DNA of 64,000 nt, taken from Nevskia sp. (GTDB lineage: Bacteria > Pseudomonadota > Gammaproteobacteria > Nevskiales > Nevskiaceae). This document shows positions 1-64,000 of the stretch, piece by piece. The position numbers and the translations under genes were made by a program. Position 1 is the stretch's first letter. Every line of letters starts with the position of its first letter. Below the pieces are notes generated by a model. It worked only from the letters and a program-made list of their open reading frames with translations, was not told where the DNA came from and made no database searches. The DNA lies in contig JADHNH010000002.1 of NCBI GenBank assembly GCA_016779605.1, forward strand, positions 1 to 64,000. Direction: 5' to 3'.

Positions 1-324
1 CCGGCCCCCGCGGTTTACCTGGAGCTGACGCCGGCGTTCGTGGTCAACCTGGCCGACGACGAGGCGATGCGCTTCCTGCAGGTCGAGGTGCAGGTCATGG
101 CGCGCGATCCCAAGGTGATCGACGCCGCCAAGGAGCACATGCCGCGCATCCGCAACGCGCTGCTGATGCTGTTCGGCCAGCAGCACTTCCACGACCTCGG
201 CACGCGCGAATCCAAGGAGGGCCTGCAGAAGAAGGCGCTGGACGAGGTGCAGAAGACGCTCGACGCCGAGGGCGCGCCGTCGCAGGTCGAGGCGGTCTAC
301 TTCACCAGCTTCGTCATGCAGTGA
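1..324 (+). CDS. fliL: FliL, flagellar basal-body protein (C-terminal part)
   Basis: This is the 3' end of a gene that begins before the window; the frame is open from base 1. About 107 residues remain. They contain the FliL-like periplasmic pattern: a strand (FLQVEVQVMARDP), a helical stretch with IRNALLMLFGQQ, and the tail VEAVYFTSFVMQ. FliL is a single-pass inner-membrane protein around the stator that supports torque at high load. The TGA overlaps the GTG start of fliM (GTGA), as expected for a translationally coupled fliLMNOPQR operon. The TM segment lies outside the window. Confidence 0.9.
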   Translation, partial: PAPAVYLELTPAFVVNLADDEAMRFLQVEVQVMARDPKVIDAAKEHMPRIRNALLMLFGQQHFHDLGTRESKEGLQKKALDEVQKTLDAEGAPSQVEAVYFTSFVMQ

Positions 325-1334
325 GCCCGCCGGTGCAAGAACTTCTCTCCCAGGACGAAATCGACGCGCTGCTGCACGGCGTCGACAGCGGCGCGGTCGA
401 CACCGAGCAGCCGCCGCCCGCGCCGGGCGAGGTGCGCTCCTACGACTTCACCACGCAGGACCGCATCATCCGCGGGCGCATGCCCACGCTGGAGATGATC
501 AACGAGCGCTTCGCGCGCCTGTTCCGCATCGCCCTGTTCAACATGATGCGGCGCACGCCCGAGCTCACCGTGCTGGGCATGGAAATGTCCAAGTTCAACG
601 AGTACACGCACTCGCTCTACGTGCCCACCAGCCTGAGCATGGTGCGGATCAAGCCGCTGCGCGGCACCGCGCTGTTCGTGTTCGAGCCCAAGCTGGTGTT
701 CGCCTTCGTCGACAACTTCTTCGGCGGCGACGGCCGCTACGCGGCCAAGCTGGAAGGGCGCGATTTCACCCCGGCGGAAACGCGCGTGATCCAGCTGCTG
801 ATCCAGCAGGCCTTCCTCAACCTGCAGGAAGCCTGGTCGCCGGTGATGCCGCTGGAGTTCGAATACCTGCAATCCGAGGTCAACCCGCACTTCGCCAACA
901 TCGTGGCGCCGTCGGAGATCGTGGTGGTGTCCAAGTTCCGCATCGAGCTCGACGGCGGCGGCGGCGACCTGCACATCACGCTGCCGTACTCGATGATCGA
1001 GCCGGTGCGCGAGCAGCTCGACGCCGGCGTGCAGTCCGACCGCGCCGAGAAGGACGAGCGCTGGTCGCTGGCGCTGCGCGAGCAGATCCGCGACGCCGAG
1101 ATCGACCTCGACAGCGAGCTGCTGCGCACCACCGTCAACCTGCGCGAGCTGATGGGCCTGAAGCCCGGCGACGTCATCCCGATCAGCCCGCCCAAGTCGG
1201 TCGAGCTGCTGGTCGACGGGCTGCCGCTGTTCCGCGGCACCTTCGGCGTGGCCAACGGCTGCAACGCCGTGTGCATCACCGAAGTCGTGCGCCGCACCGC
1301 CACCTTCTCCTCCACCCCGGGGCATTTCCGATGA
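321..1334 (+). CDS. fliM: FliM, flagellar motor switch protein
   Basis: FliM is the C-ring protein that binds phospho-CheY and switches rotation. The product has 337 residues, the usual length. The N-terminal CheY-binding peptide is clear at residues 9-18 (LSQDEIDALL). The CheC-like middle domain follows, with the loop FFGGDG near residue 133, then a C-terminal SpoA domain (about 255-330, VNLRELMGLKPGDVIPI). The GTG start overlaps the fliL stop, and the fliM stop overlaps the fliN ATG, so translation is probably coupled. A very similar peptide occurs in the linker of the first CheA of this cluster (see findings). Confidence 0.97.
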   Translation: MSPPVQELLSQDEIDALLHGVDSGAVDTEQPPPAPGEVRSYDFTTQDRIIRGRMPTLEMINERFARLFRIALFNMMRRTPELTVLGMEMSKFNEYTHSLYVPTSLSMVRIKPLRGTALFVFEPKLVFAFVDNFFGGDGRYAAKLEGRDFTPAETRVIQLLIQQAFLNLQEAWSPVMPLEFEYLQSEVNPHFANIVAPSEIVVVSKFRIELDGGGGDLHITLPYSMIEPVREQLDAGVQSDRAEKDERWSLALREQIRDAEIDLDSELLRTTVNLRELMGLKPGDVIPISPPKSVELLVDGLPLFRGTFGVANGCNAVCITEVVRRTATFSSTPGHFR

Positions 1335-1714
1335 GCAATCCCAATCCCGCCGGCGCGCCTCCGGCCGGCGCTCCGCCGCAGGGCGGCGGCAACGACTACG
1401 CGCGCGCCTCGTTCCAGCCGCTGCCCAACGACGGCGGCAAGCCGACCGGCGGCGAGCTCAACCTCGACGTGCTGCTCGACGTGGCGGTGTCGCTGTCGCT
1501 CGAAGTGGGGCGCGCGCGCCTGCCGATCCGCACCCTGCTGCAGCTCAACCAGGGCTCGGTGGTGGAACTGGAGCGCGCCGCCGGCGAGCCGCTGGATGTG
1601 TATGCCAACGGCACGCTCATCGCCCATGGCGAGGTGGTGGTGGTCAACGAAAAATTCGGCGTGCGCCTCATCGACGTGGTGAGCCCGGCCGAGCGCATCC
1701 GCAAGCTGCGGTGA
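1331..1714 (+). CDS. fliN: FliN, flagellar motor switch protein
   Basis: FliN forms the lower C-ring with FliM and helps dock the export ATPase complex. The 127-residue product has a Gly/Pro/Ala-rich, poorly conserved N-terminus of about 45 residues. A SpoA (surface presentation of antigens) domain follows: NLDVLLDVAVSLSLEVGR, then LLQLNQGSVVELERAAGEPLDVYANG, ending VVNEKFGVRLIDVVSPAERI. The ATG at 1331 overlaps the fliM stop (ATGA). A longer frame reaching upstream into fliM is not used, because the overlap start fits the operon pattern. Confidence 0.96.
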   Translation: MSNPNPAGAPPAGAPPQGGGNDYARASFQPLPNDGGKPTGGELNLDVLLDVAVSLSLEVGRARLPIRTLLQLNQGSVVELERAAGEPLDVYANGTLIAHGEVVVVNEKFGVRLIDVVSPAERIRKLR

Positions 1715-2100
1715 GCGCCGCCGCGCCCGTGGCCGCCGCCCTGGCCGCTTCCTCGGCAGCGCCCCTGTCCGCTGCCGGCGGCCTGGCGCAGACGGCGCTG
1801 AGCCTGGTGCTGGTGCTGGGCGCGATCTTCGCCCTGGCCTGGGTGCTGCGCCGGGTGCAAGGTTTCCGCGTCGCCGGCTCCGCCGCGCTGCAGGTGCAGG
1901 GCGGCCTGCAGGTCGGGCCCAAGGAGCGGGTGCTGTGGATCCAGGCGGGCGGGGCGCACCTGCTGATCGGCGTGGCCCCGGGCCGCGTGCAGACGCTGCA
2001 CGTGTTCGACCAGGCGCCGCCGGCACTGCCGGTCGGGCCGGCCGGCGCAGGATTTTCCGAGGCCTTGCGCAAGGTCATGCGCGGCCAGACGCCGCCATGA
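1711..2100 (+). CDS. fliO: FliO, flagellar export apparatus assembly protein
   Basis: FliO is a small membrane protein that helps assemble the FliP ring of the flagellar type III export gate. The product has 129 residues. One hydrophobic segment lies at about 27-46 (LAQTALSLVLVLGAIFALAW), with a short cytoplasmic domain behind it (LRRVQGFRV...LGPKERVLWIQAGGAHLLIGVAPGRVQTLHVF) that matches the FliO pattern. The alanine-rich N-terminus is periplasmic. The GTG start overlaps the fliN stop. FliO diverges quickly, so position between fliN and fliP is part of the evidence. Confidence 0.9.
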   Translation: MSAAAPVAAALAASSAAPLSAAGGLAQTALSLVLVLGAIFALAWVLRRVQGFRVAGSAALQVQGGLQVGPKERVLWIQAGGAHLLIGVAPGRVQTLHVFDQAPPALPVGPAGAGFSEALRKVMRGQTPP

Positions 2101-2918
2101 GCGGCGCCGGAGTCACGATGCCGCCGCGCAACGACGCGGGCCGGCGGCCCCGCTTGGCCGGCGTGCTGCGGGCGGTTGCCGGCCTCGCCGCCGCTGGCGC
2201 CGGGCTGCTGTGCGTCAGCGCGCCGGCGCTGGCTGCCGGAATACCGGGCGTCACCGCCACGCCGGCGGCGGGCGGCGGCAGCAACTACAGCGTGAGCATC
2301 CAGCTGCTCCTGGCAATGACCGCGCTGACGCTGCTGCCGGCGGCGCTGATGACGATGACCGCGTTCACCCGCATCGCCGTCGTGCTGGGCCTGCTGCGCC
2401 AGGCGCTCGGCACCGGCAACACGCCGTCGAACCAGATCCTGCTCGGGCTGGCGCTGTTCCTCACCCTGTTCGTGATGGCGCCCACCGGCGACCGCGTCTA
2501 CGCCGACGCGGTCAAGCCGTACGTCGACGGCAAGCTGGAGTTCGAGCCGGCGCTGGCGGCGGCGGCCAGGCCGATGCGCAGCTTCATGCTGGCGCAGACG
2601 CGCAGCGCGGACCTGATGACGTTTGCCCGCATCGCCGGCCGCGGCCCGTTCGCCAGCACCGACGAGGTGCCCTTCACCGTGCTGGCGGCGGCCTACATGA
2701 CCAGCGAGCTGACCACCGCTTTCCACATCGGCTTCATGCTGTTCATCCCGTTCGTGGTGATCGACCTGGTGGTGGCCAGCGTGCTGATGAGCATGGGCAT
2801 GATGATGCTCTCGCCGATGCTGATCTCGCTGCCGTTCAAGCTGATGCTGTTCGTCCTGGTCGACGGCTGGGCCCTGGTGATGGGCTCGCTCGCGGCCAGC
2901 TTCCAGGTCGCCGCCTGA
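2097..2918 (+). CDS. fliP: FliP, flagellar export gate protein
   Basis: FliP is a core subunit of the FliPQR export gate in the inner membrane. The product has 273 residues. A cleavable signal peptide ends near residue 47 (CVSAPALAA). Family hallmarks follow: TALTLLPAALMTMTAFTRI, LRQALGTGNTPSNQILLGLALFLT, and the C-terminal SVLMSMGMMMLSPMLISLPFKLMLFVLVDGW region. The ATG overlaps the fliO stop by four bases (ATGA). The N-terminus before the signal core is long and Arg-rich, and Met8 is an alternative start. A 22-base gap leads to fliQ. Confidence 0.97.
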   Translation: MSGAGVTMPPRNDAGRRPRLAGVLRAVAGLAAAGAGLLCVSAPALAAGIPGVTATPAAGGGSNYSVSIQLLLAMTALTLLPAALMTMTAFTRIAVVLGLLRQALGTGNTPSNQILLGLALFLTLFVMAPTGDRVYADAVKPYVDGKLEFEPALAAAARPMRSFMLAQTRSADLMTFARIAGRGPFASTDEVPFTVLAAAYMTSELTTAFHIGFMLFIPFVVIDLVVASVLMSMGMMMLSPMLISLPFKLMLFVLVDGWALVMGSLAASFQVAA

Positions 2919-2940
2919 GCCCGCGCCGTCGCAACGCCCC

Positions 2941-3210
2941 ATGACCCCCGAATCCGTACTCACGATGGGCCAGCAGGCGCTGCAGCTCGCGCTGCTGCTG
3001 GCCGCGCCGCTGCTGCTGGCTTCGCTGGCGGTCGGCCTGCTGGTCGGCGTGTTCCAGGCCGCCACCCAGATCAACGAGATGACCCTGTCGTTCATCCCCA
3101 AGGTGCTGGCGATGGCGGTGACGCTGGCGCTGACCGGCCCCTGGATGCTGCAGCTGCTCAGCGAATACACGCGCCAGCTCATCGAGAGCATCCCTGCGCT
3201 GGTGCGCTAG
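2941..3210 (+). CDS. fliQ: FliQ, flagellar export gate protein
   Basis: FliQ is a small two-helix membrane subunit of the FliPQR gate. The 89 residues match the normal size. TM segments are at about 16-40 (ALQLALLLAAPLLLASLAVGLLVG) and 52-72. The family motif LLVGVFQAATQINEMTLSFIPK is present. The ATG is at 2941. The stop codon sits in the centre of a 24-base perfect palindrome and is followed by a large heptad-repeat hairpin, which breaks the otherwise overlapping gene chain before fliR. Confidence 0.97.
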   Translation: MTPESVLTMGQQALQLALLLAAPLLLASLAVGLLVGVFQAATQINEMTLSFIPKVLAMAVTLALTGPWMLQLLSEYTRQLIESIPALVR

Positions 3211-3220
3211 CGCACCAGCG
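3197..3220. repeat. Perfect palindrome spanning the fliQ stop codon
   Basis: Bases 3197-3206 (CGCTGGTGCG) and 3211-3220 (CGCACCAGCG) are exact inverted copies around a CTAG centre that contains the TAG stop of fliQ. In RNA this gives a 10-bp GC-rich stem with a tetraloop, directly in front of the heptad-repeat hairpin. It could slow ribosomes, protect the upstream message or act in partial termination. There is no T-run. Confidence 0.75.
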
Positions 3221-3303
3221 CGGGAATCGGGAATGGAGAATCGGGAATCGTAAAAACCGTGCTTTGCAACACCCGATTCTCGATTCCCCATTCTCGATTC
3301 CCG
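3221..3303. repeat. Heptad-repeat hairpin, GGGAATC family, copy 1
   Basis: The left arm 3221-3250 is four tandem heptads of the type CGGGAAT (one degenerate, GGAGAAT). The right arm 3274-3303 is its inverted copy with 3 mismatches in 30. The 23-base loop is unrelated sequence. A second copy of the same design lies at 14009-14095. Both sit in short gaps inside the flagellar-chemotaxis cluster. This looks like a dispersed REP-type element. Confidence 0.85.
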
Positions 3304-3313
3304 TGCTGACGCC

Positions 3314-4093
3314 ATGACCATCACCGAAGCCGCCTTGTCGGCCTGGTACCAGTCCTACTTCTGGCCGTTCCTGCGCATCGGCGGGCTGGTGCTGGCCGCG
3401 CCGCTGTTCAGCGCGCAGGCGGTGCCGCCGCGGGTGCGCCTGATGCTGGCCCTGGCCCTGTCGGTGGCGCTGGCGCCGCTGCTGCCGGCAACGGCGGCGC
3501 TGGCATCGTTCAGCGCGCCGTGGTGGCTGGAAATCGGCCGCGAGCTGGCCGTCGGCGTGGGCCTGGGCCTGCTGCTGCAGCTGGTGTTCGAAGCGGTGAT
3601 GCTGGCCGGCGAGCTGGTGTCGTACGGCATGGGACTGGGCTTCGCCCAGCTGGCCGACCCGCTGCACGGCGCCAGCGCGCCGATGCTGGGGCAGTTCTAC
3701 CAGGTGTTCGCCGCGCTGCTGTTCTTCAGCCTCGGCGGGCACCTGCACCTGGTGCAGATGGTCGCGGACAGCTTCCAGCGGGTGCCGGCCGGCCAGGCCG
3801 TGCCGACGGCGGCTTCGTTCCTGGCCGTCGCCAGCGGCGGCGGCAGCATGTTCGCCGGCGCGCTGCAGATCGCCCTGCCGGCGGTGGCGGCCCTGCTGCT
3901 GGTGAACATCGCCTTCGGCGTGATGAACCGCAGCGCACCGGCCTTGAACATGCTTTCCATCGGTTTCCCGCTGTCCCTGGTGGTCGGGCTGGTGCTGCTG
4001 CGCCTCACCATTGCGCAACTGCAGCCGGTGCTGGTGGCGATGCTGGACCAGGCCTGGGCGTCCGCCGCGGGCTGGACCCAGGACCTGCGCTGA
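3314..4093 (+). CDS. fliR: FliR, flagellar export gate protein
   Basis: FliR completes the FliPQR export gate. The 259-residue protein is almost entirely hydrophobic, with about six TM segments. Family features include FWPFLRIGGLVLAAPLFSAQAVPPRVRLMLA at the N-terminus, the GELVSYGMGLGFAQLADP stretch and MNRSAPALNMLSIGFPLSLVVGL near the C-terminus. The ATG at 3314 follows the repeat hairpin directly, so its ribosome-binding region abuts the repeat. The flhB ATG lies one base past the stop. Confidence 0.97.
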   Translation: MTITEAALSAWYQSYFWPFLRIGGLVLAAPLFSAQAVPPRVRLMLALALSVALAPLLPATAALASFSAPWWLEIGRELAVGVGLGLLLQLVFEAVMLAGELVSYGMGLGFAQLADPLHGASAPMLGQFYQVFAALLFFSLGGHLHLVQMVADSFQRVPAGQAVPTAASFLAVASGGGSMFAGALQIALPAVAALLLVNIAFGVMNRSAPALNMLSIGFPLSLVVGLVLLRLTIAQLQPVLVAMLDQAWASAAGWTQDLR

Positions 4094-4094
4094 A

Positions 4095-5234
4095 ATGTCC
4101 GCCGGCGCGCAGGACCGCACCGAACGGGCGACACCGCAGCGGCGGCGCGAGGCGCGCAAGCGCGGCCAGGTGCCGCGCTCGCGCGAGCTGTCGGCGGCGG
4201 CGGTGGTGGGCGCGGGTGTGCTGGGCGTAGTCGGCGCCGGCGCGCACCTGGGCCGCGGCGCCGTGCGGCTGATGCGGCGCGCGCTGGACCTCGGCGCGCT
4301 GGACCTGGCGCATCCCGACCGCCTGCCGGCGCAGCTCGGCCGGGTGCTGACGGAAGGCCTGATGCTGGCGGCGCCGCTGTTCGCGGCGACGTTCTGTGCC
4401 GCCCTGGTGGCGCCGCTGGCGCTGGGCGGCTGGAACCTGAGTGCCGGGGCCTTGCGCCCGGATTTTTCGCGCCTCAACCCGTTCAGCGGCCTCGGCCGCA
4501 TGTTTTCCGGCCAGGCCGCGGTGGAGCTGGCCAAGGGCCTGGCCAAGGTCGCCTGCATCGGCGGCGTGGCGGCGGTCTACCTGTGGCGCGAACGCGGCGC
4601 GCTGGTCGCCCTGGCCGGCGAGCCGGTGCAGCACGGCATCGCCGACGCCGCCGCGCTGGTGGCCGGCGCGTTCGCCTGGCTGGCCGCCGCGCTGCTGCTG
4701 ATCGCCGCCGTCGATGCGCCGTACCAGCTGTGGAGCTACGCGCGCCGGCTGCGCATGTCGCGGCAGGAAGTGCGCGACGAGCTCAAGCAGAGCGAAGGCC
4801 GGCCCGAGGTGAAGGCGCGCATCCGCCGGCTGCAGCACGAGGTGGCCAGGCGCCGCATGATGGAAAAGATTCCGTCGGCCGACGTCGTCGTCACCAATCC
4901 GACGCACTACGCGGTGGCGCTGAAGTACCGCGGCGAGGAGATGCGCGCGCCGCGGGTGGTGGCCAAGGGCGCCGGCGAGATCGCCGCGCGCATCCGCGAG
5001 CTCGCGCGCGAGCACCGCGTGCCGCAGGTTTCAGCGCCGCCGCTGGCGCGTGCGCTGTACCGCGGCGTGGACCTGGACCAGGAAATCCCGGCCAACCTGT
5101 ATGCCGCGGTGGCGCGCGTGCTGACCTACGTCTACCAGCTGCGCAACTGGCGCGGCGGCCGCGCGCCGGCCGCGCCGGTGATCGACGCGGTGCCCGGCGG
5201 CGAACCGGACGAGTCCTGGGGACACTCTGAATAA
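4095..5234 (+). CDS. flhB: FlhB, flagellar export switch protein
   Basis: FlhB controls the change of export substrate from rod/hook to filament. The product has 379 residues: a charged N-terminus (DRTERATPQRRREARKRGQVPRSREL), four TM segments to about residue 206, and a cytoplasmic domain. The autocleavage motif NPTH is at residues 268-271 (VVVTNPTHYAVALKY). The chosen ATG at 4095 is one base after the fliR stop. A frame extending upstream would overlap fliR by 80 bases and lacks the conserved N-terminus. The stop lies inside the first of four consecutive hairpins before flhA. Confidence 0.97.
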   Translation: MSAGAQDRTERATPQRRREARKRGQVPRSRELSAAAVVGAGVLGVVGAGAHLGRGAVRLMRRALDLGALDLAHPDRLPAQLGRVLTEGLMLAAPLFAATFCAALVAPLALGGWNLSAGALRPDFSRLNPFSGLGRMFSGQAAVELAKGLAKVACIGGVAAVYLWRERGALVALAGEPVQHGIADAAALVAGAFAWLAAALLLIAAVDAPYQLWSYARRLRMSRQEVRDELKQSEGRPEVKARIRRLQHEVARRRMMEKIPSADVVVTNPTHYAVALKYRGEEMRAPRVVAKGAGEIAARIRELAREHRVPQVSAPPLARALYRGVDLDQEIPANLYAAVARVLTYVYQLRNWRGGRAPAAPVIDAVPGGEPDESWGHSE

Positions 5235-5373
5235 GTCCATCCTGGACTTAATTCAGAGGACGGCCGTCGAAAAGTGTGATTTTCAACGGCCTTCCCATTC
5301 AATGGCTTGCGCCATTGAATGGGTTGGGCCATCCCTGGCTCAAGCGGGAAGCTTTGATTAATCAGAGCTTCCC
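5225..5373. repeat. Cluster of four hairpins between flhB and flhA
   Basis: Four inverted repeats follow each other: 5225-5239 with 5243-5258 (AAGTCCA/TGGACTT, includes the flhB stop); 5262-5273 with 5280-5291 (one mismatch in 12); 5294-5306 with 5311-5323 (13 bp, perfect, loop TTGC); and 5346-5359 with 5360-5373 (one mismatch in 14, no loop). A short GGCCA-TCCC-TGGCT stem lies near 5327-5341. The layout suggests a composite repetitive element that could form a compact RNA structure. Confidence 0.8.
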
Positions 5374-5407
5374 TAGCCCGGAACTTGCAGCGGCCCCGGC
5401 GCCCGCC

Positions 5408-7474
5408 ATGAATCCGACATCCAGCCCCCTGTTGATGCGCCTGCGCCAGATCGGCGGCAGCGGCCTGGGCGCGCCGCTGCTGCTGATGGTGATCCTGGCC
5501 ATGATGGTGGTGCCGATGGCGCCGCTGGCCCTGGACCTGCTGTTCACCTTCAACATCGCGCTGGCCATCGTCATCCTGCTGGCGGTGGTGTACGTGCTGC
5601 GGCCGCTGGAGTTCTCCGCGTTTCCGACCGTTCTGCTGGTGGTGACCCTGCTGCGCCTGGCGCTGAACGTGGCCTCGGCGCGCGTCGTGCTGCTGCATGG
5701 CCACGAGGGCACGCACGCCGCCGGGCGGGTGATCCAGGCGTTCGGCGAATTCGTCGTCGGCGGCAACTACGCGGTCGGCTTCGTCGTGTTCGTGATCCTG
5801 ACCATCATCAACTTCATGGTCGTCACCAAGGGCGCCGAGCGCGTCTCCGAAGTGTCGGCGCGCTTCGTGCTGGACGCGCTGCCGGGCAAGCAGATGGCGA
5901 TCGACGCGGACCTGAACGCCGGCGTGCTGACGCGCGAGCAGGCCAAGGCGCGGCGCGAGGAGGTGCGCGAGGAAGCCGACTTCTACGGCTCCATGGACGG
6001 CGCCTCGAAGTTCGTGCGCGGCGACGCCATGGCCGGCATCCTGATCCTGGCGATCAACATCATCGGCGGCCTGCTGGTGGGCACGGTGCAGCACGGCCTG
6101 CCGGTGGCCGCGGCACTGAAGAACTACACCCTGCTGACCATCGGCGACGGCCTGGTGGCGCAGGTGCCCTCGCTGCTGCTGTCGACCTCGGTGGCGATCC
6201 TGGTGACGCGCATGTCGCGGCCGCAGGACATGACCCAGCAGCTCGTCGCGCAGGTGTTCGCCCAGCCGCGCGTGCTGGGCATCGCCGGCGCGGTGCTGGG
6301 CCTGACCGGCCTCATCCCGGGCATGCCGAACCTGGTGTTCCTCTCGCTCGCCGCCGGCTGCGGCGTCGCCGCCTGGCTGCGCGAGCGGCGCCGCCGGCAG
6401 GACGCGGTGGCGCCGCCGCCGAAGGCCGAGACGCCGCCGCCGGCCGAGCTGAGCTGGGACGACGTCACGCCGCAGGACGCGCTGGGCCTGGAAGTCGGCT
6501 ACCGGCTGATCCCGCTGGTCGACGTGCGGCAGGGCGGCGAGCTGATGGCGCGCATCAAGGGCGTGCGCAAGAAGCTCACCCAGGAGCTCGGCTTCCTGGT
6601 GCAGCCGGTGCATATCCGCGACAACCTCGAGCTGGCGCCCAACGCCTACCGCATCACCCTGCACGGCGTGCCGCTGGCCACCTCGCAGATCTACCCGGAC
6701 CGCGACCTGGCGCTCAACTCGGGACGGGTTTACGGCACCCTCAACGGCATCGCCGGCAAGGATCCGGCGTTCGGCCTGGACGCGACCTGGATCGAGCGCG
6801 GCGCGCGCGACCACGCGCAAACCCTGGGCTACACGGTGGTCGACGCCGCCACCGTGATCGCCACCCACCTGTCGCAGCTGGTCAAGGACCACGCGCCGGA
6901 CCTGCTGGGCCACGACGAGGCGCAGCAGCTGCTCAATGCGCTGGGCAAGACCGCGCCCAAGCTGGTGGAAGACCTGGTGCCCAAGGTGCTGCCGCTGGCG
7001 ACCTTCGTGCGCGTGCTGAAAAACCTGCTGGCCGAACGCGTGCCGATCCGCAACCTGCGCGGCATCGCCGAGGCTTTGGCGGAGGCGGCGCCGCGCAGTC
7101 AGGATCCCGTCGTCCTGGCGGGAGCCGTGCGGGTCGCGCTGCGGCGGCAAATCGTTCAGGAAATCAACGGTTTGGAAAATGAACTGCCGGTCATGACGCT
7201 GAGCCCGGGGCTGGAACGCGTGTTGCAGGACAGCCTGGCGAGCGGGGCGGCGGTGGTGGAGCCGGGCCTGGCCGAGCGGATGCAGCAGTCGATCGTCGAC
7301 AACGTGCAGCGGCAGAACAAGGCGGGCCAGCCGCCGGTGCTGCTGGTGCCGTCCGGGTTGCGGCCGCTGCTGGCGCGGTTCACGCGCCAGACGGTGCCCG
7401 ACCTGCACGTGCTGGCGTACGACGAGGTGCCGGAGGACCGGCGCGTGCGGATGGTCGGCGCGGTGGGTGGATGA
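5408..7474 (+). CDS. flhA: FlhA, flagellar export gate protein
   Basis: FlhA forms the nonameric export gate that uses the proton gradient and binds export substrates and chaperones. The 688-residue product has eight N-terminal TM segments (to about residue 325). The FHIPEP-family stretch covers FPTVLLVVTLLRLALNVASARVVL and PGKQMAIDADLNAGVLT. A cytoplasmic domain with LSWDDV...LGLEVGYRLIPLVD follows. The ATG at 5408 is chosen because upstream in-frame sequence is only the hairpin cluster. The next gene, flhF, starts 36 bases later behind a good GGAGG site. Confidence 0.97.
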   Translation: MNPTSSPLLMRLRQIGGSGLGAPLLLMVILAMMVVPMAPLALDLLFTFNIALAIVILLAVVYVLRPLEFSAFPTVLLVVTLLRLALNVASARVVLLHGHEGTHAAGRVIQAFGEFVVGGNYAVGFVVFVILTIINFMVVTKGAERVSEVSARFVLDALPGKQMAIDADLNAGVLTREQAKARREEVREEADFYGSMDGASKFVRGDAMAGILILAINIIGGLLVGTVQHGLPVAAALKNYTLLTIGDGLVAQVPSLLLSTSVAILVTRMSRPQDMTQQLVAQVFAQPRVLGIAGAVLGLTGLIPGMPNLVFLSLAAGCGVAAWLRERRRRQDAVAPPPKAETPPPAELSWDDVTPQDALGLEVGYRLIPLVDVRQGGELMARIKGVRKKLTQELGFLVQPVHIRDNLELAPNAYRITLHGVPLATSQIYPDRDLALNSGRVYGTLNGIAGKDPAFGLDATWIERGARDHAQTLGYTVVDAATVIATHLSQLVKDHAPDLLGHDEAQQLLNALGKTAPKLVEDLVPKVLPLATFVRVLKNLLAERVPIRNLRGIAEALAEAAPRSQDPVVLAGAVRVALRRQIVQEINGLENELPVMTLSPGLERVLQDSLASGAAVVEPGLAERMQQSIVDNVQRQNKAGQPPVLLVPSGLRPLLARFTRQTVPDLHVLAYDEVPEDRRVRMVGAVGG

Positions 7475-7510
7475 ACCTGCGGACTTTTCAATGAAGCATT
7501 GGAGGCCTGG

Positions 7511-8836
7511 ATGAAGATCAAGCGGTTCGTCGCGAAGACCATGCGCGAAGCCATCCGCCAGGTGCGGCAGGAACAGGGCGAGGACGCCGTGATTCTGTCC
7601 AACCGGCGCGTGGCCGAGGGCGTGGAGGTGGTGGCGGCCACCGACTACGACGCCGCGCTGGCGCAACAGGCGCTGCACCGGCCGCCGCCCGCCGCGGCGG
7701 CGCCGGCGGATGATCATGAAGTGCTGCCTGAACCGACGCCGCCGGGAGGCCGGCGCCGCACCCTGCGGCCCTCGGCCGTTCCAGCGTCCGCCGCCGTCCC
7801 GCCGCCGCCGGCGGTTGCTGCCGCGCCGTTGCCGGCCACCGCTGCGACGCCGGCCGCTGCCCTGTCGCTCGAGGCCGCGGGCATAGCTGCGCCGGCCGCC
7901 GAGCTGGCAGCGCTGCAGCGCGAATTGGGCAACATGCGGCGGCTGCTCGAAGAGCAGCTTTCGGGCCTGTTCTGGAACGAACTCAAGCGCAACCAGCCGG
8001 TGCGGGTGTCGGTGTTGCGCGGCCTGGCGGAACTCGGGCTGGACGCGGACCTGGCACGCAGCATCGCCGACCAGCTGCCGCCGGACACCGACGCCGAGCG
8101 TGCGCGCTTCCTGCCGCTGGGCCTGCTGGCGCGGAGCATCCCGATCGCGCCGCCGGACCCGGTCGTCGAAGGCGGCATCTTCGCGCTGGTCGGTCCCACC
8201 GGCGTGGGCAAGACCACGACCATCGCCAAGCTGGCCGCGCGCTTCGCCCAGCGCAACCGTCCGCGCGACATCGCCCTGGTGACGTTGGACCATTACCGCA
8301 TCGGCGCCCAGGAGCAGCTGTTCAGCTACGGCCGCCTGCTGGGCGTGCCGGTGCACGCGGTGGCGCCGGACGAGGACCTCGGCGCGGTGCTGGACCAGCT
8401 CTCCGACTGCCGCCTGGTGCTGGTGGACACCGCCGGCATGAGCCAGCGCGACAAGACCCTGCAGCACCAGATCCACAAACTGCGCCAGCTCGGCGCGCGG
8501 GTGCGCAGCTACGTGGTGCTGGCGGCCAACGCGGCCAACCCCGACGAGGTGGTGCGCAAGTTCGGCGGGCTCAAGCCGGCCGGCTGCGTGCTGACCAAGG
8601 TCGACGAGGCCGAGCGCATCGGCGCGCCGCTGTCGGCGGCGATCCGCCATGCGCTGCCGCTGGCCTACGTCGCCGACGGCCAGCGGGTGCCCGAGGACCT
8701 GCACCTGGCGCATGCCGATCGCCTGGTGCTGCGGGCCACCCAGCTCGCCCGCGGCGCCAAGGATCATCCGGACGAAGATATCCTGGCGTGGCGCTTCGCT
8801 TCCGGCGCAAATCCATCGGCGACGATCCATGCCTGA
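7511..8836 (+). CDS. flhF: FlhF, SRP-type GTPase for flagellar placement
   Basis: FlhF marks the cell pole for flagellum assembly. The product has 441 residues: a basic N-terminus (MKIKRFVAKTMREAIRQVRQEQGEDAVILSNR), an Ala/Pro-rich linker (about 55-120), an N domain, and an SRP-like G domain. The P-loop GPTGVGKT is at 228-235. Further G motifs are LDHYRIGAQEQL, DTAGMSQRD and LTKVDEAERIG. The ATG at 7511 follows GGAGGCCTGG. An in-frame ATG four codons upstream lies before that ribosome-binding site and is rejected. The end overlaps flhG by 8 bases. Confidence 0.96.
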   Translation: MKIKRFVAKTMREAIRQVRQEQGEDAVILSNRRVAEGVEVVAATDYDAALAQQALHRPPPAAAAPADDHEVLPEPTPPGGRRRTLRPSAVPASAAVPPPPAVAAAPLPATAATPAAALSLEAAGIAAPAAELAALQRELGNMRRLLEEQLSGLFWNELKRNQPVRVSVLRGLAELGLDADLARSIADQLPPDTDAERARFLPLGLLARSIPIAPPDPVVEGGIFALVGPTGVGKTTTIAKLAARFAQRNRPRDIALVTLDHYRIGAQEQLFSYGRLLGVPVHAVAPDEDLGAVLDQLSDCRLVLVDTAGMSQRDKTLQHQIHKLRQLGARVRSYVVLAANAANPDEVVRKFGGLKPAGCVLTKVDEAERIGAPLSAAIRHALPLAYVADGQRVPEDLHLAHADRLVLRATQLARGAKDHPDEDILAWRFASGANPSATIHA

Positions 8837-9704
8837 GCGCCATCATGACCAGGCCAGCGGCCTGCGCATGCTCAAGAAAGTCGAACCGGTGCGCGTCATC
8901 GCCGTCACCAGCGGCAAGGGTGGCGTGGGCAAGACCAGCGTCTCGGTCAACCTGTCGGTGGCGATGGCCCTGGCCGGCCGCCGCGTCATGCTGCTCGACG
9001 GCGACCTGGGCCTGGCCAACGTCGACGTGATGCTGGGCCTGCAGCCGAGCTGCAACCTGGCGCATGTCCTGGCCGGCAGCTGCACGCTCGACGAAACCCT
9101 GATCGAGGGCCCGGCCGGCGTGCTGATCGTGCCGGCGGCCAGCGGCAAGCAGCACATGGCCGAGCTCACGCCGAGCCAGCACGCCGGCCTGGTGCAGGCG
9201 TTCAGCGAGCTGTCGCGTCCGCTGGACACGCTGATCGTCGACACCGCCGCCGGCATCGCCGGCTCGGTGATCACCTTCAGCCAGGCCGCGCAGCAGGTGA
9301 TCGTGGTGGTGACCAACGACCCGGCGTCGCTGACCGACGCCTACGCCCTGATCAAGGTGCTCAACCGCGACCACGGCATCAACCGCATCCAGGTGCTGGC
9401 CAACGTCGCCGCCACCCCCAACGAGGCGCGCGACATCTACAGCAACCTGCGGCGCGTGGCCGAGCGCTTTCTCGACGTGACGCTGAATTTCATGGGCAGC
9501 GTGCCGCAGGACGAGTGGCTGCGCCGCGCGGTGCGGCGCCAGCGCGCCGTCGTCGAGGCCTACCCGAGCAGCCCGTCCGCACGCGCATTCCGCGACCTGG
9601 CCGGCAAGGCCGAAAGCTGGGGCGTGCCCGGCGGCGCGCGCGGCAACCTGGAGTTCTTCGTCGAAAGGCTGGTGCAGTCCAAGCCGGCCGGAGTCCCCGT
9701 ATGA
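8829..9704 (+). CDS. flhG: FlhG (FleN), MinD-like ATPase for flagellar number
   Basis: FlhG limits flagellar number and acts with FlhF; in pseudomonads the homologue FleN also restrains the activator FleQ. The 291-residue product begins with the DQAxxLR helix (DQASGLR, residues 7-13), which stimulates FlhF GTPase in characterised homologues. A deviant Walker A follows (SGKGGVGKT, 28-36), then LLDGDLGLANVDVMLGL and LIVDTAAGIAGSVI. Start and end overlap flhF and fliA by a few bases. The flhF-flhG-fliA order is typical of polar flagellates. Confidence 0.96.
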   Translation: MPERHHDQASGLRMLKKVEPVRVIAVTSGKGGVGKTSVSVNLSVAMALAGRRVMLLDGDLGLANVDVMLGLQPSCNLAHVLAGSCTLDETLIEGPAGVLIVPAASGKQHMAELTPSQHAGLVQAFSELSRPLDTLIVDTAAGIAGSVITFSQAAQQVIVVVTNDPASLTDAYALIKVLNRDHGINRIQVLANVAATPNEARDIYSNLRRVAERFLDVTLNFMGSVPQDEWLRRAVRRQRAVVEAYPSSPSARAFRDLAGKAESWGVPGGARGNLEFFVERLVQSKPAGVPV

Positions 9705-10435
9705 GCGCACAATCGCCAACCGCCGGCCTGCCGCCGGCCAGCGACGCCGAGCTGGTGCGGCGTTATTCCGACCTGGTCCGCCGCATCGCCCGCCACCTGG
9801 TGGCGCGCCTGCCGACCAGCGTCGACATCGCCGACCTGATCCAGTCCGGCGTGATCGGCCTGCTGGAGGCGGCGCGCAACTACAGCGGCGCGCACGGCGC
9901 CTCGTTCGAGACCTACGCCGGCATCCGCATCCGCGGCGCCATGCTCGACGAGCTGCGCCGCGGCGACTGGGCGCCGCGCTCGGTGCACCGCCGCCTGCGC
10001 GAGATCGCCGCGGCGATGCGCGCGATCGAGCAGGAATGCGGCCGCGAGGCGCGCGACGTCGAGGTGGCCCAGCGCGTCGGCATTCCGCTGGACGAGTACC
10101 ACCGCTGCCTGCAGGACGCCACCCAGTGCCAGATGCTGTCGATCAACGCGCGCGACGACGACTCCGACTCGTTCGACGCGCCGTCCGGCGAGCGCACGCC
10201 GCTGGAGGAGGTCGAGCGCGAGGAGTTCCAGCACAACCTGGCCGAAGCCATCGAGTCCCTGCCGGAACGCGAGAAGCTGGTGCTGTCGCTGTATTACGAC
10301 GACGAGCTGAACCTGCGCGAGATCGGCGCGGTGCTGGACGTCAGCGAAAGCCGCGTCTGCCAGATCCACGGCCAGGCCCTGCTGCGGCTGCGCGCGCGCA
10401 TGACCGCGCTGGCCGGCGCGCAGAACCCCGCCTGA
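9701..10435 (+). CDS. fliA: FliA, flagellar sigma-28 factor
   Basis: FliA directs transcription of late flagellar genes such as filament, motor and chemotaxis genes. The product has 244 residues, the usual length. Region 2 is visible in [21 protein letters not shown] and [22 protein letters not shown]. Region 3 follows, then region 4 with the HTH ([47 protein letters not shown]). The ATG overlaps the flhG stop by four bases. A 40-base gap leads to cheY. I did not find a convincing sigma-28 promoter elsewhere in the window. Confidence 0.97.
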
Positions 10436-10475
10436 TCCACCTCCGCCAACACCAGAAACGCAACGGAGCCGAATC

Positions 10476-10874
10476 TTGGACAAGAACACCCGAATCCTGA
10501 TCGTCGACGATTTTTCGACGATGCGCCGCATCGTCAAGAACCTGCTGCACGACCTGGGCTTCCTCAACACCGCCGAAGCCGACGACGGCAGGTCGGCATG
10601 GGCGCTGCTGCAGGGCACGCCGATCGATTTCGTCATCACCGACTGGAACATGCCGGGCATGACCGGCCTGGACCTGCTCAAGAACATCCGCGCCGACGAG
10701 CGCATGGCGCGCCTGCCGGTGCTGATGGTCACCGCCGAGGCCCAGCGCGACCAGATCATTGAGGCGGCCAAGGCCGGCGTCAACGGCTACATCATCAAGC
10801 CGTTCACCGCGGTGACGCTGAAGGAAAAGATCGACAAGATCGCCCAGCGCAGCGCCAGCGGAGCCTCCGCATGA
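10476..10874 (+). CDS. cheY: CheY, chemotaxis response regulator (set 1)
   Basis: This CheY carries the signal from CheA to FliM. It is a 132-residue single receiver domain. The acid pocket is D11/D12, the phosphorylation site is D56 ([10 protein letters not shown]), and the conserved T86 and K108 (GYIIKPF) are present. The start is a TTG at 10476 behind CGGAG with suitable spacing; no ATG fits the conserved N-terminus [18 protein letters not shown]. The next gene is cheZ, its phosphatase, overlapping by four bases. This makes it the likely motor-controlling CheY of the two in the cluster. Confidence 0.96.
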
Positions 10875-11476
10875 ACGGCGCCGCCCCGGACAGCCCGATG
10901 GACGATCCGCTGTATGTCGGCGTGGCGCGGCTGACCCGCAGCCTGCACAACGCCCTGCGCGAGCTGGGCCTGGACAGCCGCCTGGTGCGTCTGGCCGGCA
11001 CCGACATCCCGGACGCCTGCGAGCGGCTGGACCACGTCGTCCGGCTGGGCGAGGACGCCGCCCACCGCACGCTCGACATGGTCGAAGACGGCCGCCGCAT
11101 CGCCGACCAGCTGCGCGCCGCCAGCGAACACCTGCGCGGCATGCCCGCCGAAGGCGGGGCGGCGCTGTTGACCAACCTGGCGGCGGCGGCAGAGTCGGTC
11201 GCCGCGGGCGAGGCGCGCCTGCGCGCCACCCTGACCGTGCTCGCCCAGGCGCAGGAGTACCAGGATCTTTCGGGCCAGGTGATCGGCCGTGTCATCCGGC
11301 TGGTGCGCGACGTCGAAGCCGGCCTGATCGAGCTGCTGGTCGCCGGCGGCCTTCAGTCCGCGGCGCATTTGCCGATAAGCGGCGACGGGGCCGTCGGCAG
11401 CGCCGAGCCGGCCAGGTCCATCCAGCCGGCGGACCAGGCCGATGCCGATCGGCTGCTCGCCGGCCTGGGTTTTTGA
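10871..11476 (+). CDS. cheZ: CheZ, CheY-P phosphatase
   Basis: CheZ speeds dephosphorylation of CheY. The 201-residue helical protein carries the catalytic patch [19 protein letters not shown], with the Asp and Gln spaced as in the family. It ends in the CheY-binding peptide [11 protein letters not shown]. Between them lies a low-complexity linker (about 155-185). The ATG overlaps the cheY stop. The presence of CheZ next to cheY and the first cheA suggests these three form the motor-control set. Confidence 0.94.
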
Positions 11477-11503
11477 AGCGCGGGAAAGCCGGAAGCGGAA
11501 ACA

Positions 11504-13261
11504 ATGAGCGGCGAAACCGAAGACGACCTGCGCGCCGACTTCCTGGTGGAAGCCGGCGAGCTGGTGCAGAAGCTCGGCGAGCAGCTCGTCGCGCTGGAGC
11601 AGCACCCGTCGGACCAGGAGCTGCTGAACGCGGTGTTCCGCGGTTTCCACACCGTCAAGGGCGGCGCCGGATTCCTCGGGCTGGACGCGATGGTCGACTT
11701 GTGCCACGCCGCCGAGGATGTCTTCAACGGCTTGCGCAACGGCCGGCTGCGCATGCAGCCGCAGCTGATGGACGCGGTGCTGGAATCGGTGGACCACCTG
11801 CAGGCAATGATGGCGGCGGTGTCCGCCGGGGAGGCGCCGGCCAGGGCGCCGCAGGCGCTGATCGGGCGCCTGCACGCGGCCGCACAGCCGGCCGCGGCGC
11901 CGGTGCAGGAGGCCGCGCCGGCGCCGGCCGTGCCGGCGGCGCCGGTCTCCGCGACCATCTCCGACGACGAATTCGAGGCCCTGCTCGATGAGCTGCACGG
12001 CGCCGGCCAGGCGCCGCAGGGTGCGGCTCCGGCGGCGGGGGCGGACGACGGCGCGCCGGCACCGCCGCCGCGGCCGGCGCCGGTTGCGCCCGTCGAGCCG
12101 GCCGAAAGCAGCGTGCGCGTCGACACACAGTCGCTGGATCGCCTGATGAACCTGGTGGGCGAGCTGGTGCTGGTGCGCAACCGGCTCAAGACCCTGTGCG
12201 GCCGCAGCGAGCAGAGCCCGTATTTCCGCAGCGTCGGCGAGCTCGACCACATCACCCGCGGCCTGCAGTCGGCGGTGATGCGCGTGCGCATGCAGCCGGT
12301 GCGCAAGGTTTTCGCCCGCTTCCCGCGGCTGGCGCGCGAAGTCGCGCGGAGCCTGGGCAAGCAGGTCGAGGTGGAACTGTCCGGCGAGGACACCGGGCTG
12401 GACAAGAGCCTGGTCGAGGCGCTGGCGGATCCGCTGGTGCACCTGGTGCGCAACAGCGTCGACCACGGCATCGAGCCGCCGCGGCAGCGCGAGGCGGCTG
12501 GCAAGCGCGCGTCCGGCCGCCTGCTGCTGGCCGCGCGGCAGGTCGGCGACCACATCGTCGTCAGTGTCAGCGACGACGGCGGCGGCATGGATCCGGAGAA
12601 GCTGCGCCGCAAGGCGGTTGAGAAAGGCCTGTACGCGCCGGCCGACGCCGCGCGGCTGTCGGTCGACGAATGCCTGCAGCTGGTGTTCCTGCCCGGTTTC
12701 TCCACCAAGGAGGCGATCAGCGAGATTTCCGGCCGCGGCGTGGGCATGGACGTGGTCAAGTCGACCATCGTCGGGCTGGGCGGTTCGGTGCACATCGCCT
12801 CGGAGCCGGGCCTGGGCACCGAGGTCAGCATCCGCCTGCCGCTGACCCTGGCGATCCTGCCGGCGCTGATGGTGCGGGTCGGCGCGCGCCTGCTGGCCAT
12901 GCCGGTGGCGCCGGTGCTGGACGTGTTCGCGCTGGAGCGCGAACGCATGCGCCGGCTCGGCCGCTGGGACGTCGTGCTGTACCGCAAGGACACCCTGCGC
13001 CTGATCCACGTCGACCGCTGGCTCGGCGTGGCGCTGGCCCCTGACGAGCCCTGCCACGTGGCGGTGGCGCAGGCCGGCGGCGAATCGTTCGGCTTCGTGG
13101 TCAGCCAGGTGCTGGGCCGCGAGGAGGTGGTGGTCAAGTCGATCGGCCCGGCCCTGAGCGGCCTGGCCGGGGTGGCCGGCGCCACCGTCACCGGCGAAGG
13201 CAAGGTGGCGCTGATCGTCGACCTGCTGGGCCTGGCGCGCGCCTATGCGGGGTCCGAGTAG
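11504..13261 (+). CDS. cheA: CheA, chemotaxis histidine kinase (set 1)
   Basis: CheA phosphorylates CheY and CheB. The product has 585 residues. The P1 HPt domain carries the phospho-histidine H49 (FHTVKGGAGFL). The P2 domain is missing. Instead there is an Ala/Pro-rich linker (about 125-200) with one conserved-looking peptide, ISDDEFEALLDELHG, at 152-166. P3 dimerisation begins near 204. The P4 kinase has the N box (HLVRNSVDHGIEPP), G1 (SDDGGGMD) and FSTKE...SGRGVGMDVV. P5 is CheW-like. The peptide resembles the CheY-binding end of FliM (see findings). motC follows three bases after the stop. Confidence 0.96.
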   Translation: MSGETEDDLRADFLVEAGELVQKLGEQLVALEQHPSDQELLNAVFRGFHTVKGGAGFLGLDAMVDLCHAAEDVFNGLRNGRLRMQPQLMDAVLESVDHLQAMMAAVSAGEAPARAPQALIGRLHAAAQPAAAPVQEAAPAPAVPAAPVSATISDDEFEALLDELHGAGQAPQGAAPAAGADDGAPAPPPRPAPVAPVEPAESSVRVDTQSLDRLMNLVGELVLVRNRLKTLCGRSEQSPYFRSVGELDHITRGLQSAVMRVRMQPVRKVFARFPRLAREVARSLGKQVEVELSGEDTGLDKSLVEALADPLVHLVRNSVDHGIEPPRQREAAGKRASGRLLLAARQVGDHIVVSVSDDGGGMDPEKLRRKAVEKGLYAPADAARLSVDECLQLVFLPGFSTKEAISEISGRGVGMDVVKSTIVGLGGSVHIASEPGLGTEVSIRLPLTLAILPALMVRVGARLLAMPVAPVLDVFALERERMRRLGRWDVVLYRKDTLRLIHVDRWLGVALAPDEPCHVAVAQAGGESFGFVVSQVLGREEVVVKSIGPALSGLAGVAGATVTGEGKVALIVDLLGLARAYAGSE

Positions 13262-13263
13262 CG

Positions 13264-14004
13264 ATGGACCTGCTCAGCATCATCGGCGTCGTGCTCGGCT
13301 TCGGCGCGATCGTCGGCGGCATCATGCTGCACGGCAACGGGCCCGGCGCCCTGTGGGGCCCGGCGGCCTTCGTCATCGTCTTCGTCGGTACCACCGCCGC
13401 GATTCTGGTGCAGACGCCGATGGCGACGTTCAAGCATGGCCTCAAGATCCTGCGCTGGGTGTTCAAGCCGCCGGCGCAGGATCCCGCCGCGCTGATCGCG
13501 CGCATCGTCGAGTGGAGCAACGCCGCGCGCAAGCAGGGCCTGCTGGCGCTGGAGAGCAGCGCCGAGGCCGAGGCCGACCCGTTCGTCAGGAAGGGTCTGC
13601 AGATGCTGGTGGACGGCGCCGAGCCCGACATGATCCGCAACACGCTGGACGTGGAGATGGGCAACCGCGAGCACTTCGACCTGGCCGGCGCCAAGGTGTT
13701 CGAAGGCATGGGCATCTACGCGCCGACCCTGGGCATCATCGGCGCGGTGATGGGCCTGATGGAGGTCATGGCCAACCTGGCCGACCCGAGCAAGCTGGGT
13801 TCGGGCATCGCCGCCGCCTTCGTCGCCACCATCTACGGCATCGCCACCGCCAACCTGTTCATGCTGCCGATCGCCTCCAAGCTCAAGTCGGTCATCGCCG
13901 ACCAGTCGCGCGTGCGCGAGCTCATCGTCGAGGGCCTGGTGTCGATCTCGCAGGGCGACAACCCGCGCAACATCGAGGCCAAGCTGCAAGGGTACCTGCA
14001 TTGA
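13264..14004 (+). CDS. motC: MotC, MotA-type flagellar stator protein
   Basis: This is a proton-channel stator subunit of the MotA/TolQ/ExbB family. The 246 residues hold four TM segments: about 3-22, 29-49, 147-170 and 181-203. The MotA-type stretch is GAKVFEGMGIYAPTLGIIGAVMGLMEVMANLADPSKLGSGIAAAFVATIYGIATANL. The start is three bases past cheA. In pseudomonads and xanthomonads this cheA-linked pair is named motC/motD and works beside a separate motA/motB. The Mot stretches and the motD partner argue against ExbB/TolQ. Confidence 0.93.
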   Translation: MDLLSIIGVVLGFGAIVGGIMLHGNGPGALWGPAAFVIVFVGTTAAILVQTPMATFKHGLKILRWVFKPPAQDPAALIARIVEWSNAARKQGLLALESSAEAEADPFVRKGLQMLVDGAEPDMIRNTLDVEMGNREHFDLAGAKVFEGMGIYAPTLGIIGAVMGLMEVMANLADPSKLGSGIAAAFVATIYGIATANLFMLPIASKLKSVIADQSRVRELIVEGLVSISQGDNPRNIEAKLQGYLH

Positions 14005-14008
14005 AAGC

Positions 14009-14095
14009 CGGGAATCGGGAGTTGGGAATCGGGAATCGTAGAAGCACCGCGGCGGTTGCTTTTGACGAATCCCGATTGCCGAATCCCGATTCCCG
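14009..14095. repeat. Heptad-repeat hairpin, GGGAATC family, copy 2
   Basis: The left arm 14009-14038 is four CGGGAAT-type heptads. The right arm 14066-14095 is the inverted copy with 4 mismatches in 30. The loop is 27 bases. The design matches the copy at 3221-3303, including arm length. It fills the motC-motD gap almost completely and ends ten bases before the motD ATG. Confidence 0.85.
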
Positions 14096-14105
14096 CTAAA
14101 AAGCA

Positions 14106-15047
14106 ATGGCCCGGAAGAAAAAGCACGAGGAGCACCAGAACCACGAGGCCTGGGCCATCCCCTATGCCGACATGATCACGCTGCTGCTGGCGTTCTTCGT
14201 GGTGATGTACTCGATCTCGGCGGTCAACGAGGGCAAATACCGGGTTCTGTCCGACGCGCTGTCGCAGGCGTTCGGCGGGCCGCCGAAGTCGATTAAGCCG
14301 GTGCAGATCGGAAGCAAGCGGCAGAGCGGCTCGGACAGCGACCAGAAGCTCAACATCTTCGAAAGGAGCACCGGCGACCAGTCGATCGGCGGCACCATGC
14401 GGGACCTGCGCAACCCGGTGGTGATTCCGGGCAAGATCAAGACCGCGATCCCGTCGCCGCAGACCAACACCTCGGGCAACACCGGCTATGCCGGCCATGC
14501 CGAGCTGCAGCGCATGGCGGACGCCGTGGCCAAGGCCATGGGCGAGCTGATCGAGCGCAACATGATCGTCGTGCGCAAGAGCGAAACGCGGCTGGAAGTG
14601 GAGATCCGCACGGACATCCTGTTCGCCAGCGGCTCGGCCCAGGTCGCCGACAACGCGCGGCCGGTGCTGGCCAAGCTGGCCGGCATCCTCAAGCCGTTCC
14701 CCAACGCCCTGCGCATCGAGGGCCATACCGACGACGTGCCGATCCACACCGCCGCCTTCGCTTCCAACTGGGAGCTGTCGGCGGCGCGCGCCGCCAGCGT
14801 GGTGCACCTGTTCATGATCCAGGGGGTGGAGCCGCGGCGCATGAGCGTGGAGGGATTCGGCGAATACCGGCCGGCCGCCGACAACGCCACCGTCGACGGG
14901 CGCAACCGCAACCGCCGCGTGGTCATGGTGGTGCTGGCCGACACCGGCGAGGCGGTGCCGCCCGGCGTCGAAGCCGCCGGCGCCGATGCAAGGCCATCCG
15001 CCGACGCGCCGCCCGCGGCGCCGGCGCGCGCACCCGCTTCCCCCTGA
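14106..15047 (+). CDS. motD: MotD, MotB-type flagellar stator protein
   Basis: MotD anchors the stator to peptidoglycan and provides the channel aspartate. The 313-residue product has a basic N-terminus and one TM segment (about 16-38) with the proton-binding D22 (AWAIPYADMITLLLAFFVVMYS). A linker follows, then an OmpA-like peptidoglycan-binding domain (about 165-280: LFASGSAQV, IEGHTDDVPI, GFGEYRPAADN, NRNRRV). It pairs with motC upstream, with a repeat hairpin between them. The C-terminal 30 residues are Ala/Pro-rich. Confidence 0.95.
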   Translation: MARKKKHEEHQNHEAWAIPYADMITLLLAFFVVMYSISAVNEGKYRVLSDALSQAFGGPPKSIKPVQIGSKRQSGSDSDQKLNIFERSTGDQSIGGTMRDLRNPVVIPGKIKTAIPSPQTNTSGNTGYAGHAELQRMADAVAKAMGELIERNMIVVRKSETRLEVEIRTDILFASGSAQVADNARPVLAKLAGILKPFPNALRIEGHTDDVPIHTAAFASNWELSAARAASVVHLFMIQGVEPRRMSVEGFGEYRPAADNATVDGRNRNRRVVMVVLADTGEAVPPGVEAAGADARPSADAPPAAPARAPASP

Positions 15048-15283
15048 ACGGCCGCCGGCCGGGCGCAAGGCGGTGGCATCCGTCGAGCCGTCCATGCCCC
15101 GCATCGCTGCCGTTCGTCGCCGTGGCCGGGCCTTCCCGCCGCGCTGGAACGGGGCAAATGCAGGGGCCGCAAGTGCTTTTGCGTGCCCGCGGCCGGCTGG
15201 CGGCGGAAACCCGCGGTATTGCGGCCGGTTCAAGAATTCGCCGCCGGTGCCGCTAGGCGAAAGGATCGAAACCTGGATTGAAC

Positions 15284-15616
15284 ATGCAAGATTCGAAATT
15301 CTCCGATTCAGCCGGGCCGGACCAGGCCGGCGCGGGCCGGCGCGTGCGCCTGCCCGCGGTCCTGGGCATCGAGCAGGCCGGGGCGCTCAAGGCCATGCTC
15401 GGCGAAACGCTGGATGCGCCGGGTCGGGTGGTTCTGGATGGCGCCGAGGTCGACGCCATTCACGGCGCGGCGCTGCAGTTGTTCTGCCTGTATTGCAGGG
15501 ATCGCAGCGCGATGGGCCACGAAGTGGAATTTGCCAGGCCGTCGCCGGCGCTGCGCTCGGCCGCGGCCCTGCTCGGCGCCTCGACACTGCTGCGGATCGC
15601 CGGAGCCGCCTCATGA
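15284..15616 (+). CDS. STAS-domain protein in the chemotaxis cluster
   Basis: A 110-residue protein with an anti-sigma-antagonist-like (STAS) pattern: LPAVLGIEQAGALKAMLGETLDAPGRVVLDGAEVDAIHGAALQLFCLYCRD. The position of the usual phospho-serine is hard to place; the stretch DAIHGAALQ would occupy it. STAS proteins in chemotaxis clusters of other proteobacteria occur just before a cheY/cheA pair, as here, but their role is poorly known. I chose ATG 15284; a TTG two codons upstream is equally possible. The stop overlaps the next cheY. About 235 bases before it hold no recognised gene. Confidence 0.75.
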   Translation: MQDSKFSDSAGPDQAGAGRRVRLPAVLGIEQAGALKAMLGETLDAPGRVVLDGAEVDAIHGAALQLFCLYCRDRSAMGHEVEFARPSPALRSAAALLGASTLLRIAGAAS

Positions 15617-15975
15617 GCCGGATTCTCGCGGTGGACGACTCCGCCTCCATGCGCCAGATGGTGGCCTTCACGCTCAGCTCGGCCGGCTTCGACGTGGCCG
15701 AGGCGCCGGACGGGGCGGTGGCGCTGCAGATGGCGCGCAAGGAGAAATTCAAGCTGGTGCTGGCCGACGTCAACATGCCCAACATGGACGGCATCTCGCT
15801 GGTCAGGGCCTTGCGCGCCTTGCCGGACTACCGGTTCACGCCGCTGCTGATGCTCACCACCGAGTCGGGGCCGGAAAAGAAGCAGGAGGGCAAGGCAGCC
15901 GGCGCCACCGGCTGGCTGGTCAAGCCGTTCAATCCCGACCAACTGCTGGGCACGGTGCGGCGCGTGCTGGGCTGA
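15613..15975 (+). CDS. cheY: CheY-type response regulator (set 2)
   Basis: A 120-residue single receiver domain with D8/D9 in the acid pocket, phospho-acceptor D52 (LVLADVNMPNMDG), T82/T83 and K104 (GWLVKPF). The ATG overlaps the STAS gene stop. A frame running far upstream is not coding. It precedes the second cheA, so it is probably the output or phosphate sink of that kinase. It differs clearly from the first CheY. Confidence 0.94.
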   Translation: MSRILAVDDSASMRQMVAFTLSSAGFDVAEAPDGAVALQMARKEKFKLVLADVNMPNMDGISLVRALRALPDYRFTPLLMLTTESGPEKKQEGKAAGATGWLVKPFNPDQLLGTVRRVLG

Positions 15976-16075
15976 GCGCAGCGGCGGCGCGGCGCGCCCC
16001 GGACGCGCGCCCGGCCAGCCGCCGAACCTTCCGCCGATCCCCCAGCAAATTCCGGTTCCGTCGACAGGCGCTGAC

Positions 16076-18091
16076 ATGAAAATCGATCTGGCCCGTTTCC
16101 ACGCCACGTTCTTCGAGGAGAGCTTCGAGGGTCTGGACGTGATGGAGCGCGGCCTGCTCCAGCTCGACGCCGGGGTCGGCCAGGGCGGTGCCGCCGCCGC
16201 CGCCGTGGACCCCGAGACGGTCAACGCGGTGTTCCGCGCGGCGCACTCGATCAAGGGCGGCGCGGCCACGTTCGGCTTCGGCGGCGTCGCCGCGTTCACG
16301 CACCACATCGAAACGCTGCTGGACGAGATGCGCGGCGGCACGCGCCGGGTGTCGCGCCGGGGGGTGGACCTGCTCCTGCGCGCGCTCGACGCGCTGCGCG
16401 GCCTGCTGGTCGCCGCGCGCGATGGCGCCGAGGCCAATTCCACCGATGCCGCCGCGGCCGCGGCAGTGCAGCGCGACCTCGAGCAATTCCTGGGCGCGCC
16501 GCAGGCCGCGCCGCAGGCCGAACCGGCGCGGCCGGCGTCACTGCAGGGCGCCGGATTCCAGATCCGCTTTGCGCCATTCGCGGCGCTGTTCCGCAGCGGC
16601 AACGATCCCCTGATGATCCTGCGCGAACTTGCCGAGCTGGGGCGCACCGAGGTGGAGCTGGACACCGAGCGGATGCCGGCCTTCGCGCAGGCCGATCCCG
16701 AAGCCTGCTACATGGCCTGGAACATCCGCCTGCACACGGACCAGCCGCGCGCCCGCCTGGAGGAGCTGTTCGCCTGGGTCGAGGACGAGTGCGAGCTTGA
16801 GATCGATCCGCTGGCAGCCGTCTCGGCGCCGGCGCAGGGCATGGCGGCGGTGGCGCAGCCCAGTGCGCCGGTGCTGCAGACGCTGACCGCCCGCCTGGTC
16901 GAGCACGGCGCCGCCGAGAGCAGCTCGATCCGCGTCAACACCGCCAAGATCGACGCCCTCATCAACCTGGTCGGCGAGCTGGTCATCACCCAGGCGATGC
17001 TCGCGCAGAACGCGCTCACCCTGGATCCGGCGCAGAACGAGCGGCTGCTGATGGGACTGCAGCAGCTCGACCGCAACACGCGCCAGCTGCAGGAGGCGGT
17101 GCTGTCGACCCGCATGCTGCCGATCGAGGCGGTGTTCAACCGTTTCCCGCGCATGCTGCGCGACCTCGCCGGCAAGCTCGGCAAGCAGGTGCGCCTGGAG
17201 ACCGACGGCGAGGCCACCGAGCTCGACAAGGCGATGATCGAGAAGATCACCGACCCGCTGACCCACCTGGTGCGCAATTGCGTGGATCACGGCATCGAGC
17301 CGCCGGCGCTGCGTGCCGCCGCCGGCAAGCCGGCCGAAGGCACCATCCGGCTGGCGGCCGCCCACCAGGGCGGCAACATCCGCATCGAGGTGAGCGACGA
17401 CGGCGGCGGCCTGGACCGCGCCCGCATCCTGGCCTCGGCGCAGGCCAAGGGCATTGCGGCGAGCGAGTCGATGAGCGACGCCGAGGTGTGGCAGCTGATC
17501 TTCGCGCCGGGCTTTTCGACCAAGGAGCAGGTCACCGACATCTCCGGCCGCGGCGTCGGCATGGACGTGGTCAAGCGCAACATCCAGGCGCTCGGCGGGC
17601 ATATCGAGCTCGAATCCGAGGCCGGCCGCGGCATGCGCGTGGTGATCCGCCTGCCGCTGACCCTGGCCATCCTCGACGGCATGACCATCGCCGCCGGCGG
17701 CGAGACTTTCATCGTGCCGCTCAACTGCGTGGTCGAGTCGCTGCGTCCCGAGGCCGCGCAGCTCAAGTCGGTGGCCGGGCAGGGCCGGGTGCTGCGCGTG
17801 CGCGAAGAGTACCTGCCGGTGGTGGCGCTGCACGACCTGTTCAACATCGGCGGCGGCGCGGCCGGGGAACAGCGCGGCATCGTCGTGGTGCTGGAAGCGG
17901 AAGGCCGCAAGATGGCCCTGCAGGTCGACGAGCTGGTCGGGCAGCAGCAGGTCGTGATCAAGAACGTGGAAGCCAATTATCGCCGCGTGTTCGGCGTCTC
18001 CGGGGCCACCATCCTCGGCGACGGCCGCGTGGCGCTGATCCTGGACGCCGCCGCGCTGGTGCGCAGCACCTGGCGCGCGGCGGCCGCATAA
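16076..18091 (+). CDS. cheA: CheA, chemotaxis histidine kinase (set 2)
   Basis: A second CheA of 671 residues. P1 carries H57 (AAHSIKGGAATFGF). Residues about 170-262 form a P2-like domain (FQIRFAPFAALFRSGNDPLMILRELAELG...CELEIDPLAA). P3 begins near 283 (SSIRVNTAKIDALINLVGELVITQAML). The P4 kinase shows HLVRNCVDHGIEPP, SDDGGGLD and FSTKEQVTDISGRGVGMDVVK. P5 closes with AILDGMTIAAGGETFIVPL and later GDGRVALILD. It heads the cheW-mcp-cheR-cheD-cheB set. It has a P2 domain where the first CheA has only a peptide. Confidence 0.96.
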   Translation: MKIDLARFHATFFEESFEGLDVMERGLLQLDAGVGQGGAAAAAVDPETVNAVFRAAHSIKGGAATFGFGGVAAFTHHIETLLDEMRGGTRRVSRRGVDLLLRALDALRGLLVAARDGAEANSTDAAAAAAVQRDLEQFLGAPQAAPQAEPARPASLQGAGFQIRFAPFAALFRSGNDPLMILRELAELGRTEVELDTERMPAFAQADPEACYMAWNIRLHTDQPRARLEELFAWVEDECELEIDPLAAVSAPAQGMAAVAQPSAPVLQTLTARLVEHGAAESSSIRVNTAKIDALINLVGELVITQAMLAQNALTLDPAQNERLLMGLQQLDRNTRQLQEAVLSTRMLPIEAVFNRFPRMLRDLAGKLGKQVRLETDGEATELDKAMIEKITDPLTHLVRNCVDHGIEPPALRAAAGKPAEGTIRLAAAHQGGNIRIEVSDDGGGLDRARILASAQAKGIAASESMSDAEVWQLIFAPGFSTKEQVTDISGRGVGMDVVKRNIQALGGHIELESEAGRGMRVVIRLPLTLAILDGMTIAAGGETFIVPLNCVVESLRPEAAQLKSVAGQGRVLRVREEYLPVVALHDLFNIGGGAAGEQRGIVVVLEAEGRKMALQVDELVGQQQVVIKNVEANYRRVFGVSGATILGDGRVALILDAAALVRSTWRAAAA

Positions 18092-18112
18092 GCAAGCAGG
18101 GGGAGACCAAGC

Positions 18113-18613
18113 ATGGCCCAGAACGCGATAGCCGAAGTCAATCCGCAGGCGGCCGCGCGGGAGTTCCTGACCTTCAAGCTCGGCGCCGAGGATTACGGCG
18201 TCGACATCCTCAAGGTGCAGGAGATCCGCGGCTACGACGCGGTGACGCGCATCCCGGACGCGCCGGAATACATCAAGGGGCTGATCAACCTGCGCGGCAC
18301 CATCGTGCCGGTGATCGACCTGCGCCTGAAGTTCCGCCTGGGCGAGGCGCGCTACGACGCCTTCACGGTGATGATCATCCTCAACGTCGCCGGGCGCACC
18401 GTGGGCATGGTGGTCGACAGCGTGTCCGACGTCATCGGCCTGGACGAAGCCAGGATCAAGCCGGCGCCGGAGTTCGGCTCGGCGCTGGACGTGCGCTACC
18501 TGTCGGGGCTGGGCACGCTGGACGACCGCATGCTGATCCTGATCGACATCGAGCGCCTGCTCGGCGGCGACGAGCTGTCGCTGATTCCGCGCGACGTGGC
18601 GCAAGCGGCCTGA
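18113..18613 (+). CDS. cheW: CheW, chemotaxis coupling protein
   Basis: CheW links receptors to CheA in the signalling array. The 166-residue product is one CheW domain: [60 protein letters not shown], then [12 protein letters not shown] and [22 protein letters not shown]. The ATG follows GGGGGAGACC. It is the only cheW in the window, so it may serve both kinases. The next gene is a receptor, 61 bases on. Confidence 0.96.
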
Positions 18614-18674
18614 GCCGGCCGCGGCGCCGGCAAACACACGCGACACCATCTGGAATTCAGGGGAGCCCCGCGCA

Positions 18675-20954
18675 ATGAGCACCGCATCTTTCGCCGATCT
18701 CAAGATCGGCCACCGCATCAACCTGACCTTCGGCGCGCTGCTGCTGGCCATCGGCGCGGTTGCCGCACTGGGTCTGACGCGCATGTCCGCCATGCAGCGG
18801 GTCACCGACCATCTGGCCGACCGCACCGTGGCGGATCTGATGAGCGCCAACGCCTGGGCCTTGCGCCTGCTGGAGACCACCCGCCACACGCGCAACATCC
18901 TGATCCTCGACGACAAGGACGCCGTTGGCAAGGAGATCGAAGCGGTCAGGCAGGACGAGGGCAAGCGCAGCGAATACCTGCAGCAGCTCGACCGGACGAT
19001 CGATACGGCGGACGGCAGGGAGGCGCTGCGCGCCGTGGCCGACGCGCACGCCGCGTATGCGCCGCTGGCGCAGGACTTCCTCCAGCTGGCCCAGGACGGG
19101 CAGCTGCCGCAGGCCAGGCAGTTCCTGCTCGACCGGCTGCGTCCGGCCCAGCTCGACTACCTGCAGAAGATGTACAAGCTGATCGACGTCGAGGCCGCCC
19201 ACGTCAACGCCGAGCGCGCGCAATCGGCGGAGACCTACAAGGGCGGGCGCTACGCCATCATCGCCGTCGCCGTGCTGGCAGTGCTGCTGGCGGCGCTGGT
19301 CGGCACCCTCATCGCGCGCAGCATCGCGCGGCGCCTGGCGGTGGCGGTGCGCGTGGCCAACGCGGTCGCCCGCGGCGACATGGACACGCGGATCGACGGC
19401 GCCTCCGGCGACGAAATCGGCGAGCTGTTGCGCGCGCTGGGCCAGATGCAGGAGTCGCTCAGCGGCTTCCTGGCCGCCCAGAGGAAGCTGGGGCAGGAGC
19501 ATGCCGAAGGCTTCATCTCCAGGACCATCCCGGTCGAGCAGTTCCACGGCGCGTATGCGCAGGCTGCGAAGGAAATCAACGAGCTGGTGGCCGGCCACAT
19601 CGCCGTGAAGATGCGCGTGCTGGAAATCGCCGGCCGCTACGGCGAGGGCGATTTCTCGGTGAGCATGGACCGGCTGCCCAATGAGAAAGCGGTGCTGTCG
19701 CAGACCATGGACAAGGCGCAGGCCAACCTCAAGGCCATGCGCGCGGAGTTCGTCGCCCTGCTCGACGCCGGCAAGAAGGGCGACCTGGCGCGGCGCGGCG
19801 ATGCCGCGCGCTTCTCCCACGGCTTCCGCGAAATGGTCGACGGCGTCAACCAGCTGCTGGACGCGATCGTCGCACCGGTCAACGACGTCTCCCGCGTGCT
19901 GGCCGCGCTGGCGCACGGCGACCTGACGCAGAAAGTGGATGCCGAGTACCACGGTTCCTTCGGCAAGCTCAAGAACGACGCCAACGCCACGGTTACGGGC
20001 CTGCAGCAGCTGGTCGGGCAGATCCGCACGGTGTGCGAGTCGATCAACGCCGCGTCCAAGGAAATCGCCACCGGCAACGGCGACCTGTCGGCGCGCACCG
20101 AGCAGCAGGCCGCGTCGCTGGAGGAAACCGCCAGCTCGATGGAGGAACTGACCGGAACGGTCAAGCAGAACGCCGAGAATGCGCGCCAGGCCAACCAGCT
20201 TGCCATCGGCGCCAGCGACATCGCCCGCAAGGGCGGCCAGGCGGCGGGCGAGATGGTGCAGACGATGGAGGCGATCCACCAGTCGAGCAAGAAGATCGTC
20301 GACATCATCGGCGTGATCGACGGCATCGCGTTCCAGACCAACATCCTGGCGCTGAACGCGGCGGTGGAAGCGGCCCGTGCCGGCGAGCAGGGCCGCGGCT
20401 TCGCGGTGGTGGCCGCCGAGGTGCGCAGCCTGGCGCAGCGCTCGGCGGCGGCCGCCAAGGAGATCAAGACGCTGATCAACGACTCGGTGGAAAAGGTCGG
20501 CGCGGGCACCCTGCTGGTGCAGGGCGCCGGGCAGACCATGGAAGAGGTGGTGACCAGCGTCAAGCGCGTCACCGACATCATGGGCGAGATCACCGCGGCC
20601 AGCCAGGAGCAGAGCTCGGGCATCGAGCAGGTCAACCAGGCGATCACGCAGATGGACGAGACCACGCAGCAGAACGCCGCTCTGGTGGAGGAGGTCTCCG
20701 CCTCAGCGCGCGCGCTCGAGGAGCAGGCCGCCGGGCTGGTGGCGACCGTGCGCCAGTTCCGCGTCGACGGCGCCGCCGAACCGGCGCAGACGCCGGCGGC
20801 GCGGCCGGCTTCCGTCCGCGAAGCCGAGCCGGCGGCAGCCGCGCCGGCCGATGCGCGGCGCATCCAGGCGGTGCCGCGGGCGCCGCGGCGCACCGCCAAG
20901 TCGGCCGCCGGCGTTGCGGTGGCGGTGTCCGGAGAGTCGTGGACAGAGTTCTGA
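18675..20954 (+). CDS. Methyl-accepting chemotaxis protein with several HAMP units
   Basis: A 759-residue membrane receptor. TM1 is at about 17-34, a helical periplasmic domain at 35-192, and TM2 at about 194-215. A canonical HAMP follows, then further HAMP-like blocks to about 450 ([12 protein letters not shown]..., [29 protein letters not shown]). The methyl-accepting/signalling domain has the tip [34 protein letters not shown] long disordered tail ends in SWTEF, which fits the xWxxF CheR-docking pentapeptide. The ligand is unknown. The 3' end overlaps cheR. Confidence 0.95.
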
Positions 20955-21841
20955 GCAAGCCCGGACGCGATGGAACGAGCGCTGCGGCCGCGCCGGCGGA
21001 TGCGGCCGCAGCGGAAGCGGGCCGGCGCGAGTTCCGCTATTCGCGCGGCGATTTCGAGAGGGTGCGCGCGCTGATCCACCGCCGCGCCGGCATCGCGCTG
21101 GCGCCTGGCAAGCAGGACATGGTGTACAGCCGCCTGGTGCGCCGCCTGCGCCATCACGGCCTGCGCAGCTTCGCCGAGTACCTGGACCTGCTCGAGCGCG
21201 ACGGCGGCGACGAGTGGGAGGCGTTCACCAACGCGCTCACCACCAATCTCACCGATTTCTTCCGCGAGGCGCACCACTTCGACGCCCTGCGCGGCCTGCT
21301 GGGGGCGCAGCCGGCTTCGGCACGCCTGCAGATCTGGTCCGCCGCGGCCTCCACCGGCGAGGAGCCTTATTCGATCGCCATGACCGCGGTCGAGCACTTC
21401 GGCGGCTTCCATGCGCCGGTGGCCGTGCTGGCCACCGACATCGACACCCAGGTGCTGGATACCGCCCGCCGCGGCGTCTACCCGGCGGAGCGCCTGGCCA
21501 AGCTCGGCGACGAGCGCCGCCGCCGCTTCTTCCTGCGCGGCACCGGGCCGAACGAAGGCTACTGCCGGGTGCGCGACGAGCTGCGCCGGCTGGTCGAATT
21601 CCGGCCGCTCAACCTGCTCGACGCGCGCTGGGACCTGCGCGGGCCGTTCGCCGCGGTGTTCTGCCGCAACGTCATGATCTATTTCGACAAGGCCACGCAG
21701 CGGGCGATCGTCGAAAAGATCCTGCCCCTGCTGGCGCCGGGGGGGCTGTTCTTCGCCGGTCATTCGGAAAGCTTCCTGCACGCCGCGGACCTGCTGAAGT
21801 CGTGCGGCCGCACCACCTACCGCCGGGCCGGGGAAGCGTGA
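20939..21841 (+). CDS. cheR: CheR, receptor glutamate methyltransferase
   Basis: CheR methylates receptor glutamates with S-adenosylmethionine during adaptation. The 300-residue product has the N-terminal helical domain ([23 protein letters not shown]...[15 protein letters not shown]) and the methyltransferase fold. Motifs are [56 protein letters not shown] and [10 protein letters not shown] chose GTG 20939, which overlaps the receptor stop and follows GGAG. A long upstream frame is only a shadow of the receptor gene. cheD begins one base after the stop. Confidence 0.95.
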
Positions 21842-21842
21842 A

Positions 21843-22469
21843 GTGTTCACCGTACGTAAGGCGCGCGATGCCGAGCAGGTCGGCCAGCGCCTGCGCGGCA
21901 GCTACCTGGATTCGACCTTCGGCACCCAGGCGATCAAGGTGCTGCCGGGGGAATACCTGGTGACGGGCGAGGACTTCATCCTGGTCACCCTGCTCGGTTC
22001 CTGCGTGGCCGCCTGCATCCGCGACCCGCAGCTGGCGTTGGGCGGCATGAACCATTTCATGCTGCCGGAGACCGAACTGGAGGTGGGCGGCGTCGGCGCC
22101 GCGCGCTACGGCGCCTACGCCATGGAAATGCTGATCAACGACCTGCTCAAGATGGGCGCGCTGCGCTCGCGCCTGCAGGCCAAGGTGTTCGGCGGCGCCG
22201 CGGTGCTGCCGGGGTTCACGGTCAACAACGTCGGCGAGCGCAACGCCGAGTTCGTGCTGCAGTACCTGAAGGCCGAGGGCGTGCCGGTGCTGGCGCAGGA
22301 CCTGGGCGACATCTGCCCGCGGCGCGTGTACTTCTTCCCCGCCACCGGGCGGGTCATGGTCAAGCGCCTGCCCAGCGCGCAGCGGGTCGAAGTGGCCGCC
22401 AGCGAGCGCGCCTACCAGACGCGCCTGCGCGACGAGCCCGCCGCCGGCTCGGTGGAGCTGTTCTCGTGA
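21843..22469 (+). CDS. cheD: CheD, receptor glutamine deamidase
   Basis: CheD deamidates receptor glutamines and in some bacteria also modulates receptors directly. The product has 208 residues. The catalytic cysteine C54 ([11 protein letters not shown]) and histidine H71 (GGMNHFMLP) have the 17-residue spacing of characterised CheD proteins. The start is a GTG one base after cheR. The C-terminus is GSVELFS, nearly identical to the end of the receptor-like protein four genes on the same transcript (see findings). The stop overlaps the cheB GTG. Confidence 0.94.
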
Positions 22470-23599
22470 GCGCGCCAGTCAAAGCCCCCCTGCGCGTGCT
22501 GGTGGTGGACGATTCGGCGCTGATGCGCAAGCTGCTGGTCGAGATGCTGTCGTCCGACCCGGACATCGAGGTGGTGGGGGCCGCGCCGGATCCGTACCAC
22601 GCGCGCGAAATGATCAAGCGGCTGCAGCCGCAGGTGCTGACCCTGGACGTCGAAATGCCGCGGATGGACGGGCTGACGTTCCTGGAAAACCTGATGCGGC
22701 TGCATCCGCTGCCGGTGGTGATGGTGTCCTCGCTGACCGAGCGCGGCGCCGAAGTGACGCTGCAGGCGCTGGAGCTGGGCGCGGTCGACTTCGTCACCAA
22801 GCCGAAGATCGACATCGTCGAATTCTTCGGCCGGCAGGCCGCCGAACTGGTTGCCAAGGTCAAGGCGGCGGCCGGCGCGCGCGTGGGGCTGGCGCGGCCG
22901 TTGCGCTCGCTGCCGACGGCGCCGCCGCGGCCCAGCTTGCGCAGCCTGCGCACGACCGAAAAGATCCTCGCCATCGGCGCGTCCACCGGCGGCACCGAGG
23001 CGATCCGCTGCGTGCTCGAGTCGATGCCGGCGGACGCTCCGGCGATCCTGGTCGTGCAGCACATTCCCGGCGCTTTTTCCAGGCCGTTCACCGAGCGCAT
23101 GGACCGCCATTGCGCGATGGCGGTGTGCCAGGCGCAGGACGGCCAGCAGATCGTGCCGGGGCATGTCTACATCGCCCCCGGCGACGTGCACCTGGAGCTG
23201 CGCCGCAGCGGCACCCGCTACGTGTGCGGCCTGAGCGACGCGCCGCCGGCGAACCGGCATCGGCCGAGCGTGGACGTGCTGTTCCATTCGGTGGCCGCGC
23301 TGGCCGGCGCCAACGCGGTCGGCGCCCTGCTCACCGGCATGGGCGACGACGGCGCGCGCGGCCTGCTGGCGATGCGCCAGGCCGGCGCCGCCACGCTGGT
23401 GCAGGACGAGGCCAGCAGCGTCGTCTGGGGCATGCCCGGCAGCGCCCACCGCCTGGGCGCGGCCCGGCACGTGGTGCCGCTGGCGTCGATTGCGCACAAG
23501 CTGCTCAGCCTGGCCGCCGACCCGGCCGCCCCCGAAACCGGCACGCTCAAGGAAGCGCCGGCCCCGCCGCTAACCACCGAAGAGGCTCGCCAGAAGTGA
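22466..23599 (+). CDS. cheB: CheB, receptor methylesterase
   Basis: CheB removes methyl groups from receptors when phosphorylated by CheA. The 377-residue product has a receiver domain with phospho-site D61 ([12 protein letters not shown]), a linker, and a methylesterase domain. The catalytic triad is S173 (GASTGGTEA), H199 (VQHIPGAFS) and D295 (MGDDGA). The GTG start overlaps cheD and the end overlaps the next gene (GTGA). The C-terminal 30 residues are a Pro/Ala-rich tail. Confidence 0.96.
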
Positions 23600-24783
23600 C
23601 GCAGACCATGCACACCCTGATCTACAAGCCATTCCTGCCGCCGTTGATGCTGACCCTGGGCGTCGGCGTCGCCGCCATGCTGGAGCTGCCGCCGGCGGTG
23701 TTCTGGGGCCTGATGGCCACGGTGATCCTGGCCTGGGCCTGGACCACCTGGGCGGTGGGCGGCGCCCTGGCCGCCGCGCAGGGCCGCGAGCGCCATGGCC
23801 AGGAGCTGGCCTTGCAGCGCGCCGGCGCGCTGGAAGAGCTGTGCGGCGGCCTGTCCGGCGAGGTGCTGGGCGTGCAGAAGGAGGTGGACCGGGTGCGCGG
23901 GCTGATCCAGTCCGCGGTGCGCGAGCTGACCATGAGCTTCGAGGCGATGAACGAGCAGGCGCGCGTGCAGGAAGCGGCGCTGTCGCGCGTGATCACCCGT
24001 TCCGGCGGCGACGAGGACCACCAGGCGGCCGGCGTGCGCCAGTTCGCCCACCAAGCCGGCCGGCTGATGGAAAACATGGTCGACGTGCTGTCGCAGGTGA
24101 GCCAGCAGAGCAGCGCCAGCGTGCAGCAGATCGACGCCATGGTGAAGCACTTCGATGCGATCTTCGACCTGCTGGGCGACGTCAAGACCATCGCCGACCA
24201 GACCAACCTGCTGGCCTTGAACGCCGCCATCGAGGCGGCGCGCGCCGGCGAGGCCGGGCGCGGCTTCGCGGTGGTGGCCGAGGAGGTGCGCAACCTGTCG
24301 GAGCGCTCCAACAACTTCAACGATCAGATCCGCCGCCTGGTGACCAGCTCCAAGGACGCCATCGCTTCGGTGCGCGACACCGTCGGCGAGATGGCGACGC
24401 GCGACACCAGCTTGAGCCGCCAGGCCAAGAGCGAGGTCGGCGAACTGATGCAGCGCATCGAACAGGTGGACCGCGGCCTGTCGGCCAGCATGAAGGAAGT
24501 TTCGGCCGCCGGCGAGCAGCTCGGCCAGGCGGTCGGCCAGGCGGTGCGCTGCCTGCAGTTCGAGGATATCAGCCTGCAGGCGCTCGGCGCGGCCGACAAC
24601 CATACCCACCGGCTCGCCCAGATCCAGGCCGAAACCGCGCAGCTGGTGTGCAGCAAGCCGGTGGCGGCCCTGGCCGCGTGCGTGCCGCAGGGCGGCACCG
24701 CCGCCCTCGGCGACTGGCGCACGCCGCCGCACCGGCCGGTGACGCAGGTGTCGCTCAAGGAAGGCAGCGTCGAGCTGTTCTAA
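23596..24783 (+). CDS. Receptor-like chemotaxis protein without a sensor domain
   Basis: A 395-residue protein. Two adjacent TM helices (about 14-32 and 36-54) form a hairpin with almost no periplasmic loop. A coiled-coil follows, with the receptor signalling tip [40 protein letters not shown] at about 198-240. There is no HAMP unit and no periplasmic ligand domain. The protein ends in EGSVELF, the same hexapeptide as CheD. I chose GTG 23596, overlapping the cheB stop; ATG 23608 is the alternative. It may act as an internal or membrane-state sensor, or as a scaffold; that is inference. Confidence 0.85.
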
Positions 24784-24785
24784 GT

Positions 24786-24811
24786 CCGGCGGGGGCGGCA
24801 ACGCCGCCGGT
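24786..24811. terminator. Possible bidirectional terminator
   Basis: A GC-rich stem (GGCGGC, loop AAC, GCCGCC at 24794-24808, extendable by flanking CCGG/CCGG) lies between the convergent receptor-like gene and the EAL gene. A short T-run (GTGTTTCC) follows on the + strand. It is weak but suitably placed. Confidence 0.4.
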
Positions 24812-24844
24812 GTTTCCGCCGCGCCCGCGGCCCGGAGCGCCGGT

Positions 24845-26149
24845 TCAGATCTTGCGCACCGCCGTCACGTTGGGCCCGCCGCCGGTGCCGGCTTCGTCGT
24901 CCGAGCGCAGCAGCTCCAGCAGCTTTTCCGGCGTCACGGTGGGATAAAACAGCTGGCCCTGGGCGTAGTCGACGCCGATGCGGCGCAGCACCTCCAGCTT
25001 GGCGCGCTCGTCGACGAACTCGGCCACGGTGCGCTTGCCGGTGGCATGCGCCACCTGGTTGATGGCGCGGATGATCTGCTCGGAGGCGTTGTCGTCGGCG
25101 ACGCCGCGCACGAAGCGGCCGTCGATCTTCACCTCCTCCACCTGCAGCGACTGCAGGTAGCCGAACGAGCACAGGCCGGAACCGAAGTCGTCGAGCGAAA
25201 AGCCGACGCCGATGCTGCGGAACTCGGCGATCACTTCGGAGGCCACGTCCAGATGCTCGACCGCCGTCGTCTCGGTGATCTCGAACGTCAGCTTGCCGCG
25301 CGGCAGGTCGGCGCCGCGCACGTCGTTGAACACGCGGTACATGAAGGCGCCGTCGGCGATGGAGCGGCCCGAAAGGTTGATGGAGACGTTCGGCAGCAGC
25401 CGGTTGTCGCGGTGCTCCTGCAGCCACGACAGGATGAAGTTGCAGGAGAAGCGGTCCAGCTCGGTGGCCATGCCGAAGCGCTCGAGGCTTTCGATCATGC
25501 CGCTGGGCAGCGGCATGAACACGCCGTTCTTCTCCATCCGCATGAGGAACTCGGCCTTGGCCAGGCGCGGCTGCGGCGCGTAGATTTCCATGATCGGCTG
25601 CGGCTGCAGGGTCAGCGCGCCGCGGCTCATCAGCTGGCGGAAGTCGTTGACGTTGTCGACGTTGATGCGGCGGTTGCGGACGTCGACGTTGCCGCCGCTG
25701 TGCACGCAGATCTGGTTGGTGCCGCGGCGCTTGGACTCGTCGCAGGCGGCGCCGGCCTGGCGCAGCTGCTGCGCCCAGTCCGATCCCGGCTTGGCGCAGA
25801 TCACGCCGATCGAGAACGACAGGTTCCAGCCGGCCGGCAGCCCGGCAAAATGGCGCTTCATCAGCAGCTCGCGCAGCGCACGCGCCTCGTCGAGCGCCGA
25901 CTGCGGGTGGTCCAGCGCCTTGGCGGCGGCGAACTCGTTGCTCCACAGGCGGCCGGCCACGCCGCCGCGGCCGGCCCACTCGTGGAGCATCGAGCCGACC
26001 GAGGCGATGACGGCGTCGGCCACCGCCGGCGAAGCCAGGCGGTTCAAGGTGCGGAAGTCGTGCAGGTCCAGGTAGAACACCGCCGCGCACGGCCAGAACT
26101 GCCATTCCTGCAGGCGGCGCAGGAGACGTGCGTGCGGCGAATCGGTCAT
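24845..26149 (-). CDS. EAL-domain c-di-GMP protein with degenerate GGDEF
   Basis: A 434-residue soluble protein. The N-terminal half is a GGDEF fold whose signature is replaced by WSNEF, so it is probably not a cyclase. The C-terminal half (about 185-425) is an EAL domain. The signature reads EFL (KAEFLMRM). Other catalytic positions look intact: N in NVSINLS, E in FEITET, DD in LDDFGSG, K in VKIDGRFV, E in VAEFVDE, Q in AQGQLFYP. It may hydrolyse or bind c-di-GMP and couple it to motility. It faces the chemotaxis cluster tail to tail. Confidence 0.88.
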   Translation of the reverse strand: MTDSPHARLLRRLQEWQFWPCAAVFYLDLHDFRTLNRLASPAVADAVIASVGSMLHEWAGRGGVAGRLWSNEFAAAKALDHPQSALDEARALRELLMKRHFAGLPAGWNLSFSIGVICAKPGSDWAQQLRQAGAACDESKRRGTNQICVHSGGNVDVRNRRINVDNVNDFRQLMSRGALTLQPQPIMEIYAPQPRLAKAEFLMRMEKNGVFMPLPSGMIESLERFGMATELDRFSCNFILSWLQEHRDNRLLPNVSINLSGRSIADGAFMYRVFNDVRGADLPRGKLTFEITETTAVEHLDVASEVIAEFRSIGVGFSLDDFGSGLCSFGYLQSLQVEEVKIDGRFVRGVADDNASEQIIRAINQVAHATGKRTVAEFVDERAKLEVLRRIGVDYAQGQLFYPTVTPEKLLELLRSDDEAGTGGGPNVTAVRKI

Positions 26150-26350
26150 TGAGGATCGATCACGATCGAGCGGAGCGTGGGGAAACCGGGCGGTCCTTTC
26201 GGACTATCGGCACCAGGCGGGGCAACTTGAATGGACCTTGCCCCGCTGGCGTACCATGCGCCGGGTGCGCGCGCCCCGGATGGGGCGGTTCCCGCACCCG
26301 CAACCGCGCGCCCGGCAGAGCGGTCGCCAGCCGCGGCACCTGGGAAGCCC

Positions 26351-27580
26351 ATGACATCGCCAGACCTACCCGAGGTGCCGCTGCGCCGCCCCGGCCCCCG
26401 CGGGGCGGCGGAAGTTTTCCTGCAGGCGCTGCGCCTGGGCCTGCTGTCGTTCGGCGGGCCGGTGGCGCACCTGGCCTATTTCGAGCGCACCTACGTGCAG
26501 CGGCTGCGCTGGCTCGGCGCCGACGAGTACGCGGCCCTGGTGGCCTTGTGCCAGGTGCTGCCGGGGCCCGCCAGCAGCCAGGTGGGCTTCCTGATCGGCT
26601 GGCGGCGCGCCGGCTGGACGGGAGCCCTGGCGGCGTGGCTGGCGTTCACCGCGCCGGCGGCGCTGCTGATGTTCGCCTGCGCGCGCTGGGCGCCGCCTGC
26701 CGGCGGCATCGCCGCGGGACGGTTCGTGCACGGCCTCAAGCTGGTGGCGGTGGCGGTGGTGGCGCAGGCGGTGCTGAGCATGGGGCGGCGCCTGTGCGCG
26801 GAGCGCCGGCGCCTGGCCATCGCCTTGCTGGCCGCAGCCGTCGTGCTGGCGGCCGGCGGCGGCTTGCAATTGGCGGCATTGCTGGGCGGCGGTGTGGCCG
26901 GCGCCCTGCTGTGCCGCGACGGCGCGGCGCTGCCGGCGGATCTTGCCGGGTATGCGTCGCGCCGCGCCGGCGGCGCCTGCCTGGCGCTGTTCGCGATCCT
27001 GTTCGCGGCGCTGCCGCTGGCCGACGCGCTGTCGCCGCACGGCCTCGTCGGCCTGGCGGCGCTGTTCTTCCGGGCCGGTGCGCTGGTGTTCGGCGGCGGC
27101 CACGTGGTGCTGCCGCTGCTGCGCGCGGAGCTGGTGCCGTCCGGCTGGATCAGCGACGACGCGTTCCTGGCCGGCTACGGGATCGCACAGGCGATGCCCG
27201 GCCCGCTGTTCGCGTTCGCCGCCTACCCCGGCGCGCTCGCCGGCCTGCCGGCTGGCCACGCCGCCGTCTGGGCTGCCGTGACCGTGATCGCGATCTTCCT
27301 GCCGGGCCTGCTGCTGGCGGCGGCGGGCTCGGCACTGTGGCAGTCCCTGCTGCGCGTTCCGGCCCTGGCGGGGGTGCTGGCGGGCGTCAACGCGGCGGTG
27401 GTGGGCATCCTCGGCGCCGCGCTGTACAACCCCCTATGGCTCAGCGCGGTGTCGCGCGGAGCGGACGCGGCGATTGCCGCCGTGGGCCTGGCCCTGCTGG
27501 AGCGTTGGCGGGTGCCGCCGGTGGCCGTTGTCGTCGCGATGCTCGCACTGAGCCTTGCCGCGGCGGCCGCGGGTCTTTAG
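26351..27580 (+). CDS. chrA: ChrA-type chromate transporter
   Basis: A 409-residue membrane protein made of two homologous halves, each of about six TM segments, as in long-chain CHR-family transporters that expel chromate. Half one has LLSFGGPVAHLAYFERTYV, then LCQVLPGPASSQVGFLIGW. Half two has ALVFGGGHVVLPLLRAEL, then GIAQAMPGPLFAFAAYPGAL. The start is ATG 26351 because it begins the conserved region; an earlier in-frame ATG adds 40 low-complexity residues. No chrB regulator is adjacent. The 200 bases before it, shared with the divergent EAL gene, show no clear promoter. Confidence 0.9.
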   Translation: MTSPDLPEVPLRRPGPRGAAEVFLQALRLGLLSFGGPVAHLAYFERTYVQRLRWLGADEYAALVALCQVLPGPASSQVGFLIGWRRAGWTGALAAWLAFTAPAALLMFACARWAPPAGGIAAGRFVHGLKLVAVAVVAQAVLSMGRRLCAERRRLAIALLAAAVVLAAGGGLQLAALLGGGVAGALLCRDGAALPADLAGYASRRAGGACLALFAILFAALPLADALSPHGLVGLAALFFRAGALVFGGGHVVLPLLRAELVPSGWISDDAFLAGYGIAQAMPGPLFAFAAYPGALAGLPAGHAAVWAAVTVIAIFLPGLLLAAAGSALWQSLLRVPALAGVLAGVNAAVVGILGAALYNPLWLSAVSRGADAAIAAVGLALLERWRVPPVAVVVAMLALSLAAAAAGL

Positions 27581-27710
27581 CAGGCTGCTGAAAAGGCCAT
27601 TTTTCTTCAGCCTGAGCACGCAGCTGCTCGCGCTTCTGGAGCGTAGAAAAAACACGTCTTTTCGTAGCGGCCTGAAAAAAGGCCATGCAGGGACTTTTTT
27701 CGGCAACCTG
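27581..27710. repeat. MITE-like element after chrA
   Basis: A 130-base A/T-richer block begins directly after the chrA stop. Its ends, CAGGCTGCTGAAAAGG and the complement of TTTTTTCGGCAACCTG, are imperfect inverted repeats. Inside are two direct copies of AAGGCCAT and several A/T runs. It carries no usable frame. The form suggests a non-autonomous insertion-sequence remnant. I cannot name the parent element. Confidence 0.5.
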
Positions 27711-28166
27711 TTGGAGCAGGGCCGCCCACGTGCGGATTTTCCGCACGCGACCGGCGGCAGGAACCCCAGTGCAGTTAGATCGGAAAGCTCGACGCGCCTG
27801 CAGGCTTGTCGGACAAGATCATGATAATCAGAACAATTACTTGCGGTATCCGGAGAGCGGGCACAGCCGCATCGTCAAGGCAGCGTAACGCCCGCTTGCC
27901 AGTTGGAGCTGGATTTCGGTTATGGTAGGCCCGGGTATGGAAATTCCATGCTGGCCGCCATACGAGCATGGCGCGGGGCAAGCGTGCACAGGCGGCATTG
28001 CAGCATGTTTCCCGGCAGCCCTGGCTGCAGACAAGAAGATGGCCGATCGCGGGCTGTCGCGCCCGGAGCCAAGTGCTTGCGCGACATGGAACCGAGGGGA
28101 GGAGGCGATACCGCCTGTGGTGTTTCCGACTGTCTTGCGGCGTGCTGATCGCCAAAGTGAGTGCAT
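27711..28166. other. Gene-poor interval
   Basis: I see no gene here. Contents: a perfect 8-bp stem at 27729-27747 (CGTGCGGA, loop TTT), which could end chrA transcription; an A/T-rich patch around 27815-27845; and a 13-base near-palindrome ATGGAAATTCCAT near 27936. Overlapping frames of 80-230 residues on both strands lack family patterns and have unlike composition, so I do not call them. Confidence 0.5.
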
Positions 28167-28367
28167 ATGAAGCAACCCGTTTCGCGGCCGTCCCCGGAAT
28201 ATCGCCGTCTGCTCAGCCAAGTGGAACCTCCAGCCGGCAGCAGCGGCCGACGGCCCCTGTTCCTGGACGAGATCACCGCACTGGGGCGCATGCAGCTGGT
28301 GCGGTTCGACCATGACGGCGCACTCAAGCTGACTGAAAAGGGCAGGGCCGCGCTCGATCTGCGTTGA
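28167..28367 (+). CDS. Small hypothetical protein
   Basis: A 66-residue frame starting at ATG 28167. The second half (LFLDEITALGRMQLVRFDHDGALKLTEKGRAALDLR) resembles the end of a winged-helix DNA-binding domain, where the wing is followed by LTEKGR. It lacks a full recognition helix. A T-tailed hairpin lies 43 bases after the stop, which supports a short transcription unit. The ribosome-binding site is weak. I do not recognise a family. Confidence 0.45.
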   Translation: MKQPVSRPSPEYRRLLSQVEPPAGSSGRRPLFLDEITALGRMQLVRFDHDGALKLTEKGRAALDLR

Positions 28368-28409
28368 GCGGTGCTCCGGCCCCAAGCGCGGTGCATCCAT
28401 CCGGCGTGC

Positions 28410-28446
28410 CCGCGGTCGGCGCGGTGCTGCGTGGCCGCGGTTTTTT
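28410..28446 (+). terminator. Intrinsic terminator after the small ORF
   Basis: Two CCGCGG blocks (28410-28415 and 28435-28440) can pair across a 19-base loop. A run of six T follows at 28441-28446. Position after the small ORF and before the next operon fits an intrinsic terminator on the + strand. Confidence 0.5.
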
Positions 28447-28489
28447 CGGCTAAGCTCGCAGCCCGGAGCCTGTTCGAGGATCAAGAAAA

Positions 28490-28912
28490 GTGTCGACCGA
28501 AGCGGAGCGGCGTCAGCGTGGCCTGGCAACCCTGTCGGCGATGACCGGCACCGCCGGCGAGGCGGTGGTCGCCAGCCTGCAGGATATCGCCCCGGACCTG
28601 GGCGAATGGCTGGTTTCGTTCGCCTACGGCGACGTCGTATCGCGTCCCGGCCTGGACAAGCGCTCGCGCCAGTTCGCCACGGTGGCGGCCTTGACCGCCA
28701 TGGGGCATGCGCCGGTGCAGCTCAAGTCGCACATCCACTATGCGCTCAACGTCGGCTGCACCGCGGCGGAAATCGTCGAGGTGATCCTGCAGATGGGCGT
28801 CTACGCGGGCTTCCCGTGCACGCTCAACGCCATCGCCATCGCACGCGAAGTATTCAGGGAACGCGGCGTTTCGGCGGTGGGCGCCGGCACCGACCGCAAG
28901 ACCGGCGGCTGA
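28490..28912 (+). CDS. Carboxymuconolactone decarboxylase/AhpD-like protein
   Basis: A 140-residue protein of the carboxymuconolactone decarboxylase family. Typical stretches are [72 protein letters not shown]. The CxxC pair of AhpD peroxidase partners is absent, so a decarboxylase-like or unknown enzymatic role is more likely. GTG 28490 follows GAGGA. The dehalogenase gene begins four bases after the stop, so the two are probably co-transcribed and may act in the same catabolic route. Confidence 0.85.
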
Positions 28913-28916
28913 GGCG

Positions 28917-29804
28917 ATGGGCATCGGCGCAGCCGCCTACGGCCACAAGCAGTTCGTATCGATCAAGGGCAGCCGCATGGCCTACGTCGAGTCGGGCAGC
29001 GGCGACCCGATCGTGTTCCAGCACGGCAACCCCACCTCGTCGTACCTGTGGCGCAACGTGATGCCGCACTGCGAGGGCCTCGGCCGCCTGCTGGCCTGCG
29101 ACCTGATCGGCATGGGCGACTCCGACAAGCTGGTCCCTTCCGGGCCCGGCCGCTATACCTACGCCGAGCAGCGCGACTACCTGTTCGCGCTGTGGGAGCA
29201 CCTGGGCCTGCGCGAGAAAGTCGTGCTGGTGCTGCACGACTGGGGCTCGGCGCTGGGCTTCGAGTGGGCCTGCCGCAACCCGTCGCGCGTGCAGGGCATC
29301 GTCTACATGGAGGCCATCGTCACACCGATGACCTGGCCCGACTGGCCGGAAAACGCGCGCCGGGTGTTCCAGGGTTTCCGCTCGCCGGCCGGCGAGGAGA
29401 TGGTGCTGCAGAAGAACGTCTTCGTCGAACGCGTGCTGCCGGGCTCGGTGCTGCGCCCGCTGGCCGAGGAGGAGATGGCGGCCTACCGCAAGCCCTTCGC
29501 CAACCCGGGCGAAGACCGCCGGCCGGTGCTGACCTGGCCCCGGCAGATCCCGATCGAGGGCGAGCCGGCGGACGTGGATCAGGTGGTGCGGGAATACTCC
29601 GGCTGGCTAGCGGCCAGCCCGATCCCGAAGCTGTTCGTCAACGCCGATCCCGGCTCCATCCTGGTCGGGCGCCAGCGCGAGGTGTGCCGCCGCTGGCCCA
29701 ACCAGAGCGAGATCACGGTCAAAGGCTCGCACTTCATCCAGGAGGACAGCCCGGACGAGATCGGCCGGGCGGTCGCCGCGTTCGTGCGCCGGCTGCGTTC
29801 CTGA
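28917..29804 (+). CDS. Haloalkane dehalogenase, LinB-like (subfamily II)
   Basis: A 295-residue alpha/beta-hydrolase that should cleave carbon-halogen bonds to give an alcohol and halide. It aligns without gaps to LinB as I remember it: N38 (FQHGNPTSS) and W109 for halide binding, nucleophile D108 ([11 protein letters not shown]), catalytic acid E132 (YMEAI) and H272 ([12 protein letters not shown]). LinB acts on lindane intermediates in sphingomonads; the substrate range here is unknown. It is coupled to the decarboxylase-like gene before it. A repeat hairpin follows. Confidence 0.92.
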
Positions 29805-29836
29805 AATCCGCGCACGGTGCCGGCGGCGCATAAATA

Positions 29837-29922
29837 CGGTCCGCAAATGAACGCCAATAAACGCAAATAAATAAAATCAACCCGCTTGAAATTCGCGTTT
29901 ATTGGCGTTTATTTGCGGACCG
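29837..29922. repeat. Palindromic repeat, GGTCCGCAAATGAACGC family, copy 1
   Basis: Arms 29837-29864 and 29895-29922 are inverted copies with one mismatch in 28, around an A/T-rich 30-base loop. The element lies between convergent genes and may end transcription from both. A second copy with the same arms is at 50562-50660; both are followed by ATTCC. Confidence 0.85.
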
Positions 29923-29951
29923 ATTCCTGACCCGCATCGACTGCGTGCGGC

Positions 29952-31814
29952 TCACGATTCTGCGCTGATAACCACCCGGTTGCGGCCTTCGTTCTTGGCC
30001 CGGTAGAGCGCGCGGTCGGCGGTGCCGATGAGGTCGCCGGCGCGCTGCTGCGGGCGGAATTGCGCGGCGCCGACGGAGATCGTGACCGGGCCGATCACCT
30101 CGTCGCGCACGGTCAGCTGCAGGCGTTCGACCTGCGCGCGCAGCTCCTCGGCCTTGGCTGCCGCCTGCGAGCCGTTGGCGCCCGGCAGCACCACGGCGAA
30201 CTCCTCGCCGCCGAAGCGGCAGGCGATGTCGCTGTCGCGGAAATGCTTGGCGATCTGGCCGCCGATCAGCCGCAGCGCCTGGTCCCCGGCCTCGTGGCCG
30301 TGGACGTCGTTGAACTGCTTGAAGCGGTCCACGTCGATCATCAGCATCGACAATTCGTGCCCGCGCCGTTCGGCCAGGCCGATCTCGCGCGGCAGCGTCT
30401 CTTCCAGGTAGCGCCGGTTGAACAGGCCGGTCAGCGGATCGCGGATCGACTGCAGGCGCAAGGTCTGGCGCAGCTTGATGTTGGACACGGCGATGCCGAC
30501 GCGGTCGGCGACCATCCCGGCGAGTTGCTCGAAGTGCTGCCGGTCCTCGCTCTGCAGGGCGTCGTCGCCGGCCTTGTCGGCCTGCAGGAAGCCGATGCCG
30601 ACGATGTCGCCCTGCGAGATGATGGGGATGCAGACCACTGCGCGGTTGCCCGAGTCGGCACGGATGTGCGCGCAGCGCAGGCCGTCCTGGCCGTTCCAGT
30701 GCAGCTGGCCGCGCCGCAGCGCCCAGCAGGCGTCCGGCGAGAACACCGGCTCGCTCGAATCCGGGTTGCCGAAGCGCACCGTCGACTCCAGGTAGTTGCG
30801 CGAGGCGTGCAGCAGGTACATCGAGCCCGAATAGCCGGGAAACAGCGCCGGCGTGAACGTGCTCAGCGGGGCGGCCACTTCCTCCACCGACTGGCAGGCC
30901 TGCAGGATGCCGCTGAGCTCGGACAGCGTGGTGATCTCGTGGTTGGTCTGCATCAGCCGGGCGAAGCCCTGCTCGAGCTTGCGCTTGTTCTCGCGCAGCT
31001 CCGCCTCCACCCGCTTGCGGCTGGTGATGTCCTGGATCTGCGAGATGAAGTGCAACGGCTTGCCGTGCTCGTCGCGCAGCATGGCCACGTCGAGCTGCGC
31101 GCGGATGACGTAGCCGGACTTGTGGAAATAGCGCTTTTCCATCCGGTAGCTGTCGCCCCTGCCCTCGATCAGCGTGCGCACGTGCTCCAGGTCGGTCTGC
31201 AGGTCGTCCGGATGGGTGATGTCCTGGAACGTCCTGGACAGCAGCTCGGATTCGCTGTAACCGAGCATCGCGCACAGCGCGTGGTTGGCGTCGATGAAGC
31301 GGCCGTCCAGCGCCACCGCGGCCAGGCCGATTGGCGCGCTGTCGAACGACAGGCGGAAGCGCCGCTCGCTTTCCTGCAGCAGGTGCAGGGAATCGTTGAG
31401 GCGGCGGTTGGCCTGGCCGAGTTCCTTTTCCGCCGACATGCGCCGGTCCAGGAAGCGGGAGACCTGCGGCAGCAGGGGCCACAACGCGGCCGCGGTGGCC
31501 AGCGAAGCGGCCGCGGTCAGCGCCAGCAGGATCGCGGCGAGGCGATGCAGCGGCATCCAGATTTGGAGCACCGCCATCCAATGGGTGATGCCGCTGGCCA
31601 GGATGAACAGCCCGAACATCACGAAAATCGATTTGAACCGCAGTCCGCCGTTGCGGCGCACGAACAGGAACAATGCGAACGGGATGGCCAGGAAGCACAG
31701 GCCGATCAGGACATTGGCCGCCAGCGTCGCCCAGAACAGCAGCGGCTCGGGTTCGACAAAGGCGCCCGCAGCGGCCAGGGCCTGCCCGTATGAATTCGCG
31801 GCCAGCAGGTTCAA
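29952..31814 (-). CDS. Diguanylate cyclase with ethylene-receptor-like membrane domain, PAS and GAF
   Basis: A 620-residue membrane enzyme predicted to make c-di-GMP. Residues about 25-115 hold three TM helices that resemble the plant ETR1 ethylene-binding domain: NVLIGLCFLAIPFALFLF and FGLFILASGITHWM. ETR1 D25, C65 and H69 correspond to N34, S74 and H78 here at identical spacing. A PAS domain (about 150-268), a GAF domain (about 295-445) and an active-looking GGDEF domain follow, with GGEEF at 535-539 and the inhibitory-site RxxD (RDSD) at 526-529. An A/T-rich palindrome lies just upstream. Confidence 0.93.
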   Translation of the reverse strand: MNLLAANSYGQALAAAGAFVEPEPLLFWATLAANVLIGLCFLAIPFALFLFVRRNGGLRFKSIFVMFGLFILASGITHWMAVLQIWMPLHRLAAILLALTAAASLATAAALWPLLPQVSRFLDRRMSAEKELGQANRRLNDSLHLLQESERRFRLSFDSAPIGLAAVALDGRFIDANHALCAMLGYSESELLSRTFQDITHPDDLQTDLEHVRTLIEGRGDSYRMEKRYFHKSGYVIRAQLDVAMLRDEHGKPLHFISQIQDITSRKRVEAELRENKRKLEQGFARLMQTNHEITTLSELSGILQACQSVEEVAAPLSTFTPALFPGYSGSMYLLHASRNYLESTVRFGNPDSSEPVFSPDACWALRRGQLHWNGQDGLRCAHIRADSGNRAVVCIPIISQGDIVGIGFLQADKAGDDALQSEDRQHFEQLAGMVADRVGIAVSNIKLRQTLRLQSIRDPLTGLFNRRYLEETLPREIGLAERRGHELSMLMIDVDRFKQFNDVHGHEAGDQALRLIGGQIAKHFRDSDIACRFGGEEFAVVLPGANGSQAAAKAEELRAQVERLQLTVRDEVIGPVTISVGAAQFRPQQRAGDLIGTADRALYRAKNEGRNRVVISAES

Positions 31815-31831
31815 CGCGGCGGGTCCCGTGT

Positions 31832-31857
31832 GTTTCGTGAATAATTAATTACGAAAC
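31832..31857. promoter_or_regulatory. A/T-rich palindrome upstream of the diguanylate cyclase
   Basis: GTTTCGT (31832-31838) and ACGAAAC (31851-31857) flank TAATTAATT-like sequence, 18 bases before the start codon at 31814. It is strikingly A/T-rich for this genome and could be an operator or part of the promoter. No regulator can be named. Confidence 0.4.
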
Positions 31858-31931
31858 AGTAGTGTTACATGTTGGGAAATAACGCGCCCGCATTTTCCAG
31901 CCGCTGAACAATTGAAAATATTTACTCATTT

Positions 31932-31964
31932 GCAGAATCGGTACTCTTTGAGTGCTGATTCTGC
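31932..31964 (-). terminator. Hairpin at the end of the nuo-yceI transcription unit
   Basis: Arms 31932-31946 and 31950-31964 pair over 15 bases with two mismatches (GCAGAATC/GATTCTGC ends) around a TTT loop. It begins nine bases after the yceI-like stop on the - strand. There is no T-run downstream in that direction, so it may be a stabilising hairpin or a weak terminator. Confidence 0.5.
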
Positions 31965-31972
31965 AAAAAAGC

Positions 31973-32713
31973 TCAGGGCGTGCGATCGAATGCCGCCTCC
32001 CGGCCGAGCAACTCGAACTCGACATAGACCTCGTCGCGCACTGCGATCAGGCCGCCGAGCGCGGTGTAGGGGCTGGCGCCGAAATCGCTCTGGCGGATGG
32101 CGAATCGGCCGGAAACGGCCAGGGCCCGGCCGTGCAGCTGCGCTTCCAGCGGCACCAGCAGCGGGCGGCTGACGCCGTGCAGGGTCATCGACAGGCTGGC
32201 GACCAGGTGCGGCCACTCGCCGGCGATCGCCTGGCCATGGATCAGCACCTCGGGAAAGCGTGCCGCATCCAGGTTCTTCGGCCCGAGCATATGGGCGCGG
32301 GTGCCGCTGCGCGCGGCGTCGTCGAGGACGCTGGCGAACGCCGGTCCGGCCCCGGCGCGGATGGCGGGCGGGTCCACCGCAAGGCGCTCCAGGGCGAAAT
32401 CCAGGTCGAAGCGGGCGTCCTTCAGGTCCCCTTCGGGAACATAGGCGTAGCCGGTGAAATCCGGCGCCGACAGCACGTGGTTGTGGCCGGCGCGGGCCGC
32501 CGCGCCGCCGCGGTACACGAAGATGCGCACGCGCGAGGTGGCCGGATCCAGGACGAACACGCGCCCGTTTGCCGCAAGGCCGCGGTATTCCGCAGTCAGC
32601 GCCGCGGCGGTTGCGGCAGGGCCGGCCGCAGCGGGCGGCTGCGGGGTGCCGCCGCAGGCCGCAAGCAGCAGCGCTGCGGCGAGCCCGGCGGCGACCTGCC
32701 GCCGGTTTTTTAT
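31973..32713 (-). CDS. YceI-like lipoprotein (start codon unclear)
   Basis: A frame of about 246 residues behind nuoN. It begins KNRRQVAAGLAAALLLAAC, a complete lipoprotein signal with lipobox LAAC. A YceI-type lipocalin-like domain follows: FVLDPATSRVRIFVYRG, then SLSMTLHGVSRPLLVPL, and GRFAIRQSDFGASPYTALGGLIAVRDEVYVEFELLG. YceI-type proteins bind isoprenoid or lipid-like ligands. No ATG, GTG or TTG precedes the signal within the expected distance. The only codon in place is ATA at 32713-32711, inside the nuoN stop region. Translation may use a rare start coupled to nuoN, or the sequence may hold an error. Confidence 0.75.
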   Translation of the reverse strand: MKNRRQVAAGLAAALLLAACGGTPQPPAAAGPAATAAALTAEYRGLAANGRVFVLDPATSRVRIFVYRGGAAARAGHNHVLSAPDFTGYAYVPEGDLKDARFDLDFALERLAVDPPAIRAGAGPAFASVLDDAARSGTRAHMLGPKNLDAARFPEVLIHGQAIAGEWPHLVASLSMTLHGVSRPLLVPLEAQLHGRALAVSGRFAIRQSDFGASPYTALGGLIAVRDEVYVEFELLGREAAFDRTP

Positions 32714-34215
32714 TGTCCGGCCAGGCCGGAAGCCTGGACGATGGCGATGAACGGGCTGGGAAACACGCCGAGCACCAGCATCAGGATCATCAGCGCCAGC
32801 AGCATCACGCCGCCCGCACCCTGCGCCCAGTCCAGCGGTGCGGAGTACTTGCGCACCCAGGGCGCGCGCAGGTAGAGCTGGGCCATGGCGCGCAGGTAGT
32901 AGAACAGGCCGATGGCACTGCCGAACGCGACCGCGCCCATCAGCACCCACAAGCGCTTGTCGACGCCGGCGGCGAATACGTAGAACTTGCCGATGAAGCC
33001 GGCGGTCATCGGGATGCCCGCCAGCGACAGCAGCGCCACCGTCAGGATCGCCGACAGGTTGGGCCGGCGCCAGAACAGCCCGCGGTAATCCCACAGGGCA
33101 TCGGCGTCGTGCTCGCCGTACGGGCTGGACATCAGCGTCACCACGCCGAACGCGGCCAGGTTGGTGACGACATAGGTCAGCAGGTAGACGCCGACCGCCT
33201 CCACCGCCAGCGGCCCGGCGGCGATGAACGCCGCCAGGATGTAGCCGAAATGGGCGATCGACGAATAGCCCAGCAGGCGCTTGATGTTGTCCTGCATCAG
33301 CGCCAGCACGTTGCCGAGCACGATCGACAGCACCGCCAGCACGGTCATCACGTCGAGCAGGCCGCCGTAGCGGTAGGCCTTGGCCTCCACGAAATAGCGC
33401 AGCAGCACCGCGAACACCGCCGTCTTGGAGGCGGTGGACAGGTAGGCCACCACCGGCGCCGGCGCGCCTTCGTAGACGTCCGGCGTCCATAGATGGAACG
33501 GCGCCAGCGACAGCTTGAAGGCGATGCCGACCAGGATCAGCGCGCCGCCGACCAGCAGCATCGAGTGGTCCGGGCCGGCGAAGCCGCCGGCGCGTTCGCC
33601 GATCTCGGTGAACAGCAGCGAGCCGGTCTGGGCGTAGACCAGCGCCATGCCGAACAGGATGAAGGCCGAGGCCGCCGCCGACAGCACCAGGTATTTCATG
33701 GCGGCTTCGAGCGAGCGCCGTTCCTTCACCAGGTAGCCGATCATGCCGTACAGCGGCAGCGACAGCAGCTCCAGGCCGACGAAGAACGAGGCGAAATGCC
33801 GGCTGCAAGCCATCACCAGGCCGCCCAGGGCCGACAGCGCCAGCAGCAGGTAGACCTCTTCGCGGTTGCCCTTGTGGCCTTCCATGTAGGCGTAGCTGAG
33901 CGTCGCCGTGGCCAGCGCGGTGGCCAGCACCAGCGACATGTAGAACGCCGAGTAGGCATCCACCACCAGCAGGGGCGTTTCCGCGCGCGGGATGACCGGT
34001 GCGCCGGCCGCGCCGGCGAACTGCGGCAGGAAGCGCACCAGGAATTCCGGCAGCAGCAGCCAGGCGCTGGCCAGCAGGGCCAGGTTCAGGCCGATGGCGA
34101 CGACGGTGGCGTTCCACCAATGGTGCCGGCGGAAGGCCACCGCCAGCATCGCCACGACGATGGTGGCGCTGGTGATCAGGATCGGCAGCAGCGGCAGCAG
34201 CGCGATGCCGTTCAT
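32710..34215 (-). CDS. nuoN: NuoN, Complex I membrane subunit
   Basis: An antiporter-like proton-pumping subunit of NADH:quinone oxidoreductase. The product has 501 residues and about 14 TM segments. Family stretches include GLELLSLPLYGMIGYLVKERRSLEAAMKYLVLSAAASAFILFGMAL, the FKLSLAPFHLWTPDVYEGAPAPVVAYLSTASKTAVF block with the key lysines, and NIKRLLGYSSIAHFGY. Its ATG (34215) overlaps the nuoM stop. It is the last nuo gene; the YceI-like lipoprotein follows with its signal sequence starting at the nuoN stop. Confidence 0.97.
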   Translation of the reverse strand: MNGIALLPLLPILITSATIVVAMLAVAFRRHHWWNATVVAIGLNLALLASAWLLLPEFLVRFLPQFAGAAGAPVIPRAETPLLVVDAYSAFYMSLVLATALATATLSYAYMEGHKGNREEVYLLLALSALGGLVMACSRHFASFFVGLELLSLPLYGMIGYLVKERRSLEAAMKYLVLSAAASAFILFGMALVYAQTGSLLFTEIGERAGGFAGPDHSMLLVGGALILVGIAFKLSLAPFHLWTPDVYEGAPAPVVAYLSTASKTAVFAVLLRYFVEAKAYRYGGLLDVMTVLAVLSIVLGNVLALMQDNIKRLLGYSSIAHFGYILAAFIAAGPLAVEAVGVYLLTYVVTNLAAFGVVTLMSSPYGEHDADALWDYRGLFWRRPNLSAILTVALLSLAGIPMTAGFIGKFYVFAAGVDKRLWVLMGAVAFGSAIGLFYYLRAMAQLYLRAPWVRKYSAPLDWAQGAGGVMLLALMILMLVLGVFPSPFIAIVQASGLAGQ

Positions 34216-35744
34216 GGCGCCCCCGCCTGCGACAGCAGGCCTGTGGCCGACTGGTAGAGCTCCTGCACCGCCTGCACCGGCGCGCGCGCCACGTCCAGCA
34301 CCGGCTGCGGGTAGATGCCCAGCAGCAGCAGGATCGCCATCAGGCTCATCATCGTCGCCAGCTCGCGGTAGTTCATGTCCTCCAGCGGCTCGTCGCCCTT
34401 GGGCGGGCCGTAAAACGCCCGCTGCATCATGATCAGCGAATACGCTGCGGCCAGCACCAGGCCGCTGGCCGAGCACAGGGCGATCAGCGGATGCGCGCGG
34501 AACGTGCCCAGCAGCACCAGGAATTCGCCGACGAAGTTGCCCAGGCCCGGCAGACCCAGGCTGGCGGCGGCGAAGAACAGCACGATCGGCGGCAGGAACG
34601 GGAAGCGCGACCACAGGCCGCCCATCTCCCTGAGGTCCCGCGTATGCAGGCGTTCGTAGACCTCGCCGCAGAGGATGAACAGGCCGCCCGCGGAAATGCC
34701 ATGCGCCAGCATGTTGATCACCGCGCCCTGCATCGCCTGGTCGGTGCCGGCGTAGATGCCCACCAGCACGAAGCCCATGTGGCTGATGCTGGTGTAGGCG
34801 ACCAGCCGCTTGATGTCGTTCTGCGCGAACGCCAGCACCGCGCCGTAGACGATGCCGAGCACGCCCAGCCACATTGCCACCGGCGCGAACTGCGCCGAGG
34901 CGTGCGGAAACAGCGGCAGCGAGAAGCGCAGCAGGCCGTAGGCGGCGGTCTTCAGCAGCACGCCCGCCAGGTCCACCGAGCCGGCGGTGGGCGCCTGCGA
35001 GTGCGCGTCCGGCAGCCAGGAGTGCAGCGGCACCACCGGCAGCTTCACCGCGAAGGCGACGAAGAAGCCCAGCATCAGCCACCACTCGGCCTGGGGACCC
35101 ATCGGCGTGTGCAGCAGCACCGGGTAGTCGAAGGTGATGACGCGGGTGGCCTGGTAATGCACGAACACCAGGCCGATGATCGCCAGCAGCATCAGCAGGC
35201 CGCTGGCCTGGGTGAAGATGAAGAACTTGGTCGCCGCGTACACGCGCCCCTTGCCGCCGGGGGCGTTGTGGCCCCACAGCGCGATCAGGAAGTACATCGG
35301 CACCAGCATCATTTCCCAGAAGAAGAAGAACAGGAACAGGTCCATCGCCATGAACACGCCGATGACGCCGCCCAGGTTCCACAACAGGTTCAGGTGGAAG
35401 AAGCCGACGTGCCGCTGCACCTCGCGCCATGAGCAGGCCACCGCCATGATGCCGAGCAGGCCGGTCAGGCCGACCAGGATCAGCGACAGGCCATCCAGCG
35501 CCAGGTGGAAGCTGATGCCGAAGCGCGGGATCCAGGCGAGCTGGTATTCGTGCACCCAGTGGTGCTCCGGGCCCAGCAGGGTGACGCTGTAGTCGCCGGT
35601 GGCCCACAGGTACAGGGTCATGCCCAGCACCACGACCATCGTGCCCAGCGCCACCCAGCGCGGCAGCCCGCGGCCGAAGCGCTCGGTCTGCCAGCACAGG
35701 AAGCCGCCGACGAACGGCAGCATGAACAAGAGCACCAGGATCAT
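34212..35744 (-). CDS. nuoM: NuoM, Complex I membrane subunit
   Basis: An antiporter-like proton-pumping subunit with 510 residues and about 14 TM segments. Hallmarks are [86 protein letters not shown] and [22 protein letters not shown]. The ATG is four bases after the nuoL stop. The end overlaps nuoN by four bases. Confidence 0.97.
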
Positions 35745-35748
35745 GGGG

Positions 35749-37608
<1,860 letters not shown>

Positions 37609-37702
37609 GGCGTTCAGTCAGTCTGCACAGTCTTCGGCGGCGTACGTGGCAATGCTTCCTGCTTTGATCGTATTGATTTGCCGTCCATGGCGAGGCGGAC
37701 GC

Positions 37703-37782
37703 GGCTTCGACAACCCCCGGCTCGGCCATCCGTGGCCGGGCGTTCGGCCCAGCCGAAGATGACATTGAGTCATCTTCGAAGC
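37703..37782. repeat. Nested hairpins between nuoK and nuoL
   Basis: Outer arms GCTTCGA (37703) and TCGAAGC (37776-37782) enclose CGGCCA-TCCG-TGGCCG (37723-37738) and a perfect 10-bp stem with loop ATTGA (37754-37778, CGAAGATGAC/GTCATCTTCG). The GGCCATCC-TGGCC element also occurs in the flhB-flhA gap, so both may be copies of one repeat family. It may tune nuoL expression or protect the upstream mRNA. Confidence 0.7.
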
Positions 37783-37790
37783 GCCGGGCC

Positions 37791-38096
37791 TCACCCTTTC
37801 ATCTCCGAAGCGGCGTCGGTATCCAGCGTCTTGAAGCGCCGGAAGATCTGCAGCACCAGCGCCAGCCCCACGCTGGCCTCGGAGGCGGCCAGGGTCAGGA
37901 TCAGGATGAACATGATCTGGCCGTCCGGCTGGCCCCAGCGGTTGCCGGCGGCGACGAAGGCCAGCGCGGCGCTGTTCATCATCACCTCGATCGACATCAG
38001 CACGAACAGGATGTTGCGCCGGATGAGGATGCCCATGAGCCCCAGCACGAACAGGACTCCGGAAACGAACAGCACTTGCTCGAAAGGTACGATCAT
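37791..38096 (-). CDS. nuoK: NuoK, Complex I membrane subunit
   Basis: A small membrane subunit of 101 residues with three TM segments. It matches the family closely: [38 protein letters not shown], including the conserved glutamate in the second helix (SIEVMMN) and a second one in TM3 ([18 protein letters not shown]). It lies between nuoJ (61-base gap) and the hairpin-bearing gap before nuoL. Confidence 0.97.
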
Positions 38097-38157
38097 GGTT
38101 TTTAGGCTTATCCGTCCGTTGCCGGTGGGCCGTGGCGCCGCGGCGCGCCGCCCGGCA

Positions 38158-38649
38158 TCAGTCGTGTCTCCCCAGGTGGAACGCGGCGACCAGCGCCGCC
38201 AGCAGCATCATCGAAGCCAGCTCCACCGCCAGCAGGTAGGGGCCGAACAGGGCCACGCCGACGTGCGGGGCGTCGATCACCGCATCCGACAGCGGATGCG
38301 TGGCGCCGGCCGGCCATACCACCCGCCACAGCTCCACGATCAGCACGCCGCACAGCACCGCCGGCCCTGCCCATACGCGCGGCTTGAGCCAGCGCTTTTC
38401 CTGCTCCACCACGGCGTCGCCGAGGTTGAGCATCATCACCACGAACACGAACAGCACCACGATCGCGCCGGCGTAGACGATCACTTCCAGGATGCCGGCG
38501 AACGGCGCGCCGAGGCGGAAAAAGATCAGCGCCACCGCCAGCAGCGACACGATCAGGTACAGCAGGCCGTGCACCGGGTTGTAGTTGGTCACTGCCAGCA
38601 GCGTGGCCACGATCGCCACCAGCGCGGGAATCCAGAAGACGAGGTCCAT
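38158..38649 (-). CDS. nuoJ: NuoJ, Complex I membrane subunit
   Basis: A 163-residue membrane subunit with five TM segments. Typical stretches are [53 protein letters not shown] and the C-terminal [24 protein letters not shown]. The ATG is at 38649. The short gap to nuoI contains a copy of the CAGTTTCCAG sequence that also flanks the nuoF-nuoG repeat. Confidence 0.96.
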
Positions 38650-38673
38650 AAGGCAGTTTCCAGTTTCCGGCCG

Positions 38674-39231
38674 TTAGGGCAGCAGGGACTTCACGTCCAC
38701 TGGCGGCGCTTCGTTCTGCGCGGCGCCCTTGGGCTTGCCGGCCACCGACAGCCCGGCCACGCGGTAGAAGTTGTACTCGGGATTCTTGCCGGTGCCGCTG
38801 ATCAGCAGGTGCTCCTTCTCGTACACCAGGTCCTGGCGGCGGTACTCGCACAGCTCGAAATCCGGCGTCAGCTGGATCGCGCTGGTCGGGCAGGCTTCCT
38901 CGCACAGGCCGCAGAAGATGCAGCGCGAGAAATTGATGCGGAAGAACTCCGGGTACCAGCGGCCGTCCTCGGTCTCGGTCTTCTGCAGCGAGATGCAGCC
39001 GACCGGGCAGGCGGCGGCGCACAGGTTGCACGCCACGCAGCGCTCCTGGCCGTCGGGGTCGCGCGTGAGCACGATGCGGCCGCGGTAGCGCGGCGGCAGG
39101 TACGGCTTGACCTCCGGGTACTGGATGGTGTCGCGCTTGCGGAAGGTGTGCATGAACACCATCCCCATGCTGCGCAGGTTGGTGTAGATGCCCGTCAGGA
39201 TCGGGCCCAGGGTCGAAACGATCGCTTGCAT
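38674..39231 (-). CDS. nuoI: NuoI, Complex I 4Fe-4S subunit
   Basis: A ferredoxin-like subunit of 185 residues that carries electrons in the peripheral arm. Two 4Fe-4S motifs are present: [15 protein letters not shown] and [15 protein letters not shown]. The family sequence [22 protein letters not shown] is present. The C-terminal tail is slightly extended. It lies between nuoH (four bases upstream) and nuoJ. Confidence 0.97.
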
Positions 39232-39235
39232 GAGG

Positions 39236-40237
39236 TCAGCCCCCCTGCTTCCACAGCAGATACGCGCCGGTGCCGAGCAGGTTGAGCAGGGCCAGCGGCA
39301 GGCAGAACTTCCAGCCGCCGTCCATCACCTGGTCGTAGCGCGGCCGCGGCAGGGCGCCGCGCAGCAGGATGAACAGCATGATGAAGATGGAGGTCTTGAC
39401 GAAGAAATACGGGAAGGCGAGCCAGGGCAGCTGGTCCACGAACGGCCCGCGCCAGCCGCCGAAGTACAGCGTGGTCAGCAGGGCCGACACCAGTACCACG
39501 CCGACGTATTCGGCGACGAAGAACATGCCGAACTTCATGCCCGAATATTCGGTGTGGTAGCCGGCGGCCAGCTCCTGCTCGGCTTCCGGCAGGTCGAACG
39601 GATGGCGGTGGGTGGTGGCGATGGCGGCCAGCGAGAAGGTGCAGAAGCCGAGGAACTGCGGAACGATGAACCAGCAGCCCTTCTGCGCGTCGACGATGTC
39701 GGCCAGCGTGAACGAGCCCGTGCACATGACCACGCCCATCGCCGCCACGCCCATGAACACTTCGTAGCTGAGCATCTGCGCGGCCGAGCGCAGGCCGCCC
39801 AGCAGGGCGTACTTGCTGTTGCTCGACAGGCCGCCGAGCATCACCGCGTAGACCGCCAGTCCCGCCAGCGCGAAGAACAGCAGGATGCCGACGTTCAGGT
39901 GCGGCGCCACGCCCCAGGTGGGAGTTACCGGCACCAGCACGAAGCCGAGCATCATGGTGGTCATCGCCACCATCGGCGCGATGACGAAGGTCGGCTTGTC
40001 CACGAACGGCGGCATCCAGTCTTCCTTGAAGAAGATCTTGATCATGTCCGCCACCACCTGGCCCAGGCCGAACGGCCCGACCCGGTTGGGGCCGTAGCGG
40101 TCCTGCCAGACGCCCAGCAGGCGGCGCTCCACCCAGATCAGCATGGCGGCGAGGATTACCACGCCCAGCAGGATGACGATCGCCTTGACCATCGCGATCA
40201 GCGCGGCGATCACTTGCGGCGTGAATAGTGCGCTCAT
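39236..40237 (-). CDS. nuoH: NuoH, Complex I quinone-site membrane subunit
   Basis: The membrane subunit that forms part of the quinone chamber. The product has 333 residues and eight TM segments. Hallmarks are [73 protein letters not shown] and the C-terminal [11 protein letters not shown]. The ATG (40237) overlaps the nuoG stop by four bases. A long frame that continues upstream into nuoG is a shadow. Confidence 0.97.
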
Positions 40238-42984
40238 GCGGTCTTCACCGTCTGCAGCCGGATCCAGGTGCCGGGTGCTGCGAAAGGCACGCCGTGCAGG
40301 CCTGCCGGCAGGCCCACCGTGCCGCGCGGCAGCGCCGGCGCCAGCTTCAGCGGCAGGCGCGCACCGGCGCCGTCCACCGCCGCCTCGAGCAGGCCGTCGG
40401 CGGCCGCGCCCAGCGCGGCGGCGTCGGCGGGGTTCAGCGCCAGGTACGGCTTGGGCGCGCGCTCGGCCACCGGCGCGGCCAGCGCCGACAGCTCGTCGCT
40501 GCCGAAGACGTGGTACAGGGGCACCGCGCTGAAGGCGTCGGCGCGCGGGGCGAAAGCGGCCGGCACGGCGCCGGCATAGCCTTGCGCCGGCGCCGCCGCG
40601 GCGGGCTCGAACAGGCGCACGCCGGCGTCGCCGCCGCGCAGGTGGCCGCCGACCTCGTCCTGGAACTTGTTCCACGACTGCGGCGAGTTCCAGCCCGGCG
40701 CCCAGGCATACGGGATCAGCGCCGCCGGCCGGTCGCCGGCCTCGGAGCCGTGGTGGCCTTCCATCGAGTAGGCCAGCGCGGTGTCGGGATCCTGGCTGGC
40801 GCGCGGCTCGTGCACCGACAGGTTGGCGCGCATCGCGGTGCGGCCGCTGTAGCGGTGCGACTCGCGCGCCACCTTCAGCCCGCGCACGCGGAACTGCGCA
40901 TCCGGCGCCGCGCGCACGATGCCGGCCAGCGCCGGCAGGGCCTGCGCGCAGGCGGCGGTGACGTCGTCGAAATGCTGCCAGCCGGCGGCCGTGCCGCGCA
41001 GTTCCGCGCGCAGGTCGCGCAGCCAGTACCAGGCTTCGCGGATGCGCGTTTCCGGATCGTAGTAGACCGGGTCGTAGACCTGGAAGTAGCGCTGCGCACG
41101 GCCTTCGTTGCTGACCACGGTGCCGTCGCCTTCGGCGAAGCTGCCGGCCGACAGCAGCAGGTCGGCCTTCTCGGCGGTGGCGGTGAACTGGTGGTCCACC
41201 GCGATCAGCCGCGCGTTGGCCAGCGCGGCGTCCACGCGCGCGGCCGGGGCGCGCCGGTAGAGATCGTTTTCCAGCACCACCACGGCGTCGGCGGCACCGC
41301 TGGCCAGCGCGTCGAGCGCGGCGTCCAGGCCCTGCCCGGGGCGGTCGGCCAGCATCAGCGCCAGGCCCATGCTGTTGACCTCGGGCACCACCAGCGACAG
41401 CTCGGCGTGCTTGCCGCGCGACTGCAGCGCCTGCGCCACCGCCGCGGCGGCGTCGATCACCGCGGCGTCGCCCGCGCCGGTGCCGGACACCACCAGCGGC
41501 TTGTCCGCCGCCAGCAGCGCCTCGGCGATGCGCGCCGCCAGGGCTTCGGTTTCGGCGGCCAGGCCGGCAACGGCGGGGGCGGCCGCGTCGATGCGGTGCG
41601 CCACCGCGAAGCCCAGCCGCGCCAGGTCCGCGGGCGCCGCGTGGAAGGTGCCGGCGGCGATGTCGTCGATGCGGGTGGCGTCGGTGCCGGCGATGAACAC
41701 CGGGCTCTTGTCGTGCTGGGCGATGTCGGCCAGCGCCGCGGCCTGCCAATGCGCAATGTGCTTGGCCGCAGCCAGCCGGATCTGGCGGCTGCGCGCGGTC
41801 TGGCGCAGCGCCAGCGCGATGCGCGGGGCGGTGTTGCCGACGTCCTCGCCCAGCACGAAGGCGGCATCGGCCTGCTCGATCACGCGCAGGCTGGGGATGC
41901 GCAGGTGGGCGGCGCGCAGGATGCGCGCGACCTGCGCCACCAGCGCGCCTTCCGCCGCGGCGTGGCCGTCGAAGAAATGCTCCGCCCCGACCAGCTCGCG
42001 CAGCGCGAAGTTGGCCTCCAGGCTGGCCCGCGGCGAGCCGATGCCGATGACCCGGCGCGCGCCGGCGAGCAGCTCGCCGCCGCGCTCCACCGCTTCGGCG
42101 GTGTCCACCGCCGTGGCGGCGCCGTCGCGCTTCAGCAGCGGGCGGCGCGGGCGGTCCTTGCGGTTGACGAAGCCGTAGCCGAAGCGGCCGCGGTCGCACA
42201 GGAAGTAGTGGTTGACCGAGCCGTTGTAGCGGTTCTCGATGCGCCGCACCTGGCCGTAGCGCTCGCCCGGGCTGGTGTTGCAGCCCAGCGCGCAGCCCTG
42301 GCAGATGCTCGGCGCGAACTGCATGTCCCACTTGCGCGAATAGTGCTCGCCGTGGGTCTTGTCGGTGAACACGCCGGTGGGGCAGACCTCGGTGAGGTTG
42401 CCGGCGAACTCGCTTTCCAGCACGCCGTCGGCCTCGCGGCCGAAGTAGACGTTGGCGGCGGTGCCGAACACGCCCAGGTCGCCGCCGCCGGCGTAGTCCT
42501 TGTAGTAGCGCACGCAGCGGTAGCAGGCGATGCAGCGGTTCATCTCGTGCTGGATGAACGGCCCCAGGTACTGGTTGCGGTGGGTGCGCTTGCTGAAGCG
42601 GTAGCGGCGCGCGGCATGGCCGGTCATCACGGTCATGTCCTGCAGGTGGCAGTGGCCGCCCTCGGCGCACACCGGGCAGTCGTGCGGATGGTTGGTCATC
42701 AGCCATTCGATCACGCTTTCGCGGAAGTCGGAGGCCTCGGCGTCCGAGATCGAAATGTAGCTGCCGTCGGTGGCCTGCGTCATGCAGGACATCACCAGGC
42801 GGCCCTGCTTGTCGTTGGCGTCGCGGTAGGCCTTCACCGCGCACTGGCGGCAGGCGCCCACGCTGCCCAGCGCCGGGTGCCAGCAGAAATACGGGATGTC
42901 CAGGCCCAGCGACAGGCAGGCATGCAGCAGGTTGTCGCCGCCGTCGACCTCGTACTGCTTGCCGTCTACGTGAATGATGGCCAT
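40234..42984 (-). CDS. nuoG: NuoG, Complex I iron-sulfur subunit
   Basis: The large peripheral-arm subunit of 916 residues. The N-terminal 2Fe-2S ferredoxin domain has [15 protein letters not shown], then CMTQ. The His/Cys cluster stretch [16 protein letters not shown] follows. Further 4Fe-4S cysteines are in [11 protein letters not shown] and CQGCALGC. A molybdopterin-oxidoreductase-like domain without cofactor makes up the rest. Its ATG is separated from nuoF by 128 bases holding an inverted-repeat element, the only sizeable gap in the nuoA-nuoI block. Confidence 0.97.
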
Positions 42985-43005
42985 TTAGAAGCGGTTTCCG
43001 GTTGT

Positions 43006-43106
43006 CAGTTTCCAGTTTCCAGCATTTGTAGGGCGGGCCATGCCCGCCGTATTCATGCCGCAGCGGCGTAGGGCGGGCACGGCCCGCCCTACATGCCTGG
43101 AAACTG
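43006..43106. repeat. Nested inverted-repeat element between nuoF and nuoG
   Basis: Outer CAGTTTCCAG (two overlapping copies, 43006-43022) pairs with CTGGAAACTG at 43097-43106. Inside, TGTAGGGCGGGC (43027-43038) pairs exactly with 43082-43093, and a second GTAGGGCGGGC copy lies near 43068. The GTAGGGCGGGC core is a common dispersed repeat type. It sits inside an operon whose subunits must be made together. Confidence 0.8.
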
Positions 43107-43112
43107 CTTTTC

Positions 43113-44405
43113 TCACGCCGCCACCTGCGCCGGTGGCTTGGCGATACAGGCTTCGAACTCCGCGCGGAAATACTTGAGCGCGCTCTGCAGCGGCTCCATC
43201 GCGCCGGGCGCGTGCGCGCAGAAGGTCTTGCCCGGGCCCAGCAGGCGGGTCATGTCCGCCAGCACCTCGAGGTCGCCGGCACGGCCCTGGCCCTTCTCCA
43301 GCGCGCCCAGCAGCTTGAAGGTCCACGGCAGGCCGTCGCGGCAGGGCGTGCACCAGCCGCAGGATTCGCGGGCGAAGAAGTCTTCCAGGTTGCGCACCAC
43401 CGAGACGATGTTTTGGCGGTCGTCCACCACCGTCAGCAGGCCGGTGCCCATGCGGCTGCCGGCACGCGCGATGGTGTCGAAGTCCATCGCCAGGTCCAGG
43501 TGCTCGGGCATCAGGAAGTCGGTGGAAGCCCCGCCCGGCAGCCAGCACTTGAGCTTGAGGCCGTCCTGCATGCCGCCGGCATGCTCTTCCAGGATCTCGC
43601 GCGCGCTGGTGCCGAACGGCAGCTCCCAGCAGCCGGGGCGCCTGGCGCGGCCGGACACGCCGTACAGCTTGGTGCCCGAATCCTTGCTCCGGCCCTGCGA
43701 CAGGCCCTGGAACCAGGCCGGGCCGCGCAGCACGATGTGCGGCACGTTGCACAGGGTCTCGACGTTGTTGACCACCGTCGGCTTGCCCCACAGGCCGGCG
43801 ATCTGCGGGAACGGCGGCTTGGCCCGTGGATTGGCGCGGCGGCCTTCCAGCGAGTTGATCAGCGCGGTTTCCTCGCCGCAGATGTAGCGGCCGGCGCCGG
43901 TGTGCACGAACAGGTCGAAGCTCCAGGGGCCGCCGAGGATGTTGGCGCCCAGGTAGCCGGCGGCGCGCGCCTGCGCCACCGCGCGGTTGAGCCGCTCGGC
44001 GGCGACGACGTATTCGCCGCGCAGGAAGATGTAGCCGCGGCTGGCCTGCAGCGCATAGGCGGCGACGATCATCGCCTCCACCATCTGGTGCGGCGCGCCT
44101 TCCATCAGCAGGCGGTCCTTGAAGGTGCCCGGCTCCATCTCGTCGGCGTTGCACACCAGGTACTTGTTCTTCGGCGCGTCCGGGCCCATCGGCACCAGGC
44201 CCCACTTCACGCCGGTGGGAAAGCCCGCGCCGCCGCGGCCGCGCAGGTTGGCTTCCTTGACCAGCCGGGTGACGTCCTCGGGCTTGCAGTCGCGCACCGC
44301 CTTGCGCAGCGCGGCGTAGCCGTCCTGCGCCTCGTAGCCGTTGAGGTCCAGCGGCTCGGCGACGTTGACCAGGTGAGTCAGCGGATGGGTTTCGGCGGCG
44401 CTCAC
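43113..44405 (-). CDS. nuoF: NuoF, Complex I NADH-binding subunit
   Basis: The NADH- and FMN-binding subunit of 430 residues. It has the glycine-rich NADH/FMN stretch [16 protein letters not shown], the [27 protein letters not shown] block, and the 4Fe-4S motif [12 protein letters not shown]. The ATG at 44405 overlaps the nuoE stop by four bases. Confidence 0.97.
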
Positions 44406-44920
44406 TTGTACGGCTCCAGCAGTTTGTCGATCCCCTCCGGGCTGACGTTGCCGTGGGTATCGTCGTCGATCATCAGCACCGGGCCCTTGTCGCAGGCGCC
44501 CAGGCAGCAGATCGGCAGCAGGGTGAAGCGGCCGTCGGCGGTGGTCTGGCCCAGGCCGACGCCCAGGTGCTTGCCGAAGGCCTCGACCAGCGCGTCATAG
44601 CCGGTCAGGAAGCACGACACCGAGTCGCACACCTTGATCACGTGTCGGCCCACCGGCCGGCGGAAGATCAGGTTGTAGAAGGTCGCCACGCCCTCGACGT
44701 CGGCGGCCGGGATGCCCAGCACCGCGGCGATCCGGCCGATCGCCGCGTCCGGCACCCAGCCGTGGCGCTTCTGCACGATCTTCAGCGCCTCGATGCTGGC
44801 CGCGCGCGGGTCTTCGTAGTGGTGCGTTTCGTGCTCGATCGCCGCGCGGTCGTCCGGGTGCAGCTCGAACGGCTGCGCCGGCGGCAGGTCGGCGAGCTTG
44901 ATGACGGGAGTGTCGGCCAT
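44402..44920 (-). CDS. nuoE: NuoE, Complex I 2Fe-2S subunit
   Basis: A thioredoxin-fold subunit of 172 residues with one 2Fe-2S cluster. Cysteines are in [10 protein letters not shown] and [16 protein letters not shown]. The N-terminal helical part ([46 protein letters not shown]) is typical. The ATG is at 44920, two bases after the nuoCD stop. A much longer frame upstream is a shadow of nuoCD. Confidence 0.97.
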
Positions 44921-44922
44921 CT

Positions 44923-46734
44923 TCAGCGGTCCACGTCGGCCATGACGAAGTCGATGGAGGCGAGCAGCATGATCAGGTCGGCGATCATGCTGCCCTTGAT
45001 GATGTACGGGATCATCTGCAGGTGCGGGAAGCTCGGCGTGCGGATGCGCGTGCGGTAGCTGGTGGTGCTGCCGTCGGACACGCAGTAGTAGCTGTTGATG
45101 CCCTTGGTCGCCTCGATCAGCTGCGACGACTCGCCCGGCGGGATCACCGGCCCCCACGACACGTCCAGGAAGTGCGTGATCAGGGTCTCGATGTCCTGCA
45201 GCATGCGCTCGCGCGGCGGCGGGCAGGTCAGCGGGTGGTCGGCCTTGTACGGGCCGGCCGGCATGTTGTCCAGGCATTGCTTGATGATGCGCACGCTCTG
45301 CCGCATTTCCTCCAGGCGCACCACCGCGCGGTCGTAGGCGTCGCCCTTGCGGCCCAGCGGCACCTCGAACTCGAAATTCTCGTAGCCCGAATACGGCCGC
45401 ACCTTGCGCAGGTCGTAGTTGACGCCGGTGGCGCGCAGGCCCGGCCCGGTGACGCCCCACTCGACGGCTTCCTCGGCGTTGTACTGGGCGACGTCGATGG
45501 TGCGCGCGCGCAGGATGCCGTTCTTCAGCGCCGCCTTTTCGTACTCGTCCAGGCGCCTGGGCAGCCACTCCACGAACTCGCGCACCAGCTTGTCCCAGCC
45601 GCGCGGCAGGTCCTGCGCCACGCCGCCGATGCGGAACCAGGCCGGGTGCATGCGGAATCCGGTGACCGCCTCGATGACGTCGTAGGCCTTCATGCGGTCG
45701 GTGAACATGAAGAAGATCGGCGTCATCGCGCCGACGTCCTGCACGTAGGTGCCCAGGAACAGCAGGTGCGAGGTGATGCGGAAGAACTCCGTCATCATGA
45801 TGCGGATCGTCTTGACCCGGTCCGGCACCTCGATGCCGGCCAGCTTCTCCACCGTCAGCACGTACGGCAGGTTGTTCATCACCCCGCCGAGGTAGTCGAT
45901 GCGGTCGGTGTAGGGGATGTAGGTGTGCCAGGACTGCCGCTCGGCCATCTTCTCGGCGCCGCGGTGGTGGTAGCCGATGTCCGGCACGCAGTCGACGATC
46001 TCCTCGCCGTCGAGCTGCAGCACGATGCGGAAGGCGCCGTGCGCGCTGGGGTGGTTCGGCCCCAGGTTGAGGAACATGAAATCGTGGTCGTCGCTCGCCC
46101 GCTGCATGCCCCATTCCTCGGGCTTGAACAGCAGCGCCTCCTGCTCGGCGTCCTCGCGGGCGGCGTCGAGCATGTACGGGTCGAACTCGGTGGCGCGCGC
46201 CGGGTAGTCCTTGCGCAGCGGGTGGCCCTTCCAGTAGCGCGGCAGCAGGATGCGGTACAGGTTGGGATGGCCGGCGAAGTCGATGCCGAACAGGTCCCAG
46301 GTCTCGCGCTCGTACCAGTTGGCGTTGGCGAACAGGCGGGTGATCGACTGCAGTCCCGGCTTGTCGCCGGTCAGCGCCACCTTGATGCGCACGTCGCCGC
46401 GGCCGCGGGTCTGCACGTCGCGCTCCACCGACAGCAGGTGGTAGAACACGGTGAAGTCGCTGGGCGGCAGCCCGCCGCGGTGGCGGCGCAGGCGCTCGTC
46501 CATCGCGTGCAGGTCCAGCAGCATGCGGTACGGCCGGGCGATGCCGGTCTTGAGCCAGCTCAGCACCTCGAGCAGGCGGTCCTTGCCGACCCACAGGGTC
46601 GGCACGTCGTCCTTGGTCGGCTGCAGCAGGAAGGCGTTTTCGCCGAAGCGCGCGTACAGTTCGCGCACCACCTCCGGCAGCGTGCCGGGCACGGTTGCGG
46701 GAGCCGGTGCAGCCGGAGCGTCGTCAGCGGCCAT
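44923..46734 (-). CDS. nuoCD: NuoCD, fused Complex I subunits C and D
   Basis: A single 603-residue protein joins the 30-kDa (NuoC) and 49-kDa (NuoD) subunits. NuoC part (about 20-190): [48 protein letters not shown]. NuoD part (about 215-603): [52 protein letters not shown], and the C-terminal [36 protein letters not shown], which lines the quinone site. Fusion is known in enterobacteria and pseudomonads. The start overlaps nuoB by one base. Confidence 0.97.
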
Positions 46735-47393
46735 CAGATCTGGTCCGGTGTGCGCAGGCTCGTCTGGGCACGGCGCTCGGCGGCCTTGAGGTCGCGCTGC
46801 GCCGGCATCGGCATGCGGTAGACCCCCTGGTCGCCCACCACCCAGGACAAGGGACGATGTTCCTTGCCGATGGAATCCTGCAGCAGCATCAGCGCCTGCA
46901 GGAAGGCCTCGGGCCGCGGCGGACAGCCGGGAATGTAGACGTCCACCGGCAGGAACTTGTCCACGCCCTGCACCACGGAATAGATGTCGTACATGCCGCC
47001 GGAGTTGGCGCAGGCGCCCATCGAGATCACCCAGCGCGGCTCCACCATCTGCTCGTACAGGCGCTGCACCACCGGCGCCATCTTCACGAAGCAGGTGCCG
47101 GCGATGACGATCAGGTCGGCCTGGCGCGGGCTGGCCCGGATCACCTCGGCGCCGAAGCGGGCGAGGTCGTGCGGCGAGGTGAAGGCCGTGGCCATCTCCA
47201 CGTAACAGCAGGACAGGCCGAAGTTGTACGGCCAGATCGAGTTCTTGCGGCCCCAGTTGACCAGCTTGTCCAGCGTGGTGGTCAGCACCGTGCGGTGCAC
47301 TTCCTGCTCGATGTAGCCCTGACCCTCGTTGATGCCCTTGGGGGTCGGCGAGCGCGGGGCCTTGGGGTCGATGCGGCTGAGGGAGTACTCCAT
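46734..47393 (-). CDS. nuoB: NuoB, Complex I N2-cluster subunit
   Basis: The subunit that binds cluster N2, the last electron carrier before quinone. The product has 219 residues. The cysteines are in [21 protein letters not shown]... and [15 protein letters not shown], with [11 protein letters not shown] between. The N-terminus has about 35 family-typical residues before [20 protein letters not shown]. nuoA lies 27 bases upstream. Confidence 0.97.
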
Positions 47394-47420
47394 GGAATGA
47401 CTATACCTTTTGATGGGCCC

Positions 47421-47873
47421 CTAGACTGTACCGGCACCTGTACCCGTACCTACGCCCGGGCGGCTGCGCGGCCGCTGCAGGCGCGGCAGGGGCGCCCAGT
47501 CCAGTCCGCCGAGCCGCCACAGGTAGACCAGGCCGATCAGCAGCACCGCGATGAACACCGCGGCCTCGACGAAGCCCGCCCAGCCAGCCTGCTTGACGGC
47601 GACGGACCAGGCGATGAGGAACACCGCTTCCAGGTCGAAGATGACGAAGAACATCGCCACCAGGTAGAACTTGGCCGAAAAGCGCAGGCGGCCGCCGCCG
47701 GCCGACACTACGCCGGATTCGAAGGGGTCGTTCTTGGCGCGGCCGGCGTTGCGCCCGCCGAGCAGCCAGGACAGGCCGAGCATCAGCACCACGATGCCGC
47801 CGACGGCTACGGCGTAGGCCAGCAAGGCCCAGGATTCCGGCGCGCGCGGCAGGTTGTCGGTGAGGATATGCAC
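47421..47873 (-). CDS. nuoA: NuoA, Complex I membrane subunit
   Basis: The first gene of the nuo operon. The 150-residue product has three TM segments. Family stretches are [45 protein letters not shown] and [26 protein letters not shown]. The GTG at 47873 (VHILTDNLP) follows a GAGAG-type site. An upstream extension of 53 residues has no family match. The last residues, GTGTGAGTV, come from a GGTACx repeat at the DNA level. Confidence 0.95.
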
Positions 47874-47971
47874 GCCCCATCTCTCTTGGGAGAAAGTTTT
47901 TTGATTGCCGCAAGCGACACCCGGGGCCCGCTCATCCCGCACGCGCCGGCGACCGCTGAAAATCTTATGAC

Positions 47972-47984
47972 GCGTATGATACGC
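47972..47984. promoter_or_regulatory. Short palindrome in the nuoA-methyltransferase divergent region
   Basis: GCGTATGATACGC is an exact palindrome around its central G/C pair, about 100 bases before nuoA and 29 before the divergent methyltransferase. It could overlap promoters for both directions. No known operator consensus is claimed. Confidence 0.25.
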
Positions 47985-48012
47985 CAACGTTCCCATGATG
48001 TAAGCAAAAACC

Positions 48013-49191
48013 TTGACCACCCTGCGCCTCAAGCCGCAAGAGGAGCGCCGCCTGCGTGCCGGCCACCTCTGGATCTATTCCAACGAGGTCGATACCGAGC
48101 GCTCGCCGCTGAAGACCCTGGCGCCTGGCGCCCTGTGCCGGGTGGAGGACGCCCGCGGCAAGCCGATGGGCACCGCCTACGTCAACCCGCACGCCCTGCT
48201 GTGCGCGCGCCTGCTCAGCGGCCAGGCCGACGCCGTGATCGACGCCGGCTGGTTCGCCCGGCGCCTGCGCGCCGCCGCCGCCCTGCGCGACCGCATCTAT
48301 GGCCGGCCGTTCTACCGGCTGGCCTACGGCGAAGGCGACGGCGTCCCCGGCCTGGTGATCGACCGCTACGGCGACGTGCTGGTGGTGCAGCTCGGCACCG
48401 CCGGCATGGAAAGCCTCAAGGGGCCGCTGCTCGACGCCCTGCGCGCCGAGTTCGCCCCGCGCGGCATCGTGCTGCGCAACGATTCGCCGGCGCGCGAGGC
48501 CGAAGGGCTGCCGCTGTACGTGGAGGATGTCGGCGAGGTGCCGCCGACGGTGGAGATCGACGAGGCCGGCGTGCGCTTCGAGGTCGCCATGCATGGCGGA
48601 CAGAAGACCGGCTTCTTCTACGACCAGCGCGACAACCGCGACCGCTTGGCCCGTTACGCGCGCGGCGCGCAGGTGCTCGACGTGTTCAGCTACGTCGGCG
48701 CCTGGGCCCTGCGCGCCCACGGCTTCGGCGCCGCGAGCCTCGCCTGCATCGACAGCTCCGCCGCCGCGCTGGACGCCGCCCAGCGCAACGCCGCGCACAA
48801 CGGCGCCAGCATCGAGGCGCTGCGCGGCGAAGCGTTGGACGTCATGAAGCAGCTGGCCGCGGCCGGGCGCCGCTTCGAGCTGGTGGTGGTGGACCCGCCG
48901 GCGCTGATCAAGCGCAAGAAAGACCATGCCGAAGGGCTGGGCCTGTACGGCCGGCTCAACCGTGCGGCGATCCAGCTGCTGGCGCCGGGCGGGTTCCTGG
49001 TGTCCTGCTCCTGCTCGCAGCAGCTGGAAGCGGACGAGCTGCAGCGCGTGCTGCTGCGCGAGTCGCGCGCCGCCGGCCGCCGCCTGCAGATCCTGGAGCA
49101 GGGCGGCCAGGGGCCCGACCACCCGGTGCACCCCGCGATTGCCGAGACGCGCTACCTGAAGGCCTTCTTCTGCGCAGTCTGGCCGGATTGA
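48013..49191 (+). CDS. rlmI: Class I SAM-dependent rRNA methyltransferase, RlmI-like
   Basis: A 392-residue enzyme of the RlmI/RlmK family, which methylates a cytosine in 23S rRNA. An N-terminal PUA-like domain ([20 protein letters not shown]) precedes the methyltransferase fold: [30 protein letters not shown], then [18 protein letters not shown] and SCSCSQ near the C-terminus. The start is a TTG at 48013 behind a weak site; an upstream alternative is not evident. It is transcribed away from the nuo operon. Confidence 0.88.
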
Positions 49192-49207
49192 ATGCGGGAG
49201 GGGAGAG

Positions 49208-49254
49208 GCGAGAGGCGCTAAGAATGTCGGCGCCCAGGCCCTTGCGCCTTTCGC
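49208..49254. repeat. Imperfect hairpin after the methyltransferase
   Basis: GCGAGAGGCGCTAAG (49208-49222) pairs with CTTGCGCCTTTCGC (49241-49254) with mismatches. It lies 16 bases after the methyltransferase stop, so it may terminate or stabilise that message. No T-run follows. Confidence 0.4.
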
Positions 49255-49301
49255 TTGCCGATTCGCGGCTGCCGAGGTCCGGCACACTCTACAATGATGA
49301 A

Positions 49302-49661
49302 ATGAACCCCGCCGCCTATTACGCGCTCAAGCTGCTGCTGTCGGCCGCCGTCGTGGTGGCGGCGTCGGAGTTGGCCAAGCGCAGTTCGCTGTTCGGCGCG
49401 GTGGTGGCTTCGCTGCCGCTGACCTCGCTGCTGGCGTTCGTCTGGCTGTGGCGCGACACCCACGACGCCGGCAAGGTGGCCGCGCTGTCCACCGGCATCC
49501 TGTGGCTGGTGCCGCCCTCGCTGGTGTTGTTCGCGGTGCTGCCGGTGCTGCTGCGCGCCGGCTGGAGCTTCTGGGCGAGCCTGGCGGCCGGCTGCCTGGC
49601 GACGGTGCTGGCCTACGCAGCCATGCTGCCGCTGCTGCGGCGCTTCGGCATCGGCCCCTGA
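49302..49661 (+). CDS. DUF3147 family membrane protein
   Basis: A 119-residue protein with four TM segments. It matches the DUF3147 pattern: ALKLLLSAAVVVAASELAKRSSLFGAVVASLPLTSLLAFVWLW...WLVPPSLVLFAVLPVLLRAG. The function is unknown. The ATG 49302 is in a tight run of ATG codons; I chose the one giving MNPAAYYALKLLL. A TACAAT at 49290-49295 could be a -10 element, but no -35 at good spacing is seen. lgt follows 35 bases on. Confidence 0.85.
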   Translation: MNPAAYYALKLLLSAAVVVAASELAKRSSLFGAVVASLPLTSLLAFVWLWRDTHDAGKVAALSTGILWLVPPSLVLFAVLPVLLRAGWSFWASLAAGCLATVLAYAAMLPLLRRFGIGP

Positions 49662-49696
49662 ACGACCGCGGCATCTCAAGACCATCCAGGGAAGCC

Positions 49697-50536
49697 ATGC
49701 TTGTCCATCCCAATATCGACCCGGTTGCCGTGGCGCTGCCGCCGTTTTCGATTTTCGGCCTGCGCGTCCACCTGCAGGTGCACTGGTACGGCCTGATGTA
49801 CCTGCTTGGCTTCTGGGGCGCCTGGTGGCTGGGCTCGGTCCGGGCCCGCTGGCCGCACGTGAACTGGCCGCGCGAGCGGGTCGGCGACCTGCTGTTCTAC
49901 TGCGTGCTCGGCGTGATCCTGGGTGGGCGCATCGGCTACATATTGTTTTACGCCTACGACCCGGAGGGCCGCTGGCTGGAATGGCACGACCCGGCCACCG
50001 TGTTCCGCATCTGGGACGGCGGCATGTCCTTCCATGGCGGCCTGCTCGGCGTCATCACCGCCATGCTGGTGTTCGCGCGGCACCAGAAGCTGGGCATGTG
50101 GCAGGTGGCGGATTTCGCCGCCGTGGTGGTGCCGGTCGGCCTGTTCACCGGCCGCATCGGCAACTTCATCAACGGCGAGCTGTGGGGCGCGCCGACCTCG
50201 CTGCCCTGGGGCATGATGTTCCAGAACGCCCCGGACAACCTGCCGCGCCACCCCAGCCAGCTTTACGAAGCCGCGCTGGAAGGGCTGGCCATGCTGGCCA
50301 TCCTGTGGTGGTTCGGCCGCCGGGCGCGCCCGGCCGGGGCGATCAGCGGCCTGTTCCTGGTGCTGTACGCCAGCTTCCGCTTCGCCGTGGAGTTCGTGCG
50401 CTCGCCGGACAAGCAGCTCGGCTACCTGCACGGCACCGACTGGTTCACCATGGGCATGCAGCTGTGCCTGCCGATGTTCGCCTTTGGCGCGGCGTTCATG
50501 TGGATGGCGTACCGCCGCCGGCCCGCTGCTGCTTAG
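49697..50536 (+). CDS. lgt: Lgt, prolipoprotein diacylglyceryl transferase
   Basis: Lgt attaches diacylglycerol from phosphatidylglycerol to the lipobox cysteine of prolipoproteins, the first step in lipoprotein maturation. The product has 279 residues and about seven TM segments. The signature is GLFTGRIGNFINGELWG. Other stretches are IWDGGMSFHGGLLGV and RHPSQLYEAALEG. The ATG at 49697 follows CAGGGAAGCC. Several predicted lipoproteins in this window would be its substrates. thyA follows after a repeat element. Confidence 0.97.
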   Translation: MLVHPNIDPVAVALPPFSIFGLRVHLQVHWYGLMYLLGFWGAWWLGSVRARWPHVNWPRERVGDLLFYCVLGVILGGRIGYILFYAYDPEGRWLEWHDPATVFRIWDGGMSFHGGLLGVITAMLVFARHQKLGMWQVADFAAVVVPVGLFTGRIGNFINGELWGAPTSLPWGMMFQNAPDNLPRHPSQLYEAALEGLAMLAILWWFGRRARPAGAISGLFLVLYASFRFAVEFVRSPDKQLGYLHGTDWFTMGMQLCLPMFAFGAAFMWMAYRRRPAAA

Positions 50537-50561
50537 ACGCGCGTACAGCAGGACAGCAAAA

Positions 50562-50660
50562 CGGTCCGCAAATGAACGCCAATCAACGCCAATGAAAAAC
50601 ACTGATGTTGTCGGGTCCGCCCGTGTACATTCGCGTTTATTCGCGTTCATTTGCGGACCG
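50562..50660. repeat. Palindromic repeat, GGTCCGCAAATGAACGC family, copy 2
   Basis: Arms 50562-50589 and 50633-50660 are inverted copies with two mismatches in 28. The loop of 43 bases differs from that of copy 1 (29837-29922). The outer arm sequence and the following ATTCC are the same. It lies between two co-directional genes, lgt and thyA. Confidence 0.85.
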
Positions 50661-50689
50661 ATTCCGGCTCAACCAGATCAGACTGCGCC

Positions 50690-51649
50690 ATGAAACCGTA
50701 CCTCGAGCTGCTGCAGACGATCCTGGACACCGGCACCTGGCAGCAGAACCGCACCGGCATCCGCACCCTGGCCATTTCCGGGGCATTCCTCAAGTTCGAC
50801 CTGCAGCAGGGCTATCCCGCCGTCACCACGCGCAAGCTGCCGTTCAAGACCTTCATGGGCGAGATGGTCGGCTTCCTGCGCGGCAGCCAGAGCGCGGCCG
50901 ATTTCCGCGCCCTGGGCTCGAAGATCTGGGACCAGAACGCCAACGAGAACGCGCAGTGGCTGGCCAGCCCGTACCGGCGCGGCACCGACGACTTGGGGCG
51001 GATTTACGGCGTGCAGTGGCGCCGGTGGCGTGCCTACAAGACCCTGGAGCCCGGCAGCGCGGCCCTGGCCGACGCCCTGGCCAAGGGCTACCGCAAGGTG
51101 GGCACGGCCGACGACGGCCGCCAGGTGCTGCTGCGCGAGGTGGACCAGCTGCGCGAGTGCCTGGACAAGCTGGTCCACCAGCCGACCGATCGCCGCATCC
51201 TGTTCCACGCCTGGAACCCGGCCGACATCGACGAGATGGCGCTGCCGCCGTGCCACCTGCTGTACCAGTTCAACTGCAACCTGGCGGCGCGCGAGCTGTC
51301 GCTGTGCCTGTACCAGCGCTCCACCGACGCGCCGCTGGGCCTGGTCGGCAACCTCGCCGAGGGCGCCGCCCTGCTGACGCTGTTCGGCCGGCTGTCGGGT
51401 TACCGGCCGAAATGGCTTACCTGGTTCGGCTCGGACGTGCACATCTACGAAAACCAGATGGACATGGTGGCGCAGCAGATCAAGCGCGAGCCGTACCCGC
51501 TGCCGCAGCTGCTGCTTGCCGAGCGGGTGCCGGACTTCGCCAGCACTGGCCGCTACGAGCCGGAATGGCTGGACCGCATCGAGGCCGCGGACTTCAGCCT
51601 GGCAGGCTACCGCCACCACGAGGCGCTGACGGCGCCGATGGCGGTTTGA
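50690..51649 (+). CDS. thyA: ThyA, thymidylate synthase (long form)
   Basis: ThyA makes dTMP from dUMP with methylenetetrahydrofolate. The product has 319 residues, about 55 more than the E. coli type. Active-site features are [34 protein letters not shown] (catalytic Cys), NLAEGA in place of the usual NIASYA, and [11 protein letters not shown]. The extra length lies between WRRWRAY and the DQLRECL region (about residues 120-165). Grouping with lgt and, further on, folA is common. The ATG is the first in-frame one with the conserved MKPYLELL start. Confidence 0.93.
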
Positions 51650-51674
51650 GCTGCATAGGCTGGAGTTGAAATGT

Positions 51675-51747
51675 CGTAGGCTGGGTTGAAGCGCAGCGGA
51701 AACCCAGCAAGATGCTGGGTTTCGCCTGTGGCTCAACCCAGCCTACG
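51675..51747. repeat. GTAGGCTGGG hairpin between thyA and the amidohydrolase
   Basis: Arms of about 35 bases (CGTAGGCTGGGTTGAAGCGC at 51675 and the near-complement ending CCCAGCCTACG at 51747) enclose only AGAT. It lies between convergent genes and could end transcription both ways. Related half or whole copies are at 58276 and 59886-59983. A decayed copy (ATAGGCTGGAGTTGAA) lies just before it. Confidence 0.85.
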
Positions 51748-51753
51748 GCCTCC

Positions 51754-53103
51754 CTATTGCGTGGCGCCGGCCCCGGCCATGTAGTCCACCGCCAGGTTGG
51801 CCAGCGTGCGCACGCCCAGCTGCAGGCCCGATTCATCCACCTTGAAGCGCGGCGAATGGTTGGGCGCGTACTCGTCCATGCTCGCGCCCGGTTTGCGCAC
51901 CCCGACGAAGACGAACAGGCCCGGCACCTTCTGCTGGAAGAACGAGAAATCCTCGCTCACCGTCAGCGCCGGGATGTCGACCAGCTTGCCGTCGCCGGCC
52001 AGGCGCTGCAGCGTCGGCCGCATGCGCGCCGCCAGCGCGGGGTCGTTGTAGACCACCGGGTCCGCGGTTTCGCCGCCGATGGTCACGTCCGCAGTGGCGC
52101 CGGAGGCGGCGGCGATGCTCTCGACGGTGCGCTTGATGCGCGCCTTGGCGTCGTCGCGCATCTGCGGATCCAAGGTGCGCAGCGTGCCCTTCATGCTGAC
52201 CTCTTCGGGCACGATGTTCTGGCGCACGCCGCCTTCGATCTTGCCGATGGTCACCACCAGCGGCGCCCGCGTCAGGTCCATCTGCCGGCTGGTGATGGTC
52301 TGCAGGCCCAGCACGACCTGCGCGGCGGCCACGATCGGGTCCACGCCGTTCCAGGGCATGGCACCGTGGGTCTGCCTGCCGTGCACCACGATGTTGAGGT
52401 CGTCGGCGCTGGCCATCTCGCCGCCGGCGCGGTAGGCCAGCGTGCCGGTCTCGAACTGCGTCATCACGTGGATGCCGAAGATCACATCGACCTTGTCGAG
52501 CACGCCTTCCCGCACCATGCCGGCGGCGCCGTCCTCCTCGCCCGGCGGCGCCCCTTCCTCGCCGGGCTGGAACACGAACTTCACCGTGCCGGGCAGCTGA
52601 TCTCTCATCTTCACAAACAGCTCCGCCACGCCCAGCAGCATGCCCATGTGGGCGTCGTGGCCGCAGGCGTGCATCACGCCGACTTCCTTGCCGTCGAAGG
52701 TGGTGCGCACGTTGGACTTGAACGGCAGGTCCACCTGCTCGACCACCGGCAGCGCGTCCAGCTCCGAGCGCAGCGCCACCACCGGCCCGGGCAGGCCGCC
52801 GTGCAGCACCGCGACGACGCCGGTCTTGGCCACGCCGGTGTGCACTTCCAGCCCCAGCTCGCGCAGCCGCGCGGCGACGTACTTGGCGGTCTCGTACTCG
52901 CGGTTGGACAGCTCGGGGTGCTGGTGGATGTAGCGGCGGTTGGCGATCACGTGCGCGTCGACCTGTGCGGCCAGCTCGTCGATGCGGCGGTGCAGCGCCG
53001 CCGCGTCGGCGGCAGCCATCGCCGGCGGCGCATCCAGGCACAGCCAGGCGGCGAGCAGGGCGGCGGCGAAGCGCGCCGAACGGGTCATCGGGGGACGGAT
53101 CAT
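51754..53103 (-). CDS. Secreted M20-family amidohydrolase
   Basis: A 449-residue metallo-amidohydrolase of the hippuricase/IAA-amino-acid hydrolase group. An N-terminal signal peptide (ARFAAALLAAWLCLDAPPAMAA) suggests export. Metal ligands are in ACGHDAHMGM, FQPGEEGAP and GIHVM, with a late H in NHSPRF. The family cleaves N-acyl or peptide-like amides; the substrate is unknown. I chose ATG 53103; Met6 (53088) would also give a good signal. A dimerisation domain lies at about 235-345. Confidence 0.92.
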   Translation of the reverse strand: MIRPPMTRSARFAAALLAAWLCLDAPPAMAAADAAALHRRIDELAAQVDAHVIANRRYIHQHPELSNREYETAKYVAARLRELGLEVHTGVAKTGVVAVLHGGLPGPVVALRSELDALPVVEQVDLPFKSNVRTTFDGKEVGVMHACGHDAHMGMLLGVAELFVKMRDQLPGTVKFVFQPGEEGAPPGEEDGAAGMVREGVLDKVDVIFGIHVMTQFETGTLAYRAGGEMASADDLNIVVHGRQTHGAMPWNGVDPIVAAAQVVLGLQTITSRQMDLTRAPLVVTIGKIEGGVRQNIVPEEVSMKGTLRTLDPQMRDDAKARIKRTVESIAAASGATADVTIGGETADPVVYNDPALAARMRPTLQRLAGDGKLVDIPALTVSEDFSFFQQKVPGLFVFVGVRKPGASMDEYAPNHSPRFKVDESGLQLGVRTLANLAVDYMAGAGATQ

Positions 53104-53445
53104 GCGGTGACTCCTGCGCGGCGATCGGGCCTGCTCGCGCCGCCGGCACGGGTGGCCGCGGCGGGCCGCCCTGCGCAGACGAGCGTATTTCGTAAACGAG
53201 CGTAAAGCATCGCGCCCGGCGCTGTACATCGATCCGCATCGTGGCCGATAGTGCGGACGGGCAGGGCGCTGCACCCGGGGCCCAAGGAGCCACCTCCGCA
53301 ACCGGCGCAGGTGTGGAGGAGCGTTGGCACGATTCGCGCGTATTGCAAGCCATAATCTCCGCAAGAGCGGGATTTTGCACCAATACGGTGCAACGCTCTC
53401 CATTAAAAGCGCACAACGCAAGGACAGGCTGGCCGCCAATCGACC
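53104..53445. other. Divergent intergenic region
   Basis: About 340 bases lie between the amidohydrolase and the lipoprotein hydrolase, transcribed apart. They hold no credible gene. A GG-GC pair with sigma-54-like spacing (TGGCACG at 53325, GCGC at 53336) lacks the usual TTGC box. CATAAT near 53350 could be a -10 for the + strand gene. Promoters for both genes are expected here, but I cannot place them with confidence. Confidence 0.5.
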
Positions 53446-54348
53446 ATGACCCTTGACCGGATCGCCAAGAGCCTGCGCGCCGCATTGCCGATGCTGCTGT
53501 TTTCCGCACTGCTGGCGGGCTGCATGCCGGGCCCCCAGGGCACGGTGGCGCAACTGTTCCCCAAGGGGCCGCGGCCGCTGGAAGGCACGTACAGCGTCGG
53601 CGACCGCCACATCCACTACGTGGAAATGCCCGGCGCGCCGCAGGCCCGCATCCTGTTCGTGCACGGTTCGCCCGGCGGCTGGGAAGCCTGGGCGCGGTTC
53701 CTCGGCAACCCGCGTTTGCAGGCGATGGCGACGATGATCTCGGTCGACCGCCCGGGTTTCGGCGGCTCCGATCCGGGCCGCGTGGAGACCGACCTGGGCG
53801 AGCAGGCGCGCCTGCTGGAGCCGCTGCTGCGCTCCGCCCCCGGCGTGCCCACCATCGTCGTCGGCCATTCGCTGGGCGGGCCGGTGGCGGCGCGCTTGGC
53901 GATGGATTACCCGGACGAGGTGGCCGCCGCCGTGCTGGTGGCGCCGGCGATCGACCCTGACCTGGAACGGCCGCTGTGGTACAACCGCGCCATGGAACAC
54001 CGCCCATTCCGCGACCTGATGCCCGGCGTGCTGGTCTGGTCCAGCGACGAGATCATGCGGCTGTCGGCCGAGCTGCGCGGCATGCGGCCGCGCTGGAAAG
54101 ACCTGCGGATGCCGGTCACCGTGGTGCAGGGCGACAACGACGACGAGGTGGACCCGCGCACCGCCGACTTCGCGCAGCGCGTGCTGCCGCCGTCGATCGG
54201 GCGTGCCGTGCGCGTGCGCCGTGCCAACCATTACCTGATCTGGAACAAGCCGGCCATCGTGGTCGACACCATCGCCGAGGCGCTTTCCCGCACCGCCCCA
54301 GCAGCCGCCATGCCGCGGTCGGCGGCGACGGTCGCCATGCTGCAATGA
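53446..54348 (+). CDS. Alpha/beta-hydrolase lipoprotein
   Basis: A 300-residue membrane-anchored hydrolase. The N-terminal signal ends in the lipobox LLAGC (cysteine near 26). The hydrolase core has LFVHGSPGGWEAW (oxyanion loop), nucleophile serine in VVGHSLGGPVAARLA, acid in VVQGDNDDEVDP and histidine in RANHYLIW. The substrate is unknown. The stop overlaps the folA ATG (ATGA), so translation of folA is probably coupled to it, which is unusual for folA. Confidence 0.88.
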   Translation: MTLDRIAKSLRAALPMLLFSALLAGCMPGPQGTVAQLFPKGPRPLEGTYSVGDRHIHYVEMPGAPQARILFVHGSPGGWEAWARFLGNPRLQAMATMISVDRPGFGGSDPGRVETDLGEQARLLEPLLRSAPGVPTIVVGHSLGGPVAARLAMDYPDEVAAAVLVAPAIDPDLERPLWYNRAMEHRPFRDLMPGVLVWSSDEIMRLSAELRGMRPRWKDLRMPVTVVQGDNDDEVDPRTADFAQRVLPPSIGRAVRVRRANHYLIWNKPAIVVDTIAEALSRTAPAAAMPRSAATVAMLQ

Positions 54349-54857
54349 GCGATGCGGCGGGCACCCCCGAACTGATCCTGGTGGTGGCGGTTGCGGAAAA
54401 CGGCGTGATCGGCCGCAACGGCGCGCTGCCCTGGCGCCTGCCGGACGACCTCAAGCGTTTCCGCCGCCTGACCCTGGGCAAGACCCTGCTGATGGGGCGG
54501 CGCACCTTTGATTCCCTGGGCAAGCCGCTGGACGGCCGCGACAACTGGGTGCTGAGCGCCGACCCGGCTTTCCACCCGCCCGGCGTGCGCGTGTTCGCCA
54601 GCCTCGGGCAGGCGCTGGCGGCCAAGGCCGGCGGCGAGCTGGTGGTGATCGGCGGGGCGGACCTGTACCGGCAGACCCTGCCGCTGGCCGCGCGCCTGGA
54701 GCTCACGCTGGTGCATGCCGAGGTGGAGGGCGACACGCGGATGCCCGCGCTGGACCCGCACCGCTGGATGGAGGTGGCGCGCGAGGATCATCCGGCCGAT
54801 GCGCGCCACGCGCATGCGTTCAGTTTCGTAAGCTATTCGCGCAAGCCCGGACGCTGA
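54345..54857 (+). CDS. folA: FolA, dihydrofolate reductase
   Basis: FolA reduces dihydrofolate made by ThyA. The product has 170 residues, the usual size. Family stretches are LILVVAVAENGVIGRNGALPWRLPDDLKRFRRLTLGKTLLMGRRTFDSLGKPL (with the D in LPDDL for substrate binding), VIGGADLYRQTLPLA and the C-terminal HAFSFVSYSRK. The ATG overlaps the hydrolase stop. It completes the folate cycle with thyA in the same 5 kb. Confidence 0.96.
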   Translation: MSDAAGTPELILVVAVAENGVIGRNGALPWRLPDDLKRFRRLTLGKTLLMGRRTFDSLGKPLDGRDNWVLSADPAFHPPGVRVFASLGQALAAKAGGELVVIGGADLYRQTLPLAARLELTLVHAEVEGDTRMPALDPHRWMEVAREDHPADARHAHAFSFVSYSRKPGR

Positions 54858-54922
54858 GCCGGCCGGCAGACGCGGGACCGCCCCGGGGGCGAAACCCCGC
54901 CATTGGCGAAAACGGCGGCGGA

Positions 54923-54936
54923 TTGATCTAAATCAG
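54923..54936 (+). promoter_or_regulatory. FNR/ANR-like box upstream of the Omp85 gene
   Basis: TTGAT-CTAA-ATCAG matches the FNR/ANR consensus TTGAT-N4-ATCAA at 9 of 10 fixed positions. It lies 35 bases before the ATG at 54971, a suitable promoter position. Control by oxygen is inference. Confidence 0.45.
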
Positions 54937-54970
54937 AGACATTGATCGCCGTCCGGCGGAAAAATGTCGC

Positions 54971-56293
54971 ATGAAACAAGAAAAGTGCGTTGGGGGTTCG
55001 CAAGCGCCGCACGGCAGGTACGCCAGCAGTTGCCTGGGCATCGTGCTGCTGCTGTGCCTGGGGGCGCTTTCGCTCGGCGTCGGTACGGCGGCCGCGGCGG
55101 ATTGGCCGCAGATCCGCGAAATCGCCTTTTCCGGCAACGACATCACCCGGCCTTTCACCATGCAGCGCGAGCTGACGGTCCACGTCGGCGACCCGGCCGA
55201 TCCGGTGGCGATCGAACGCAGCCGCCAGGCGGTGCTCGACCTTGGCCTGTTCCATGCCGTGGAAGTGCTCAAGGAGCCTGTGCAAGGCGGCGTGCGCGTG
55301 ACTTTCGTGGTGCACGAGAAATGGTACGTGCTGCCCCTGCCGCGCCTGGAGGGCAACGTCAACGGCAATTATGGCTATGGCGGCCAGGTGACCTGGGAAA
55401 ACCTCTGGGGGCGCAACCAGTCGCTGCGGCTGCTGGCCGTGCAGCGGCATCTCTACGACGCCGACCGCAGCGGCTCGTTTTCCTACGAGGCCGGCTACAC
55501 CGTGCCGTTCATCGGCAACTCGCGCTACAGCCTGGCCGGCGGCTTCGGCCATGCCTCGCAGGATTCGATCGACCCGTCCGGACATCCCTACGGAGAAGTC
55601 TTCGACAGCGCGCAGCTGATCGGCTCGCGCTCGCTGTCGTCCGGGCCGCCGAGCCGCGGCTGGAGCGTGGGCAGCGGCCTGATGTGGCAGCGCGAAAGCA
55701 CCAGCGGCCCGTTCGCGCCGCCTTCGGAGGGCAAGGCCACCGCCGTCGTGGCCAACCTGGACTACAACGATTCGCACTACCTGGTGTTCAGCGACCGCGG
55801 GCAGGTGTTGCATGCACAGGTGCAATACGCCGCCGAAGGCGTGGCGTCCGACTACGGCTACAACCGCGAGACTATCGACTTCCGCCGCGACTGGCAGCTG
55901 GGCGGCGTGGCGCACCAGGACCTGGAGCTGCAGGCCGGGATCGGCACCTATTTCGGCGGGCCGCCGGGGCGCCTGCGCAACGCCTTCGGCCTGGGCGGTT
56001 CGCAGCACCTGCGCGGCTACGAGACCAATTTCGTGCAGGGCGACTTCGACTATTACCTGTCCGGCGCCTACCTGCGGCCGCTGGGCTGGGACTGGCTGCG
56101 CGTGATCGCGCTGGCCGAAGCCGGCAGCGCGTATCCGAAGATCGGCCAGACCGGCGGCCGGCCGGTTTACGCCTCCGTCGGCTTGGGTGTGCGCGTGCGC
56201 ATCACCTGGCTGGTGAACATCGAGCTGGAAGGCGGCGTCGCCCTGCCGCTGGTGGACCACGGCGCGCCGCGCATTTTCGGCGGCAAGGTTTGA
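54971..56293 (+). CDS. Omp85-family outer-membrane protein (BamA/TamA-like)
   Basis: A 440-residue outer-membrane protein. A signal peptide ends near residue 43 (LGVGTAAAA). One POTRA-like domain follows (about 45-118: IREIAFSGNDITRPFTMQREL, then VTFVVHEKW), then a beta-barrel of Omp85 type. The HLRGYE motif (residues about 343-348) is the conserved loop-6 signature. BamA has five POTRA units and TamA three, so this short form is neither. Its job may be export or insertion of a specific substrate. An FNR-like box lies upstream. Confidence 0.88.
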   Translation: MKQEKCVGGSQAPHGRYASSCLGIVLLLCLGALSLGVGTAAAADWPQIREIAFSGNDITRPFTMQRELTVHVGDPADPVAIERSRQAVLDLGLFHAVEVLKEPVQGGVRVTFVVHEKWYVLPLPRLEGNVNGNYGYGGQVTWENLWGRNQSLRLLAVQRHLYDADRSGSFSYEAGYTVPFIGNSRYSLAGGFGHASQDSIDPSGHPYGEVFDSAQLIGSRSLSSGPPSRGWSVGSGLMWQRESTSGPFAPPSEGKATAVVANLDYNDSHYLVFSDRGQVLHAQVQYAAEGVASDYGYNRETIDFRRDWQLGGVAHQDLELQAGIGTYFGGPPGRLRNAFGLGGSQHLRGYETNFVQGDFDYYLSGAYLRPLGWDWLRVIALAEAGSAYPKIGQTGGRPVYASVGLGVRVRITWLVNIELEGGVALPLVDHGAPRIFGGKV

Positions 56294-56354
56294 CGCATAA
56301 TTCCATTGCGGCGTGGCGCCAGGATCGCGCCCGGCAGCAGGAGCATCGGCCATC

Positions 56355-56633
56355 GTGAAAAGCGCGGCGAAAAACCTCAAGGCCCGGTTCGAACAGGCAC
56401 AGCAGGACGTCAGGACGCTGAGCCGGCGGCCGCGCAACGAGGACCTGCTTTCGCTCTATTCGCTGTTCAAGCAGGGCAGCGCCGGCGACGTCGCCGGTTC
56501 GCGGCCTGGATTCCTGGACCTCGTCGGCCGTGCCAAGTTCGACGCCTGGGCCAAGCTCAAGGGCACCGCGCCCGAAGCGGCCATGCAGAGTTACATCGAC
56601 AAGGTCGCGGCCCTGCTCAAGACGCACAAGTGA
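56355..56633 (+). CDS. Acyl-CoA-binding protein
   Basis: A 92-residue four-helix ACBP that would bind long-chain acyl-CoA in the cytoplasm. It begins with KNLKARFEQAQQDVRTL; the core motif is LLSLYSLFKQGSAGDV, and the end is KFDAWAKLKGTAPEAAMQSYIDKV. The start is GTG 56355; an upstream frame adds 14 residues with no match. It follows the Omp85 gene after 61 bases and ends at a strong hairpin. Confidence 0.92.
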   Translation: MKSAAKNLKARFEQAQQDVRTLSRRPRNEDLLSLYSLFKQGSAGDVAGSRPGFLDLVGRAKFDAWAKLKGTAPEAAMQSYIDKVAALLKTHK

Positions 56634-56635
56634 AG

Positions 56636-56666
56636 CCACCGGGCCGGCGCCCTGCCGGCCCGGTGG
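56636..56666. terminator. Strong hairpin between convergent genes
   Basis: A perfect 13-bp GC stem (CCACCGGGCCGGC/GCCGGCCCGGTGG, loop GCCCT) sits just after the ACBP stop and before the 3' end of the convergent gene. It could act on both strands. A T-run is lacking. Confidence 0.6.
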
Positions 56667-56693
56667 AGTTGCCGCCCCGGCGGGCGAAGGCGG

Positions 56694-57305
56694 TTACGAG
56701 CGCCGCCGCGCGTTGTGCTTTTTGTTGAAGATGCGCGCGCTCTGGCGGTTCTCCCGGCCCTGGATGCGTGCCTGTTCGCCGGCGCCGACACGGCCGTTGG
56801 CGGCGGCGTTGGCCTCGCTGCGGTCGACGCGGGCCTGGCCGCCCTCGAGCTTGCCGGTTTCGCGGTTGGTGAGGCTGTCGTTGCGCACGCCGTTTTCGAT
56901 GCGCTGCTGCTGGTTCACACTGCGCTGCACGTCGGCCTGCATGCGCTGGGACGAAGCGGATTGCGGGTTGCCCGTCGCCGCGTTGTGCTTGTCCCGGTAA
57001 ACATTGGCGCTGGCGCGGTTCTGCGCGGCGTCGATGCGCGACTGCTCGGCAGGCGAGATGGAGCCGTTGCGGTCGGCGCGCTGCTCCATCCTGTCGACGT
57101 GTTGCTGCTGGCGTTCCAGGCTGCCGGCTTCCTTGGTGCTGAGCTGGCCGGACTGCAGGCCCTGCTCGATGCGCTGCTGCTGGTTGACGTCGCGCTGCAC
57201 GTCGGCGGCGTTGTTGGGTGCCGGCGGCGGCGCTTCCTGCGCGAATGCGGGGGCGGCGAAGGCGGCGCTGACCAGCAACGCCAGCAGCGATTTTCGGAAT
57301 TGCAT
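56694..57305 (-). CDS. Secreted protein with two homologous repeats
   Basis: A 203-residue hypothetical protein. A signal peptide ends near residue 22 (SAAFAAPAFA). The rest is two copies of an about 78-residue unit: DVQRDVNQQQRIEQGLQSGQLSTKEAGSLE...ANVYRDKHNAATG and DVQRSVNQQQRIENGVRNDSLTNRETGKLE...ARIFNKKHNARR. Each is charged and helical, with spaced acidic DRNGSISPAEQ-like loops reminiscent of EF-hands, but key calcium positions are not convincing. Function is unknown; periplasmic location is inferred. Confidence 0.75.
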   Translation of the reverse strand: MQFRKSLLALLVSAAFAAPAFAQEAPPPAPNNAADVQRDVNQQQRIEQGLQSGQLSTKEAGSLERQQQHVDRMEQRADRNGSISPAEQSRIDAAQNRASANVYRDKHNAATGNPQSASSQRMQADVQRSVNQQQRIENGVRNDSLTNRETGKLEGGQARVDRSEANAAANGRVGAGEQARIQGRENRQSARIFNKKHNARRRS

Positions 57306-57423
57306 GTGCGATTCTCCAGTGGTCGTGTGCCGCGTTCTTTCCGCGGCTGAGGTTCTTAACGAACCAGGCGCCCGCAGGATGACAAGTCCCCCCTGGGCGG
57401 CCACTGAACTGGAGGCGGAACGC

Positions 57424-58209
57424 TCAGCCGAGCTTGAGGCGCCCCGCAAAGGATCTGGCGAACTGCTGGGCGACGCGGCCGGAGCGCGAGGCGCGCGCCA
57501 GGGCCCAGCGCAGCGCAGCTTTTTCGACGTCGTCGTCCCAGCTGTGCACCTGCAGCCGCGCCAGGTGGGCGCGCACCAGCTGCAGGTATTGCTCCTGGTT
57601 GAACGGCGGGAACGACAGCCACAGGCCGAAGCGCTCCGACAACGCGATCTTTTCCTCGGTGGTTTCGCCGGGATGCAGCTCGTCGCCGTTCCAGCGGTAT
57701 TCCTCGTTTTCCTGCTTGAACTCCGGCATCAGGTGCCGGCGGTTGCTGGTGGCGTAGATCAGCACGTTGTCGGGCGGCTCCTCGATGCCGCCGTCGAGCG
57801 CGGCCTTGAGCGCGGTGAGCGCCGGGTCGTTGGCCGCCACCGAGAAGTCGTCGACGTAGAGGATGAAGCGCTCGCGGCGGCCGCGCAGCGGCGCCACCAC
57901 GTCCGGCAGCTCGGTGAGGTCGTGCGGGTGCAGCTCCAGCAGGCGCAGGCCCTGCGCGGCAAAGCCGGCCAGCAGCGCCTTGACCAGCGAGGACTTGCCG
58001 GTGCCGCGGCTGCCGGTCAGCAGGACATGATTGGCCGGCGCGCCGGCGACGAACTGGCGCGTGTTCTGCACCAGCTCGCCTTTTTGCCGGTCGATGCCGA
58101 GCAGCTCGTCCAGCCGCACCTGCGAAGGAAAGGCGATCGGCTGCAGCGCGCCGCCGCGCCAACGGTAGGCCTGGGGTTCCGCGGCTGCTGCCGCTGTGCT
58201 TGGTTTCAT
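57424..58209 (-). CDS. DUF815-family AAA-type ATPase
   Basis: A 261-residue ATP-binding protein. Walker A is GSRGTGKSS, Walker B LYVDDFS, and a sensor-like NVLIYATSNRRHLMPE follows. The C-terminal helical domain (WALARASRSGRVAQQFARSFAGRL) is typical of DUF815. The role is unknown; the fold resembles DnaA/DnaC-type ATPases. I chose ATG 58209; a longer frame upstream runs into the repeat-bearing gap. The gene is divergent from an AraC-type regulator. Confidence 0.88.
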   Translation of the reverse strand: MKPSTAAAAAEPQAYRWRGGALQPIAFPSQVRLDELLGIDRQKGELVQNTRQFVAGAPANHVLLTGSRGTGKSSLVKALLAGFAAQGLRLLELHPHDLTELPDVVAPLRGRRERFILYVDDFSVAANDPALTALKAALDGGIEEPPDNVLIYATSNRRHLMPEFKQENEEYRWNGDELHPGETTEEKIALSERFGLWLSFPPFNQEQYLQLVRAHLARLQVHSWDDDVEKAALRWALARASRSGRVAQQFARSFAGRLKLG

Positions 58210-58275
58210 CGTCGATCCGTACCCGTCGTTGGGGCCCTGGCCGGCAGCCGCGGTGCGCGGATGGCGCAGCAGGCC

Positions 58276-58350
58276 GTAGGCTGGGTAGAGCGCAGTATAC
58301 GTAGCAAGGGTGGGCAAAGCGCAGCGTGCCCAGGCGTGCCCAGGCCGGCC
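58276..58350. repeat. GTAGGCTGGG partial copy
   Basis: GTAGGCTGGGTAGAGCGCAG at 58276-58295 is a half-element of the repeat at 51675 and 59886. It runs into a different repeated type, TGGGCAAAGCGCAGCGTGCC, with a nearby GCGTGCCCAGGCC duplicate. It lies in the 268-base gap between the divergent ATPase and AraC genes. I see no clear promoter there. Confidence 0.55.
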
Positions 58351-58477
58351 AAGGCATACGCGCGGGCACCGCCTTCGGCCCTGGCCCACGCTTGCGTGTT
58401 CGACAGTGGACTGACAAGCTTTTTGCGGAAAACTTGGCGATGACCCGCAGGCATGCGGCGTGCGCAGGAGGAGCTGG

Positions 58478-59242
58478 ATGCCGGACCGGAAGCATGCGCC
58501 GCCGCGAGCCGCGGACGAGGGGCGGATGCTGATCACCGGCAGCCGGCTGGCCTATCGCGGGCCGTTCGGCCACCCCGGGATTCGCACCTTGGGCGGCTGG
58601 ACGTTCTATCTCGCCCTGGACCGCCGCTTCAGTATTTCGATGGGCGAGTCGCCAGCGGCGCATGCGGCGTTCGCCGCCGTGCCGCCTTACGTTCCGCACC
58701 GTGTCACCACGCAGGCACGAGAAATGGCGCAGGTGCTGGTCGAGGCCGAAACGGTCGACGATGCCTTCTTCCGGCAACTGGTGGCCGGCGCGGCACGGCG
58801 GCGCGCCGCCGCCGAACGAATGCTCGAGGCGTTCGCAGCGGCCGCGCCTGGTGCAGGGGATTTCGACCTGCGTTTCTTCGGCGCCGTGCTGCCGGGACGG
58901 GCGCTGGACCCGCGCATCGAACGTTCAGTCGCAATGATCAACGGCGACCCGGCAGGCCGCGCCACCGCCGCCAGCCATGCCGCGATCGCCGGCTTGTCAC
59001 TGTCGCGCTTCGCCCACCTGTTCCGCGAGCAGACCCAGGTGACGTTCCGCCGCTTCCGCGCCTGGAAACGCGCGCGTGCCCTGATGCCGCTGATCGACGG
59101 CCGCCGCAGCCTGGTCGACGTGGCGCTCAGCGCCGGCTACGCCGACTCGACCCACTTCAGCCACTCGGTGCGGCAGTTCTACGGCTACTCGCCGCGGTTC
59201 ATTTTCACCGAGACGCCGCGGCCGTCGGTGATCGCGCTCTAG
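58478..59242 (+). CDS. AraC-family transcription regulator
   Basis: A 254-residue regulator. The C-terminal third has two HTH units: AAIAGLSLSRFAHLFREQTQVTFRRFRAWKRARALM, and SLVDVALSAGYADSTHFSHSVRQFYGYSPRFIF. The N-terminal part (about 20-150) is a poorly conserved ligand domain. The start is ATG 58478, set by AGGAGGAG a few bases before; a GTG six codons upstream lies before that site. The target is unknown; the convergent cupin gene is a neighbour, not a proven target. Confidence 0.9.
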   Translation: MPDRKHAPPRAADEGRMLITGSRLAYRGPFGHPGIRTLGGWTFYLALDRRFSISMGESPAAHAAFAAVPPYVPHRVTTQAREMAQVLVEAETVDDAFFRQLVAGAARRRAAAERMLEAFAAAAPGAGDFDLRFFGAVLPGRALDPRIERSVAMINGDPAGRATAASHAAIAGLSLSRFAHLFREQTQVTFRRFRAWKRARALMPLIDGRRSLVDVALSAGYADSTHFSHSVRQFYGYSPRFIFTETPRPSVIAL

Positions 59243-59280
59243 CAGCTCCGATCTGCGGCAGGGACGGCGCGCGGCGCGGC

Positions 59281-59772
59281 TCAGGCCGCCTTGTCCATCT
59301 TCCAGCTCTGGCGCCAGTCGCGGTCGAAGTCGGCCACGGTGATGCTGCGCAGCAGCTTCAGGTCCTTGTCGAGGGTCTCGTAGATCACGTCCTCGTCGGT
59401 GCGCATGTTGAAGTAGACGATGGCGCCCTCTTCGCCGCCGCCTTCGATGTGGATCTCGCCCTTGCCGCCGACCGAGTAGCTGCCGGCGGGCTTGACCTTG
59501 AGCACCTCGCCTTGCGCAGTCTGCTCGTGGATGCGCAGCTCGCCCTCCAGCACCATGGTCGAGACCACCGCGACGTGGCGGTGATACATGCACATGCCGC
59601 CGCTGGTGAACTTGACCAGCATCTCGGCGGTGCGCGCCGGCACGTCGACGTGCAGGATGCGGTAGAAGCAGCCCTCGGTGATGAACGGCTTCCATTCCAC
59701 CGCGGTGCCGTCGTAGCGGAATCTGCGGTCGGCGGTCGTCTGCGGGGCGGCCTGGCTTGCGGTCTTCATCAT
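59281..59772 (-). CDS. Cupin-domain protein
   Basis: A 163-residue single-domain cupin. The two-strand core is FTSGGMCMYHRHVAVVSTMVLEGELRIHEQ, followed by PAGSYSVGGKGEIHIEGGGEEGAIVYFNMR. The H-x-H pair (YHRH) and acidic residues could bind a metal. It resembles ChrR/dihydroxyacetophenone-dioxygenase-type cupins, but substrate is unknown. The gene is convergent with the AraC regulator. Confidence 0.8.
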   Translation of the reverse strand: MMKTASQAAPQTTADRRFRYDGTAVEWKPFITEGCFYRILHVDVPARTAEMLVKFTSGGMCMYHRHVAVVSTMVLEGELRIHEQTAQGEVLKVKPAGSYSVGGKGEIHIEGGGEEGAIVYFNMRTDEDVIYETLDKDLKLLRSITVADFDRDWRQSWKMDKAA

Positions 59773-59885
59773 GCGGTCCTCTGGTCGATGCTCGGGATGC
59801 GGAGCCGGCCGCCACTATCGCGTGGCGGCCGCCCGCCGGTCTTGCGTCGATCGGCTATCCGCCGGATCAGTTCTCAGCCCAGCGC

Positions 59886-59983
59886 CGTAGGCTGGGTAGA
59901 GTCGTAGGCTGGGTAGAGCGCAGCGAAACCCAGCATGGCTGCGCCAACTGCCGGCTTTGCGCTCCGCTCCAACCCAGCCTGCG
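59886..59983. repeat. GTAGGCTGGG hairpin with tandem left arm
   Basis: CGTAGGCTGGGTAGAG occurs twice in tandem (59886 and 59903, 17 bases apart). The right arm, ending AACCCAGCCTGCG at 59983, is complementary to the left. The element lies between the cupin start and the ettA stop, both on the - strand. It is the largest of the three copies in the window. Confidence 0.8.
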
Positions 59984-60003
59984 TCGGCCTCCTGCGCCAG
60001 CCA

Positions 60004-61668
<1,665 letters not shown>

Positions 61669-61784
61669 CGGGGGCTCATCGGCGGTTCGTGGGGTGCAGT
61701 GGGCGTGGTGTGGTGTCGGCAGCGGGCCGCCGCGCGGCTGCAAGCGGCGCGCCGTGGCGCGAATTATAGGGGAGCGGCGCGGCC

Positions 61785-61790
61785 TATAAT
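61785..61790 (+). promoter_or_regulatory. Candidate -10 element for ilvA
   Basis: TATAAT lies at 61785-61790. The ATG of a 20-codon frame begins seven bases later, where transcription from this element would start. No good -35 is seen. It also lies in the divergent ettA-ilvA gap. Confidence 0.45.
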
Positions 61791-61796
61791 CCGCCG

Positions 61797-61859
61797 ATGA
61801 AAGGGAATCCCCGGCCGCGCCAGCGCCGGCCCCGCGCGGCGGGCCGGGCGCAGCCGTGA
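61797..61859 (+). CDS. Possible leader peptide before ilvA
   Basis: A 20-codon frame, Arg/Pro-rich (MKGNPRPRQRRPRAAGRAQP), that ends by overlapping the GTG of the threonine dehydratase (GTGA). If the TATAAT just upstream is used, the message would start at or next to the ATG, which would make it leaderless. It is not rich in Thr or Ile, so classical attenuation is unlikely. It may couple translation of ilvA. Evidence is positional only. Confidence 0.35.
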   Translation: MKGNPRPRQRRPRAAGRAQP

Positions 61860-63103
61860 GCGCCGTGCCGCTGGCCGTGTCCGAGGCCGACGTGCAGGAC
61901 GCCGCGCGCCTGCTCCAGGGCCAGGTGTTGAACACGCCGTGCACGCCTTCGCTGGTGCTGTCGCGCCTGGTCGGCGCGAAGGTCTGGCTCAAGTTCGAGA
62001 ACTTCCAGTTCACCGCCTCGTTCAAGGAGCGCGGCGCGCTGAACAAGCTGCTGCGGCTCACCGCCGGCGAGCGCGCCGCCGGGGTGGCGGCCATGTCCGC
62101 CGGCAACCATGCGCAGGCGGTGGCGCACCACGCCACGCGTCTGGGCATCAAAAGCGCCATCGTCATGCCGCGCAACACACCGTTCACCAAGGTGCGCAAC
62201 ACGCGCGAGCTGGGCGGCGAGGTGATCCTGCACGGCGAAACGCTGGCCGACGCGCAGGAATTCCTGCTGCGCGAGCTGGTGCAGGGCCGCGGCATGACCC
62301 TGGTGCACCCGTTCGACGATCCGCTGGTGATGGCCGGGCAGGGCACCATCGCGCTGGAGATGCTGGACGCGGTGCCGGAGCTGGACACCCTGCTGATCCC
62401 GATCGGCGGCGGCGGCCTGTTCGCCGGCAACGCCGTGGCCGCCCATGCGCTGCGCCCGGACCTGCGCCTGGTGGGGGTGGAATCGGCCGGCTACTGCTCG
62501 GCCTATGCCGCCCTGCACGGCGACCCGGGCCTGGTGCGCGGCGGCCCCACCATCGCCGAGGGCATTGCGGTCAAAGGCATCGGCCGCAACACCCTGCCGG
62601 TCATCGCCGCCCATGCGCACGAGCTGGTGCGGGTGGAGGAATCGGCCATCGAGCGGGCCGTCGGCCTGCTCGCCAACGTCGAAAAAGTCGTGTCCGAGGG
62701 CGCCGGCGCGGCCGGGCTGGCGGCGCTGCTGTCGGACCCGGCCAAGTACGCCGGCCGCCGCATCGGCCTGATCGTCAGCGGCGGCAACATCGACCCGCGG
62801 CTGCTGGCCTCGGTGCTGCTGCGCCAGCTGGTGCACGAGTCGCGCCTGGTCAACCTCGCCATCGAGGTCGAGGACAGCCCCGGCTTCCTGGCGCGGGTCG
62901 CCGGCTGCGTCGGCGAAAGCGGCGGCAACATCGTGCAGGTGCACCACGAGCGGCTGTCCGCCGGCGGCCACGCGCGCAGCGCCATGCTGGAGATGCTGAT
63001 CGAGGCGCAGGACGAAGGCCACGCCAACCAGATCGTCGCCGACCTGGAAAAAGCCGGGTACGTCGTGCGCCGGCTCTACGCCGGCTACGGCGCGTTCGAG
63101 TAG
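61856..63103 (+). CDS. ilvA: Threonine dehydratase (biosynthetic/catabolic type)
   Basis: A PLP enzyme that converts threonine to 2-oxobutanoate. The product has 415 residues. The PLP lysine is in FTASFKERGAL, the tetra-glycine loop is IPIGGGGLFAG, and the nearby SAGNHAQAVAHHA is typical. A C-terminal ACT-like domain (about 325-410: RLVNLAIEVEDSPGFLARVAGCVGESGGNIVQVHHE) may bind an allosteric amino acid. The length and single ACT-like unit resemble catabolic-type enzymes more than the 500-residue IlvA. The GTG start overlaps the possible leader. Confidence 0.92.
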   Translation: MSAVPLAVSEADVQDAARLLQGQVLNTPCTPSLVLSRLVGAKVWLKFENFQFTASFKERGALNKLLRLTAGERAAGVAAMSAGNHAQAVAHHATRLGIKSAIVMPRNTPFTKVRNTRELGGEVILHGETLADAQEFLLRELVQGRGMTLVHPFDDPLVMAGQGTIALEMLDAVPELDTLLIPIGGGGLFAGNAVAAHALRPDLRLVGVESAGYCSAYAALHGDPGLVRGGPTIAEGIAVKGIGRNTLPVIAAHAHELVRVEESAIERAVGLLANVEKVVSEGAGAAGLAALLSDPAKYAGRRIGLIVSGGNIDPRLLASVLLRQLVHESRLVNLAIEVEDSPGFLARVAGCVGESGGNIVQVHHERLSAGGHARSAMLEMLIEAQDEGHANQIVADLEKAGYVVRRLYAGYGAFE

Positions 63104-63124
63104 GCGGACGCGGGCACGCGGCGC

Positions 63125-63754
63125 TTGGCCAGGGGCGGATCACAGCTGGCGTTGTTCCCCGAGCTGCCGCAAGGGGCGCGCACGCGCCGCCCCAAGCTGA
63201 CCCGGGCATTCTTTGCCTTGTGGCCGGACGCCGGCGTGCGCCAGGCGGTGATGCGCGCCGCCGACCAGATTCCGCCGGGCGGCGCCGGCCGCCTGCAGCG
63301 GGTCAAGTCGGACCGCTACCACCTCACGCTGGCGTTCCTGGGCAACCTCGAACCCAGGCAGCTCGAGGCCGCCGCCCGCGCCGGCGCCGAGGTGCGCGCA
63401 GCGGCGTTCGCCCTGCGGCTGGACCAGGTCGGCCATTTCGACGGGCCCCACGTGGCGTGGGTTGGCCCCAGCAGCTTGTGCCGGGGACTGGTCCAGCTCA
63501 AGGCCGAGCTGGACCGCGAACTGCTGCGCTTCGGCCTGCCGGTGGCCGCCGGCGCGTTCGTGCCGCACATCACCTGCCTGCGCGGCGTGCGCGAGCCGCC
63601 GGACGCGCTGCCCTTGCGCATCGACTGGACAGTGACCGAGTTCGTGCTGGTGAAGAGCGTCGCCAAAGACGGCGTGTCGCAGTACAAGATTGTGCGGCGC
63701 TGGCCGCTGGCCGGCGCCGCACCTGCCGAAGCTGCTCCGGGCCGGGGCCGCTAA
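63125..63754 (+). CDS. thpR: ThpR, RNA 2',3'-cyclic phosphodiesterase (LigT-like)
   Basis: A 209-residue 2H phosphoesterase. The two catalytic HxTx motifs are HLTL (RYHLTLAFLG) and HITC (FVPHITCLRGV). Family members open 2',3'-cyclic phosphates and can act on tRNA ends. The start is a TTG at 63125, the only suitable codon near; the first 25 residues are not conserved. A palindromic sequence spans the stop codon. Confidence 0.88.
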   Translation: MARGGSQLALFPELPQGARTRRPKLTRAFFALWPDAGVRQAVMRAADQIPPGGAGRLQRVKSDRYHLTLAFLGNLEPRQLEAAARAGAEVRAAAFALRLDQVGHFDGPHVAWVGPSSLCRGLVQLKAELDRELLRFGLPVAAGAFVPHITCLRGVREPPDALPLRIDWTVTEFVLVKSVAKDGVSQYKIVRRWPLAGAAPAEAAPGRGR

Positions 63755-63779
63755 GCAGCCCCGGCCCGAAAGCGGGGCT
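63738..63779. terminator. Overlapping hairpins at the thpR stop
   Basis: CGGGCCGGGG (63738-63747) pairs exactly with CCCCGGCCCG (63759-63768) across the thpR stop. AGCCCCG (63757) also pairs with CGGGGCT (63773-63779). The two stems are mutually exclusive. It lies between convergent genes and could end transcription both ways. Confidence 0.5.
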
Positions 63780-63784
63780 TGCCG

Positions 63785-64000
63785 CTAGGCCCTTCCGGCC
63801 GCGACCGCCCCGCCGCGCAGCTCCACGCCAGCTTCTTCGCGCATGCGGCGGCGCACGTCCTGCACCATGCTCCAGCCGGTGCTCGCCGACCAGACGAAGT
63901 AGGTGCCGAACAGGCCCCAGAAAGTGATGGCGCCGTTCCAGGCCAGCGGCCCGGTGGTGAAGAACGGCATCGCGGTGATCGGCAGGAAGCTCAGGCCGGT
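63785..64000 (-). CDS. Membrane protein fragment (C-terminal end)
   Basis: An open frame that runs off the right edge, so the N-terminus is outside the window. At least 71 residues are seen. One or two hydrophobic segments (PLAWNGAITFWGLFGTYFVWSASTGWSMV) are followed by a charged end (QDVRRRMREEAGVELRGG). An in-frame ATG at 63970 could start a 61-residue protein, but the upstream codons (TGLSFLPITA) continue the hydrophobic pattern, so a longer protein is more likely. No family recognised. Confidence 0.55.
   Translation of the reverse strand, partial: TGLSFLPITAMPFFTTGPLAWNGAITFWGLFGTYFVWSASTGWSMVQDVRRRMREEAGVELRGGAVAAGRA

Follow-up and report, generated by a model that had tools for sequence, protein, structure and literature searches.

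The window, which is the whole 64,000-nucleotide stretch of Nevskia sp. DNA analysed here (contig JADHNH010000002.1), carries a gene for what is probably a membrane-anchored diguanylate cyclase that has lost, in this lineage, the ethylene/Cu(I) site of its ETR1_N-PAS-GAF-GGDEF family. To judge from its residues, the sensor most likely no longer senses ethylene, and we infer that high-affinity Cu(I) or ethylene binding is absent. The gene (29952..31814, reverse strand, as are the domains, motifs and residues given below) is a complete open reading frame with a TTG start that encodes 620 amino acids, and Pfam assigned its domains. The N-terminal domain (aa 26–120, 31455..31739) matched PF25487, the ethylene-binding-type ETR1_N profile, with E=4.1e-25 and 88 bits against a cut-off of 27, covering profile positions 2–96 of 97; this confirms the proposal, made earlier from the letters alone, that the domain belongs to the ethylene-receptor fold family. 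In a profile search of the whole genome it was the sole PF25487 match, scoring 92.8 bits there. It is followed by a PAS domain (aa 152–263, 31026..31361), a GAF domain (about aa 310–436, 30507..30887) whose Pfam match, at about aa 340–436, is weak (E=8e-5) yet above the cut-off, and a GGDEF diguanylate cyclase domain (aa 457–613, 29976..30446, E=1.4e-45). The GGEEF motif (aa 535–539, 30198-30212) and the RxxD I-site (RDSD, aa 526–529, 30228-30239) are intact and separated by the usual spacing. With GG[DE]EF, the substrate and metal residues and the I-site RxxD all present, the enzyme is predicted to be active in making the signal molecule cyclic di-GMP, and the wiring of the sensor to PAS, GAF and an I-site-bearing GGEEF cyclase, as previously suggested, is borne out at the sequence level by Pfam and the motifs. 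In addition, C363, C381, H383 and C395 of the GAF domain, within a motif CWALRRG...CxH...C, were invariant in 10 of 10 homologues compared and may form a metal or redox site.

An AlphaFold2 model made with ten sequences contains three long helices at residues 24–54, 61–83 and 90–111 (mean pLDDT 81), and residues 1–20 have pLDDT below 50. Foldseek against the PDB returned no match (best E 1.6), and PDB sequences searched with a profile yielded chance matches only; no solved structure of the domain was found there. Upstream of the cyclase gene, 31973-37608 is occupied by nuoL-nuoM-nuoN and, directly downstream of these, a yceI-like lipoprotein gene, which shares the strand of the cyclase gene and shortly precedes it, but does not adjoin it in congeners. 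Relatives showed no synteny with the nuo locus. Between the cyclase and yceI-like genes, an interrupted palindrome, GCAGAATCGGTACTC-TTT-GAGTGCTGATTCTGC, is located at 31932-31964. It is present as a single copy in the genome and was absent from 12 relatives searched with up to two mismatches; the intergenic RNA folds with z -4.45, and a scan for a U-tailed terminator was negative.

The sensor aligns with ETR1 without gaps from D25 to H69, and beyond H69 it has three residues fewer before LTAxxS. BLASTP against an ETR1 sequence gave 27% identity (E=2e-10). The correspondence of N34, I44, P45, S74 and H78 to ETR1 D25, I35, P36, C65 and H69, first drawn in the sequence-only reading, stands, as does its observation that the copper-ligand Cys is lost and the His retained. 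The residues required in ETR1, which we take to be D25, Y32, I35, P36, I62, C65 and H69, are kept at four of the seven positions, including I71 at the position of I62; D25, Y32 and C65 are replaced by N34 (31713..31715), F41 (31692..31694) and S74 (31593..31595). The Cu(I) ligand pair is thus incomplete, with S74 and H78 (31581..31583) standing for Cys65 and His69, and beyond the Cys three residues are replaced: Tyr by Phe at Y32, Asp by Asn at D25 and Lys by Leu at K91 (L97). Relative to plant ETR1, Synechocystis SynEtr1 and Azospirillum AzoEtr1, all members of PF25487, the domain shares the three helices, the full-domain profile match and the equivalents of I35, P36, I62 and H69, whereas it differs at these four positions, lacks the N-terminal Cys and is joined to a GGDEF output rather than a histidine kinase. 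A requirement for seven residues is documented for ETR1 (PMC6682694); ETR1 no longer binds ethylene when C65 or D25 is mutated, nor does SynEtr1 when C65 is (PMC11819568). PMC13012798, citing Aman 2025, puts the loss of affinity in ETR1 D25N at about 100-fold. On the other side of the ledger, the domain is not degenerating at random: H69 is kept, as are F58, F61, I62, G66, W77, T94 and S98, which pack the helices, and every substitution leaves the helices hydrophobic. These features count against loss of the site, and the retention of H69 is unexplained if no ligand binds.

Two losses had escaped the sequence-only reading, namely Y32F and that of an extracytoplasmic PHGxC motif. Seven relatives with the same architecture, from the same genus and family (L091–L095, L097 and L099; about 45–57% full-length identity), share the whole domain order, the GAF Cys/His set and the GGEEF and RxxD motifs with the cyclase. 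All seven retain Cys65, His69 and, immediately before helix 1, LPHGYC; the cyclase has neither Cys65 nor LPHGYC, and LAAAGA (aa 13–18, 31761..31778) stands in place of the latter. N-terminal identity is 76% among the relatives and 8% between them and the cyclase. No upstream frame of the gene restores the motif, the stop-to-stop frame adding just 10 codons without PHGxC. In a set of 138 domains, 105 had the Cys65/His69 pair intact, and 103 of these also carried the N-terminal Cys; of the two that did not, one is truncated by a contig end. The N-terminal Cys was absent in 30 of 33 pair-less domains, many of them closely related to each other; the pattern count was 28, and two false matches (L058 and L192) were corrected. 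The loss of the N-terminal Cys along with the copper ligands, a correlation only, suggests that they form one functional unit. The bacterial N-terminal Cys may form a dimer disulfide of the plant-receptor type, as has been suggested (PMC6682694).

Substitutions at family-invariant residues were concentrated in the sensor half. Of the residues invariant across the seven full-length relatives, 14 of 42 in the sensor and 4 of 113 in PAS, GAF and GGDEF were changed in the cyclase (Fisher p=2.4e-6), with 7 of 8 in the N-terminus, 7 of 34 in the domain, 1 of 41 in PAS, 0 of 17 in GAF and 3 of 55 in GGDEF. When each of the six ingroup relatives was used as the test row instead, 0–1 of 28–29 sensor residues were changed, and the outgroup L099 showed 4 of 32. 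Furthermore, on a fixed tree and scaled by the remaining tree, the branch leading to the cyclase was 2.5 times longer in the ETR1_N domain than in PAS and GGDEF (bootstrap 1.64–4.34, with 0 of 200 replicates at or below 1); the corresponding excess on other end branches never exceeded 1.4. The changed invariant sites and the long sensor branch show that constraint was lost in the sensor only: the output half (PAS, GAF and GGDEF) is under ordinary purifying selection and the sensor half is not. The acceleration, seen in a single sequence, would be compatible with relaxed constraint and adaptive change alike.

We compared 90 distinct domains drawn from the taxonomic family, the order, a 397-genome sample of the phylum and nine named alphaproteobacterial loci. 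The domain is carried by 45 of 58 genomes of the family, among whose complete domains the cyclase copy scores lowest. Cys occupies the C65 position in 86 of the 90, and Ser (the Nevskia cyclase), Asp, Gly and Leu occur once each; the H69 position is His in 86, Tyr in two and Arg in two, and Tyr is found at Y32 in 84. A pattern search of 369 class and 85 order genomes yielded no second domain with Ser at C65, none of the class matches fitting the domain profile. The sequence-only reading asked whether Asn, Ser and His are fixed among GGDEF-fused homologues and took free variation there as refuting its view; Ser at C65 proves to be single to the Nevskia protein in its order, so that fixation cannot be claimed. 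A later sample contained L160, an HWE histidine kinase fusion from another order, which has Ser at C65 and retains D25, Y32, H69, K91 and the N-terminal Cys. As L160 is a second clean case, the change from C65 to Ser has arisen more than once; L193, a short, weak match with a further Ser at this position, was not relied on. Loss of the copper site itself recurs within the ETR1_N family. L057 and L058 (Sphingomonas) have Asp and Gly at C65 and so lack the same ligand as the cyclase through other residues, whereas L019 and L024 (Tyr) and L142 and L143 (Arg) have lost H69. In these proteins and L160 the N-terminal Cys is mostly lost too; they occupy separate places in the tree and, where read, have histidine kinase outputs, unlike the GGDEF output of the cyclase. 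In L019 and L024, which are histidine kinases from the taxonomic family of the cyclase, His69 to Tyr is accompanied by PHGxC to PHGLS or PHALS, another concerted loss. The kinases L157 and L160, with Thr or Ser at C65 and otherwise near-canonical (D25, H69, K91, N-terminal Cys), may stand at the beginning of such a loss or have altered ligands.

Fixation likewise fails for Asn at the D25 position, which is Asp in 66 of the 90 domains and H, N, S, E, Q or G in the remainder. Across GGDEF-fused relatives it varies among D, H, N, S, E and Q, mostly changing together with its K91 partner, and Asn there is ordinary; the N34/L97 combination of the cyclase falls in this group, whose remaining members keep Cys65 and His69. 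Where D25 is Asp, the K91 position is Lys or Arg in 63 of 66, and H, N, E and Q mostly occur with Leu or Met. This covariation agrees with a proposal, derived from models, that D25 and K91 form a salt bridge (PMC11819568, PMC13012798). Two covariations, followed on a poorly resolved 135-domain tree and counted on well-supported branches only, gave 2 and 3 independent pairs, and the sign tests were not significant. Seven Rhizobiales-like domains without copper ligands (L168, L175–L179 and L181) carry the charge-reversed combination of Arg at D25 and Glu at K91, and those read are HWE kinase fusions.

The idea that Asn, Ser and His form a fixed alternative site, suited to a different metal state or ligand, is not supported; loss of the old function fits better, because the sensor also lacks Y32 and PHGxC and evolves faster than the rest of its own protein. 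In a broader form, it is possible, though we hold it rather doubtful, that the three-helix fold has been turned to a different signal, for example redox, the state of the membrane, another small hydrophobic ligand or a metal, the last through H78 with W79, M87 and H90, which are specific to the cyclase, plus M80 near the outer face. H78 is retained, the sensor-specific acceleration fits adaptive change too, and W79, M87 and H90 each occur in at most 2 of 90 domains, H90 replacing a Tyr kept in 86. Moreover, whole clades of Rhizobiales-like HWE kinases maintain ETR1_N domains without a copper site, which indicates that the fold is useful without copper. However, M80 is found in 13 of 90 ordinary domains, and one sequence cannot reveal a conserved replacement motif. 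The more specific proposal, that the fold was rebuilt as a copper-independent (or H78/M80/M87/H90-ligated) sensor controlling c-di-GMP, one of several independent re-uses lacking Cys65, we consider unlikely; that W79, M80, M87 and H90 might make a CusF-like Met/His/Trp site is speculation.

Persistence of weak Cu(I)/ethylene binding, in which Ser and His would be the ligands and Asn would act as it does in the low-affinity ETR1 D25N, appears improbable. H69 is kept, ETR1 D25N alone is still functional at low affinity (PMC13012798), and L160 combines Ser at C65 with otherwise retained D25, Y32, H69, K91 and N-terminal Cys; but Ser coordinates Cu(I) poorly, mutation of C65 abolishes binding in both ETR1 and SynEtr1 (PMC11819568), and in the cyclase Y32 and PHGxC are also gone. 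It is very improbable that the substitutions reflect a sequencing or assembly error or a misplaced start. The assembly is in 188 contigs and Cys to Ser needs one base (TGC to AGC), yet 14 family-invariant sensor residues differ within an intact frame, the remaining protein is normal, and PHGxC occurs in no upstream frame.

Under the favoured reading, loss of the copper site, the protein presumably descends from a cyclase that responded to ethylene or Cu(I), and the metal site would have been lost in this lineage together with its accompanying N-terminal motif. The three helices would stay on to anchor the protein in the membrane and to support dimerisation; because they are hydrophobic and their packing residues are kept, the protein should remain membrane-bound and dimeric, and dimerisation is needed by GGDEF enzymes. 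Input would most likely now arrive via the PAS and the Cys/His-rich GAF domains, with product feedback probably acting at the I-site. We file the predicted protein as not an ethylene receptor. The domain family, its diverse bacterial outputs and natural variation at D25 are already known (PMC7700396, PMC13012798), and no paper on ETR1_N domains without a copper site or on the PHGxC correlation was found among open-licence papers. The pairings D/K, H or N with L or M, and reversed R/E suggest that D25 and K91 change as a unit, which bears on the salt bridge proposed to couple ethylene binding to output. Bacterial proteins with ETR1_N are readily called ethylene receptors, but a strong profile match need not come with a copper site, and the N-terminal PHGxC together with Cys65/His69 gives a rule for sorting ETR1_N proteins.
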